DNA of 64,000 bases, from NCBI GenBank assembly GCA_018417955.1, contig JACTVC010000002.1:2542001-2606000 (forward strand), in the 5' to 3' direction. Shown here piece by piece: positions 1 to 64,000 of the stretch. The notes beneath the pieces were generated by a model. It saw only the letters and a program-made list of their open reading frames with translations. It was not told where the DNA came from and made no database searches. Within the stretch, counting starts at the first letter, position 1, and every line of letters starts with the position of its first letter. Source of the DNA: Laccaria trichodermophora. Taxonomy: Eukaryota; Basidiomycota; Agaricomycetes; Agaricales; Hydnangiaceae. A program made the translations under genes and the position numbers.

Positions 1-978
1 CGGCAGTCAATCGCCTAGCGCTTCCGATCTTTCCGTTATCCGAGGCAAATGGGTCATGATCTATCCACTGTGAAGTAATGCCCCTCCTACGATGCCCATC
101 GTTATTTTTGCTATTGCGCATCATAGGCGCGCTCAGAGGGCCTAGGAAGGGAGAGCCAACAAAGGAATCAGGTCGCCGTTGTTGCACCCCAGGTAACCAA
201 CGTTTCCTTCGGTTCAATCGACGGCAACGGCGCGCAAACAGGACCAACGAAGCGATGATGGCAGCGGCAACAAGTCCAATGGCTGCAAATACCCCAGCGA
301 CTGCTCCTTGGTTGTGCAAAAGCCTGGCAGTAGTTGAGCGACTACGGAATGCGTCAAACATCGGCTGTCTCACCCTGATCGATCAGAGGACGAGGAGGTC
401 TCATTGAAATTTGCAAGTGGGTCGGCTGTTACCTGGGTAAACGTAACCATTGCACTCCTTGAATCTGTCGAGGTAGTCCATACAGTTGAAAATACAGGCG
501 TGGAGGCAAAATTCTGCCCATTGGAACTATTTGTGAACGATATGACGATTGGACTGGAAAAAGTTGCTTCAGCGCGTATTGTTAATTTAGTCGTACTGGA
601 TGGCCGAATAACCGTCCCTAAGGTTCGAAGATGCATTAGCTTCCTACAAGAAAAAAACTTGCATGAGCTGACAGGATACAACAGTAGACATGACATTCGG
701 AATTGAAGAGATAGTACGCGAAACAGAGGGAACTCCTGTCGTAGGTTCATTGCTGGTAATCGATACTGGCACAGTGGCGTTCAAGAGTATTTGAGTGTGG
801 TTTGTTGCGTTCCCGACTGCGGGGGTATTTGCTGATTTTCTGCTCATTAGATGAATTCAGCATATACGTTTAAATTCGGGATTTCTACAAACATCGCAGA
901 AGGTGGCAAACTTGTGAGTTTTTGACCTGCATTTGAAGATACTGATCGTTGTGGGGTCGAAGCGGTGGGTGCGACCAT
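1..978 (-). CDS. Ser/Thr-rich single-pass membrane protein (partial, runs off left edge)
   Basis: The C-terminus lies beyond base 1. Reading leftward from the ATG at 978 (in-frame stop just upstream), short exons join into a Ser/Thr/Asn-rich stretch with several N-x-T/S sites. Likely introns lie near 840-890, 650-700 and 365-432. After the last one comes one hydrophobic segment (begins GAVAGVFAAIGLVAAAI, about 340-250) followed at once by a basic stop-transfer run (RRCRRLNRRKR) and a polar tail. This shape, with a glycosylatable outer part, one membrane segment and a basic cytoplasmic tail, is common in basidiomycete cell-surface proteins of unknown role. I see no signal peptide at the chosen start, so the true start could lie further upstream. 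The function is unknown. Confidence 0.5.
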
Positions 979-1964
979 GGATGACTAGGAAAAACGAGCT
1001 TGATTGAAATGCTATTCTTCGCTGGGTCTAAGAGAAGCTCGATAGTCCGTACGAGGAGACTGGCTGTAAATGTGACACAATCACTGATTAAGAAGCAAGA
1101 GCGTAAAAAGCGAATATTGCCTAGGTGGTTACTTGGTCAGTTAAGCTGATATGGTGAGGGGAGCAACCTACTCCGAGGTTAACTCGTGGATTGCAAAAAC
1201 AGAAGTTGAGGGGGATAATGCGTCAAACGTCGTCTACAATAGCTGGAACGGAGAGGGTTGACATATTCACTGAACGGGACGCCTCCTGGGATTGTTCAAA
1301 CACACATGGTCACCTAACAGAGCCGAAACTTGGTCGCAGGGGCTTTGGAATAAACAGGGAAAATATGGTCGTGCGCACATGTAAACAGTAAGGCGACATC
1401 GGAGTAAAGGATGCAAATCGCCAGATAGCTGACTGGACGGTGGTTTGACGAAGCTGTGAGAAAATCATCAACTCGGCGGGTTAACCGAAGTGAAAAGACC
1501 ACGCCGTTGCTACGACTGGATAGTTGACTAAAATAAATTGCGATGCATCAGTGGGATAATCGTGTGAGAGCGTAGTCGAAGCCTCACTGATTTTTTTTCA
1601 GTAAGCACGATAATTAGCTTTGAGCTTGATAGGGTTTGTTTTGTAATGCACGATTTACGTTGATTCATGATCACAGATTGTTACAAATTATCCCATAGGT
1701 TAAAACCAGAAAATTACAAGGAGTATAAATGGTCTAACATTTGACGTGGAGATTGTGTGGGACTGTAAGGTTACTAGGGAACGAGTGAGATATGATACAA
1801 ATTCATTTAGAGAGAACTCACGGACAATGTGGATTGAGGTCATGAGCCGGTATATGGGTATGTTCGGGGAAGGACCGAGGAAGTCACGGAAGTCAGAAAG
1901 CTGACAACCAGTAGTGAGAAAGTGTAAGCACTGGGAGACACTTGATTACTCACAAAATTACAAA
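979..1964. other. Intergenic stretch, no gene seen
   Basis: Between the left-edge membrane protein and the stop of the Rab4 gene only short unconvincing open frames occur, without splice-joined continuity or familiar motifs. It presumably holds the promoter of the left gene and the 3' region of Rab4. Confidence 0.5.
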
Positions 1965-3060
1965 TTAGCAACATTTTGACCCAGGCAACCAACGGCTGAC
2001 TTTGAGTTTTACAGCGCCTTTCCGTCGGCCACCACTGAGACTACCAAAACTAAGATGACTTGAACTGTTCACTCTCCGAAGAGCTCTATCACCATAGCTG
2101 ACCCCGCTTCCGGCCTTCTCTGGGTCCAAGGCACCTGACTCGATGGAGAGCAGGATTGCCCGCGCAGTTAACAAGAATGGTGCTTCAACGTTTTCACCTG
2201 TTAGCGACGAAGCTTCTAGAAAATGAACATCTAGAGGACCGTTAACTCTCCAGTATACGCCAAATTTGGACGAATACTATACCGTTCTCAGCTGCCCATT
2301 TGCTTGCCTCAGCCCATTCAACCTCGCGTTCTTCGTCCCGGTCTGATTTGTTACCGACCAAAACAGCAACTAAATGGGGACTTGCAAGGGCTCTTGCATC
2401 GGCTAACCAGCGCGAAAGATTTGAGAAGGAGTCGCGACTGTGTAGAAAGATGCTTATTTGAGTCCGATTTGAGACAACAAAAGTGGTTCACGAACTTGGT
2501 GATATCGTAGACCAGAATTGCACCTGCCGCCCCGCGGTAATAACTCCTTGTGACAGACCTGAAAATGAATGGGATATGTGTCCTGGAGTGTGATACTTTG
2601 GGAGTGAAGACTAACCGGAAACGTTCTTGCCCTGCTGTATCCCATAACTGATAGGAAGGAAACATTGATAAAACGTTCAAAGGCTGAACGGTATCTCACC
2701 TGAAGTTTGATCCGTTTCTCTCCCAATTTGACGGTCCGACTTGAGAATTCTACACCGATAGTATGTTGCGAGTGATCCTTGACTACGATCCTGTCAGACG
2801 AACAATTGACGAATAAAGACCGGGGAAACGGACATGAATTGTGGGTGAAATGGTGTAACAAGCATGATTTCCCTGTCCCCGCCTCTCCTAAGAAGGGCAT
2901 GAGTACCAATCAGGACCACTGAACGGCCTTGTTACCGATGATAATGTATTTCATCAGGAAGTCTGCAAGGAATGTTAGTTGCGGTCTCGCAGCAATGAGT
3001 GGACAAACCATAGGTCTCTAGAAGTTCTGTTGCATCCCCGTTGTAGTCGTCAAATGGCAT
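1965..3060 (-). CDS. RAB4: Rab4-family small GTPase
   Basis: Membrane-traffic GTPase of the Rab4 (S. pombe Ypt4) type, acting on early endosomes and recycling. The ATG at 3060 begins MPFDDYNG; two short exons give [10 protein letters not shown], joined to the P-loop GEAGTGKSC (about 2890). Next come the switch I/effector region [10 protein letters not shown], the switch II motif [10 protein letters not shown] (about 2630), and [15 protein letters not shown]. The C-terminal exon reads [18 protein letters not shown], which is the Rab4 signature before the hypervariable tail. The protein ends in -KCC, a double-cysteine geranylgeranylation signal. At least five introns interrupt it. Length of about 220 residues fits the family. 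Identity is strong; some splice sites in the middle were placed by homology. Confidence 0.88.
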
Positions 3061-3687
3061 GATAGATGAAAAGTAAATAATAAAGAACGATGAGAGGAAG
3101 GCTCAGGGACACTTCAGACGTCGATGAGGACTAGCTCTAAGCAGCAGCTGCTGAATGAACTGCCTCATGGCCTTGGACGAGGCCTGTCACATGACCACGA
3201 CGTAACTTTCTGCTACTCAACTCAAATGCCATTTATTCTAGCAGTAAATCAAAGAGTGAAAGAATGACCGTGTTACTTATTTAATGTCATGAGCCTGAAC
3301 GTTGTATCAGTGCCTCCGAGGTGAATGAAGAGTGGCGCAGTGATACCTCCAAGTGAATGTCGTGATCAGTGACTCTCAGCAGTATCTATGTAGAAGTAAG
3401 ACCCCTCTTGATACTGGAAATCTAAAGGACAAAGAAGAGCTTTGGACTGAAGGTATAGTGGGCCATCCGAGCTGCGGAAACGGCCTCTGGTGCCTGCCGA
3501 CAAGAAGACCTCGAGGGAAGAAAGTAAAATCTGCATGGGATGCTCATTTTGAGAAATTACGAATCACCAAGGAAGAAAGGGAGGAGTCAAACGAATTGTT
3601 TATATTTGGATCTGTCATAAAAGAGATAAAAATTTCAGTAGCAACTCATTTCATCCATAAACGGTCAGCCCAGATCGTAAGGGGTCC
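3061..3687. other. Intergenic region between Rab4 and RBM39-like gene
   Basis: This holds the Rab4 upstream region and the 3' flank of the splicing-factor gene. A plus-strand open frame (3353-3706) lacks an ATG start and any recognisable motif, and runs into the antisense of the splicing-factor stop, so I do not call it a gene. Confidence 0.5.
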
Positions 3688-5989
3688 TACTGATGGGCTT
3701 GCATAATGGCATCTGAAATGAATGCTGCAGAAACCTGGCGTCCGCCGAACCATCGACCATTCAATCCTTGGATGGCTTGTTTCGCCGATTCGATGGAATC
3801 AAACTTGAGATAAATTTCTCCCTAAGCATTGTCAGAGACAAATTTCCAGGTTGGCAATAGGGACAGACCTGAGTTTCCCTTTCCACTTTGATTGCCTCTA
3901 CCTTGCCGTACTTATTCTCGCATTCCACTTTTACATCATCAGCAAGTTCTTTATCCCAGTCACGTTCCGTTTCCCTAAGGATATGAATTAATATACGGCC
4001 GCAAGATGATCGTGCCGAGCATACTCTTCAGGATCGAACATATTTTTGAGAAGAACTGAACGAGATTGCATAGCCTGTGGAATATTAGGTCTCGCCCTGG
4101 AATACTGTGAGTTGCTTTGGATTAAAAATAAAAATCAATCGTACACTGGTTCTGTGAAGGTCGGAGGTGCTTCGGTCCTAGCAAGTTTCTGCATTAGTGC
4201 TTGACGAGATGCAGCGTTCAAGTTACCACCTAAGGTCGGTGTCAGTTGAGAAAGTCTCTTTAATATTTGGTTGTCGCACCGCCTGCTTCATCTAATGAAT
4301 CCTGCTGAGTGTAGCGTGCGGTTCCCTTTTCATGAACAGTGTTTACACGTAGCTAGAAAATGATTAGTGTGTTAGTTGATCATGCGGGGGCAAAACTCTT
4401 ACAGTTCGACCAGCTAATTCAAAGCCTTCCATTTGTTCGAGCGCCATGCGCGCATCTTCTGACCTCTTATATCTGGAGGGTGTAATTATTGTCCGGAGCG
4501 AAAAGCTGAAAAGTAAGGGGCTTACTGAACAAAAGCGTAGCCTTTGCTTCGTCCTGTCATTGGATCTCTGTGAAGATCGACGAATTCTAGTTCGCCAAAG
4601 GGTTCGAAGACCTGCTTGATATCGGATTCGGTAAGATTAAAATGCAAAGATCCGACATATAATCTGTTTGGAGTCCATTGTTAGTACCTGAACATTTCTG
4701 AGGGCGCGGACCCACTGCATTGCGCCATGTGAGGCCGTCACTCCGGGAGGAAGATTGAGGGACCTATAAAACTAAATAAGCCATACATACAAATATGTTT
4801 CTTAACCATTTTCATACCCGTCTCCTGGATGTAACTTGTTTCTTTCTGATTCAGTCAACTGTACCATGATAGGCAATCCCATTACGACAGTGCCCGATAG
4901 AGCGAGGGCCTTTTCGACAAGGTCAATAGTGCGAAACTCAACATAACCAATACTGTTTAAACACCGCCGTCAAAGGGGGCGAACAGCCAAAATAAAACAG
5001 TGCTTACCCCTTTGATCGACGCGATAATCTGTCCGTCACAATCCTAGAATCCATCACAGTGCCTTCTCCGAGTTTGTCTTCGAAAAAGTAACCTAAGTCT
5101 CGAGCAGTCAAACGAGCAGCGAGTTGCGAAACGAAAACTGATCGTGCTTCGGAATCATCCTCTTTGGGTTCGTCAGGATTGTATGGCTCTTCCGGAGGAG
5201 CTTCGTAGACCGGAGAGGGGCGTCTTAAAAAGATTATGAGTATGACCATCTCATTTAAAACAATGAGAACCAAACTTGACAGGTGGAGGGGGACTCCCGG
5301 TGCGGCGACGACGTTCCTTAACGCCATCTTCATCATCACGAGGACGTCGACCGTTATCCCTTCGATATCCAGGGGAGTCATCGAATTCATCTTTGTCCAC
5401 GGGAAGTCTATCGCCGCCCCTTCGTTCAGAACGGGGACTGTCTCTAGGCGGTGGTGGCGGCGGCGGCAGTCCAACAGGGGGTGGAGGCGGGGGAGGATGA
5501 TCATCTGGGTCACCGTCAGACCTCTTCCTTTTATACCTCTCCTCCATGCCTCGTTCTAAGAAATCCTCATCATCTCCCCTCTTGCGTCGACGGTCTCTGT
5601 CCCTGTCTTCTCTGTCACGGTCACGATGGCCATGTCTTCCGTCTCCACCTTCATGAGGCCTACTGCTACGGTGTCCTCTGTCGCCATCCTTTTCACGACG
5701 TCGGTCCCGGTCTTTTTCCCTGTGTCGGTCACGAGAGCGATCCCTGTCGCCGCGGTAGCCTCTCTCACTTCCTTTATCGCGACTGCGGCTACGTCTCCTC
5801 CTCTCGTCTGGTTCCCCTCTGTCACGACGCCTCTCTCTCTTTTCCTTTTCCCTCGAGGTTGATCGATGTGACCTCCTAGTACGAAGCGTGTCAGTTGAAA
5901 GATTACGAGACCTATGAAATCATTAGTGAATGAATGCGGGGGAATACGTCAACTCACGAGCGGCGGTTTGGAGATCTATCAACGTCCAT
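3688..5989 (-). CDS. RBM39: RBM39/Rsd1-type RS-domain splicing factor with three RRMs
   Basis: Pre-mRNA splicing factor of the CAPER/RBM39 family (Rsd1 in S. pombe). The start at 5989 gives MDVDRSPNRRS, then an intron, then a long Arg/Asp/Ser/Glu-rich RS-like domain (about 5880-5560) and a Pro-rich linker with two PPPPPPP runs (about 5500-5450). RRM1 begins RSVFVSQLAARLTARDLGYF and ends with SRRSKG. RRM2 begins NRLYVGSLHFNLTESDI and contains GRSKGYAFVQ. A C-terminal RRM of the U2AF-homology type includes GEIYLKFDS and GLNGRWFGGR. The protein ends IMQAHQ. Domain order and length match the family well. The simple-sequence CT/GA runs in the RS part shift frame easily if mis-sequenced. In this reading the frame stays open. 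Confidence 0.88.
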
Positions 5990-6289
5990 CTTGTCGTCAA
6001 GTGTGGCCATTCGTAGGTAAAAGTTGTGGGAGAAAAATGAGCAGTGTTTATAGACACGGCCCAACCAAATACGCACAATTGGATGACTACAAGAGTACAT
6101 AACTTGAAAACTGCATGACTATGCAGTAGAAAGGGCACCAAGTATACACCGACAAGCTAGTGCATCTACTGCACGCCCGTACTTGGGCGTTTCAAGGCGA
6201 CCTGTCAACACGGCAGCATTATTATCCAAACACGGAGAGAAGTACATATGTAGCAGGCAATCGAAGTAGGACAACATAGATGAAGAAAG

Positions 6290-7652
6290 CTAAGGAGCCG
6301 TATCTGTATTGTGGAGAATCAAGGTCAACAAAAAGACAATCAAAACGATGGTTTGGGCACCAACAATAATAATATTCATCAATCAATGGTATCCAGTCCT
6401 TTACGAGGGCGCCAAGCAAACCCACAAGCGGTGCATGCGATGTTTTACTGACGAAAGACTCCAGCTTGGGCCTGAGGAAAATCAGAAAGGGTCAGGCTAA
6501 GGATGGAAGGACCGACCGAGTGTAATTGTCCCATATCGTTCCTCTCAAAAGGTACCACAGCATATCCTTATCCCTCTTTGCGTATTCAGCCCGTTCAAGA
6601 ACAGCGGACGGCGAAGGAGTGCGGCGCAAGTTTCGCGACATCAATTCCATAAATAATGTGACCATCAGGGCACGATTCGATTTTTCACGGCTATTTTGAT
6701 CGGCGACAAGCAACGAAACTGACAGTTATCTATCAGCTGGCTTCGACGAAAGTTGCTTGGAGGCTCACCATAAGCAAGGGGTCGAAGTACGTAAATTACC
6801 TCTGCAAGCCATTCTCGGGGTCCAGATAGTGTCTTGATAAGAGAAAGCGATGGCTTGACGTCGGACGTGGTGAGGGCTTTTGGAAGAAGATAATCTTCGA
6901 CAGCAGACCCAGAAGGTGTGGTCAAAAGAGAATGTGGAGGGAGAGGAGTATGATTGTTTCTGAGGTGATCGGGGGTTATAGGTGGGGAGTGTGAGGGCGA
7001 AGAAGGAGCCAATGTCGGGGAGGAAGAATTACTAAGGGGCGGTAACACCGTTGGGTCAAAATCTCGTTCGGGTATAGGCGGGGAGACTAATGGCCGGTGG
7101 GTGATCTTCAAGAGGAAGAGACGAAAGGAAGCTCTAGAAAGAGACGGGGGTTGGAGCAGGCGGCGCAAACTTTATAGCTACGGCGACATACTTGATAAGT
7201 TCCAGAAGGATGATGGCTCTCCATCTATTTTGCACAGACACTTTCCTGCGAAGTCCCATCTCAATCACGAGTTCGGTGAAACGTATTATTTCGAGGGCTC
7301 TGGCAACCCATTTATATTGGGAAACTTTGTCGGACCATGCTCTTGTGAAACGAGTATGCAAGGACAACGGTATAAGGGGCCGGTAGCCCGGGTTGCTCTT
7401 GACAACCTTCGCGAGAAGAGTGTCATGATACATACTCATAACATTGAGTAATGTAGTGACTGTTTGAATAATGAGAGAATATTCAGAGAGTCAACAGGAC
7501 AAGATCAACGAACGAGCTTCGGAAGCCAGCTCAGCATCTTTGAATCTTCCGGGCAAAAACCAAGTGATGGATCTCAGAGATGATTCGAGAGTAGAGATTG
7601 TGGAGACATTGTTGAGGAGAAAGGACTCGTAGAGAGCCCTGGAGGACGCCAT
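6290..7652 (-). CDS. PEX16: Peroxin Pex16, peroxisomal membrane biogenesis
   Basis: Integral peroxisomal membrane protein needed to deliver membrane proteins to peroxisomes. The start at 7652 reads MASSRALYESFLLNN, then SLRSITWFLPGRFKDAE, a typical Pex16 opening (the WFLPGRF motif). The middle has LELIKYVAVAIK followed by a fungal low-complexity Ser/Pro insert (about 7080-6900). The C-terminal part reads EVIYVLRPLAYV, KSNRALMVTLFMELMSRNLR and DMLWYLLRGTIWDNYTRP, the conserved Pex16 tail. A last intron brings the end ...EYYYYTAP at 6290. Several short introns interrupt it. It is divergent from the neighbouring gene at 7825, with about 170 bp between the two starts. Confidence 0.88.
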
Positions 7653-7824
7653 GACATTAAGGATAAGGAAGAGAATGTGATTTAATGGACTGTCACTGCC
7701 GGTGTCACACAGCGCGCCTTCTTCTCACGCCTTGTGACAACAATGCGCACTGAAACCTCCTGGGAGCTTTTATATTGTCGGCGCCGCCCAGCTTGGCTGG
7801 CTGGCTGGTTTCTCTCCAATTCCC

Positions 7825-9293
7825 ATGTCAAAGCACTATCCCCCCCAATCTCTCGACTATTTGCGATCAAGCCCTGTGAGAGGTCAGCTCGAGCCCCATG
7901 ATCCGAAAACTACAAAGGGCTGGAGATACATCCAAACGACAGATACCCTCAATGAACTCAAGGTAAGTCTCATTAGCTTCCTCTCGATACCTCTCTAATT
8001 TCTCTTAGGTTCTTCTTCCCCCGGCGACAGCCTCCATGTATGAGCAGCTCTTGAAGTTTGAAAATTACGAATTATCCAAAAAGTCAGCCGTCTCTTGGGA
8101 ACGCATTCTGGAAATTCGCCATTTAAAGGATCGCATGATACGGAAGTGTCAGAAACTCTCAAAGTCTATTCCTCCAACCACCAAGAACTTGCCGAGAGGC
8201 GAAACGTTTGCCTTCCAAACTTTCATCGCACCATCGGACTTTCGTGTCAAGGAGATGGAAAAGTGGTTTCGAGAGCAGCAGAAGCGCCCTGTCACACTCT
8301 CCCGGCGACCATCTGCGCCAGTCTATAGTACTACTGCCGCCCTGGGTTCTGCCTATTGTTCTAGCCACTGTGCTGCGGCAGGATTTTCCTGCCCTCATCA
8401 TTCCCAACATCCCTCGACACATCAAATCCATCGTTCGGCAACTACTTCCGGCGCTCTTGGCAAACAGCGGTCCTCTCCGCTTGTTAAATCTATGGCGACA
8501 CACCAGTCGCGCCTAATCCAACCCGAAAGAATGACTTCTTCATCTGACAACAAACCTCTGGTTGCGTCTTTGACGCCTGCCACGGCCTTGATTGGCTCGC
8601 CCCCCCCTCTCCCGGTTTTGCTTCTTGGACATCGAGAAGAATACGGGCTGGAACCCCCTCTTATTCGGATGGTGGAATCTCCACCATCCGAACCTCACAA
8701 CAGCTTGCCCGAAGAACAGGATTCTCCGCCTAACCCTGCACCCGAGTCCAGCTCTACATGCCAGCTTCGTCATAGACGAAGCTGCATAAAGCGGGCAAGC
8801 ATCGGTGATCTGGTCAAAACTGTCTCTTGGGCAGACAACCAGGAACTGGATCAACAAGTTTCAAAATACGCATCAGCTGCTCGTTCAGCTCAAGCATCCG
8901 GTTTGTCTACCGTTCCTTGTTTTTAAAAATTCTACTTACTAGAAGTTGCATAGGTAAATGGGGTGAAGTGCGCACACTATATTTAGAACAGATCGCCAGT
9001 CTCGAGAGCCTTCATATCCAAGTCAAGGAAGGTTTGGAACATTTACGTTCGGAAACTGATCATCTTCAGCGTATCGATGAAAGCATCCGTCGTCAGAGGG
9101 AAGCCCTTGACGCCACATTTCAAGAACTTGAGCAGAAACATACCCAATTTGAAGAAAAGGGTAAGCCCTCAGCTCCTCAATAGGCCATGACTGAAACATT
9201 CCAAAAGTTCAAGAAGCATTGATGGAAGCCGATTACGTACTAAGCGCCTCTGGGGTTAGGAAACCCGAACTCCCAGTTATTAACGAAGCTTAA
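7825..9293 (+). CDS. Unrecognised protein with C-terminal coiled coil
   Basis: I do not recognise this gene. The ATG at 7825 gives MSKHYPPQSLDYLRSSPVRG; an intron (about 7963-8009) leads to VLLPPATASMYEQLL and a conserved-looking basic/helical block (SWERILEIRHLKDRMIRKC) with FAFQTFIAPSDFRVKEMEKW. A long Ser/Pro-rich, probably disordered middle follows. After an intron near 8905-8952 comes a predicted coiled coil (LYLEQIASLESLHIQVKEG and onward, heptad-like Leu/Ile). A last intron brings a short tail ending ELPVINEA. The two ordered ends around a disordered middle suggest a scaffold or complex subunit, which is inference only. The gene model itself looks sound. Confidence 0.6.
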
Positions 9294-9431
9294 CGATACT
9301 TAACGATTCTACTTTCTCTATTGTGATTATGTGATGGATCCGTGGATGTATATGTAAAGTTATAGGTTTCGTGAACTAACAAATTCAGATCATCCATTTT
9401 GACCATGTCGAGTTCAAAGCGAGCTTCATGC

Positions 9432-11911
9432 TCAGCGCAAATCTTGGCGTGGTCCCCTTGCCTGAATCCACCACCAACGAACTAGCCAGCTGTAAATAAT
9501 AATAATAATGAATGACATCGCGATCACAACTCCGAACACGTTGAATGGAGCGCCTGGCTCACGTCGATTCGCTGGAAGTGTGACGTTCATAGAACAAACA
9601 CCTGCGAAAGTATTTGGTGTCGCGAACGTGATAAAAATGGGACACGTACCAATCAAAGTCTGCACACAGACGACTCCTAACGTCACGACAGACAAAGTCA
9701 TCACAGCTGTGTCTTGTCCGCCTTTTGTGGTGGCCGCCGTTGAACGAAGCTGAACAAGGTACGAAAGATGTGACTGGCTCAGCATTCGCTCGATATGTAC
9801 AAGTGAGTGCTGCAACGTTAAAATGTGATCTGGACAAAGTATTTTATTAGTGATGAAACACAGAAAAACCATTGCACTTACCTTGTACGTCACCCATGTA
9901 AATTGCCACTTCAAACTCCTCCCCCTTGCTTGTACCATTTCCAAGTCCTGAATGACCCGCTCTCATCAACCGCTTCTGGATGTGAGTGACGACGTCTGCT
10001 TTGGTCGCTAGTAAACGGCTGAGTGACGTAACGAGTCTTCGGGTCCTCGTCATACGTCGCAAAGTCGTTGTTGTTGCGTTTGCTCGATATCCCATTTTCT
10101 TCCGCCAAATCAAACTTGCTGTCGTCACCATGAAGCGTCTCAACTGTCTGAAGACCAACGAAACCGACGGACGAGGAAGTACGAAGCGTGGTTGGCTAAA
10201 TTCAACCCCAATGGTGTTGAGCGCGTTCTGAGTAAGATTAACATGGTCATCGCTACGCTGGGCTTTCTCACTGAAAGATGTATCCTCGATTTGCTTTTCC
10301 ACAATGAAGGGATGAGGGGCGTCAGCAACTTTAACAGTCGCTACTAGATCTGGACCCGAATAGACCAGGGCGTCGACATCCGTAACCTCCCTTTCTATGT
10401 CTGCCAAGAACGGAAAGAAAGCATCGACTATTGAATCGAGTATGCCGTGCGCAATCCAGTCTAAAAACATTCGGAGTAAACCAATAGCATTCAGCAAGTC
10501 TAAATAACAAACCTGAGGACATGTTAATCGCGTCCTCTAATAGAACAATTCGATTTCTTACGCGATCGGTATGTTCTATTGGAAGAAGAATGAAGACACA
10601 CCCTATCCAAGGCTTTGGTGAAATATACCAGATATGTCTGTGTAATGAAACTATGTGGAGATTAGCTTCGTCGACGAACTAGGCTATGGTCAGCTTACAC
10701 AGCAAATTCCTTCTTTAAAGACAGCCAGGTAAACATTCGCTTCTCCGATGGGTTCATCGTCGACATCATCAGCATTATCGCCATTCTTCCACGCTGTTTG
10801 CCTAATTTTATCCCTTGTTTCCTTGCTTTCAATCGCCCTGAACGAAACGAAATAATAACCGAGTTTCGGAAAAAGCTCTAGCTTCTCCCTTGGCTCTTGC
10901 TGCAAAATATCCTCCAATGTGAGAGGATGTAGATGAAGCAGCTGACATACCTCAAAAAAAGAATATGCAATGGAGATATGAATGACGTACCTTGCCTAAC
11001 GCACGTAGATCTTCCCACGTCGGTGAAGCTACGTCTAGAAACCATGCCTTGGGTAAGACATGAGTTGCATCTAGAGATAGAGGGTCACATTCGGTGGGAG
11101 GCTCTGCCCTCTTCAATGATGCGTGAGGGTCACGCTGCTTGCCCTTTTTCAATTTCCGGAACGTAGCAGAATTAACACCCGATGTTGCGAAAGTGTGAGC
11201 AAGCTCCTGTCCCTCGAGATATTCCGCTGGGGTAGACCCGTCTGACCACGTCGAAGGTCCACGGCTTCGGCCTCGTGGCCGACTGGGTCTCTTCATCGCA
11301 GCCTCAACCTTGCCTAGTACAAGAGGTAAAGAAGTTGTCCAAATTATCCTTTCATTTGTGGCTTTATTTCGGTCCCCAGTGACTACCCTCGGCGGAATGG
11401 GCGGGGCCCGACGCCCAGCCTCTGCCACCTGGGGAGGTACATAAAGCGCAAAATTGCGGGGAATCTGCCGCGACTCTTCAAGAGCCTTTCTACGGGCCGC
11501 GATGTTGCGTTCAGATTGCATTGTGCGCAGAGTTGAGACACTTGGACGCCTCCTCCGGCGGGATCGTGTCCTCGTGGTAGTAGAGAAATTCGCCGACGAG
11601 GAAGAGGAAGATGTGCTCAAGCGAGATGAAGAGTTCCCTCGGGCTCTCCTGGCCCATCGGGAAATTGCTATTTCCACTGCGGCAGCGATCGTCTCGAGAG
11701 GCCCAACAACATGTTCGGATGATGTCGACGAGGATATCGAACTCGAGCTTGACGAGCGCAACGACGAAGGCGGTTCTCCACGGTAGATGTCATCGTCACC
11801 GTCATCACCATCTTCGAAGACTTTATTTTCGCAGACCGGCGGCAGAAGAATAGGATCGAGTGTTGTTGTAAACAAAAGCTCTGGATTAGATGAGCCTGGA
11901 ACGATTGCCAT
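9432..11911 (-). CDS. CorA/Mnr2-type magnesium transporter
   Basis: Divalent-cation channel of the CorA superfamily, fungal Mnr2/Alr-like branch, which moves Mg2+ across the vacuolar or plasma membrane. From the ATG at 11911 there is a long Ser/Arg-rich disordered N-terminus. The soluble CorA funnel follows: KAWFLDVASPTWEDLRALGK, then HPLTLEDILQQEPREKLELF, LGYYFVSFRA and GICC. The next part, DWIAHGILDSIVDAFFPF, leads to the long helix with HILTLQHSLVHIERMLSQSH. Two membrane segments end the protein: MTLSVVTLGVVCVQTLIG and FNVFGVVIAMSFIIIIIY. Between them, after the last intron, the pore motif reads S-M-N (CSMNVTLP) instead of the classical GMN. The protein ends with a basic tail. The class is clear; exact substrate and compartment are not. 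Confidence 0.8.
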
Positions 11912-12062
11912 AGCGTTCAGACAAAAGATATGGCTGCCTGATTGCCTCAGCCGTTGGGGCTACAGGGCTGCCCTCAGCGTTCAAAATATCATGGAGTCAA
12001 GGTGAGTTCATAAAACATTTCTTCCACCTGTGCAAAACATTTTCTTTTTATATTCTCCCACG

Positions 12063-13354
12063 CTACTCTACTCTCCGCTTCTTTCGGGAAGGCGGATATG
12101 GTCTTGATTTTTTCTCTTTCTGGCTCACCTTCTTCTGCTTTTTTTCAATAGCCTTTTTTACAGCCCTGCTCCCACCATCAGCTGCAAGTGCTTCATACCG
12201 AGCTTGCATCAACAGCTCTCGCTTATCCGCTACATTCACACATCAGCAAGCGATTTCTCCACCATGATACTCGTTGCTAAACACTTACATTCCTTCATCC
12301 ACCATCCGCCTTTGCCTTCCTTGCGTTTCTTTTTCTCCTCCTTCGTCGCCTTCCCGAGAGCCTCGCGCGAAACTTGGTCTAGTCGGTCCTTGTTGACCAG
12401 ACTTTCCGTCCGTTTCACTGTCTGCTCTAGCCTATAAACTTCCTGTTCTCTTTCCTCACGGTGTTCCCGTGGTGAAGATGCTAAAAATTTCCGTGCACGT
12501 TTCAAGTTTTCCCGCAACGTCCGCAACTCGGTTTTGTGAGCATCAGTGAGAAACGCATATTGTTTTTGAAACTTCTCCTCAGCAAATTCGCCTGCAGTTG
12601 GAAGAAAGCGTGGATCTCGAGCTACCTGACATGGATATATAGATTTCTGAGCCACGAAAACAATGGGAGTGAGTACCCACAAGCTTTGGAACTTCAACAA
12701 CAGTCCGTCTTCGCGTTACAGGCCTCTTGGAAGTAACCTCCGTGGGTCTGCGAGGTTGCTAAGTTAAACATGGAGGACATTCCAACACACTCACGCGTGT
12801 TTACTTGAACGTTTGGAGATATCGAATCTTGGCTTAACGCTCCACTCTTTCCCTTTCGAACTCCCCAACCCAGGCTCGTGCTCAGACTCACTCTCGCCAG
12901 TATCATCTTCAAGTTCATCTCCGCTGGAGTCACCTGAATCGCTAATCTGTTCAACCTGCTTTAACACACGCTGTGCTTTCCGGAGTGCCCCAAGGGGTAG
13001 ATTTGAAAGGTCTGAAGTCAAGTTATCATAGGATGTAGTAGTGTTGCAGGAAAAAATACAGACTGCTTTGCAGGGTTTTCTAAGAGGAAATTATTTACAA
13101 CAACATAGAGGTATAACGCTCGCCCTTACCAATCTGGATGATGAAGCTTCCGTTGAGCTGTCTTCGGCTGCTGATTCGCCACTACCACCGGTGTCATTGT
13201 CGTCCACCCATTGTGCAGCTCGAGGAGCATCTACGCCATCGCTGTCTTCATCCAAACTGAGGTCCTTCATATGACCTGGTTGGCCGTAGGAGCCTTCTCC
13301 AAGATCTTGTTCATTTTGAAAAGAGAAATTCGTGACACTTTGTTTTCGCTTCAT
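12063..13354 (-). CDS. RRP36: Rrp36-like 18S pre-rRNA processing factor
   Basis: Nucleolar factor for early cleavages of 18S rRNA precursors (SSU processome). It starts at 13354 with MKRKQSVTNFSFQNEQD, then an acidic Ser/Glu/Asp region, the conserved LSNLPLGALRKAQRVL, and the Rrp36 core RDPRFLPTAGEFAEEKFQKQY followed by FLTDAHKTELRTLRENLKRA. A Lys/Glu-rich coiled part and GGWWMKE follow, then DKRELLMQARYEALAADGG. It ends in a very basic, nucleolar-type tail (PSRKKRRVE). Four or so short introns are spliced out. Family assignment rests on the RDPRF and GGWWMK blocks and their order. Confidence 0.85.
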
Positions 13355-13754
13355 AGAGTCTGATTCTCAACTGATTTCTGAAGAAAATATGAGTTTCTGG
13401 TGTATATGTGTAGTTGTTTGGCATGAGCTTCACTCATTTAATTTGCACCAGAACTTCGAATTCTAAGCTTTCAGCAAATGTTCAGGCAGGAAAGCCCAGG
13501 TTAATTCTTGGTTAATTCGCGCAAATGAGCCCTCAGAAATAGGGCAAAGTAAGGGCTCCGTTTGACCAACTTTTTCCGTTTTATGCACCATGGCGAGAAT
13601 TGTTTATCGAGGTACTACTTGCGCGCTGTTTGACCTTAATGAATTGTTTGAAGCGCACATTCGATGGTGGACGCATGGAAGAACTTTCAAAGGAGGTTTC
13701 ATGCGACCGAGTTGATAGATGGAGATCGAACGAGGTCCGACTCGATGAATTCAC

Positions 13755-13910
13755 ATACTGTGCCAATTCAATCAATTCGTCGGTCACGCGTCACAGCCAA
13801 ATTTTGTTGACCCCGCCAATAATTTTTTCTCGAATTATGGAAATTTTGGGAATTTGTCGGAAATTTTTAAAAGTCACGTGTTGTACGAATTGATTGAATT
13901 GGCACAGTAT
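13755..13910. mobile_element. 156-bp MITE-like element with 26-bp perfect terminal inverted repeats
   Basis: The first 26 bases (13755-13780, beginning ATACTGTGCCAATTC) are the exact reverse complement of the last 26 (13885-13910). TCAC flanks both sides (13751-13754 and 13911-13914), a possible 4-bp target duplication. The 104-bp interior is A/T-rich and non-coding. The size, perfect termini and lack of coding suggest a recently moved non-autonomous DNA transposon; the superfamily is unclear. Confidence 0.75.
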
Positions 13911-14026
13911 TCACTCAAAATCGACACTCCGCTGGCAAGGCCATAACTTATAAGATATAGCCACCCCTTTTAACAAGAAATTGCGCCGAAACCTGTTATC
14001 GTTCTCTCCCTCAAGACCTCGCCAAG

Positions 14027-14084
14027 TTGCTCTAATTTGCGTGCCGGTTTTGGGTTTGCGATTTTGGTCAGCAAATTAGGGCAA
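14027..14084. repeat. Small inverted repeat / hairpin
   Basis: Arms of 14 bases, 14027-14040 and 14071-14084, are inverted copies with one mismatch around a 30-base loop. It lies just past the 3' end of the large membrane-protein gene. It might form a hairpin in the transcript or be a remnant of another element. Confidence 0.4.
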
Positions 14085-14133
14085 ATTTGCGGCGACCTCA
14101 GTCTTCGTCGTTCAACATATATTCAAGAATAAT

Positions 14134-17100
14134 TCAATGGCTACCCATACTAGCCACCGAGTCGTCAATAAGTACGAACCGGCCATCTTCAAGGCGAACG
14201 TCAATAGATATTCCGTTCGATGGCTGCCCGGATCTCCACAATGGGGTAATCCCAAACCAAGCGCCGAGTTTCCCCAGCCAATTCTGTTTATTGTGCGTGC
14301 CGCTGCGAGGTGGATCGTTTAAAAGACCCTCCCAACGATATGCAGGACGTGCTCGAATCCACGATAAATCGTGGTCAGTCCCTCCACCTGTGCCAAGAGT
14401 GGAATTCTGCCCTTGCGTAGCGATGTCTATGTCTTCCATGTCGAATCCGCTCATATCATCACCAAGATGGAACATGATAGCCTACAGGCAATTAGAAATA
14501 TGTTCAGATGCTTGTGCGTTTACTCACTCGACTAGAGTCTCTAAAAACCGCATCATTTAGACGCAGGTAAAGTTTGTTCAAGAAGCCTGAATGGAAAAAG
14601 TCATTCCATCGAGGTTTCTCATGAAGTAAGCCACGCTGAGTGAGAAAACTCTCTAGTTTATCTCTGGGCAAAGGATTGTATGCAATCGAGGTCGCGTAAT
14701 GAGGATTGAATTCGGTTGCATGTCGTTGTAGTCCCTTGATCGTGTCGTGATTTCTTCTCCATAAATCATCCTTTGGTGTATATCAGCTAAGGGTATTTAT
14801 TTTGTAGGGGAGAAAAGCACCCAAAAGATGTACCACCAGGTCGCTGCTTCAGATTTTGATACTGCTCCGAATCGTTGATACGTAGCTGCAATTGCCGCCT
14901 CGCTACGGAGAATGAGCTGACAAACTCGGGCATCGCATTCGAGTTTGACGGCGCCGCACGCGAGCTCGTCAGCCTCTTGAGGTTTATCGTATACGTTTGT
15001 AAGGAACTGGTACGTGAGCACCCTACTCTTCCACCGACAAGCTCTTCGATTGTAACGTCTGTAGTTGCACATTTCGGTTTCGATTCCGTGGTGTCGTTTG
15101 TCTATCAATGCCATGTTGAGTTCTAGGAAGCGAGCCAAGGACGAAGTCAAATCAAAATCGTCGTTCAAACCAATGACAGTTCCAGAAACTTGTAAGCGTT
15201 GAGAGTACTCGAGTTCGACGCGAAAACCACTTCCCAGATGAAAACCATGCCACATGAGGTGGCCTTTCCGCTTGATGCGCAGTTTACAGAAGCGATAGCT
15301 CGTCGACGTTGATGCCGTGTAACGTTTTCTCCAACAGCACCAGAACTGCTGCGATCCGATGGACTGTTACAGACGTCAGTGGCTACACTTGACCTGAAAC
15401 TGGACCAACGACTTGCATCAATGTGTTCGTATGGCCAGTGAACAGTCTGCCCTTCTAAAGCACGTAGCGACATGCGCACCTGCCGTCTCCTTTGTATATC
15501 GGGACTAGAATTCTGTGCAATATACGCTTCCAAGTCTGAGGCTTCGCGTAAAACTGCGCAGGGTCCATCATCATACTGAATGACCTGTAGCAACAATTAG
15601 ACAAGTTAAAAAAATCAACGGTAGAAGGTCACGAGCAAGAGTCGGCGGGAAAGGAATCCACCAGGCATTTCCAAAAAAGCTTGTACAGTTCGGAATCGCT
15701 GAATCCCCTTTCCAGTAGCTGTCTGGACCTGTGTACTCCTTTTGAATCTCGTCCTCCAGACGTCGATACCAGGCGTAGTCCGGGCCCGTTGTAAGCGCGA
15801 TCGCCCGATTATAAGCAAGGGATCCGACCTCCCGCAAAATCTACTTAAAATTATTCCGCGACAATTCCAGCTGATAACGAAAGTCGTCATTACCTTCAAA
15901 TTTTCTACAAATCTTTCACTAGGGGAACCCTGAAAGTCTAACAGATATGGTGGAAATTCAGAACCTTTTGCTTGCGCGAAACACATCGCTTGGTCTTTGG
16001 GAATCGCGCAGCTGGGAGTCGTCAATAACAAAGTTGCAATGGCTTCTTGCCAAATGCGCCGCGTGGTATGCAACGAAGAGGGCGAAGTGTTTAACCTAGC
16101 GTCGTCATGAGCGGGGCCATTGAACTGTGATAGCAACATACCTTGGGGAGAAAATATCGATGCCTGTACTTAGATCAGTAAGGTCAACGGGCGATAAGCT
16201 AAATGCATACTGAAATCGATTCTACGTGTCAATCCTTCATGCAATTAGGTTCGCTGTTGAGGACAGTAGGGGGCGACTCACTCTTCACAGCTCTTTGGGT
16301 GATATTCAAATTAATAACGGAGAAATCTGGTGAAGATTTAAGTCATCTCGGCGCTCGAAAGTCGGCAGAGATACAAGCTCACAAAAACTAAGTCCGTAAG
16401 TTATGATATATATGCTATAAGAAACTTATTCATCGACATCACTGTTTTTGTTGGGGAAGATGGCATACCTGTAAAGAACGTACGTGTTGATGACGTTTTT
16501 CCCAGGTACATTCAATGTAATTGCAAGCGCCGTAGCGGCAGTTGTCACGTAGTTAAGCCTGGATATCCATTCACTGGCGTTGTTCACTGGATCCAAAAAC
16601 GGTGCAAAAATACATTGCGCGATGAAAAAACCGAGGGTAGACAGCAGAAGTAGCACTTGGCGTACTATGGGTATCGTTAAACGAGAACCAGTGCGAAAAA
16701 AGCAATTATTTGGGTCAAGGACGGCAATGATCACGAGGGTACTGAGCTTTGCAAATAAGTATGTTGATTCATAAGTGCCCCACCTCCTCCGGAAACCTGT
16801 GGTACATCAAATATACAGACTTAATGGACAGATGGAACGCACCGCTATACAGAAATGCAAAGGGATTGTTATCACGTTGAAGAAGTCTGTGATATTCACC
16901 ATCCATGTCCACCTTGCTCCTAGGGCGGCCAAGTTCGGTAAACTTGTCAACCTTCGGCACAGATTGTCGGATGACACGCCGCAGGGCTATTGGAAACCAT
17001 ATGGTCAACTGTCGAAAGATAAGCAACTTCACATTTGAAAATGTTATGGCGAGCCTTACAAAGGAAAGAATAATTGCAGAAAGTACGATTGTAACTGGCG

Positions 17101-18482
17101 CATAATTCACCTCGTTTCGTTTCATGGTCGTCGTCCAGCAAAAATCTAATGGATCACGATATTTATTTGCCGGACCCAGAGGTGGAAGGACAGGTGGGGA
17201 AGTAGTGGCGTTGACATAAGGGTTGGGAACGACCCAAAGGTCTTCAGACCAGACTAGAACGTGGACAGCCATAGTGCTTAGCGGAAGGTATATGACTGTC
17301 AGGAGGAAGGTAACAATGAGGAGGCCCCATCGTTTGCCTTTGGTTTCGGCATGTTGAAGTCCCTCGATGGTATTGTACCGATCGCAGTGACAGGCTGAGA
17401 CATAGAAATAATACAACAATCCAGAAGCAATTACCATAAATACGAGCAGGAAGAATAAGGACTGAAGCAAGGTGGAAGCAAAATTGAGGGCGAGGACATT
17501 TGGTCTAAAGTAAGATGATATAGTTAGAACAGCAATGTACTGCACATAACTCACATAGTTCCGAGGAATAACCTCCGCCACTTGTCTCCAACATTTCCGC
17601 CAGCATGAGGCACTGTTGTTGTCTTTAGCGACGTAAGTTGTCAAGGCAAACAATGGAGGTGCAGACCGATGGTACTCAGAATCAAAGCAAAAATTTGTAC
17701 GGTGTTGAAGACGCCCTGAAGACTGTAGAATGAAGCCAAAACACTTGATCCCTGTGATTGTTGTGGGCGACATGTACAAGAGGAGTGGTGCGAAAGACGT
17801 GTACCATGACTCCAAGTAACCAGTTGACAGAAGAACTCAATATTGTTGTGCGATTCCGCCATAGAGGCGCTGGTGAACCGTTGGCCTCCAGATTCTCAAG
17901 TGACAAACCAGATCTGGCAAGTTGATCCATGGGCGGAAACATCGTTTCTTTGGTCTCGCTTCCCCTCGAGAACGATGGCGTGGGGAGAGTTGAGAGATAG
18001 CCGTCAAGCCGAGGAAGATGCAATGGCGGCGCAGTTCGAGCAAATACGACAGTAGCTGCCACGGGAGTGTGAGAGAACGCGACTTTGGTCGTGTCTGAGT
18101 TTGGTGGATAGAAAGTTTGGTTTGGGTTTTTCAATGTTTCGAAATTTGATCCAATGGCAGGCCCGTACGCGGGGAGTGCACGATCGTATATTGCGGGGGA
18201 TGCAACATCCACATTCCCTCCGACCAGAGGCATTGTTTCCCCATTGCTTTCAGCAGCTTCCGTGATGTCGGCGTTGGGAACATCGCCATGTAAGGTGTTC
18301 GTTGAGGATATGCCCGCTTTTCTTGATACGTTTACGCTAACTTCGTCGTGTCGTTGCGCTCTTTTGATGAATCGAGCTGGGCTTGGCTTCAAAGTTGACT
18401 TGTTAGTACCCTCGGTTTGATGATTGGTAGATGATTGAGTACGCTGCGACTCATATAGCTCGACAAGATCTTGAACAGCCAT
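14134..18482 (-). CDS. Large multi-pass membrane protein of unknown function
   Basis: I read this as one gene from the ATG at 18482 (MAVQDLVELYESQ) to the stop at 14134. The N-terminal ~250 residues are polar and probably cytosolic. A multi-pass part follows (about 17800-16430) with hydrophobic stretches such as SLFFLLVFMVIASGLLYYFY and WGLLIVTFLLTVIYLPLS. It also contains VVIIAVLDPNNCFF-like and VLLLLSTLGFFIAQCIFAPF segments. A long soluble C-terminal half follows: TTRRIWQEAIATLLLT, LREVGSLAYNRAIALTTG, FFGNAWWIPFPPTL, DIQRRRQVRMSLRALEGQ, SGFLNKLYLRLNDAVFR and GKLGAWFGITPLW. The joint near 16200-16430 is the weak point: all frames there are interrupted and splice sites are not clear-cut. It could therefore be two genes. 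I know no function for it. Confidence 0.55.
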
Positions 18483-18584
18483 AGACCATCACCCTAGTTA
18501 CATGAGCGGGTAGAACAAATAGAGAGCCAAGGTTGACCTCGGGTCTGGAGACAAGTTCATCACATGACAGCAACATGACAGTAT

Positions 18585-21053
18585 TTAATTGGTAGTAGCA
18601 GACATGCCCAGGCCGTTCCCTGTAGCATCGTCAGTCAGCTCGACGCCCCCCTTCCAGTTTCTCTCTTCAAAATCCACCACCCCTGCCTCCGTTATAATCC
18701 TACTCGTCGTTTTCTTTGATACGCTCAAACTGAGAGTGCGAAAAACGGATTTGCCCATCCGCGATCCAGTTCTAAAGAGTTCCTTCCTGACACTTGTTCG
18801 CTCCTTCTTGATTTCGATTTGATTCCCTAATCCCAATGCGTATGACTGAACAACCGACGACTCTGGGCGGAACGGCCAGGTCTCCTTCATCTCTTCTTCA
18901 AGAGGTAAGAGTGGGGAAATGAGACCCGGATTACTCTTGAGGAGCTCTGAAAGCGCTGGGTATACAGATGCCTGCTTCAAGACAGATAGATGTATTGTCT
19001 CCTCGGTAATATGGTCTGTGGAAGTTGGAAGAGAACGTTGGATAGTGTGTGCTAAGGAAAAAATTCCAGTAGCTGGGCTGATCAGAGGTTAATCAAGGTA
19101 ATGAACGCCACTGGAGGAAAGCGTCGAGAACATACTCGTGAGGTTTCTGTGTTCCCCATGAGGCTACTGGCTGGGGAAGCTGCGATAGATATTTTACATC
19201 GACAGATAATATATCTCCGATATGAGCCTGTCGCGTTCCTTTCGAATCAAATCTGTTAAAACTGAACGGAGGAACAAACCAGCATCCATGTGAGAGAAAT
19301 ATCGGCTAGATCATGTTCTTTGTAGCCACCGCCGATCTATGACTCGTATTAACAGCAAGATACCCTTTTCAAAGTGTCACATACATCGGAATGACAACCT
19401 TGAGCGGCATTTAGCTCGCGAGTTTTGGAGGATGTAACGCTCACCGGTAAACCAGCACTAGACGCCAAGTATTTTAAGCTCAAAAGTTCATATATTCAGT
19501 TGTTAACATATGCACCTGCTTCAATATTTGATTTTTTTCCCGGCCAGCTCCTGTCTGTTGAAACTTGTTGACGTTCTAAGCGCTTGTTAGTGACAATGCT
19601 CATAAAAATGACGGTGAAACATTGAACGGACAAAGTCGGATCTTGTCTCATTGAGAGCCATCGCATGGTATGCACGCTCAACATGCTCACCCAGTATTCT
19701 ATCGGGGAACCCGAAGAGATTCGTCAACTTTGGTGCCCGTAAAGTTAACTCTTCTGGTAGCCCGAGCGATCCAACTGTGTCAAAAACGCCAACACATCTG
19801 CACATATGAAAATGCTAGTTAACATGATGAATAATGTGTAGGATGCAAAAATATCATACCTAACAGTGAAAGAGCCTTGATTGCAACCTACTCTCATCTT
19901 TCCAGGCGACTGAGTGCTGGACCACGGAGCGAGCTGTTCTTTCAATCGCTCCTTCTCTGTATTGAGCTAGGTTAGCCTGAAACCACACCATTGGGGGACT
20001 GACCCTCCGTTTTTTTGCTTTTTCCGAGCTTCTGGTAAGCGATGAAAATGCCAGCGAAATGATCCATATCTTTGCGATCGAGAACACCAATTTCTCCCTG
20101 ATTCATGAATCAAGGGAGGTTACAACAATAGTGGAGGATCTTCTATGGCGTGGCTCACGATAAACATGGCAACCATCCTAGCCGTGTATGCACCCTGTCG
20201 AGGAGCCGAAAGAGATCAAAACTAAAATACTTGGAGAAGAAAGTAAGAATCAGGCTGACCCTGGAGAACCCAAAGAGGAAAATCTAGGTAGCGTGAATGA
20301 AAAACTTGAAGTGGCACGAAATTAGGCACAACAGAAGTGCAAAATGCACGTACCTCATCTCCAGGGTTATAATTGCTACCAGAGCAATCTTAGTGATATT
20401 ATCAAGATAGAGAATGTAAGGTCAAACTTACTGCGCTATGAATGCGTAAGCATCTTCTACTTTGTCAGCTTGAAAAAGGTACCTGAGTCGATGCAAACGG
20501 AAAGCAAGTTGATAATCATATACCTAAAGATGACCCAGTTGTCCCTGCAGCAGCGGAAGTCGTCGAATTTAAATCTTGTTCGTCACGCAAGCCCTAGCAT
20601 GCACACCTTCTATGTATTCAGAATAGAAATTCTTCTCAGAGCCAATTCCAGACTGATAAAACACAATCTGGGGAATAGCCGGAGACAATCTCTCGTCGGC
20701 ATGGTTGATGGTTCTCGTGAGACGCTTCCATCATGGACATCAATCAGCAGGCGCAGTTCCTTGCATAAGGCACGTACAAGGATGTTAGTGTACGCAGACC
20801 GCTGTTCAGAAACGCCATCTTGCCAAGTTCTAACAAATAGGATTGGGTCAATAAGTAGCCCTTAGCGTTTGCTCTATGCTTACCCATCGCAACAAACTAT
20901 GATTCGTTTGTAAACCTTCAAAATGAGATCATCATTGCTAGCTATGTAGTTTGGGTCCGTGTGCAATCGGCGAGGAGATTTGTTAGGACTATTTCGAATG
21001 TTTTCTGAGTTTTGAAAGAGGACAGAAGAGGTGGGATGTGACAACGTGGCCAT
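18585..21053 (-). CDS. DUF2235 alpha/beta-hydrolase-type protein
   Basis: Belongs to the DUF2235 (T6SS phospholipase-like) hydrolase family, common in basidiomycetes with unknown substrates. The ATG at 21053 begins MATLSHPTSSVLF; then VYKRIIVCCDGTWQDG, the family's opening motif. Further on come IPQIVFYQSGIGSE, the nucleophile elbow FLFGFSRGAYTARM (G-x-S-x-G, Ser as likely nucleophile), VGVFDTVGSLGLPEE, AYHAMALNETR and WFTGSHSDIGGGY with its conserved Asp and His. The C-terminal ~130 residues (RPESSVVQSY, ends ATTN) are less conserved. Many introns, some very short exons, were joined by motif order. No signal peptide is visible, so it is probably cytosolic. Confidence 0.8.
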
Positions 21054-21342
21054 GTCGCGCGGGGATGTGTTATAAAATCATCACCGCCAGTGCCTTACCC
21101 TCTTTATACCTCTGGAGACCTCTGGGCACATTGCAACAACCAATTATATCACAGGGTCTTTCCACGTTGTGGTCCAAGTTCTTGGCGCTGATGATAACCA
21201 CAATTCCACCTACTTTTTTTGTCGGCGCTTGGTCGGCGCTCGACCCTCAACGTTCAACCCTCAGTGTACAAGTCGGGCTACGATAGTCAAGAAGTACGCA
21301 TTAGTTCAAAGGCATGATACTTTACTATGAAAATGACAAATC

Positions 21343-22516
21343 CTATTTTCCGAATCGCATCTCCGCTCTGGCAAATTCGTCGAGCGCCTCTCTGAAGCTT
21401 AACTCGTCTAGTACTCCGGTTACTTGCCCATGAGGAACGGCGGAGAGGAAACGTCTACGGTCTCTCATGTTGGTTTGACTGAACAACAAATGGTGAATGT
21501 TAGGTTGTCGGCAGTGGTATGATTTGGAACTCTTACTGTATTTCAGTAAGCCGAATATGCCACGGCGGAAACCCGTGAAGTTCTAAGGGGGATTGGTGGC
21601 GTTGAAAGGGGTTCAAGGAATGGACAATCATGAAATCCGGGGGGGATAGGCCCTCTTCGCCTGAAAATCTTTAATACGACGCTGGGGAAGAATTTTTATC
21701 ATATACCTTCCAATAAATGTTCGAACGCATCGACACGCAGCTCGAAGAGGTCTTTCGGCCTTATAGCTCCATTAAATGATTGTTGTTGATGAAATCGGGC
21801 GAGGGAAGAAGCAGTTGACGCAATGGCAGCCTTGGAAGATCCACGAGAGATCAGACATAAAGACAAAGGAGGTTTTTGGGTAGAAGGGGTCGTCGAGTCT
21901 AAAGACAGTGTTAATGTTCTCGTCGAGTGTTATTTGAGTTGAATTTACGTTTTCGTCTTTTCACAGAACATTTCCGATCGTAGGACTTGAGAGGCGATTT
22001 CGAGACCTGGATACGGATTGCGGGAATGGCAGTATGTATATTCTGCGATGGAGAAAGTGGCCGGGACTCGGAATAATCAGACGGTGGTGGCGTTAACGGA
22101 TATTCGAGCTCAGATTCGCTCGATTCACTTTCTGAGCTATTGTGGGGAAGACGATCGCCAATGGTTTGCGCAGACGTGGAAAAAAAGCCTGGGTCAGAGG
22201 TTGACATTCGTAAAACCTAACAGAATCCTTGATACATACCGTTCTCTTCATAAACCGTAAGTTTCTGAATGCCACTCGCCCGACACCAGTTAACCGCGTT
22301 TACAACGCTGTCCGACAAAAGTCTTTCGGTGGCTTCTTCAGCGAGTTGTGTATCTGCAACGAGGATGATGGCGAGGTGTTTTGGCAACCGCTTGCGCGCC
22401 GCCGAAAGAGGTTGTGGGAGACTCCAGGTGTATCTTTTCCAATATGAGCGAACATGGATCACCAGAGCGTATATAAAGTGAAGAACCCGCAAAGACAGAG
22501 CGAACAACAAGTGCAT
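21343..22516 (-). CDS. NUS1: Nus1/NgBR subunit of dehydrodolichyl diphosphate synthase
   Basis: Non-catalytic partner of the cis-prenyltransferase that makes dolichol for N-glycosylation, anchored in the ER. The start at 22516 opens with a membrane anchor (MHLLFALSLRVLHFIYALVI), then RLPKHLAIILV and CRASGIQKLTVYEENG, the NgBR-type strand. A Ser/Pro/Glu-rich insert of about 90 residues (about 22200-21920) splits the domain. The fold resumes with PPLSLCLISRGSSKAAI, and then LHGFPPWHIRLTEI. The protein ends ...EMRFGK: this C-terminal R-x-G motif completes the active site of the partner enzyme in NgBR proteins (established knowledge). The start is only about 80 bp from the inverted-repeat element block. 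Confidence 0.85.
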
Positions 22517-23081
22517 TGAAGGGGAAGTAGGGACTGAATAATTTAAGTGATTGAAGTACGTGTTCGAGTGAAAACATCTTTATTTATATGTCCAAATACA
22601 GTCATTCACCGGTCAATGAGGCACCCAAATAAAGAATGGCGTCAGAAATTTTAAATACAAGGGATATGGACATTATAAACTGAGAGAAGTGTGCGCATAC
22701 ATCATACCCTATGTAATATCTAGTTACAAACTCAAATTCACGTTGTTGAATGATATATCGCATGCTATCAGTGCTGCAAACGAAGATCAGTGCGAAACCA
22801 GTCAATGAGGCAGATGTCACGCTGTCCTAATTTGGGCATTAGTCACTTCAGTTTCCCATCGCTTCGTCAGACGTCTGTGGCAAGTGTGACAGAATGTGAC
22901 CTTCTCCCTTTCAAGTGTGATTTGGTCCATTCAGTGGTTTTTGGTTCAATGGAGCATCAGCTCAGCTCAAAACTCTTGTAATTGAATATTTATGGAATGC
23001 CTTGAGATATTATCAAACAAAAATGGCTCTTTTCTGAGATCTAAGGCCAAGATCACTCAGATAATATTCAGTTTTATGGTG

Positions 23082-23088
23082 AATGAGC
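23082..23088. repeat. Target-site duplication, left copy
   Basis: AATGAGC immediately left of the inner element; matched at 24207-24213. Confidence 0.7.
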
Positions 23089-24206
23089 CCCAGTGAAAAC
23101 CGGCTCTGCACCGTTCCGCAGATTTCGATGGCGGAGGACAAAATCGGCGAGAATCCGCACCCGTATGTGATTATCGGCATCAACCGAACGTGGACTTCTT
23201 TTCGCAACATTGAGTACTTCTTTCGACACCAACCTGCTTTACAACAATATTCCTTCTTTCCATTCATTCATTTTTTTTCACAAGTTGACTCTGGGCGATT
23301 ATATATATACCAGACGCCCTCAAATGATTCCTATTCCCCTCTTTCTTTCCTTCCCCCACTTTGCTTTCCATTCCGTCCTCCAGGACTTCTTTCATATCGC
23401 TCCGCGCTGCGCGCATCCCTCGGCAAGCCCATCGTGGACATATCAGAACAATGAGGGCACATCGTTAAGGGAGTTCAATGTGGCGGTAATCGTGAATCTG
23501 ATTCTCTGTAAGTGCCTTTCTGTTTGAACGGCTATATCCTCACGTTTGTGTAAAGAATCCAGCCATACTATGCGTTCTCAGACCATAACATGTCGGTAAG
23601 TTGTTTTTTGGACCCGTTAGATCAGGTTCTGACCATTTTTCATGCATATATGCGCCTATTTTGGCTCAATCCTGCTCAGTGCAAGCGTCGCATTTGCCGA
23701 GGTGCGTAACTTTTTCAGCCCAGCCCAGGTCAGCCCACAAACTAATACCCGATATTCCTTCTATGTTCCCCTTCTTATCTCCAGCCGCTCCAGGGGGGTC
23801 TTGTCAGTTGAAGGGACGGATGGTCGTGGACGAGGCGTTCTGAATCGGTGTTGCGTTGCAAAGCGGCACGGGGGTATAGATAGATATGTGTTTGGGGATG
23901 GCTCCAGTACTGGGAATCGCAGATAGTAACGGAAAATAGCACATTTTCTAAAATAATACAAAATATTCACCAGCTACAGACAACGACTGAAAAGTGCAGG
24001 TGGAGGCGGAAAGAAACCGATTTAAGCAGAAATTTCGGCTATTTATATCAAAATGGTGGCTTTAAAGGCAGAGCCTCGCGGAAAAAAATCCGCAAAAGGG
24101 ACAAAATCCCAGTCTACCAGCACATTTCTGCTCTGCCGACGACCTCCGATATCTGCCGGGAATCCGCAGATACTTGCGGCTAAGAACAGAGCCGGTTTTC
24201 ACTGGG
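23089..24206. mobile_element. Inner 1.1-kb terminal-inverted-repeat element nested in the outer one
   Basis: The first 20 bases (23089-23108, beginning CCCAGTGAAAACCGG) are the exact reverse complement of 24187-24206. AATGAGC directly flanks both ends (23082-23088 and 24207-24213), a 7-bp target duplication. It becomes 8 bp (GAATGAGC) if the last G is counted as flank, which would fit a hAT-type insertion. CCGCAGAT repeats occur near both ends. The interior has a TATA-like run (23300-23309), a pyrimidine-rich stretch and splice-like sites. I found no intact transposase or other long frame, so it is non-autonomous. Confidence 0.75.
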
Positions 24207-24213
24207 AATGAGC
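24207..24213. repeat. Target-site duplication, right copy
   Basis: AATGAGC immediately right of the inner element; matches 23082-23088. Confidence 0.7.
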
Positions 24214-24489
24214 ACTTATCTGCAGATATCAAGAGATCAAAACATGCTACACCTTAGAAACTTGGGATTGCTATAAAGACTATGTATGCGCACACAACGG
24301 AGAAAGAATTAAAGAAATAGCTTGAGAACTGGCCCCGGAAAAGTGTTTTGACTCATTGACTAGTGTGACTCAGTGACCGGTGAATGACTGTAAATAGATC
24401 CTACAAGCTTTAGAAATTTAGACGTCGGTAGGCCCGCGCCTACGGCACTGGTCACAGCTTGTACTATAGCTACATGTGCGCCAGGTCTT

Positions 24490-25510
24490 CTACGTAAGGC
24501 CGGGCTCTTCTTGAATTCCCCTCTTGATCTTCAGTAGAATATTGGTCTTCCAATTATCGAGTTTCGTCACTTGATCAAACTCCACCACGGCACCCGTGAA
24601 CATTTCAGCATCTCCCGCCTCCGCGGCCTCCAGCAATGCATTCAAAAATTTGGCCTCGCGTGTCGAGCTAAATGTCGCATCTTGATTTGTATATTTCATG
24701 AGGTTTCGCTTCGCAGACACCGTGTCCTGAATAATTGCTCAATGCAATGTCTGAAAGAGGCTTATGACGGAAAAGCCTACGTTCATCGCAAGTGCCGATA
24801 GTCCTGCTCTGAGCCAATACTCTTTCACACTGTACTTTGTCAAAGCGGATGTAAGAGAATGATTAGCAACCTGCTCGTAACGAGCAATCGCCTGAGGATA
24901 TTCCTCAAGGTCGGCGTGGAGGTCAGCAGCATCCTTGTAGCAGGCATTGGCGGTGCTGGTTTTCGTCAGAGGGTCATTATACTCATTTTTATCCAAAACT
25001 TACGCTGTAGCATCCTCTTGTGCATACCAGTCACCTGCCCTTTCGAAGCTCTCACAAGCCTTTCGTAGGTCGTTTGATTCCTGTAGATATATCTGTCCAA
25101 TTTCCTTCTCCCTATCCGCAGCCTGTCTAAACCGTCCACCTTGCGTGAGATGGACGACAGTCTGCGTCAAGGCTTGGATAGCGACTACACAGCCCTGGTT
25201 ATCTGCTGCTCCACAACAAACGAGTAGGCTCACGATCAGGGAACCCCCTCTTGTATGACTTGGCGGCGTTCCACCACGCGTTCGCTGCTTCGTTCGCCTC
25301 CTTGCATTGCTCTCTACATTCTGCTTCCCGTGAAAAGGCGTCTCCGGCCTCCTTAAATAGCTTCTCAAGCTTGAAGGAGTTCGCAGCCTGTTGGAAGAGA
25401 TCGCCGGCCTCCTCAAATTTGGTCGACGATGAGGAAAACCAGCCTGTTGACGAGTTGGCTTTCTTGTCTGCTTTGTCAAGGAGAGTTTGGGCTGGCGATT
25501 TAGATGGCAT
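24490..25510 (-). CDS. SEC17: Alpha-SNAP (Sec17), NSF adaptor for SNARE disassembly
   Basis: Adaptor that binds SNARE complexes and recruits the NSF ATPase after membrane fusion. The start at 25510 reads MPSKSPAQTLLDKADKK, then STGWFSSSSTKFEEAGDLFQ, the typical hydrophobic loop and first TPR-like helices. Further helical repeats are AANSFKLEKLFKEAGDAF, ALTQTVVHLTQGGRFRQAA, KACESFERAGDWYAQEDA and ARYEQVANHSL. It ends with the conserved region KLDNWKTNILLKIKRGIQEE, whose Leu pair before the C-terminus stimulates NSF in the family. Four or five introns interrupt it. About 160 bp separate its start from the divergent phosphoacetylglucosamine mutase gene. Confidence 0.9.
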
Positions 25511-25668
25511 TGTGGGTAAAAGAAAGGGAGTCAAAGCGCTTAGCGCAGCCACAACTGAGTTGTAAAGTCACATCGTCATCTGATCTATAAGTATAACGAC
25601 CTTGGATAAAGTCAGACTGTGTCCATTGCCACGACCAAGCAACGACGACGACCAGCCAGATACCACTC

Positions 25669-27615
25669 ATGTCCCAACTTTCCATCGACGATATTAGGGT
25701 ACTCTGCGATGCTCATCCAAAACCGCTAGAACTGCATTTTCAATACGGGACTGCAGGCTTCAGGACCTTGTGTGTATTATCCATTGATCCTCAGATTCAT
25801 GCTCGTTTATCATTTATCATCCTCACTCCTTCTTCAGAGGCGACACTCTTGATTCAGTGCTCTTCCGGGTGGGCATCCTTGCTGGACTTCGAAGCAAGAG
25901 ATTAGATGGCAAGACCATAGGCGTCATGGTCACAGCATCCCACAACCCGGAAGCCGTGAGTATCCACTATCCATCATGACTTGAAAACTAATGCTTCCTG
26001 GTTGGTCTAAAGGATAACGGAGTGAAGCTGGTGGACCCCCGCGGTGAAATGCTTGAAGCAGCCTGGGAGACACATGCAACTGTCCTTGCTAACGCGTCTA
26101 CAACGGACGACTTTTTGCATGCTCTGGATCTCTTTGTTCGTAACGTGAAGATTGATCTTTCGAAACCTTCACGCGTTGTTTATGCACGTGATACACGACC
26201 TTCTGGGGTGGCCCTCATCTCATCATTGGAAGACGGGTTGAAAGCCATCGGCGCTGAAGCGCGCGACGCAGGCGTCACTACGACCCCCATTCTTCACTAC
26301 CTTGTTAAGGCAATCAATACCAAAGGAACGAAGGAAAGCTACGGAGATGATTCAGAGGACGGTTACTACAAAAAGCTTAGTGATTCTTTTAAAAAACTGG
26401 TGGTATGTCAGGTCATTCGTTGGGTATCATGGTGTCCAATTCATCCTTGTCTTATCTCCATAAGGCTGGGAGGCCCAAAATAACGCCACTGGTAATTGAC
26501 TGTGCAAATGGCGTAGGGGCACCGATTGCGGCTAAGCTTGTTGAATACCTTGGAGAAAGTATACCCCTTATCTTGGAAAATACGTCAATTACGACCCCGG
26601 GGGCCCTGAACAACGCATGCGGAGCAGACTTTGTGAAAACTATGCAAAAGTTGCCTCCTTCGTTGGTTGAGGTACTCAAACCGGGACAGCGCGCGTGCAG
26701 TCTAGATGGCGATGCTGATCGTCTCATGTATTATTATCTGGATGATCGTGGTTATTTTTCGATGCTTGACGGCGACAAAATTGCAGCTCTTGTTGCGGCA
26801 TTCATCGTTGACCTTGTCAAATTAGCTGGCTTGGAATCTACAATCAAAGTGGGCGTTGTCCAGACTGCCTACGCCAACGGTGCTTCTACTAGATACCTTG
26901 CCAAGGTATGTTTTGAAATCGTCGATAATGCTTTAATATAAAACCCTTTGTAGCGTTTACCAGTAAAATGTGTCCCAACTGGCGTCAAGCATCTTCACCA
27001 TGCCGCTGAGCACTATAACATCGGAGTATATTTCGAAGCTAATGGCCACGGCACCGTGTTATTCTCCCCACAAGCTCAGGAAACGCTCGCGAACCATGAG
27101 CCCTCTACGCCTGCACAGTACACAGCCCTCAACCATCTCGTCAATTTGACCCACCTGATCAACCAGACAGTAGGCGATGCCCTTTCGGATATGCTTCTCG
27201 TAGAAGTCGTTCTTGCCCACAAGTCTTACACGGGTGTCGAATGGAACTCCTTATATGCCGATCTGCCTAACCGATTGGTGAAAGTTGTCGTCAGTGACAG
27301 AAACGCGTTTAGGACTGAGGATGCGGAACGCCGTCTGATCAGCCCTTCCGGTTTGCAGGCGAAGATTGATGAACTTGTTCGGAGGTACGACGGGGGCCGT
27401 TCCTTTGTGAGACCAAGTGGGACGGAAGACGTTGTGCGGGTTTATGCAGAAGCGATATTAAAGACTCAGGCAGATGGTGAGCGAGGGTCATAAAGTCTTG
27501 GGTGATATTAAGCTAACTTGACTCAATTTTACAAGAACTCGCTTTCCGTGTTGCTGGATTGGTTTATGATGAGGCTGGCGGAGACCCCTCGAGACGACCG
27601 AAAGAGTTTTTGTAA
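25669..27615 (+). CDS. PCM1: Phosphoacetylglucosamine mutase
   Basis: Interconverts GlcNAc-6-phosphate and GlcNAc-1-phosphate in UDP-GlcNAc synthesis, hence supplies chitin, N-glycans and GPI anchors. It starts at 25669 ([19 protein letters not shown]) with [10 protein letters not shown]. After an intron [18 protein letters not shown] leads to the phosphoserine loop [14 protein letters not shown] (Ser of TASHNP is the phosphorylated residue). The metal loop is [14 protein letters not shown], the sugar-binding loop is [11 protein letters not shown], and the phosphate-binding loop near the C-terminus is [18 protein letters not shown]. It ends RPKEFL. All four phosphohexomutase signatures are intact and in order. 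About five introns. Confidence 0.93.
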
Positions 27616-27817
27616 TAGTAGGATGTATTACAAGATGTTTTGAAAGGAAAGAAATTGTAGACTTCATGTGTACTACTTATTGGTGGAAGTTCGACTCACG
27701 CGATCGCACATCATAGTTATGCGGAGCGGGCGCCAACATGAAGGCCGGTGCCTTCTGAAAGCGTTCAAAGTAGCTCTGCGTTGATTCCTTCAACTGCTCC
27801 TGCAGATTGTCGCCCCC

Positions 27818-29421
27818 ATGTGTCGCTTCGTGATTTACAAAGGGACTTCGCCAGTTCAACTCTCCCATGTAGGTTGTCCTGCACCATTCTGACTCTTGCT
27901 CACAGCCTCACTCAGCTGTTGACTCGACCATGCCACTCTATCATCAACCAAGCATTCGACTCGCGACTCCGCCTCGATCGACGGAGGCCCATGAATGGCG
28001 ATGGCTTTGGGGTTGGTGGGTGATTATCCTCTAAAGGAATTCGAATCATAAGCTCATGAGACACGCATAGGCTGGTATGACTCGGTTTACGACGAAGAAC
28101 TTGGCAGTCAACCCTGCATATTCACTTCCGTGACGCCGGTTTGTTTTGGGAAATCATTCCTTTCCTTTTATTCGCACTAAACACATCAACAAGGCTTGGA
28201 ATAATATCAACCTTACACGTCTCGCGGAGAAAATTAAATCTCCTTTGGTCTTGTACGTTGTCTCCCCCGTCCTTGCGCATTGCTTACAATCCGTCAAGTG
28301 GTCACGTTCGAGCCACTACAGCTGGTTCATTGTCTCTTGACAACTGCCATCCGTTTGTTCATGGGAAATTGATGGTCAGAATCTACCCCTCTGGCGCAGA
28401 ACTGAATGAATATAAATATGTTCTAGTTCATGCACAATGGTGCACTCGCTGACTTCCCCTTGTTCAAACGGCGCTTGTTGTCCGATCTTCCAGATGTTGC
28501 TTTTAACATGGTTCAAGGCAATACAGGTTGTTCATATTTCGCGCAAACTATCGCATAGAACTCACTACTGATAATATAGATTCGGAATGGGCTTTCGCCC
28601 TATTACTCTCCAAGGTATGTACCTGGCATCCTCCGATTTAATGCCACTCATGCCTTTGACAGTTGCCTGACCCTGATGCAAAGTCTTTCACTTCAGACAT
28701 TTTGCGAAAAGCAATGCTTGAAACAATCGCGACGTTGAATACTTATGCTGAAGAATGTGGTATCACCGAGGTATAATCTTATCTTAAGTCAAAATAATGT
28801 CTTATGACATACTTCCTTATAGCCGAGCCTGATGAATTTCTGCGTCACGGACGGAGAAAGTGTGGTGGTGACGAGGTATATCTCGTCGAGAAGGGACGAA
28901 GCGGCTTCTCTGGTAAGCTTCTTGTTCGTTTTGGCTACTGCTACTCACCTATCACGTTGACAGTGGTTCTCGTCCGGCACAGAATTCAGTGAATATGCAG
29001 AGGGAGGTCACTACCGGATGTCCAAGGCCGATAAGCGTGAAAGTATCATTATGGTGTGTCTAATCTCGACCACTTAGCTGAGTGTTGACGCATTGCTTTA
29101 CAGATCGCTAGTGAGCCACTGACGTTTGAAAGAGGTAAATCTCTCAATAGCACTCCATCCACTTTATTCACCCACTCACCAGCTGACTGGATGGAGATCA
29201 AGACAAATCATATGGTGGTTATCACGTCAAAAATGAACCTCCTCCAGATCCCGATCATAGATAAATTCTACGTGCCCCCATCCGATCCGGCTGCTCTGAC
29301 CCGAGCCACAGAGTTTGCTCAAGAAAAAGGCTTGCTTAATCCACGTAAAAGCCTCTCTGTCGAGCAGCCTCTTCCTCCCGTTATCGGTAGACGAGCCACT
29401 ACCGAAAGTCGTTGCTGTTAA
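27818..29421 (+). CDS. DUG3: Dug3-type class II glutamine amidotransferase, glutathione degradation
   Basis: Glutamine-amidotransferase-fold subunit of the Dug2-Dug3 complex, which removes gamma-glutamyl groups from glutathione in the cytosol. The ATG at 27818 gives MCRFVIYKG; Cys2 becomes the N-terminal nucleophile. After an intron: LLTRPCHSIINQAFDSR, RRRPMNGDGFGVGWYD, ARVRAST-like and LSLDNCHPFVHGK blocks, then FMHNGALADFPLFKRRL and GNTDSEWAFALLLS. C-terminal: SLMNFCVTDGESVVVTRYI, SSGTEFSEYAEGGHYRM, IASEPLTFERADWMEI and MNLLQIPI. The gene has many introns (about nine), some exons being very short. It ends -ESRCC. No Dug2 gene lies in this window. Confidence 0.88.
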
Positions 29422-29624
29422 AATGCTTGTATGGTTTGTATCCTGTAAGAACAAGTACTTAGTGTAAATGTGTACAATGTAATATTTCGGCTTTGTTGTA
29501 GTATGTCATTAATGGCCAAATTGACACTTCCATGAGCCCCTCATTGTTTTGAGCAGCAACCGGCCTCCCCACCGCCAGGCAACGCTTCAACCACCATACG
29601 GTTCCTATTTTATCTCTGGCAGGC

Positions 29625-30965
29625 ATGATGAATCCTTGGTTTCTTTGGAGTGTTGTCTCCAACACAGCAAGGTATTTATTTTCTTCGTATCAACAATTCG
29701 CTTCAATTCATTCTCTCTTTCAAGACTGTCAACTGCTTTACAGATTCTGATATTTCTTCCTTTAACGCTAGCGACCCTCTCCAGACAGGCCTTTCTTCTC
29801 TTGTCTCTCCTCCTATGCATACACTCTCTCATCCACGGGACAATGATTCTTCTTTGGGGGTCGCAAGCATTGTCAGTCCTCCAAGTGCCAATGCACCCAT
29901 TTCTACTCCTTGTTTGCTTTAATGTCTTTTCTTCGTCTGTCAACCCCTGGCTCCTATCTGCCGCAGACTGGTGGGGCACCGCCCTCACGTTTTCTGGCCC
30001 ACTTTTCATCACCATGGAAGGCCTGTCAAGTTTGCTCGTTGTTCAGAAGCTTGGGCAAGAAGGGAAGCGGCTAGTCGGTAGAGGGGAGGTGTATCAGTTT
30101 GGGTTTCTGATTGCGACAGCCGTCGCTTACGTAGCTTCTGCATGGTGGATTGTCGTCGTGAGTCTCTCGTCAATCCTACAACACTTTCGCTTAACCGCAC
30201 TATACCTAGTCATACCCAACTGCCGCTGCATCACCCTTGTCTTCAACCCTGCTAGGAGTGGCTATCACCGCTTTCCTTTTCCTTACTTTCATTGGCTTCG
30301 TTTTGCGGCGGACAAACATCATCGAGTCATCGGGGCTCGCTGTCTTCATTGCCTATAATGTCTGGCTTTGTGGTTTTGACCAGAAGTCTTTTACGGACCC
30401 AGCATCCTCGTAGTAAGTCTTTCGTTTTGCACTTTGAGGAACGAATACCGCTCACATCTTATCAGTGCCCCCCTTCTTCCTAACATCCTTCCTCATTTCC
30501 AGACCCTCCTGAACTTTGTCATAAACACACTTCCGAAGCCGGTTCTTATCGCACTACTTTACCGCTTGACGATATTGCAGCTTGCTTCTCGTATACTTCC
30601 TACCATCGGTGCCGACAGCTGGGAATCCGAAGAAGGGGTGGACAATGGCTGGGACGATAGACCGGTAATCTCTCTCAGCCGAGAGTGTCTGAGCTTTGCT
30701 GATCAGCACACCCAGACGTCAACTCTTACTCGGATCTTGCTGACCTATCGTCAGTCGATATTCATCACCGTATATTCCCATCTCCTTCGTGCGTCTTTCC
30801 GCTTTTATGTAACCCATTTGTCTCTGACTATTTCAAGTTCTCGATCATTCTTCACAAATCTGGTGGCGGTGGATGAATATATTCTTCACCCTCGTGATTT
30901 GGTCTGTCGAGCTGCTAGTGAGCTCTGAAGATGACGGGGTTACGAAAGAATGGAAGGTCGATTAA
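29625..30965 (+). CDS. ICE2: Ice2-like ER membrane protein
   Basis: Polytopic ER protein implicated in ER shape, inheritance and phospholipid/triglyceride balance in yeasts. It starts at 29625 (MMNPWFLWSVVSNTAR), then alternates membrane segments: FIFLPLTLATLSRQAFLLLS, LLVCFNVFSSSVNPWLLS, FGFLIATAVAYVASAWWIVV and VAITAFLFLTFIGFVLRR. The conserved luminal/cytosolic parts are GPLFITMEGLSSLLVVQKLG, AVFIAYNVWLCGFDQ and RILPTIGADSWESEEGVDNG. The last is the most recognisable Ice2 block and is followed by TRILLTYRQSIFITVYSHLLL. It ends KEWKVD. Introns near 29672, 30158, 30410, 30670 and 30785. Confidence 0.85.
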
Positions 30966-31044
30966 ACTTAGATTCACGACTCTGATTGGGACAATGTCCT
31001 CACCCTTATATGCCTTTAAAAGTATGGAATGATATTATAGTATT

Positions 31045-31715
31045 TTACTTGTTTGATTTCCATTCTGCTTGATTTTCATCCTCTCCTTCATAACACTCCC
31101 TCTTCCAAATCTGCACGCGTGACTTGATCTCTTCTAGGATCCGCTCGCAAGCGGCGAAAGCTTCTTTCCGATGGGGTGAAGAAACCGCGATCACTGCTAG
31201 ATAGTCAGTCGGTATTATCACCTCATAGAGATGCAAGTGCCTATGGAAGGTTCCCCAACAGGTACCACTCCTATGCGATGGTAGACAACACATCGAATGA
31301 TGGACGACGCGTAGCCTTCTTGTGCACGTAGTTCGTGATCGGATTGTGCTGCTGGCTGGCTAACATCACATATAATCCTTGCCATCGTTTTGATCGCCAA
31401 CTTTGAATACGCCTGGTATTCCAAGCGAGTTACGGTTTTTCCTTTTAGATCAGTAATTTGAGCAGTGCATCGGGTAATCGAGAATATAAAGGCAAAACCT
31501 TGAAAAGAGTTGCGTGTGGTACCTGAAGAGGTTTGGCTTGCTAAATATTGGCAAGACCAGAGGAAAGGTCATAACGCACCGATGAAAACAGCGGTGGCGC
31601 CTGCGGATTCATCCTGAACAGAGGTTATGATTTTTTGGACGTCTAAGGAATGCGAGATTGCGCATACGCCGTATGGTGTCTTGAGGAGAGCCTCAACGGA
31701 TGCAGAGGGAATCAT
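31045..31715 (-). CDS. MOCS2B: Molybdopterin synthase catalytic (large) subunit, MoaE/MOCS2B type
   Basis: Transfers sulfur from the thiocarboxylated small subunit to precursor Z to make molybdopterin, in the cytosol. From the ATG at 31715: MIPSASVEALLKTPYGVCAI, then SAGATAVFIG joined to TRNSF, LEYQAYSKLAIKTMARII, VVYHRIGVVPVGEPS, VAVSSPHRKEAFAACERIL and QIWKRECYEGEDENQAEWK. The last block carries the catalytic Lys and the family's C-terminal signature. An in-frame ATG (MNGALTT) lies about 90 bases upstream; the chosen start gives the usual length of about 160-170 residues. The divergent pseudouridine gene begins 74 bp away. Confidence 0.87.
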
Positions 31716-31789
31716 TGACGGAGGACCGAGCCGGGCCGGCGGAACAAGATCATAATGTAGTATGTTTTGTTCGATGCATTGGGTCGTCA

Positions 31790-34700
31790 ATGCTCCGTTC
31801 ATCTTCTCGCTTGAATCTTTCACGGAGCGTACGCTTCAACTCTACGCGGGCCCAACTCGCTTCTGTGCGGTCACGCAATGCGCCTCTTGACATCCACCCA
31901 GAGGTTGAGGAAGCTCTTGCCACCAACAAACCCATTGTCGCACTCGAAACTGCCCTCGTATCGCATGGACTCCCCTTTCCCCACAGTTTAAACGTTCCTA
32001 TAGCCCTCGAAGATGTTGTTAGGCTGACAGGTTGCGTTCCTGCTACCATTGGCATTATTGGTGGCCGCATCAAAATTGGCCTTACTCGAAACGAGTTGGA
32101 AAGATTGGCGGATCGTAGCGGGGACCCTTGCAAGGTCTCAAGGCGAGATATCGCCGCTGCGGTGGCCACGAAATCCGATGGCGGTACGTTCTTCTTCTAA
32201 TATATTTGACTCTTCGACTAAAAACAGTTTCGCGGCCTCTAGGGACAACGTGCAGTGCTACATTGGTATTTACGGCCATGGCTGGGATCAAGGTGCACAA
32301 ATTCTCTTCCCACCGATTGATCATCTGATTTTTGCTCCAGATTTTTGCAACGGGAGGGTAAGAGACATTTATTTGAGGCCAACCAAACCTTTTGGTTTAC
32401 CAACGATTCATTTTAGGCTTGGGGGAGTGCATCGTGGTGGCGAGAACAGTAAGTATCTGTGGGAAATCATAGCCAAACCTTCAGTGTTTGACGTCTTTTA
32501 GCAATGGACGTCTCAGCGGATCTGCACGAACTGACTCGCTGTCCCGTGGGGCTGGTATCCGCGGGCGTCAAATCCATTCTGGATATCGGAAAGTTTGTGG
32601 TTTTCTATGAATATAACTCTTCCTCTGCTTAATTGTACCCTCAGGACCTTAGAATATCTGGCAATTATTTTACCATAACAGAACTTCGGGTTTCATTGAT
32701 GTCAACTCCAGGAAACTCTCGGTGTCCCAACCTTGACCTATGGAGAATCTCGAGAGTTCCCTGCCTTCTTTTCACGCCACAGCGGCTTCAAGGTAAGTGA
32801 GATTCATTGCAGTTCTGTCGCTTTTCAAATTGACCTTGTACAGGTCCCCTGGAATGTGAATGATCCCGTTACGGCTGCCAAAGTACTCCGTGTGTTCATC
32901 GTCCACCCCCCTCCTCTATCCGCTTTGACCGTCTGACAGATACTCAATGGCAACTGGGTATGGTAAACGGAGCGTTGATCGCAGTTCCCATCCCAGCAGA
33001 ATGCGAGGCGAGCGGTGAAAAGATCCAGGCGTGCGTTAACCAGGCGGTCCTGGAATCTGAAGAGAATGGGATATCCAGGCGCGGCAAAGATGCTACGCCT
33101 TGGCTTCTCAACAGAGTTGCCGAGCTAAGTGCAGGGGATTCACTCGTGTCAAACATCGCCCTTCTAAAAAATACTGCTTTAATTGGTTCGTCCTCGTGGC
33201 TTTAAGTATATTAATGTTATTCTGACTTCCATCCAGGGGGACAGATTGCTGTCCAGTATCAGAAGTTGCTGCCTGAAATCGTATGAGATTTCTCGCCTTC
33301 CTCTCGTCTATAAACCAACTCAACGCTGCTAAGCAGTATCACGAGGCCGAATTGGCTCCACGATTTAGGCCATCAGCTGGCTTATTCAAAAAAGAGGAGG
33401 AAGCTGTACTCTTTGTCAGTATTTCTTTCATCTACTTCACAGTTACCTGATGCAATCAAGCCAACTGCCAACGTTGTCGTCATTGGCTCCGCCGCCCTTG
33501 ACATAACGGCTCAAGCTGATACAAATACGAATCCTTCTCAAGCGATGCACTCAACCGCCCCAGGTACAGTGTCTATGTCGTTGGGCGGCGTCGCACGAAA
33601 TATTGCCGAGGCGTCGCACCGCATCATGGAGGCCCGCTATCCCGACCTTTCCTCTTTGCTCATTGCTCCCGTTGGCAATGATCACTTTGGTGATGCCCTT
33701 GTCCAGGAGATTTCCAATTTGAGGATGAGAACTGACGGACTCGTAAAAACTGACAAACGAACCGCGGTTTGCAACATGGTTCTCAACAGTGGTGGTGCTC
33801 TCGTTGGCGGCGTTGCTGATATGGATATCACTCGAACGTTTGGTGGGGATATGGTCGCACATCATCACTTTCCTAGTCCCTCAGTTATTAACACATTTAA
33901 CTTGGCAGATGTTGTCTTGTATTCAAAAGCATACGCCCAGCGTTGTCGCTCTTGATGGAAACTTATCTCCCGAAAGTCTCACGGCTGCTGTCGACTATTG
34001 CAACCAAAATGGTATTGCAGGTGAGTGATACTACAAATTTGACTGTTATGTTTTCTGGCGCCCTAACGTCCATATATAGTGCTCTTGTAAGTCCTTCTTT
34101 GCTCAAACGTGATATTGCTTGCTGCATGTTGCAATCAGCGAACCTACTTCTGCAATCAAATCTGCTTCAATCTTACCAGCCATTTCATCTTTCCTGCGAA
34201 GAGACAACTCTGATGGACCCCCAATCACCTTCTTCACTCCCAACTTGTTGGAATTGAGTCATCTCTACCAAGCAACACGATCTGAAGAGTTCGACCTGAT
34301 GTCTCATCCGTCCTGGTGGAACGTCGTTGACAGCCTCAACCTTGGCTCGGCCTTCAGAACTGATTTGGAACAACTAGCCAGAAAACCTGTCGACGTCGAT
34401 GATTCCTCGAAGGGAAATCTATCGTTCCTCGTTGATCAGGGGATCGCACAGATGGTAGTTCATCTACTGCCCTTCTTCCAGCATATTTTCGTCAAGTGTG
34501 GAGATCGTGGTGTTCTCGTGGCGATGTGCATACCTGAGAAGGATTCGCTGGCCTCAGCGTGGGCACGTGAACGAAGCAATCCTCATAAAAGGTATATAGT
34601 GGCACATGGAAAAGCAAAAGAAATCATGGTTCTGCAACATTTCCCCGCTTTGCCCATCGAAACGGTGGCGAACGTGACCGGCGCCGGAGACTCTTTCGTT

Positions 34701-34856
34701 GGTGCCCTCTTAGCTAGTGTGGCAGGCGAACCTGGATCAATGCAACACCCCAACGGTCTTGAGGAGATTGTATCCCTAGCTCAGACAGCGGCGATAACGA
34801 CATTACAAAGTCATTTTGCCGTCTCACCGCGACTGTCCGAACTGGTAAAGTTGTAG
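31790..34856 (+). CDS. Pseudouridine-5'-phosphate glycosidase fused to pseudouridine kinase
   Basis: Bifunctional pseudouridine-salvage enzyme. The kinase half phosphorylates pseudouridine; the glycosidase half splits the phosphate to uracil and ribose-5-phosphate. The start at 31790 (MLRSSSRLNLSRSVRFNSTR) is Arg/Ser-rich without acidic residues, like a mitochondrial presequence. PsuG part: HPEVEEALATNKPIVALETA, LVSHGLPFPHSLNVP, PATIGIIGGRIKIGL, GGLGGVHRGGE, DISADLHEL-type block and MVNGALIAVPIPAE. The PfkB part begins near 33460: NVVVIGSAALDITAQADTN, MSLGGVARNIAEAS, LLIAPVGNDHFG. It ends with the catalytic VTGAGDSFVGALLASV (Asp of GAGD is the likely base). About ten introns. The two-domain order matches known fungal and animal fusions. 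Confidence 0.88.
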
Positions 34857-34869
34857 GGGATCGCTTTTG

Positions 34870-37398
34870 CTATGCCCCATTGTGGTCCTTCGGTAGATCA
34901 CCCACTTGGACCACCTCGCGCTGCCGAAGAAGTAACTCTTTCGCTAAAACTTTTGCGGTCTTTGCAGCTGCCCTGGCTTTCTTCTCAAAACGAGACTACA
35001 ATAATGGAGGATGTATTATTAGGGGCGGGGGTAGTAAATTGGAGAAGTAGAATAGCACCTGAGCACCGTGTTTGAGACGAGTGATGATGTTTGCAGCCTC
35101 GCCTTTGGTTAATTCTTTTGTCTTGTCAATTTGTTCTGGGCGACGATTCCGCCAACGGCTTGCCAGAAAGTTGAGCTGACCCGGTGATGCAGGGCTTTTC
35201 CTCCAACGAGCAGAACGGAGCAACCTAAGATAAGAATTTGTGAGCGGTTTTTTTTCTGAAAAATTGTGAAAGTGAGCAATCACGCGAGAGACAATTGTCC
35301 AGGTAAGATTTTCGTTTTCACCCAGGTGTCGCAGCCAGAAATCGCGTCATTTAGAGTCTCTGCCGTCAAAACCTGGCGGCTGCGCATGTAAGGCGATACG
35401 TGGAGTGAATTAGCTGTCCGACGATCTATCATTGGCGGGGCGTAATGTGCTGTAAAGGGGCCCTGCTCTTTTTACATGGACATTTAATTTGGCGAAGAGA
35501 GTGGCATGAGAACTTCTTACCTCCGCCAGATCGTTCAATGCGAATAAAGCCCTTTCCAATACATTCTAACACATATATGTCGTCACCACAGCCCACCCAC
35601 GAGTTCCTGCTCAGTGCGGAAATGTGCGAGCTACCATGAGAGGAAACAGAAAAGGGGTCCTCTTCCTCCATGTAGGTGATCGATGTGGGCGTTGGCACAT
35701 CGGTATCGGGGAATGTAGAATCTGAGGCGCGTGCCTCGAGGGACTCCAGGCTTTTGTCTAGTTTGAAGTTAAGAAACGGTGTCGCGTGAACAAAAAAGAA
35801 AGAAAAACCTTCAATGTCCATCTCGGCTGGATTAAGCCCCAAAAGTGAAGGGATAGAGACAACGCCAGACATCCTCGAAAGACTGCCCACCAAGTCGATA
35901 ATATGACAGTCTCCTTTATCAGTGTTTGGGGAGAGTCTCATTCCCCTTCCGATCTGGTGGTTAAAGTAAGGTGGAGAACTACATGAGGACAAGGTGTCTG
36001 ACCATTTGAGCGAAGACATTACGGGAACGAGTTGGCCGGGCTATGAGAACACAATCGATGTTCGGTATGTCCGCGCCTTCGGTCAGTATAGCTGCAGATG
36101 CGACATGAGGAGATGGCGACATGCCAAATTCAAGAGGAATTAAATCTAACCGCAGTTGACGAGGACTGGAAAGTGCCCGGCCTTGAACATTGCAACCAGT
36201 GCCTTTCGCTCCGCAATAGGTGTGCCGGAGTGCAGATATCTTGCATCGACGCCGAATTGCCGAAAGGATTGTGTTAGTGTATGAACGTGAGCTACGTTCA
36301 CGCAGAACACGAGCGTGGATTTGCGAGTTGCTACGAGGGGACGAAATAAATGCTGCTGAACAAGAGAGGATACTGGAACCTACAAGCGCGATCAATCCAG
36401 GTTTTCACTACCAACTCATTGATTGTCTCCGTATTGATAACGTGCGCCAAGCTGGTCGGGTTAAAGTCACCAGTGCGAGTGTTAATGGTCACGCTCTTTA
36501 GGTCGATGCTGGCGCGAACAGATGTCACTCGTACAGGGCAAAGCCTTCATGGTCATATTAAGCAAACGGAGAGAGGCGCAAGACGGAATTTCGTAAATAC
36601 CATTGTTCCTTGATCATTTCCAGAAAGTCACGATGGTAAACAATACGTTCAAAGATCGATCCGAGGGCCAAACCGTCGTGACGACTGAACGTCGCAGAGA
36701 AGCCAACGATGGGAATCCTGTGAGGTGGAGAAGGAGGGGCGAATAAAGGATCGGGATGTTTAATGTCTGGATGGAAATGTGCTAGTACTTTGCGATAACT
36801 AGGCACGAAAACATGAGAGAAAGAGGAACATGAAATTTTGCGCGATAACGTACGAGGGGGCCGCTGCGTGATGGGCTTCATCAACGATGACCGCTTTCAA
36901 CTTGTGCGGATCGAACTTGGCCAAACGCTCTGCGGACTTAAGGGTTTGGTAGGTGGCGATGGTGCTTTCCAAAAGTTGTCATGGGTAAAATTGGAAACGG
37001 ATTAGCGAACGAACTCACACATCAGCAAATCCCGATGCTTTGTATTTCGCTCCTTGCTCGATCTCTACAGACCATTGGGGAAACAAGCTAGCAACCTGAG
37101 AGGCAGACTGGCGGGCAAGCTCGACGCTATTCACGATGATAAGGCTTCGCGTTGCCACAGAATTCCAAGCGGATGGAACCAAACGGGAAAGAAGGGAAAC
37201 AAAGACGGTTGTCTTTCCAGAGCCTGTAGGCAGTGATACTCCAATTCTCGATACCCCAGAGGTGAGCGCTTCAAGACAGGCGTCAAGACATTGTTCTTGA
37301 TATGGTCTTAGAACGGTCGCCACGGTGGACGAATGTGTACGGCGAATTAGACGCGACCGTAAATCGAGGAAGGGGGATGAGAACCACCGCATGCACAT
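34870..37398 (-). CDS. IRC3: IRC3-like mitochondrial DEAD/DEAH-box helicase
   Basis: Superfamily 2 helicase resembling yeast Irc3, a double-stranded DNA-dependent ATPase of mitochondria. The start at 37398 (MCMRWFSSPFLDLRSRLIRR) has an amphipathic Arg-rich leader. Motifs in order: LRPYQEQCLDACLEAL (Q-like), ISLPTGSGKT Walker A (written GVSLPTGSGKTTVF), ATYQTLKSAERL, VDEAHHAAAPSYRK Walker B, GFSATFSRHDG, VFCVNVAHVHTL, AILTEGADIPNIDCVLIARP and QMIGRGMRLSPN (arginine finger). The C-terminal half (about 35950-34870) is a less conserved accessory region with SVSSHGSSHIS and RWRKSPASPGQLNFLA, and ends KDHNGA. It is convergent with the pseudouridine gene, with only 13 bases between the stop codons. 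Confidence 0.87.
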
Positions 37399-37671
37399 TG
37401 CAGGACAAAACCAAAATGCACGCGACGCGCCTCACTCATACCACTCACATGACGAGTGAACAATCAACGCATTAAATTTACTAATTTTGTGTATTGTAGA
37501 GGTGCCACCATGTCTTTCGGATGCAAGGGTATGAATACACCCCGGGAAATAACGACAGACGGAAATAAAAAGACGAGACTCTATAGGTATGATGCATACA
37601 TGTCTAATCAAGTATTTAGCCAGATCCTATTGGGGAAAAAAATAAGACAATGTCACAGGGGAGCCAGCAAA

Positions 37672-38987
37672 TCAATTACCTCCAGAGTAAACCTTGCCGA
37701 ACATGATTTGTTGCAGTTTGTCGTACAGGGACAGCACACCAGCACCAGCAACACCACGGAGAATATTAGCACCAGCACCCTTAAAGAGCGACTTGACGCC
37801 CTCCTTGGCGATGATCTACAGGATGATAAATAAGCATGCCATTTCTGATCAATTTTGACGAAAAAGGCTTACCTGTGAGCCAGCATCAAACATGGATTTG
37901 TAGTTAACACCGGAGCCAGAGGTCATCATCATGCGACGACTACGACGCCAATAAGAACATTGTCAAGGTAAAAAATGCAACTGAACGGACCGGATAGTGT
38001 CCAAAGGATATGACGCAAGACCAGCACCAATGGTGACACCCCAACCAAGACCGAATGAAGCCAGGAATGAACCTTCAAGAGCACCGACGAGAACAACAGG
38101 CTCTGTGACATGATGTTAGTTGATGAACATATTAGCCGCACAAAAAGTATAGACGCACTGAGAGAATCGTAGACACCAAAGTAGAGACCGCGGTAGACAA
38201 TAATACCAACAACCGATGGGACGAAACCACGATAAAGACCGGCAAGACCATCGGAGGCAAGGGTCTTCTTGTAAACGTCAACCAAGCCGTTGAATTGACG
38301 AGCACCTCCACCCTTCGCTGACTTGGCATCGTTGGCGAGGCGAGTACGGGCGTAATCCAAAGAGTAGACGAAGAGAAGCGAGGAGGCACCAGCGGCACCA
38401 CCAGAGGCGACATTGCCAGCGAACCACTTCCAGTACCCATCATTCTTCTTGAAACCAAACAAGGACTTGAAGTAGTCCTCTGCGATGGGCGTTCAGTAAA
38501 ATATCGGAGAAATTAAAAAACGTGGACGTACTGAAGGCAAAGTTGAGAGCCTGGGTGGGGAAGTATCTGATGACGTTGGCGGTGTTTCCTCTCCAGAGCG
38601 AAACAAGGCCCTCTTCACGGTATGTGCGGGCGAAGGCATCGCCGACACCCTTGTAGGGGGTAGCTAGCCGGCCTTGCTTGATCTAAGAATGCTGTGTATC
38701 AGCACAAGCACAAAACGAGCAACAACTATTCAACGAACCATTTCATCCTGGTTCTGGACAAGGAGCTTGATACGCTCAATGGGCGCAGCGCTGGTCTTGG
38801 CGACAGCCTGATAAATAATGAGGTGAGACGCATGAGAATGAGAATGGGATGAAAGAGCCTACAGCGGAGACACCACCCATCAAGAAATCGACTGAATTAA
38901 GAATGGTTAGCCAGCGAAAAGGATAATGGTAAGGATGTGCAGACCAGCGAAGTCTTGAGGGCTCTTGACCTTCTTAGTTTCGGCCAT
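37672..38987 (-). CDS. AAC: Mitochondrial ADP/ATP carrier
   Basis: Exchanges cytosolic ADP for matrix ATP across the inner membrane. The start at 38987 ([13 protein letters not shown]) is followed by three carrier repeats: [20 protein letters not shown] (P-x-[DE]-x-x-R motif), [19 protein letters not shown] and [22 protein letters not shown] is the diagnostic ADP/ATP-carrier signature. Other blocks: [38 protein letters not shown] and [20 protein letters not shown]. It ends KVYSGGN. About 310 residues, as usual. Several introns, two near the start. Coding strand shows strong codon preference for C-ending codons, as expected for a highly expressed gene. Confidence 0.95.
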
Positions 38988-39285
38988 TTTTTTTTTTGAG
39001 AGAGAGGAGTGAGTGGAGGTGGAAGAACGGAGAGAAGGTGTGAGCGTAGGTGAAGAGAAAGTTGCCAGAAAACTTCGCGTGTAAAAGGCTTTCGGGAAGC
39101 ACCGGAACATTTGAAACTCCGCAAATCCCGATCCGGTTGAGCGGGTCGACTTGGGCACATCCAAGGGCCATCCTTGCAACAATAATATTTCCTGACGATC
39201 GAATGCCCATGTTCACCAACTCATACATAATGTACATAATTCATTATCTGAAACGTAAGATACTAGTAATCATCCAGCCAAAACC

Positions 39286-41759
39286 TTATGGCCATCCATG
39301 ATTGCTGTTTGAGGGCCGACTAAGATACGGCAACGGCTGCAACGGCGGTAACTGTATAGACCCGCTCCCTCTGTTAGAATAGTTGTTGTACGTAGGTTGC
39401 GAGGGCGTTGGGTATGAGGGGTAGCGACTGGGAGGTGTGTGTCCATCATTGACGAGGGAGATGGGTCGAGGAAGTTCAAGATGACTCAAGTCGCCGCCAG
39501 ACACCCCTGGTAGGGTGTCAAGCCTTCCCCTTTTCCAAGGCTCCGTAGGGCTGCTTTCAGCAAGTTCAGCATTCGAAGCCTTGCGTTTCTGAGGTCGAGG
39601 GAGCACTGGAGGTCCGTCATCCTCGGAATCGACCGTTAAATCGATAACATCTTCAGCCCGCTGCGTCGATGGGACGGATGGCAAAGTACTGTTGAAAGTT
39701 TGACTACTGGAGGAATCCCTATACGACGGAGAAAGCTGTCGGTTGACTTGGTCCTCGTCTTCGTCATCAGAATCAAGCACAAAGATCTCTACATCATTTG
39801 CCTTTGCCTTTCCCTCTTCGGCACTTGATGGTCGAGGAGGCGATGGTGGCTTTTGAATGGATGATACTTCAACAGCAGGAGGGTGAACAGCTTTCCACTT
39901 TGCTGACCCAAATTTGTTGTCTGATGTATGCCATTCGCTATCAGATTCCACGATGACATCCTCAACACTTTCTGGAGTTTCCTTGAGGATTTCGTCGAAG
40001 TAGCTGTTGTACACGGTTGATTAGCAAACTCACTCATTACTATTGGGTTGGAAATCTCACCCGTCAATTATGAGGTCTTTGTAATCCAATGTTTTTTCGC
40101 AAACTGGGCAAAGCCAGGTCGTAGTTTGTTCCATCATGGAAAACCAGGAGGTGGCATCAAAGCACTGCGCATGAACACATTTTGAAGAGCGACAGGGGGT
40201 AGACACGCGCATAAAGCTCAGCTGCCAAACAGATCAATACGCGATGTAGTACACCTTGTAGATATGTCTGACGCACTGGACATTTCAAAGACATTTTTTG
40301 CGGCCCCGCAACAATGTCATCGTCCCCCGTATTTACTGCGATTACTGGTGCAAGTAAAGTATGAGAGAAAAAACATGGACGAGGGTGAACATGAAAAGAC
40401 GAACATTGTTGTTTAATGTCATGACTACTTCTGCGACCTATTTGCTTGAGATTGTTAACCAGGGTTTCAACAGAGGTCGTTTCAACCAGCATGACGATTA
40501 GATAGTATTTCTGGAATGGTATTAAAAACTTTGTTAAGTAATAGTATGGACTCCCCACCTTTTGTACGACAGGCTGTATGCTGTTCACATATACCATCTC
40601 AACGCGGTTCTGAACACCAGTCAGCCGCGTAAATTTGCCCAGATCGGGAGGTGGAGCTGTTCCTGGCTTTTTCTTGAGGCCTTTGAGATTGGCTGTGAGT
40701 TGGATGCCGTTAACACGAACTTCGCATGTCGGAGGGAACTCTATAAGACAAGGATTGTTTGTTCGAAACGCGGGATTGCTCTGGTAGAAGGCGGAGGAGG
40801 TGCAGAATAGTCGAAGTTGATATTTCGAACTGGAAAGGGGCTTAGAAAAACCAAATGGCAGATGGATGGCGCAAATACCCTGGTTGTTTTAGCTTCGTGA
40901 TCTGGTCGTTGTTGAGTGTGAAGGTGACAGTTTGCTGACGACGGTCCGTTTGGCCACTAGATTCTAAGCCAGATGAGTTGGGACGGTCATTAAAAAAAAA
41001 CATGGAACATTATGCAAGACCGACCTGGACACTCAACAACAGACGAGATACCCTGTTCAACTTTGAAAAAAGGCGATTCTTTGAAACGAATACCTATATT
41101 GCATTTTCAGCTAGAATATCATTAGAAGTATCTCGCGAGCATACTAGGGGGTCTTATCCCGGACGAAGTGGAGGGCGCAATTGAGGATCCCGAAGGTTTG
41201 CGAGGGGGAGCATACGGATCATAACGTGCGATGCCACTTGTGGCAGCTGTGCCATTGAGAAGATATGGAGCCGGTTTCATTCCCCCAGGTACAAACGTAT
41301 GCGAGTTGATAACGGGAGGATGGGTGGATGGGATTGTGGGTAGGCGATTGGGCGTGTAACTGATGCAAAATATAAGTCAGACTGAACTTTGAAAAGCGAA
41401 TCAAGAAAATGGATGCTGTAAAGTCGCGCATGTACGGGGTAAGTGGCACTCACGCTCCCAGATTCCGAACTTGGTGTACGACCGCCTTTGCTTTCGCCCA
41501 TTTGTCTTCATAATTTGCGGCTCTCCAGGAATCAAGAACAGCGACAATCCTATCGATAATCTCTTGCTTCTTGCCCGACTTTGAAAAATGGGTGCCACAT
41601 TCATCGTTCAGACCTGTCAGAATCTGTTTCAATCTATCAACCGTATTGTTCTTGATATTGTGTCGGATTTGCTAGCGCAAAAGGACACCTTCAGAAGTTT
41701 GAAAACGATACGCCAAAGAACCAAACCTCAAAGTCAACCCAAGAATCAACGCCCGCCAT
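39286..41759 (-). CDS. SIZ1: Siz/PIAS-type SUMO E3 ligase
   Basis: Directs SUMO transfer from Ubc9 to nuclear substrates. The start at 41759 (MAGVDSWVDFE) leads through an intron into a SAP DNA-binding domain (KQILTGLNDECG, KSGKKQEIIDRIVAVLDSW). A PINIT domain follows (about 40800-40450: NPCLIEFPPTCEVRVNG, LGKFTRLTGVQNRVEMVYV). The SP-RING reads SLKCPLSFMRVSTPC then KCVHAQCFDATSWFSM and TWLCPVCEKTLDYKDLIIDG, with the expected C-H-C-C ligands. The acidic C-terminal tail holds two SUMO-interaction-like motifs, EIFVLDSDDEDED and DVIDLTVDSEDD. A Pro/Tyr-rich end (ends NSNHGWP) is disordered. Domain order matches yeast Siz1. Confidence 0.9.
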
Positions 41760-41931
41760 TCTACCCGCGTCGTGAAGGTTTGGGATTGAGAAACGAACTT
41801 AAGAGCAGCGACACAGGTCACGACCACAAGCAGCAAACTCACTTGCAACAAACAAGAGCAATCAATGGCAGATGACGTAATTCAATTAACTCTATACTTC
41901 TTCAAGCGCCTGAAATCTAATCTTTACATCG

Positions 41932-42827
41932 ATGGCAATCCCAGACGAAGAGTACGACAAATTATCCAAAGAAGAGCGCGACACTCGCGACAAAGAAGAT
42001 CGAGCACGCGAGATAGCAGAGCAGGCCGGTATGCATTCATTCGATGGAGAACTCTTTGTCTCAACGTAAACGCGACTTCCACAGCGTTGCCCTACTCATG
42101 GACCCAAGAACTGGGGGAGGTAGATGTCACAGTTCCAGTTCCAAAAGGGACCCGTGGAAAACAACTCAATGTCGTTATTCAAAAAAAGAAATTGGTTGTT
42201 GGTCTTAAAGGAGAAGAGCCCATTTTAAGTGGGGAACTCTGCAAAGAAATTAAAGTCGAGGATAGCACTTGGACTTTGCGTAAGAAATATTTATGATCTT
42301 CATTGTGTGTGTCCGACTCAGTGATCTACAGAAGATGACCAAGCACTTGTTCATCTGGAGAAATTGAATAACCAAACTTGGTGGGAGAATGTTCTGACCC
42401 ATCACCCAAAGATCGATACAAGGAAGATCGAGCCTGCCAATAGCAAACTGAGTGACCTCGACGGTGAAACCAGGTACAGTTTTTCCTTAACCTTTCATTC
42501 GACGACTCAATTTCTTTTCAGGGGGATGGTCGAGAAGATGATGGTATGATTCCTCTCCTCGAACGCAAACCACAATATTCACAATTTCGTTCAGTTTGAC
42601 AACCAACAGAAAGTGAGGCGTCATTTTATTCGATTTGTGCCACTAACTGATGCATGCCTCCAGCAACTGGGGAAGCCTACGTCGGACGAAATGAAAAAGA
42701 TGGAGGTATAACCGATGCAACCTGTTTCTGCCGACCGAAGCATCTGACAAATTTCACTGTCCAGACTCTCAAGAAGTTCCAAGAGGCTCATCCGGAATTG
42801 GATTTTTCGAAAGCGAAGATATCATAG
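41932..42827 (+). CDS. nudC: NudC-family CS-domain co-chaperone
   Basis: Nuclear-distribution protein working with Hsp90, LIS1 and dynein. The start at 41932 reads [16 protein letters not shown], an acidic helical lead; after an intron the CS (p23-like) domain begins [20 protein letters not shown]. It continues with [36 protein letters not shown] and [20 protein letters not shown]. The C-terminal helix region has [17 protein letters not shown] and [14 protein letters not shown], ending [12 protein letters not shown], a typical NudC end. At about 190 residues it is the short NudC form lacking the long N-terminal coiled coil of animals. Confidence 0.92.
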
Positions 42828-42955
42828 AGCTCCGCGATGTATTTGTGCTATATCTACCCACTCAACACAGGTTTGTTTCTCAGGGATCATCGATCAGCCT
42901 TCATGAAAGTGATCCATAGTTTGCATTGAGAGGTAAGAACATCACGTTTATCTCT

Positions 42956-45351
42956 CTACGAGTTCCCTTCAAGCTTCCTCCGCTTTCCCTTTCTCACCTC
43001 TGTAATTGCACTCTTCCGCTTTACACTCTCCACGAGGTTTTGTAGGCTCTTGTCCCCGACTACTGCGCCCTGTGCTCTTTTAGACGCAGGCCCGTCTTCT
43101 GGTTCTTGTTTTGAACGTTGTTCGCGCTGGCGTTTCTGGCGTTCTTCTAGTAGAGCGGACATGCCTTTAGTCTTTTTGAATCTGGTGCAACAAAGAAGGT
43201 CAACAACAAATCTGACGAAAGGAATATGATAACATACTGTGGATTGCTCGGGTCAATGGCAAACTGATGGTCCTCGTGGAGTGCTTTGAAGCGATCGTCC
43301 TTGACGTTGATCACAAAGTCCTCTTGGATTTCTTGATCTTCTTGATCTTCCTTCTTCCCTTTCCTACCTTTCCTTCCCTTCTTTTTCTCGGCTTTTATGA
43401 CCGACTTGAGGTTGAAATGTCGAGGCTCAGTATTGGGATTATCAGATGCAACGAGGAGTGCAAGCTCTTCCGCAGTGACCTCTCGATTTGAGATCTCAAC
43501 GTCGCCTTTTTCGTGATGGCCTGCAACCCCTTTCTTCTGCCGGCGATCTGTCCTTGACTGTGCGTCCGACTTGACCTCCACAACATCCTCGCTCTCAACG
43601 TCGAAGAAGTCATCTCTGACGTTCTCGTCGTTCTTACTGCTAGCATCTTTCACCTCATCCTTCCTCCTTTTCTTCTTTTCCCTGATCTTCCGCTGGTATT
43701 TCTCCAATGTATTCTCGTCGTCTTGGCCCTTTTTATCAGTCAACCCAGGGGTGAACGTGACCTCCATATCCACGTCTCCGGCAGCGCCACCATCTTCCCC
43801 CCAACCCTCCGGCATAGCCTCGTCGTTACCTCCAAGCAGCAGTGCGCGTACCTTGTCGCGTGAAGTTTTCTTGTCCATCTGGCGGCTGTTACTTGCTCGT
43901 TCTGGCTCATCGTCCTCAGACTCGGACGATGTATTCGCGAGGTATGCCTTGAAGTCCGCTTCATCGATCTCTTTACGAGTCAGGGTACGTCGAGTGATTT
44001 GGTTTCTCTCGGCGTCGTCTTCATCCCAAGTCAACTTGACTTTCGAGTGTCGCAAAGCCTGAAATACGGTTCTTGTCAAAACGCCAAACATACGGTATGT
44101 CAAAACGGCTAACATCGGTAACAAAGTCTATGCCTTTGTTGTTTGCGTTCAAATTCTCTGTTGCTTCATCTCTGTATTTACCGAGTGAGACTGGTGTAAA
44201 GGCAGCAATAAATTGCAAACCTTGGCTCGCTTTCGAAAGTCATATCATCAGGGACGAAACTCAAATCAAAGACGTTCGCGGAACGCTCCAGTTCCGTCCC
44301 TTCCAGCTCATTGTAAATATGTGACGCTGCGTTGACCGTATCGCAAGTTATAATGGCATAATAATACCTAGAAAGAGGCTCATTCAGCTTAAATATACTT
44401 TTGTTATACCAAAGAAAAAGTACCTCATTCGTTCGAGTTGGTATTTCCTCAGTGCGTCCTCATTGTAATCATTCTCCCCACCAACATCGTAGATGTTCTT
44501 TTCGTCCACTTCCTCATCGTCGTTCAATTTCTTCTTGAATATCTCCGGAGGGGGGCCTTCCTTTTCTTCCTTGGCCATTCTTTCTTGTCCGAACTGACTT
44601 GGATAAACGCGAACGTTTTGCACCTTTCCCCGCACGACGTTAACCTGGCCGCCCTCATTTTTACGGCGTTTCTGATCCGATTGATTTTCGGACGCGCGCA
44701 GGAGCGGAGCAATGGAAGAAACAAGCGAAGAGCAGATTTTGTACAAGTGCCCAGCACGAACATGATCCCAGTCAAGATTGACTACGGCGAGTCGCCTGGT
44801 GCGTGTCGCTTGCTCTTTTTCCTCATCTTCATCTGGACGGTCTTTATTGTAAGCAGCGGCCTGGGCTTCGAGGTCAGCGAAGGTATCTTCATCCAAGTCA
44901 ATTTCGGCCTCTTCATCGTCCCGAGGGATTGTAATGGGCCGCGCGCGGTCGCCCCCAATAGTAATAATCCTTCCAGGATCGCTATCATTGTCGCTTTCAT
45001 CCTCTGCGTCATCATCCTCGTCCGAAGATTCAAGTAGAACCTCTCCCCGAGCCAAATCTGGCTTAGTGGTGACCTCGGTAGCGTCCTCCTCTATACGGTA
45101 GAATTTCCTCAAATTGTCTTGGTCATTCGTGGCGGAAATTGGCCGTCCGTACTTGTCAACGCGGACTTGACATAGTGATAAGGGCAGGGCAGCGACGCAA
45201 ATTCATAGTACGCACCTGATTTGCCCTTCTTCTCCTTCACCTTCTCAAAGACGCCTTTGAAGCGTTCATCAACTATGGCTTTTGCCTGATGTTTTTTGGG
45301 TCTACGAAAGCGTGGATCAGATTTGATTCTGGCGAACCTAGGATCTGACAT
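42956..45351 (-). CDS. ESF1: Esf1-like nucleolar 18S rRNA processing factor
   Basis: Nucleolar protein of the SSU processome needed for 18S rRNA. The start at 45351 (MSDPRFARIKSDPRFRRPKK) is the family's signature opening with repeated DPRF. Next come VDERFKGVFEKVKEKKG and GRPISATNDQDNLRKFYRI, then an acidic stretch. The RRM-like core has TRRLAVVNLDWDHVRAGHLY and VRVYPSQFGQERMAKEE. It continues YQLERMRYYYAIITCDT, LERSANVFDLSFVPDDM and DALRHSKVKLTWDEDD. A long acidic/basic charged tail follows, containing the NUC153 motif FVINVKDDRFKALHEDHQFA with IDPSNPQFKKT. It ends KGKRRKLEGNS. Four or so introns. Confidence 0.92.
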
Positions 45352-45678
45352 TTTGTGTGGAGGTGAGCACTTTTTTGTCACGTGTGATAACGAGTCTATT
45401 TTGGGCTTCTGTGATGGCGACCATCAACGATTTTCCTATATATTTGAAGTAGCTAGCCATCTTCTCCTTTCCATCCCTCTTCTTGTATTTCTTCTGTAAG
45501 TTTCCTATTCGTAACCCCCTTACTCGTGTCTGATTTTCATACCGCAGTTTTTCGTTCATTTACTAGGCCGCAGGCGCGCCCTAGCATTATTTTCAGTTTC
45601 GTTCTCTTTCGTTGTCGTTCTCATCTCCACGCAGAAAACGCACAACCTTTTATATTTCTTGTCCACAATCCTTTCACC
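45352..45678. promoter_or_regulatory. Divergent promoter region of ESF1 and the repeat-peptide gene
   Basis: This 327-bp gap separates the Esf1 start (45351, leftward) from the secreted repeat protein start (45679, rightward). It is pyrimidine-rich on the plus strand before the latter gene (runs of CTTTC and TTCTC), a common fungal core-promoter trait. I see no clear TATA box. Confidence 0.5.
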
Positions 45679-46471
45679 ATGCTTTTCCGACCTACTACTT
45701 TTGCAGTGTTTGCTCTCCTCCTGACTGGTCAGGTTATCAGCGTCCCCACGCCAAGGCCTGTCAAGGTAAGTCGGCTCACCTCGAAAATGGGCAGTTGTAA
45801 CCCCTTTTTAGGGCTTGATTGGTGAAGAAGACGAGCGCGCTTTGGAGCCGTTGGAGACCATCCAAATATACCGGATGCGCCAGGTTCTCTCACCTGAGTG
45901 GGATATTATCTCTCGTCGCCAAATCCCAGCAGAACAGGCAGTAAAATCACCTGCAGGGCAGATCGTTCCATACAAGCGACAGATCCCCGCCGAAGAAGCC
46001 ACCAAATCGCCTGACGGTAATATTGTCCCTTACTCTCGTCGCCAAATTCCAGAGGAGCAGACGGTCAAGTCACCTACCGGACGGATCATTCTATACAGAC
46101 GACAGATACCTACGGAAGAAGCAACTAAAGCCCCTGACGGAAGAATAATCCCTTACTCTCGTCGACAGATTCCGGCAGAGCAAGCCGTACAGTCACCGAA
46201 TGGACAGATTATTCCATACAAACGACAGATCCCCGAAGAAGCGTCAGTCAAAGCGCCTGACGGCAAGATCGCTCCGTACTCCCGTCGTCAGATTCCGGCA
46301 GAGCACGCGGTCAAGTCACCGATTGTGCCATACAAACGACAGACCCTGGAAGGATTGTTAACCACAGCGCCTGACGGCAAGGATATCGTTCCGTACCCCC
46401 ACCGTCAGATCCCAGCTGAGCCGGCGTACAAAAGACAGACTGAAGATGGAGATGATCTCAACCGTCGCTAG
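45679..46471 (+). CDS. Secreted precursor with Kex2-type tandem peptide repeats
   Basis: The ATG at 45679 opens a 29-residue first exon that is a clear signal peptide (MLFRPTTFAVFALLLTGQV, likely cut near VIS-VPT). A 46-nt intron (45766-45811) leads to exon 2. After a 36-residue leader ending IISRR come ten segments, nine ending in RR or KR and one in HR, and each starting with Gln. The first six alternate two types. The 20-residue type reads QIPAEQAVKSP..IVPYKR. The 21-residue type reads QIPAEEATKSPDG..VPYSRR. Later units are shorter or diverged and the last is acidic. Total 248 residues, no cysteines in the repeats. Kexin would cut after each dibasic pair, releasing about ten peptides with N-terminal Gln (able to form pyroglutamate). 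The architecture matches fungal Kex2-processed repeat proteins; the receptor and role are unknown. Confidence 0.85.
45920..46468 (+). repeat. Ten tandem peptide-coding repeats ending in dibasic sites
   Basis: Unit starts are at 45920, 45980, 46043, 46103, 46166, 46226, 46289, 46340, 46406 and 46436. Units 1, 3 and 5 have 20 codons and units 2, 4 and 6 have 21, so the array expanded as a 123-bp two-unit block copied at least three times. Units 7-10 (17, 22, 10 and 11 codons) have decayed or diverged. Conserved positions are Q-I-P-x-E at the start, S/A-P-x-G in the middle and I-x-P-Y before the basic pair. Confidence 0.9.
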
Positions 46472-46714
46472 ATACGTGCAGAGGTAGCAGTGAAGTGACT
46501 GGATGGGATCATTGATGGTTGAATGGGATTGATAAAGGTGGACAATGGATAAGTGATGTATGTACTGTGAGATAATCGGAATGCATTCCACGAGTGACGA
46601 GTCTTGACTTGAAGTTGCCATTTTCAGAGGCTGTGTGTGCATGTTGTGGTTGTTACAGTTGTTAGCACAACCCCACCTGTGCACAATAGCAGTGTCCTGA
46701 CGACGACCACCGAG

Positions 46715-46725
46715 TATATATAAAG
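46715..46725 (+). promoter_or_regulatory. TATA box of the Pro-rich protein gene
   Basis: TATATATAAAG lies about 50 bases before the ATG at 46774, followed by a pyrimidine-rich stretch. This is typical of inducible or strongly expressed fungal genes. Confidence 0.55.
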
Positions 46726-46773
46726 CCGTTTCTTGTTTTCTCCTCCCTAGAGCTCTTTTCTAACGTCCTCGCG

Positions 46774-47832
46774 ATGACAGAATACGACTATTCACCCGAG
46801 GCTTATGATCGTTACCTCGCTACCCAACGGCGCATTGCCAACTGGGTCGACCAGACTGAGCACCACAGATCTCAATTCGGTCCAACCACCCAGTCCGTCG
46901 CTGACTCCTCAAATTCCCGAACGAGGCACCACCGTCATTATTATCGTCCCCCTTCCTCCGATTCTGGTTCAGATGACTCCTATGCAGCTGGGCCCGGCTA
47001 CCCAGGTCCAATGCCAGGTCCAATGTTCGGCTCAATGCCTCTGCATAGTCCTCCTCCTCCTCCTATGTATCCTCAGCAGCCAATATACCACCAGCCAATG
47101 GTACCTCCGCTGCTTTCACCAGGATACCCATACCCGCCTACCTCTCCGCACTACTACGACAATCACCGTCGATCGTCCCGCTCATATAGACGCTCACATT
47201 CCCAATCTCCCCGTCACCCCTCAGCTTTCCGCTTTACCCCTCCACCGACCTCTCCCATCTATTCACACGGCTACCCACCTCCGCCTATGGTCGGGTATCC
47301 TCCTCAAGGTTTCATCATGATGCCACCGCCACCAATACCCAGAGGAAGGAAAATGTCTGTTATGGTGAGTTTAGCCTCTTTTCTTCGCTTACTACCCACT
47401 TCGGTCTTCAATCATTCTTACTCTTCGTTGTCTCTTTGTCGCAGTATCTTTAAATCACCTCTTACCTTGGAAATCCCCTAGTCTGCTGAAACACCGTCTG
47501 CTCGTGTTGCTCCGCAAGCCGACGTCTATTTACCACATCATCAACTGGTACCTCCCTCAAACTTGCCTCAGGGACAAGGTTCAGCTGGTGTCGTCTCATC
47601 GCAGTGGCCTGCGTACACCGCTGCGCCTCCCTCACACCCTCTGTTTATTACACCCGGCGGTGCAGCAGCTGTCGTGACGCCACCTCGTATTCCATATTCA
47701 GCTGGAGCTCAACAAAGCTCGGCCGCTCTCCATGTCCTCCCACCGAACTTTCCTTTGAAAACACATCTACCCATACATCAACGAATGTATGGTACACATG
47801 GAAAGCACTATTTTCGCCGAAGCGTTGGCTAG
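46774..47832 (+). CDS. Pro/Tyr/His-rich low-complexity protein
   Basis: I recognise no domain. The start at 46774 reads MTEYDYSPEAYDRYLATQRR, a short possibly helical lead ending IANWVDQTEHH. Then there is a long region dominated by Pro, Tyr, Ser and His, with blocks such as GPGYPGPMPGPMFGSM and SPPPPPMYPQQPIY. A Ser/Arg patch (RRSSRSYRRSHSQSPR) follows. One intron (about 47365-47481) joins KMSVM to SAETPSAR. The end is basic (YGTHGKHYFRRSVG). No signal peptide or membrane segment is visible, so it is probably intracellular and disordered. A TATA box upstream suggests regulated expression. The ORF is long, clean and spliced, so the gene itself is credible. Confidence 0.65.
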
Positions 47833-47980
47833 AATCAGTTCATTTTTATTCAAGGAAATAGAGTTGGTAATATCTGGGTTTTTAGAGTGTTTTTCACTTA
47901 TGAACACTATCATATTCTGGGCTGCAAGGAGTAATGTACACATCGAGGATGACTTATAGTAACATAGACTTAGAGTATAT

Positions 47981-49981
47981 CTACTTTTCCCTCAACTGCC
48001 AGATCCACAGATGTTTTTTGGCTCCTACACCTATAATGACCTGACCGCCCATCCCCATGACGCAGTTGTGTAGACCATTGACGTGATCATTCAAGCCAAT
48101 ACGCCACCCCACAATTTCGGGGGGAAGTTGCACAACACTTGACATATCTCCACCTCCGTCTTTGTCATCATGCATCCTATCTCCTGTGGGTATCATTTCC
48201 TCTCCATCTTCTTCTGCAGACACTTGCCCCCGTTTCTCAACCGGAAACGGGAAGGGACGGCGAGCAGGTAAATAGCCGGCATTCAACATAAGGAAGGAGG
48301 ATGATTCCGGATAGACACACAATAAAATGGGGTCGTGAATCGATGAGTGATACACAGATAGATTTGGGGCACTATGTGGCGTTGTCCCATTCGGGAATGC
48401 GTTTACGGAGACGAATTTGAAGGATGCTGTAAATGATCAATCAATTGAGAATGAAAGAATCTGAAGAAAATGTTGGGTACAGCTCTCTTGGTAATCCTGT
48501 GAAATGCAGCATCAGCGAAAAAAAACAAAGATATAATCCTTGCAGTAAAGGTTCTACCGAGGCGCAACCACGCAGTGAATCTTGAGATATGTCCTCTTTG
48601 TCCGGAGGGAAAAACCTGTCGATGCCCAGCCACCGCCAAATGACCAACTCTCCAGGCTCTGTGTGCACCGTCTTGTTCATCGGATCCTGGTATGTGCGCA
48701 TTAAAGCAGGGCCACTGTGGGTCAACAGAAGATCGTGTTGTAGCCTGTTCACAATCATTGGGTATTATACCTGAAGGAATGTAATTGTACATACCAAGTT
48801 ACCGAAAGAACCCTTCCTTTATGAATTCTACTACTGCTAAAAAGAGGTTTGTCTTCTCGTTTCAAACGATCCTCAAAAGTGGGGCGCACAACCCAGATTT
48901 TGACTGCCCTATCAAGCTTCACGGGAATCATTTGAGATGAATTTGATTGACGGTTTAAAAAAAAGCGCCCTACCCCGCAAGTGGCGATGAGGGGAAGCTC
49001 TGGATGAAAAGCCTTGAGAGTCTCGGTAGATGTTCAGGAAATGAAAACATAAAGGCTTACAGCCCCTAGAACCGCAGCCTGATGTCCCCCCGATCGGCCA
49101 CCCATTAAAACAACCACGCAGCGACCGATCCCACTGCCTTCTGCCTCAGTCATATGCAAGCCATGTGCCGCGCCTGCCAAACTGGGTTTTGTACTTGGAG
49201 GCCAATGCGTGTTGTTAGGCAACTGTTGGGGAGAAAGTGTAAGATCATAAATTCGCGTAGAATGGTCTCGCGATGTCGTGCAGAAAAGGTGTGGGTTTAC
49301 AGGGTGGACATTGATGGATGTAATTGCCTGTCGCAGCTATCAGCAGAGCGAAATTGCGAGTAAAAAAAAAACTTGCCCCTCCATGTCCACGAAGATATCC
49401 CAAAATAGAATTGCGGGGTACGCTGTATACGTATAGAAGACTTGCTCTTGAGAAAACGACTAGGGGTTCAAAGGGCGCGTTGAGGCTCAAAGCCCAAGAG
49501 ATGCACATTACATCGGCAGGGAGTAATTTCAATTCTGGAGGGTCCTACATCAGTCGGTCAGTATCTGACTAGTAGGGAAATATGAAAACAAACCGCGGGA
49601 AGTCTGGCGCAAACGGGATCTTTTTGGCTATGGATGAAAAAGATATAAAGCTCATGATCAGAGGTGACCGCGACCGCATCTGAGTACGCAGAAATCATTG
49701 TCTCCCATTTTTTCAGTGTTTCCTGATCGTAAAGGCTACCCTTCCAGAGGGTGGTCAAGGAATCGATGTGCCAGGGAAAAGAGGCAAGTGAACGGAAAGC
49801 AGAGGCATTAGGTTGCTTTGACTAGTTTACATGAATGAATATCCCAGAATGACTGTGAGAGGTGGCGACCGACAGATATTTTCTTGATAACGTGAACTTG
49901 AAAGGGAGGAGGCTTTTGGACACATCTATACCACGGCTGGGGTTCGTTATCTTGCTGTTGATATGATTGTTCTTCCGACAT
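47981..49981 (-). CDS. WD40-repeat protein, resembling EED/ESC of Polycomb complex 2
   Basis: The start at 49981 reads MSEEQSYQQQDNEPQPWY. WD-type blades follow: ASLLYVYSVPRNSILGYLRG (like the start of an H-G-x-x-I-N blade), TTRIYDLTLSPQQLPNN, GGHQAAVLGAAFHPELPLI and ATCGDRAVKIWVV. Next comes DKPLFSSSRIHKGRVLSVTW with HDLLLTHSGPALMR, which lines up with EED's blade before the H3K27me3-reading end. The protein closes VIIGVGAKKHLWIWQLREK, like EED's terminal IWRWDRLR blade. EED would be the core scaffold of H3K27 methylation. I base this on blade order and local similarity only. A different WD40 family remains possible. Many introns. Confidence 0.5.
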
Positions 49982-50052
49982 GGTACATAACGAGATTGCA
50001 AGGCAGGCAAACGCTTATTTATTTGTTTACCACATTCAATTTCAACGCACTC

Positions 50053-50641
50053 ATGTCAGAGTCCAACGATACCTCAGCGTTCACCTACAAATCACCATTC
50101 AAATACGCCACCGCCGTCGGAATTCAGGCAAGTGCCGTCGGTTTGGTCGTCAGTACTCTTCAGAATGCACTTGGAAACCATTCTTATGGCGCGATGGGTG
50201 TGGTGACAAGGACAGGAGGGACCATTGGCTTGTTTGGTGCATTTTCTCTCCCTAACCTCCATGTTAATTGCTAACACTGAGTAAATTGTCCGATTAGCTG
50301 CCATGGGCGCGACGTTCGCCTTTACGGAGACAGCCGTTGCCAACCAGCGGCAGACTAATGATGCTTGGAACGGAGCTGCTGGTGCCTGCTCCGCTGGGTT
50401 TTTAGCAGGCGTCAGATGTGCGCACTTGGTCTCATTTAAGTCCTCTGAATGTATCTGACTTTTTTATTAAGCTCGTTCACTACCTATGGCAGTGGGTGGT
50501 TGTGTGATACTCGGCGTGGCCATGGGAGCATACGACTACTCTGGCCAATTAGCAGGCGAGACCAGCGTCACAAAGGAGGAAAGACGAAGAAACTTTTTCA
50601 AAACGCCACCTAAACCTATTGTTGACGTCGGAACGGATTGA
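50053..50641 (+). CDS. Complex I accessory subunit NDUFA11 (B14.7 / 21.3 kDa type)
   Basis: Accessory membrane subunit of mitochondrial NADH:ubiquinone oxidoreductase, Tim17-like fold. The start at 50053 reads MSESNDTSAFTYKSPFKYA. Glycine-rich membrane helices follow: TAVGIQASAVGLVVSTLQNA, TRTGGTIGLFAAMGATFAFT, GACSAGFLAGVRSRSLPMAV and GGCVILGVAMGAYDYSGQL. The polar end KEERRRNFFKTPPKPIVDVG is typical of the fungal subunit. Two introns. An in-frame codon upstream (from 49963) adds a stretch unlike the family, so I prefer 50053. Confidence 0.85.
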
Positions 50642-50755
50642 AGGCCACGTCAGCGTTGACATTCGTAGAAAATAGACAATCTTGTTGCATTCCCCACCCA
50701 TCTAGGTCTTGACGGAATCGTTGAACAAGAGCTACTGTGAGTCACGGGAGCCTCA

Positions 50756-53361
50756 CTAGGCGTAAGGAGCTTCGAAATCAGGCCCCTGCCCTACGGAAAT
50801 TTCCTGAGCAGCCTCCGCACTTAACTGGTTGTAACGCGCCATGACCTCTACGTGATGTTTATCGTAAAAGTCCTCCCAATTCGCTTCAGTTTGGCATGAA
50901 ACCTGCTACCATCAGTATAGAAGTTGGATTTTTCGAGCTATTGGCTTACCTGGCTGGTGAGACGAGCCCAGATGGCCGAGGGCTCTTGTCCCTCCTCATC
51001 ACCACCGCCAAAAGCAAAATAATTTGATACAACACGGAGGTCTTGCTCTTTTGATTGGTCCACATACTGAGGTGGTGCCGTCGGCGTCGGAGGGCTCGGC
51101 ACAACTTCATTTGGAAGTTCCTCTGAATCGAAATCATTGAATTTTGGACTTTTCAACGGCGCTGGTGTTTGTGAATGCGACTCCTTCTGACTCTCAGCCT
51201 TCCGAAAGGCGATACTGGCTCTCTTGCGCAAAGCATCGATATCATCCCGGATTGTAGTCCCTATGTAGGTTTTCCAAGATTTTAAAGTGTGGTGAGGCAT
51301 CTGATGCACAACTTATTGAGTAGGTCTCTCTTGCTTCCACTTCCTCAATCATACCTTGTCATGCATGGCCTTCCCAATCGCGCTGTTAGCTACCATATGA
51401 TCACGGTCGAGAAGAATTTTGGTATAGCGCAAGACGTATTCCCGTTCGTGTTCTGTATACCTGTGACCACTGGTACCGAAGCCAATATGCGTGTGCAAGG
51501 GTGGCGGCGTTGGTGTCCTTGGCCCGTCATAAGTCGGAGCTGAGCGTATAGGTGTCGGCGACTTTTTCCTTTTTCCTTGCTTTGCGGATGGGCTGGCAGG
51601 AGTGGTTGTTGATTCCTCGCGTGCAAGTTTCCTTCGTTCCGACTGTCGTCGATTCTTTTCCAAACGCCTCTCCTCCGCAACAACATCAGGAGGTTCTTCG
51701 TCAGACAGAGGGGTCGAACCCTGTCTTTTACGTTTTTTGGGTGTAAGCTTGAATAAATACGGAGTCGGGTCGTCTATCAAAGTCTCCCTAGCCACACAAT
51801 CTCGGATAAAGTTCGCACTGACTGCAGGTCTCCCTGCGTCGATCGTCGAGCGAAGCAGGTCGAGAAATGTTTTCTGTTTTTGGGATCCAGAATATAAGAC
51901 AGAGTAATCAGCAGTTGTGTGGTTGTTGGTAATCTTGCCGCCATTTTTCTGGGAAATGTTCAGTAACTAGATTGCTGGATGTGAAAACAATTCACCTTGA
52001 TGGCATTAACAATCCTGATGCGGTTACCTAAATCAATTTGTACGAAAAATGAAAGTCCTCCTTCTTTGGTTGAGAAAATTCCTTGCTTGACTGGAGAACG
52101 TGAAGAGGCTCCCAATTCCTCAGTGCAAGCCCGAGTGGCATTCGGATAAAGTGAGTTGTTCGGCGACATTGTTCTTCGTTTCCCCTGTGCTTTTGATGAC
52201 GGAGGTGGCGAAGTCGATAACGTGTTCGTCGACCTACGACCAATCGAGGAATGCAACAAAGAAGGGGAGGGTTGCAAACTTCCTGTTGCCGTGGACATGT
52301 CGGTGGATACGTTATTGCTTATATTAAACATGGGGTGAGGGTCTTGAGAAGTCTGTGCCATAGTGTTTGGTGCCATCTGGTTGTTCATGGCCATTTGCAT
52401 AGCAGCGTGCCCCTGTGCTGTGGAATATGAGTAGCCATGGGCCTTCATAGCATCAACAAGTGCCATAGAAAACCCTTGCTCAAAATGGGGGGGCAATTGC
52501 TGAGGATTAAACTGAGAGTTCTGTGAGTTCAAGAAGTTTGCAAGAAATGCAGGGGAAATCATGGGCTGGGTAAAAGCAGATGCCATATTGTTTTGCATGA
52601 TTGGCATCTGCATGTGATATTGAGGCATCATATGTTGAAAATTTGGGAAGAGATTCATTCCATTGTTTTGAGATTGAGGGATCAAAGTCTGCGTATGAGA
52701 TTGATCGTTGGAGAAAGGATGAGGTAAGGAAGGCTGAGGGATTTCAGTCATATTTTGCTCGATAGACTGTCTTCGTCGCTGAGTGGAATTGATGCGAGAC
52801 ACAGAATTGTCGCCTGACATACGACGATCGCTAATAGAAACTACAGGAGTTTCGCGAGGTGTGGGAACTGGGCTTCTTGAAGATGATACTGAGTAGACGA
52901 GGTGCAGAAAAAACGAGAAACACTAACTTTCTATTTTCGTCATCCATAGCTTCTTCCAAGGGAAGCCCATCGTCTTCTGTGAGGAATCCCCCCCATCTCT
53001 CGTCATTACACACCTGGCCTGCCTCGATTGATTTATAAGCCCAGACAAAGTTAAGAACGACTTTGTCCGCGTCTTTCCCCCAATCGCGAATGAATCGTTT
53101 TCCTTGATAAGTTTCTGGGTCGACAAGGATAATTTGCGCGTTCTTCGGGTCGTTGCATATGATGGCTCCTGCTTTCTGAAGATGCATCCTAATTAGTAAA
53201 AGTCGACCTGTAGCATGTCGAAAACCTGCCTTCAACGCCCTCACAAGTTTTGGACGAGAAGAGATACCGCCAGCTTCGACAAAGATACGAATTTGTGAAC
53301 CGTCCGCAGCCTGGAAAACGAGAGTATCGTTGGAAACTTGTGTGCTGGGTGGTTCGTCCAT
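50756..53361 (-). CDS. rap1: Rap1-like telomere protein with two BRCT regions and a Myb-like domain
   Basis: The start at 53361 (MDEPPSTQVSNDTLVFQ) leads into a first BRCT-like domain: GSQIRIFVEAGGISSRPKLV, KKAGAIICNDPKNAQIILVD, VVLNFVWAYKSIEAGQV. A long Gln/Asn/Met-rich disordered region follows (about 52800-52150). A second BRCT-like domain reads FFVQIDLGNRIRIVNAIK, KNGGKITNNHTTADYSVLYS and AGRPAVSANFIRDCVARE. After a basic linker comes a Rap1 Myb-like module, HRYTEHEREYVLRYTKILL, then AIGKAMHDK and MPHHTLKSWKTYI. The C-terminal part has WARLTSQ and ends GPDFEAPYA; a clear RCT domain is not evident. Rap1 proteins bind shelterin and silence telomeres. An in-frame ATG at 53403 is an alternative start. 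Confidence 0.72.
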
Positions 53362-53695
53362 TGCGTTCAAGCTGAGGACGCGTTTAGTCACAGTCACGCA
53401 CATGAAATAGCAATTGTAAATGTTTATAACACATGATCATGGTGATGATCACTATCAAAAAGTAACCCCAAGGATTGTCAAAAGACTGGTGACTGTTTGT
53501 ATATGAAGAAAGTGGTATATCGCTTAGGGTTCTTTGTTCTCACATACAGACTGGTCACGAGCATGGTGTTGTCAGAGGGTAAGAGATCGCGCACAAGACT
53601 CAAAAGCGGTTGTTTTCCATAAGATTGGCATGGTTTCATAGAAGAGTACGTGACATGAAACATAACCAGGAAGAGAAGACAGAAAAATAGAATAT

Positions 53696-54241
53696 TCAAC
53701 GGTAACTGGGGGATTATTTGGAGGTGAGATGAAAGCAGAGAGTAGGAAGATAAGAGGTTCGCACCTCTTTTGCCTGCGAGCACGAGCACCATGACCACCA
53801 AACTTCTTGGGTTCCATCCGTCTGGGATCGGCAATAAGGAGAGTTCTATCATATGCCACCAACTTCTTCTTCAACTCCATTGCACTGGATGCATCGATGT
53901 ACTTGGCATAGTACGCAATGAGGGCTTTGGCGATAGCTTGGCGAATGGCGTAGACCTGAGAAGTGTGACCTCCACCTTTCACCCGCACGCGGATGTCGAG
54001 AGGTGCAAAGGAGTCCTCGCCAGCAACAAGGACGGGCTCGTACACCTTGAGACGCAAAATTTCAGGTTGAACGAGGTTGATAGGTGAGCCGTTAATGCGG
54101 ATAAGACCACGGCCCTCTTTCGCATGGGCGACGGCTGTTGCAGTCTACCATTGGAATATGAGTATGCGTATGTAGGCTGGCTGAGGCAATACAGACCTTC
54201 TTTTTACCGAACGTCTGAACGGCCTTTACTGATGAAGCCAT
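53696..54241 (-). CDS. RPS16: Cytosolic ribosomal protein uS9 (Rps16)
   Basis: Small-subunit ribosomal protein whose C-terminal tail reaches the tRNA at the P site. The start at 54241 reads [20 protein letters not shown], then [57 protein letters not shown] and [20 protein letters not shown]. The final intron (about 53709-53762) joins RRQK to the two-codon tail, giving the universal QKSYR end at 53696. About 142 residues, as expected. It is divergent from mitochondrial uL4m, with 237 bp between the starts. Confidence 0.95.
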
Positions 54242-54478
54242 TTTTTAGGGTGAACCGGATGGTGCGGTTGAGTGCTAGCCAGTCAAAAGATGAGTAAAAA
54301 GGTGGTGTTTACGATGCATGGGCGTACCTTGCTCTTGAGGTCGTTGTCGCCGGTGCCGATAATATTGGAGACCAAGTGGTGGCTTGGATAAGCTATCCAG
54401 TTGCAACCGGAAAATGCCGCAGTCAATGATGACTAAGCATTTCACCTCTTCGCCCTCACCACACCCAACTACCGCGCC
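54242..54478. promoter_or_regulatory. Shared divergent promoter of RPS16 and mitochondrial uL4m
   Basis: The 237-bp gap between two opposed starts must hold both promoters. It contains a poly-T/A run next to the RPS16 start and no TATA box, as usual for ribosomal-protein genes. Confidence 0.55.
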
Positions 54479-55435
54479 ATGTTTACCCGGACGTTGTCCA
54501 AGGTATTCCAATATATTCTATGTTATGCCAGCTCTTGACGTGTATATGCAGACACCGCTCCAGCTGAGGTTTGGGCGCCCTTCAGCTGCCAGGCTGTCGA
54601 CGGTAACAGAGACGCTACGCTCCAGCATACCTCATCCACCTCCCGCGAAAGAAGGTTATTGTAAATTGGGATTATGCTAAAGATATCTACGCTGACCTTC
54701 TTGCCAATAGTCCAACCGCTGGCATCACCTCTGTACCTCACTCTTTCACTGTCTCTCAAACGCCGTCCGACAGACCCTTCAACAGAAGACAGCCTCGTTG
54801 TCCTGGATCCAACAGTTTTCGATCATCCTATTCGTCGAGACGTCCTCCATCTCTGTGTCACTCATTACCTTGATTCTCTTCGTCAAGGCTCAGCGAACAC
54901 GAAGACACGTGGTGAGGTGCGAGGCTCTGGTGCTAAACTCCACCGTCAGAAAGGCACTGGCAGGGCCCGAGTTGGCGACGGCCAAAGTCCTATACGTGTC
55001 GGAGGAGGTGTTGCGTTCGGACCCAAACCACGGGACTTTAGCACAAAACTTCCTCGCAAAGTCATCGAGATGGGCATGCGGGTTGCCTTGAGCGTCAAGA
55101 TGAAGGAGCGGCAGCTCGGTATTATGGCATCTCTTGATTGGCCAAACGCAAAAACGAGAAATCTGGTACAAAAGATTGACCTTCTCGGATTACGCAAGAC
55201 ACTGTTCGTTACAGGAGAAGGAGTTGTCCCAGCTGGTTTGAAGCAAGCTATGGCCAATATTCCGCTCGTTCAGGTTATCACAGCGGAAGAAGTCAATGTC
55301 TACGAAATCATGAAGTGGCAAAGATTGGTTCTCGATGTTAAAGCAGTAGAATTTTTCGAGAGGACGCTCAAGAAAGACGTTCCGATAGCCGCGATACCAT
55401 TGCTGCATAGCCCCCAAGCGGAGAACTCCATTTGA
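54479..55435 (+). CDS. MRPL4: Mitochondrial ribosomal protein uL4m
   Basis: Large-subunit mitoribosome protein lining the exit tunnel. The short first exon (54479: MFTRTLSK) plus the next (TPLQLRFGRPSAARLSTVTE) form an Arg/Ser-rich import sequence. The L4 fold follows: LVVLDPTVFDHPIRRDVLHL, DSLRQGSANTKTRGEVRGSG and KLHRQKGTGRARVGDGQSP. It continues GGGVAFGPKPRDFSTKLPRK, RVALSVKMKERQLGIMASLD and NVYEIMKWQRLVLDVKAVEF. It ends PLLHSPQAENSI. The GTGRAR and GPKPRDF blocks are diagnostic. Introns near 54503 and 54655. Confidence 0.93.
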
Positions 55436-55481
55436 TTTATTTGTTGATATAAGTAGCTGTTCATGGTACTTTATAATGCCC

Positions 55482-57018
55482 TTACCAAAAGTCTTCATCT
55501 TCCTCGTCATCGTACCCATATTCATTTTCAACATCAAGTTCGTAAGACGCGTCAAAGTCCGATCCGTCGTCGTAATAGTCCCAGTCATCTTCTTCACCCT
55601 CCTCTAAAAATTCAAAGGCGTTGGACTCAATGAGCGCATTCTTGCGGGCCGAGTATTGAACTGTCAGATGGCCTCCAAGAATCTCAACTATCTTTTGGAT
55701 CTGGTCATCACCTTCGTCCAGTTTGGAAAAACACACAGTCAAGGGCGACGTGGGCTTGACCAAACGTTGGCCGACAACTCGAGAAAACCAAGATAAGTCG
55801 GCTACGCCTGTTACCCCTGCTTCCTTGTTCATTACTTCTAGCGTGATTGAGTGCAAATTGGGCAAAGAGATGACGGATGGTAGATAGAAATCTGAGTTGG
55901 TATAAATATTGATCAATTCCAAATCTATGGTGTTGGGAAGGGATTGAATGAAAAGAAGTTCTTCTGCTTCAATAGAGATGCCCGACATTCGGAGTCTTCG
56001 AACGCGAGAATTTTGCCTCCAGCTACGCAGGCTGGAGGAGAAGTGGCCAGATAAATCGAGTGAAAGGAGAAAAATTTCGATACATTCAATGTTCTCCAAA
56101 ACAAGCAGGTGCAAAGGGCAAGCGCATGGACTGCTGTGTCCAGAGGTGAAACTCACTGCGAATGAACGCAGGCTTGAGGCGTGGATTGGAAGGGAGGCCT
56201 GATCAAAAACGGCATCCTCTCGCGCGGCGAAACGGCGGAGAATGAGAGACGACAATGAAGGGCACGCGTCGAAGAGATCGCGAAACTGCGATTCGCTCGG
56301 TTGAAATCGGTCAATATCAAGAAAGGTCAGATTGATCAATGGGGGTGAACAGTAGCCGCAAACTCCTTTGACCTTCAACGACTTTAATGCGACTGTATGT
56401 GTCATGATGGGCAGACCATTGCGGGAATCATGAGACTCCTCTTGTGTATACACAAAAACCTCGAGGTTGTTCAGCATCGGAGCTTCAGCATCACGGAAAG
56501 ACGCAACCAAGGAACGAAGATCTTCAGCGCTCCATACATGAATCTTCAATGAGCGTAAACGGCAAATGTTATCCAAAATGATTCGGGATATACGGTCAAA
56601 AGAGCTTTCGTCCCCGAAACTACTAGCAACCATAGTATCCAGTGTGACATCGAAGGGGGCTGGCTTGGACCTCTCGAAGAATGTCAGGACGTCGAATTTT
56701 GTGGTGCTAGGAAGGAAAATAGTGCTCCAAAGACAAGGTGAATTGATGGCGACATTTCTCCAAAATTTGCAAACCATTGAAACGAGGATGGGAAAGGGCA
56801 CCGCATTAATGCCAACTTCTGAAGGTGGCTGAGAACTTCCTGCAACGAAGATCTCAAGCAAGAGTTCGCTCGGAAGAGAGTGGACGGCGGGAGGTGAAGG
56901 GCTATCAAGCTGCAGAGCGGTAGAGGATTCGATCTATCCTCGGAATGTCTTTAACACAATTATGAATTTGCAAACCACTTACCTGTTTTGTTATCTTCGT
57001 TTCGTTGGAATGCTCCAT
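55482..57018 (-). CDS. F-box protein with leucine-rich C-terminal region
   Basis: Likely substrate receptor of an SCF ubiquitin ligase, one of the large F-box families of agaricomycetes. A small first exon at 57018 (MEHSNETKITKQ) joins to HSLPSELLLEIFVAGSS and VSMVCKFWRNVAINSPCLWS, the F-box core (LPxELLxxIF...V-C-x-x-W...W). The rest is built of irregular Leu-rich units (RLRSLKIHVWSAEDLRSL, NLTFLDIDRFQPSESQF, SLSSLILRRFAAREDAV, LPNTIDLELINIYTN). The C-terminus is strongly acidic and aromatic (DDWDYYDDGSDFDASYEL, ends DEEDEDFW). The partner substrate cannot be inferred. Its start region is shared with RAD51, 217 bp apart. Confidence 0.8.
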
Positions 57019-57180
57019 CACCGTTCCACTTTCCTTTAGAACACAGCGCAGGAATTTCGATTTGACAAACCAATATCGATCTCTCAGTTACTTGGAGGAG
57101 ATGTAAAGTGTTGAGTACGCTTTGTGGCCGTAGAGAGGCAAGCCTGGAACAAGCAAGCTTGTCGCGAGCATGTGACGCGA

Positions 57181-57186
57181 ACGCGT
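57181..57186 (+). promoter_or_regulatory. MluI cell-cycle box (ACGCGT) before RAD51
   Basis: ACGCGT within CGCGAACGCGTCGCG lies 50 bases before the RAD51 start. This core binds the MBF G1/S factor in yeasts, which drives RAD51 in S. cerevisiae and related genes (established knowledge). Use here is inferred. Confidence 0.6.
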
Positions 57187-57235
57187 CGCGTTTATTGTTG
57201 TGGGAAAAACTAACACAACACTGTCTTCGTCATCC

Positions 57236-58538
57236 ATGTCCCAGCCTTCTCAATCCCAAAATCCAGAAGGGGAGGATCTAACCGAGTACCAATTCACAGG
57301 ACCCTTGCTTGTGAATAAACTACAAGAAGCAGGTATTCATGCAAACGACGTCAAAAAGCTTGCTGAGGCGGGGCTCAACACTGTCGAGGCCGTCGCATTC
57401 ACCCCCAAGAAAGTTTTGGTGACGATAAAGGGTATTTCAGATCAGAAGGCTGATAAAATTCTTGCCGAGGGTTTGTTCTTTACTTTCCCATTTAGATTCC
57501 AACATCCCATTTAATCTCACGCATACATTCCAGCACAGAAAATCGTACCTCTTGGATTCCAGAGTGCCACAGAAGTCCATGCTCGTCGTTCTGAGTTGGT
57601 TCATATTACGACGGGATCAAAGCAGCTCGATGCCCTCCTTGGAGGTAAGTGGCTGTAGTCCATGCTTGGAAAGATTACATTTCATATGTATTCTAGGTGG
57701 CATTGAAACTGGTGCAATCACGGAGCTCTTCGGTGAATTCAGGACAGGAAAATCTCAGCTGTGTCATACGCTGGCAGTGACTTGCCAGTTGCCTGTGAGC
57801 ATGGGAGGAGGCGAGGGCAAGTGTCTATATATCGATACTGAAGGAACCTTCCGTCCTGTTCGACTTTTGGCAGTCGCAGAGCGATATGGGTTGAACGGCG
57901 AAGAGGTTCTGGACAACGTCGCGTATGCAAGAGCGTACAACGCAGACCATCAGAACTCCCTACTTACGAATGCAAGTGCGCTTATGTCCGAATCAAGGCA
58001 TGCAAAGAAATTTCGCCCTCCTTACAGAGTCTGATCTTGTCGTCGGCAGATTTTGTCTCTTGATCGTTGATTCTTGTACTGCCCTTTACCGTACCGACTT
58101 CAGCGGTCGTGGAGAATTATCTTCGCGTCAGAATCACCTGGGAAAGTTCCTGCGCACATTGCAACGACTAGCAGATGAGGCAGGTGTTTCCCTCTATTCC
58201 TGTGACACTTACTTCATGCCATTCTATTCAAAAGTTTGGCATTGCCGTTGTCGTTACAAATCAAGTCATGTCAACTCCAGATGCCGCTGCAGGTCCCTAC
58301 GCAGGCAACGAGAAGAAGCCGATTGGGGGAAATATTATGGCACATGCATCTACGACACGGTACTGAGCCTATCTCTTGTCAAGGCTTGCTTTCTGATGGC
58401 TTCGACAGGCTTCAGTTGAAGAAGGCACGGGGCAATACGCGTTCGTGCAAGATATATGATTCCCCTTGCTTACCAGAATCTGAAACCCACTTCGCCATTT
58501 TGCCGAGTGGCATTGGTGATCCCGAGGAAGAAACCTAA
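57236..58538 (+). CDS. RAD51: Rad51 recombinase
   Basis: RecA-family strand-exchange protein for homologous recombination. The start at 57236 reads [20 protein letters not shown]. The N-terminal HhH domain follows: [39 protein letters not shown]. The core has [20 protein letters not shown], Walker [41 protein letters not shown] and Walker [17 protein letters not shown]1/L2 region: [40 protein letters not shown]. The C-terminus reads [20 protein letters not shown] and ends GIGDPEEET. Introns lie near 57472, 57643, 57998, 58180 and 58362. About 340 residues. All motifs intact. Confidence 0.95.
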
Positions 58539-58727
58539 TTGTCCTATTTTCTAGCCAAAAACTGGCATGGGACTTTACAATGATACAACATGGTACATTC
58601 TGTAATACAAATGTTTAGGATATCCAGTTGAATGGGTAATGGATGGATAGTTGAGTGAGCATCCAGTGTAGAATACATGTGGTCAGTACAACGGGAGGAA
58701 CCGTCCATTTCGGCTTTTATGGGAAAT

Positions 58728-60156
58728 CTAAGTCAAAAATCTGGTAATAATATTGGCGTCCGTCCCACTGATCCTTTCCTTCAATCTTAGCATGTCTGCT
58801 GGGCTGACATCCGCTATGTCAGCCATGAGGTACGCCACCTCGCCCTTGGAGTCAGAATACTGCTTCTCGACGTTGTATGGTGACAATGCATCGTTGACCT
58901 GCTTCAGCACACCAGGCTGGTTCTTGTGCACATGACAGACACGAATTTGAGTCAAATGGTCTGCAGTGATCGCGCGCAGATCGACTTCAGGGAAATTAAC
59001 AGCCCCGACGGTTGAACCATAACCCAGGTAACGAGAGAGGGCTTGAGAGACCTCCTCCCCAATCATTTTCTGTGCTTCCTCTGTCGAACCACCGATATGG
59101 GGTGTGAGGATTACGTTGTTGAGGGCGCGCAGAGTGGAAGCCCATGGATTTAGCTGGTCATCAAATGGTGCACCATTTGCCCCAGGCTCGGCTGGAAAGA
59201 CGTCTATAGCTGCGCCAGCCAGATGACCAGATTGCAAGAATCGAACGAGGGCGGGTATATCGACGACTTTGCCTCGTGCATTGTTGATGAGATATGAACC
59301 CTTTTTCATTTGAGCCAATTGTTGTTCAGATATCATGTTGATAGTTTCGGGGAGTTCGGGGACGTGAAGTGTTACAAAATCTGACTCGGATAGTAGCGTC
59401 GACAGGGAATCAACCTGACGCGCTGAACCCAACGGCATGATGTTGACTACATCATGGAAGAGGACACGGAGGCCAAACGCTTCCGCGAGTACCGAAAGCT
59501 GAGACCCAATGTGGCCATAGCCTATAATCCCTAACGTCTTCCCGCGAATTTCCCAGCAGCCTTTCGACTGCTTGTTCCAGACACCTGTTCGCAATTCATA
59601 CGCTCGCTCAAAGAGCTGGCGGGAAAGCGCGACAAGTTCGGACATTACGAGCTCTGCGACAGAGCGAGAATTGGAGAAGGGGGAGTTGAACACAGGGACT
59701 CCTGCTCTAGCAGCAGCTGAGAGGTCGACTTGATTGGTGCCGATACAGAAGCATCCAATGACGAGCAACTGACGTAGGGTTAGCCTGACGGCAGAAAGAT
59801 CGAGATAAAGAAAGTACCTTAGACGCAGCCTTGAGTACCCGTTGTGTAATTTTTGTCTTGCTTCGGATTCCAATGCCATGATATGAGCCGATCTTCTCGA
59901 CAAGTTCGTCCTCTGACATTGCTTTTGAATAATGATCGACATGATATCCCTGCCCTCTGAAAGTAGCAACAGCATCCTGACTGATATTTTCGAGGATCAA
60001 GAGCCTAAGACCCTCGTTTTCCAGCGGATGCAAAACCTTGGGCTGGCGGATGTCAGTGCTTGAATCTCTTCCACGGTTGCGAAAGTGGTCATGGATGGAG
60101 GAAGTGACAGGAGAGGTGGAGGCAGCGACGGATTTTATGTTGATTGGAGTGGACAT
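58728..60156 (-). CDS. SER33: D-3-phosphoglycerate dehydrogenase (serine biosynthesis)
   Basis: Oxidises 3-phosphoglycerate to 3-phosphohydroxypyruvate, the first step of serine synthesis. The start at 60156 reads MSTPINIKSVAASTS; a Ser/Thr-rich lead precedes VLHPLENEGLRLLILENISQ. After the single intron (about 59760-59817): LLVIGCFCIGTNQVDLSAAA, FNSPFSNSRSVAELVMSELV, the NAD-binding GIIGYGHIGSQLSVLAEAFG and KKGSYLINNARGKVVDIPAL (catalytic Arg region). The catalytic His is in VILTPHIGGSTEEAQKMIGE. A C-terminal ACT domain (VCHVHKNQPGVLKQVNDALS, EVAYLMADI) suggests serine feedback. About 460 residues, close to yeast Ser3/Ser33. It shares a promoter with HIS7. Confidence 0.95.
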
Positions 60157-60281
60157 GGTGGGAAGACGCAAGGATTGAAAGAACGAAAGACAAATCAGAT
60201 GAGGACGGAGAGATTTTGTTGCAAAAAGCACGCAATATAAACAATTTTGCTGACCGGACCGCCATCTCCGGTGACTGTCAT

Positions 60282-60288
60282 TGACTCA
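60282..60288 (+). promoter_or_regulatory. Gcn4/Cpc1-type site TGACTCA between SER33 and HIS7
   Basis: A perfect palindromic TGACTCA lies 126 bp from the SER33 start and 30 bp before the HIS7 start, in the 161-bp gap the two genes share. It is the consensus for Gcn4/CPC1, the general amino-acid control factor. Both flanking genes are classical targets of that control in other fungi. Confidence 0.7.
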
Positions 60289-60317
60289 ATATTATTTGCT
60301 TTTTTCTCTTGACTGTT

Positions 60318-62035
60318 ATGGGTCTATATCTCTTGGACTACGGCGCAGGAAACGTCCAGAGTCTCGCCAATTCGCTCACAAAACTTGGCTACAAGTTCAC
60401 ATGGATATCCGATCCCACCGACTTCAACAAGGCTACCGTCTGTACCCACAATTTCATCCAACAACCCTTCATTTATGCATTCCTATCTAGAGCCTCATCT
60501 TCCCTGGCGTTGGCGCGTTTGAGACCGCCCTCGGTTTTTTGAATGCTCGTGGACTTCTTGAACCTCTACGTGAATATATCCGTTCAGGAAAGCCCTACTT
60601 TGGAATTTGCATTGGGATGCAAATACTCTTTCGGTCATCGGCCGAATCGTCCTCTGAAGGATTGGGCGTTATTCCTTGCCCGATCGAGCGCTTCGACGAT
60701 GAAGACAAGACGGTTCCCCACATTGGGTGGAATGCCGCAGATCTCGTGAATGTGCAAGAAGACGCAGAAGGCGTCAATGGTTCTTCATACTATTATTTCG
60801 TCCATTCGTACCGTGCAAGGTACAACCCTACAGAATACCCGGAAGCTATGCATTGGGCTCATACCACCACGCAATATGGAAAGGAAATTTTTATATCTTC
60901 CGTCCGAAAAGGCAATGTTTTCGGCACACAGTTCCACCCCGAAAAGTCTGGCGCAGCTGGGCTTCAGCTTCTTGAGGAATGGCTTCGTAAACCAGAGTCA
61001 GCTCACACATCCGCACCTTCCACCCCGCTCATCACACGTCTCCCTAAGCCAATTCATCGGCTCACCAAGCGTATCGTTGCTTGCATGGATGTTCGCGCTA
61101 ATGACCAGGGGGACCTTGTCGTTACGAAGGGTGACCAATACGATGTTCGAGAAAAGATAAATCTTACCCCGGACTCCACGAGTGCCAACACGGCGGGGGA
61201 GGTACGCAATCTAGGGAAACCGGTTGCTCTTGCGGCACGTTACTACGAGTCTAGGGCAGATGAACTTTGTCTGCTCAATATCACCTCTTTCCGCCATTCT
61301 CCACTACAAGATCAACCAATGCTCGCCGTAGTCCGAGCTGCCGCAGAGTGCGTCTTTGTGCCGTTAACCATTGGCGGTGGTATCAAAGACACTGTCGATC
61401 CTGACGGGACAAAACGAAGCGCACTGGAAGTAGCAGGAACATATTTCCGCGCGGGTGCGGACAAAGTAAGTATTGGATCAGAAGCGGTCTATGCTGTAGA
61501 ACGGCTCCTCGCAGCTGGGAAACCCAACGGCACCAGCGCGATTGAGACAATCGCTCACGCATATGGTCGACAGGCCGTGGTTGTCTCCATTGACCCTCGA
61601 CGCACATATGTAGATTCTAGCACATATGACGGGCCACACAAGTCTGAAGTCATTGTGGGTTCTCAAGGTTATGAAGGGAAGGCTTGGTGGTACCAATGCA
61701 CCGTTTCTGGGGGTCGCGAGCTGCGTCCGCTTTCTGTTGTGCAACTCGCTCAAGGTGTGGAGAAGTTGGGGGCCGGCGAGATCCTCATCAACAGCATAGA
61801 TCGTGATGGCACGGGGCTGGGATTCGATCTGGATTTGTTAAGGGTGGTCAAGCGGAGCGTGAAGATTCCAGTGATTGCCAGTAGCGGCGCTGGTTCTGCA
61901 TCGCACTTTGTCGAAGTTTTTGAGCAAACCGATGTGGAGGCTGCTTTGGCTGCTGGCATTTTTCATAGGGGAGAGGTTGGAATCAAGGAGGTCAAGGAGG
62001 CGATGAAGGGTGCAGGTCTCAACGTTAGAGATTGA
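60318..62035 (+). CDS. HIS7: Imidazole glycerol phosphate synthase, HisH-HisF fusion (His7)
   Basis: Couples glutamine hydrolysis to ring closure of PRFAR, giving IGP for histidine and AICAR for purines. It starts at 60318 (MGLYLLDYGAGNVQSLANSL). One 53-nt intron (60438-60490) joins DFNKAT to SLIFPGVGAFETALGFLNAR. The amidotransferase nucleophile is Cys in GKPYFGICIGMQILF; its His-Glu partners are in FGTQFHPEKSG. A linker leads to the HisF barrel: RIVACMDVRANDQGDLVVTK (catalytic Asp), LCLLNITSFRHSPLQD, FVPLTIGGGIKDTV, AGADKVSIGSEAV and GEILINSIDRDGTGLGFDLD (second catalytic Asp). IPVIASSGAGSASHFVEVFE follows. It ends GAGLNVRD. About 550 residues, as in yeast. Confidence 0.96.
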
Positions 62036-62408
62036 GTAGAAGAAACAAAAAATATATTCATGTTGTACAAGGTTGGCACAAACGCACGAGAGGGGAGGTA
62101 CAGGTGTATGATATCCCGGGTTATCGTAAACCGATATGGTATCGCCTATGTCTGCAAGGGAAAGGCGTAGATGATGGCAAAAAATTAAGAGAGCGGAATA
62201 GACAATGGGTCAGTCGACGAAAAAAAGGGAAGGGCCGTGACTGTTCAAGGAACCAGATAAATACAAAAAGAAAAGAGAAGATTGTTGAGGAGGTCAAAGT
62301 ACAACAGGGAGGTTGTACAAAAAAGAAAGGTGTACAGCATACATAGGGAATGTGAGGCGGTGAATTTTGATGCGAGAACAGAGGGAAAAGGCAAGTTTCC
62401 AATTTCAT

Positions 62409-63888
62409 TTACTTTGCTCCGCGAACCACTCTGCCCACCTTCTTCATGAGACTGGTCTTCCTCCCTAGGGGTCCACCCTGATTACCATCGAAATATGCAC
62501 CGGGGGGACTCTCCTCTCCTGGAGGAGTCGTTCCGCGATTCATTGGCGTAGCCGGTAACTCTTTGTTCGTTTGATTCTGGTTCTGGGCATCAATAAAAAT
62601 GAAAGGCTCGGGCTTCTCTGGTATAGAAGCAGGATTGTTCCGTGTTCCGCCTCCGAATCGACCAAGGAAAGAGTTTTGCGAACGATGGGTGGGACGAGTA
62701 CCCGAATCAGATTGGTAATTGACGGCTTGAGTGGATGGAGAGGGTGGTTGCTGATAATCTGCAGACACAGGTACGTTGGGTGCATCCCGCATTTTGCGGA
62801 TGCGATGCATCAGCGATTTCGAGCGATTAGGAAATCCGGGAGAACCAAGGGGCGGAGAGCCCGGTGGTACGTCGGCAGTGGTGGATTGATCGGGAACGAA
62901 GATGGGCTGGGGAGGAGGAACAAGTGAGCGCCGTGCCGCAACACGTGAACGTGCATCTTTGTCCTCCTTTGGGCGCCTTGTTGCGGGGCTGCTGTGAGAC
63001 GTAGAGAGTGAGCCATGGGAATCTTTGCCGTTGTAGATGGAGCTGGCTGGGGTATCCCCATCCAGTCTCGTGGAGCCTCCTCCGGCGAAAAACTCTTCGA
63101 ATGGCTCGGGCTCATGAATACCCCAGGCTTCTGCGATGGCGTCGACTTTCTTCTTTGGCGGGTCGGGGTAGTCATTTGAAAATGCTTGGTATGCGAGGGC
63201 AGAAGGATAGGCGCTGTCACCAATCGGAGCATGGTCGGGTTTTCCACCGGTCCAGGCATGCATAGGTGCCTTATTTCGATGTTTGTTACGAGATGGAGCA
63301 CATGCATCGAATGGACCATCATGATGGAACACTAAGCAATTCAAAAGATTAAGATGATGGAGTTTGACCAAAAGAGAAGACATACTGGGACCCACACCCG
63401 TGATATCTAGCCTGTCGATAACGTCGGCGTACTGTGAGCCTTTCTTGCTGCGAGATTTGCCGTTCGAGCGAGGTTTCTCTACTATACCTCCTGAATCCTG
63501 AGATTGTGACCTCCTGTCTGTTGGGCGAGAAGTGGTATTTTGGGCAGGCGAGCTTAGTAAAGCGACGATGAATGGCGGCGAAAAAAGAAATGAACGAAGG
63601 GACTCACATAGCCGTTTGGCTCCGTCCCATTCTCGTACGAGGACTGCTATCTGTTTGAGTACGGTAGGTAACTGTGTCGCGAACAGCTTCGGTGATGTCG
63701 TGATTATCGCGATGCGGTGGGGCAGACTTGGGAACAGCAGCTGGCATTCTAGCTGAGGGTTTCGATTTTGGAGGAGGAGGAGGAGGAGGACGCTGCTTCT
63801 GCTTGGCGGGGTCGACGAAAGGGTCGGATGAAGATCTGAGGCGCGAGGGAGGCAATGACCTTGAAAGCTGAAGCTGGATTGCGGCCAT
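62409..63888 (-). CDS. PAL1: Pal1-family cell-morphogenesis protein
   Basis: Endocytosis/polarity protein that in S. pombe sits at growing tips and helps keep cylindrical shape. The start at 63888 reads MAAIQLQLSRSLPPSRLRSS, then a PPPPPPP run. The conserved Pal1 core follows: SQYADVIDRLDITGVGPSMF, HHDGPFDACAPSRNKHRNKA and PMHAWTGGKPDHAP (introns near 63595 and 63335-63385). The rest is a Ser/Pro-rich disordered tail with GIHEPEPFEEFFAGGGS. It ends TSLMKKVGRVVRGAK, a basic amphipathic end. The DVIDRLD and HHDGPFDAC blocks define the family. Confidence 0.9.
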
Positions 63889-64000
63889 GTCGATGGTTGG
63901 TTAATAACCAACGTTTTCTCACGCCAAGTGTTCCTACAAATCAATTAAGTATTATAAGTAGCCTGCTCACAGTGTTGGACGATGAGAACGACAAACGATG

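Follow-up and report, generated by a model that had tools for sequence, protein, structure and literature searches.

Analysis of a 64,000-nucleotide stretch of genomic DNA, referred to below in its entirety as the window, revealed a two-exon gene whose product is very probably a Kex2-processed repeat protein (KEP), a precursor that is cut by kexin into capped linear peptides of the Coprinopsis cinerea KEP 497993 family. Counting against this explanation are one HR site, a degenerate tail, a spare residue after the conserved core and the retention of peptides in kex knockouts. An unannotated gene is now linked to a conserved mushroom KEP family with peptides seen in tissue; the window KEP is an ordinary member, and the interest lies in the family itself, which is widely conserved in mushrooms and chemically verified. 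Usable facts about this family include cores in both Sordariales and agaricomycetes, precursors that often stop at Tyr, candidate processing enzymes and a neighbouring gene common to Amanita thiersii.

Gene model and repeat segments

The gene lies on contig C12 of a genome assembly of 59.0 Mb in 77 contigs, in which a single copy was found, matched as its two exons. Its position, its leader ending in RR and its ten segments, with their starts and ends, are exactly as described in the sequence-only reading of this DNA.

45679..46471, plus strand: KEP gene, two exons, 248 codons plus stop, the stop codon ending at 46471
45679..45765, plus strand: exon 1, signal-peptide-like N-terminus (aa 1 to ~21) and start of the leader (splice model and hydropathy; the N-termini of relatives align)
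45766..45811, plus strand: intron of 46 nt, GT-AG, GTAAGT...TTTTTAG (donor 45766, acceptor end 45811)
45812..46471, plus strand: exon 2, remaining leader, ten repeat segments and stop codon (splice model)
45812..45919, plus strand: exon 2 part of the leader, which contains the motif PLETIQIY and ends in ISRR, the first dibasic site (aa 64-65 = RR)
45920..45979, plus strand: segment 1, QIPAEQAVKSPAGQIVPY-KR
45980..46042, plus strand: segment 2, QIPAEEATKSPDGNIVPYS-RR, nearest to the C. cinerea peptide (13/18)
46043..46102, plus strand: segment 3, QIPEEQTVKSPTGRIILY-RR
46103..46165, plus strand: segment 4, QIPTEEATKAPDGRIIPYS-RR
46166..46225, plus strand: segment 5, QIPAEQAVQSPNGQIIPY-KR
46226..46288, plus strand: segment 6, QIPEEASVKAPDGKIAPYS-RR
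46289..46339, plus strand: segment 7, QIPAEHAVKSPIVPY-KR, shortened copy
46340..46405, plus strand: segment 8, QTLEGLLTTAPDGKDIVPYP-HR, diverged copy with a monobasic end
46406..46435, plus strand: segment 9, QIPAEPAY-KR, stub
46436..46468, plus strand: segment 10, QTEDGDDLN-RR, unrelated acidic tail
45910..46320, plus strand: 123-nt tandem array, 3.3 copies, 75% matches (DNA-level repeat analysis)

The reading depends on removal of the intron, since the frame that opens at ATG 45679 stops after 48 codons if left unspliced and the repeat frame without splicing lacks a hydrophobic N-terminus. The N-terminus of the spliced product is the only strongly hydrophobic stretch of the protein (best 11-residue mean 2.2, and at most 0.43 past residue 30).

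Eight of the ten segments begin with QIP and two with QT; nine end in KR or RR and one in HR. The QIP segments comprise six full units (20-21 aa including the basic pair), one shortened copy (17 aa) and one stub (10 aa); of the QT segments, one (22 aa) is a copy that has diverged and the other (11 aa) is an acidic tail unrelated to the repeat. The kexin-type repeat architecture proposed earlier is borne out by these ends and by nine [KR]R-Q junctions, an array not due to chance since the same residues, shuffled 20,000 times, yielded 0.29 such junctions on average and never more than 4. Regarding the earlier estimate of about ten peptides, ten segments are indeed present, but the last four are a shortened copy, a diverged copy, a stub and an unrelated tail, and the number of recognisable copies is therefore nearer seven or eight.

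The 123-nt period of the array implies that segments were duplicated in pairs, one member of each pair with a KR or RR end and the other with an SRR end. The two unit types also differ within the array (45910-46320), the KR/RR units having SPxG (x = A, T or N) and the SRR units S/A-PDG, and two product isoforms may be released from them in equal amounts. Pairwise comparison of the six full units, with the Ser of SRR omitted for register, gave 11-17 identical residues out of 20. As dS was undefined (-1) in 10 of the 15 unit pairs and 0.86-1.24 in the other five, synonymous and nonsynonymous differences were pooled over these 15 non-independent pairs, giving a pS of 0.76, a pN of 0.21 and a pN/pS of 0.28; changes were commonest at third codon positions in every one of the pairs. 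The units are under purifying selection; the pooled values show that the copies are old and that the peptide sequence, rather than the DNA, has been kept.

Relatives of the precursor and the reported Coprinopsis peptide

In C. cinerea, KEP 497993 gives rise to pyro-QIPAELPTKSINGNIEPY and its +K form, identified by LC-MS/MS and confirmed with synthetic standards, and the peptides of this precursor are lost in the kep knockout (Vogt et al., 2022; PMC9769878). This detection supports the earlier expectation of N-terminal Gln converted to pyroglutamate. The QIPAEL peptides were found mainly in premature fruiting-body caps and, in the accessible text, are described as undetectable in culture supernatant; pyro-QVPVDEPA, which also derives from KEP 497993, was found in supernatant and mycelium (PMC9769878). 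The best window unit shares 13 of 18 residues with QIPAELPTKSINGNIEPY, against a maximum of 9 in 2000 shuffles, and a Termitomyces unit shares 16 of 18. The window KEP and the C. cinerea peptide are thus likely to belong to the same, already reported family. The earlier description of the family as unreported does not stand: by 2022 the peptide had been detected, and its precursor had been described as conserved in agaricomycetes, with no fewer than 13 homologues known from other species (PMC9769878). Searches of the open-access literature for six peptide strings found none outside that paper, searches for six core strings found no paper with any of them, and the string IPAE is absent from the main text of PMC6339444.

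One single-sequence and two profile searches (14, 27 and 52 rows, scoring in the two profile searches being confined to the candidates with the most words in common, 7998 and 7995 of them) yielded 67 distinct relatives or candidates, among which P0012, P0061, P0062, P0065, P0066 and P0067 are weak or doubtful (the last three with E 0.03-0.07). Among the named sources are Amanita thiersii, A. muscaria, A. polypyramis, Hymenopellis radicata, Termitomyces and five Lentinula species, together with Tricholoma matsutake, Agrocybe chaxingu, Desarmillaria tabescens and Candolleomyces; Serendipita vermifera represents the Sebacinales, and Rhypophila decipiens and a Naviculisporaceae species the Sordariales (Ascomycota). 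The Sordariales proteins P0029 and P0042 are short precursors (103 aa) with three IPAEV..PF-like units ending in GRR, and suggest that the family extends into Ascomycota. Two alignments were used, A1 with 12 of the 14 proteins of the single-sequence search plus the window protein, and A3 with 56 of the 67 relatives plus window exon 2. A leader motif resembling PLxTIPIY (PLETIQIY in the window protein) was recognised by eye in 10 of the 12 relatives of A1, the exceptions being P0013 and P0014.

A hand-made pattern located 222 cores in 65 of the 68 proteins (67 relatives and the window protein); many of its positions are fixed, and a table of core residues is therefore not independent evidence of conservation, while the residues downstream of the core are free. 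After the core, KR or RR follows within 0-1 residue in 154 cases and after two residues in 5, a monobasic R within 2-3 residues in 19 and another basic residue within four in 10; the precursor ends in 30, and none of these applies in 4. At the sequence level, basic sites are kept across the family, the point that the sequence-only reading had proposed to check in orthologues. Where a basic pair lies close to the core, it is preceded by one spare residue in 125 cores and by none in 29.

Regarding the ends of the precursors, the last residue is Y or F in 34 of the 67 relatives (Y in 32), against 5.7% for Y and F together among all residues; short JGI contigs may have cut off some precursor ends. 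The full core pattern precedes the end in 32 of these 34. Ten of 18 named proteins end on Y and eight do not (P0001, P0025, P0026, P0027, P0029, P0036, P0038 and P0042), with the qualifications that four of the ten are rows from closely related Lentinula, that P0064 is partial and that P0012 (ncbi, unnamed) is omitted. A last copy that needs no trimming would mark the end of the product, and with about half of the precursors stopping on an aromatic residue, that end is suggested to be Tyr. The precursor in the window has RR rather than Y at its end, along with two degenerate final segments and one HR site.

Strict alternation of two unit types was considered as a family trait and rejected, since it does not stand out in seven of the 10 proteins with at least five 17-residue cores, which indicates local duplication history rather than a family rule. 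The observed alternation was reached by 31 of 2000 shuffles in P0015, and it is weaker in P0003 (194 of 2000) and in the window protein (240 of 2000). In P0015, the ends TKR and SKR alternate.

The family probably corresponds to KEP type G-1/P-2 (#7) of Umemura (2020), which comprises 64 proteins from 62 strains, 49 genera and 2 phyla, has the widest genus spread of the KEP types, is high in Tyr, covers Basidiomycota and Ascomycota (Cyphellophora being named) and has DUF3328 neighbours in 0 of 64 proteins in the accessible text (PMC7329392). The correspondence is indirect and is drawn from the phyla, the Tyr content, the lack of DUF3328 and a fingerprint of Pfam names. DUF2188, DUF1648 and TruB_C, which are included in the G-1 list (PMC7329392), occur as chance hits in 5, 3 and 2 members, respectively, of the 57 sequences scanned here, and TruB_C is the sole Pfam hit of window exon 2. 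Chance hits to 41 families were obtained; among the 25 listed, 3 are in the G-1 list and 22 are not, and by eye none of the 25 appears in the list of another type in the accessible part of the same table. As real domains of the family, these Pfam names (DUF2188, TruB_C, DUF7330 and others) were rejected as chance hits, of use solely as a fingerprint.

Proposed maturation and function

The genome contains two kexin loci, on contigs C26 and C45, both with the solved kexin 1ot5 as best match (E 1.1e-33 and 1.5e-31), a frame for a Kex1-like serine carboxypeptidase on C3 with a membrane-anchor-like tail (best match KEX1 1ac5, E 6e-8), one DPP-IV-type gene on C23 and an M28 gene on C45, two frames of which match glutaminyl cyclases (best E 1.9e-15 and 4e-21). 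The kexin, Kex1-like and glutaminyl cyclase loci thus provide a candidate enzyme for each proposed maturation step. The KEP precursor would be secreted and cut by kexin after basic pairs, the basic residues of the released peptides would be trimmed by Kex1, and N-terminal Gln would be cyclised to pyroglutamate, giving a predicted set of some eight linear products, each capped and 15-21 residues long, and two short tail pieces. Calculated [M+H]+ values of the pyroglutamyl forms are 1878.9960 for QIPAEQAVKSPAGQIVPY and 1998.9654 for QIPAEEATKSPDGNIVPYS. Because Kex1 takes off basic residues only, KR units would yield ...PY-OH, and ...PYS-OH is expected from SRR units. Trimming by Kex1 alone would not reach Tyr in the 125 cores with one spare residue; a further carboxypeptidase, or acceptance of the additional residue, is assumed family-wide. 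By analogy, the window species presumably matures its KEP peptides as C. cinerea does.

In C. cinerea, the tested KEP peptides were still present in the kex knockouts examined, including the kex2a/c double knockout, the QIPAEL peptides being examinable in the kex2a strain only, and from this retention the authors inferred redundancy among three KEX2 proteases (PMC9769878). Retention in single-kexin and kex2a/c knockouts would also fit a different account, in which the repeats fold together into a single secreted domain and the dibasic pairs are there by coincidence. The AlphaFold2 model of exon 2 (57-row alignment) has isolated beta-bridge residues recurring at regular spacing, about one pair per unit (45920-46288), which lends this account some support and, at low confidence, may point to a hairpin-like preference of the peptide. 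The same model has a pTM of 0.20, a mean pLDDT of 60 and zero residues at pLDDT >=90. Little weight can be placed on models of such low confidence, but exon 2 shows no confident fold of the kind that the earlier reading had set against its own proposal. With basic sites kept family-wide and cut peptides detected in C. cinerea (PMC9769878), a folded domain is scarcely credible, and processing by kexin is retained as the explanation.

Regarding function, the sequence-only reading had offered a signal, a repellent or a wall component. Release of surface-active wall or repellent peptides would have a precedent in Ustilago Rep1, likewise a kexin-processed repeat precursor, and the occurrence of QIPAEL peptides mainly in premature caps, with none in the supernatant, would fit material held in tissue (PMC9769878). 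The predicted window peptides, by contrast, are hydrophilic to neutral (GRAVY -2.0 to 0.0), carry a net charge of 0 to -4 and are without Cys, and KEP 497993 expressed in yeast gave peptides that were recovered from the medium (Vogt et al., 2022; PMC9769878). A repellent or wall role therefore gains no support and is judged improbable.

Defence or competition against bacteria, fungi or animals is somewhat less improbable, yet still unlikely. The KEP 497993 knockout grows and fruits normally, and, given the lack of an axenic knockout phenotype, Vogt et al. suggested that KEPs function in interactions with other organisms (PMC9769878). Against defence, synthetic KEP peptides, not named in the accessible text, were inactive on five bacterial strains (PMC9769878), the predicted window peptides are neutral to acidic, and strong constraint with an apparent single copy would be less typical of arms-race peptides.

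Signalling in fungal interaction, as distinct from a role as wall material, repellent or antibiotic, is tentatively preferred because of the sequence constraint, the apparent single copy, the wide conservation and the hydrophilic, neutral character of the peptides; its likelihood is put below an even chance. Counting against it, in C. cinerea, are the normal growth and fruiting of the knockout and the failure to detect the long peptides in culture supernatant, as described in the accessible text (PMC9769878). A bolder version of the signal reading, which is rather doubtful, would make IPAE..K..G.I.PY one ancient, Dikarya-wide secreted hormone, near single copy, Tyr-ended and pyroglutamate-capped in mushrooms, Sebacinales and Sordariales, with a conserved putative receptor, the kexin array serving to deliver many near-identical doses. 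To our knowledge, no assigned peptide hormone of such a type is known in mushroom fungi, and a receptor or phenotype for KEP peptides would therefore be a real advance.

Genomic neighbourhood and comparison with known systems

The gene is flanked by two genes.

44384..45351, minus strand: divergent upstream neighbour ESF1 (rRNA processing), given for context (RRM_ESF1 E 1.8e-25 in ORF 44384-45112; ATG 45351)
46774..47481, plus strand: downstream neighbour MTEYDYSPEAYDRY..., N-terminus MTEYDYSPEAYDRYLATQRRIANWVDQTE, Pro-rich, without a Pfam family

The divergent ATGs of ESF1 and the KEP lie 328 bp apart, and the short gap of 327 bp between them (45352-45678) possibly holds a shared promoter. 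Over 35 aa, the Pro-rich neighbour is 80% identical to the latter half of the A. thiersii KEP model P0001, which is probably a fusion of two genes; as the A. thiersii model runs from the KEP into the Pro-rich protein, the gene order is common to both species. Other Pfam hits in the window are housekeeping-like, among them a CS-domain protein, RPL4, a Rad51-like protein, a 2-hydroxyacid dehydrogenase, AMG1 mutase, a histidine-biosynthesis protein with a glutamine-amidotransferase domain, RRP36, Pex16 and ICE2.

This neighbourhood bears on the proposal that the KEP is the precursor of a cyclised RiPP of the dikaritin, UstYa type. Dikaritin precursors share the plan of signal peptide and kexin repeats, and 14 UstYa matches at exon level are spread over contigs C1, C16, C20, C23 and C28 of the genome. 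None, however, lies on contig C12, and UstYa, methyltransferase and peptidase families gave no Pfam hit at E 0.001 in 49 of the 65 listed window ORFs and one 90-aa ORF, so that the earlier indication against a RiPP cluster in the window is upheld within this scope. The C. cinerea peptides are moreover linear and minimally modified (PMC9769878), and DUF3328 neighbours are lacking in type G-1 (PMC7329392). A RiPP origin is accordingly very remote, and linear peptides remain the expected products.

Elsewhere in the genome, the UstYa loci L006-L013 on C1, C20, C23 and C28, with more than one each on C1, C20 and C28, are candidates for real dikaritin clusters. Five M28 peptidase matches (L015-L019) lie within about 153 kb on C6 (772-925 kb), possibly a local expansion.

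Compared with known systems, the window KEP has the common plan of ascomycete alpha-factor precursors, with a putative signal peptide, a leader and tandem peptides separated by kexin sites, but its basic pairs are not followed by runs of XA/XP dipeptides of the Ste13 type, and no MF_alpha domain was hit in Pfam scans with E limits of 1 and 0.1. The mating pheromones of basidiomycetes are prenylated a-type peptides (PMC9769878). Rep1 of Ustilago maydis is alike as a basidiomycete kexin-processed repeat precursor, likened here by description only, and its peptides form amyloid-like fibrils (PMC9769878), whereas the predicted window KEP peptides are hydrophilic and neutral. Dikaritins of the ustiloxin type have the same precursor plan but differ in that the window contig is without a UstYa match and the product of the KEP relative is linear (PMC9769878). 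The nearest likeness is to C. cinerea KEP 497993, compared through its published peptide alone: the window protein may differ in alternating KR/RR and SRR and in its degenerate tail ending in RR, and shares with it kexin-separated units, N-terminal Gln and a QIPAELPTKSINGNIEPY-like core, behind a putative signal peptide.
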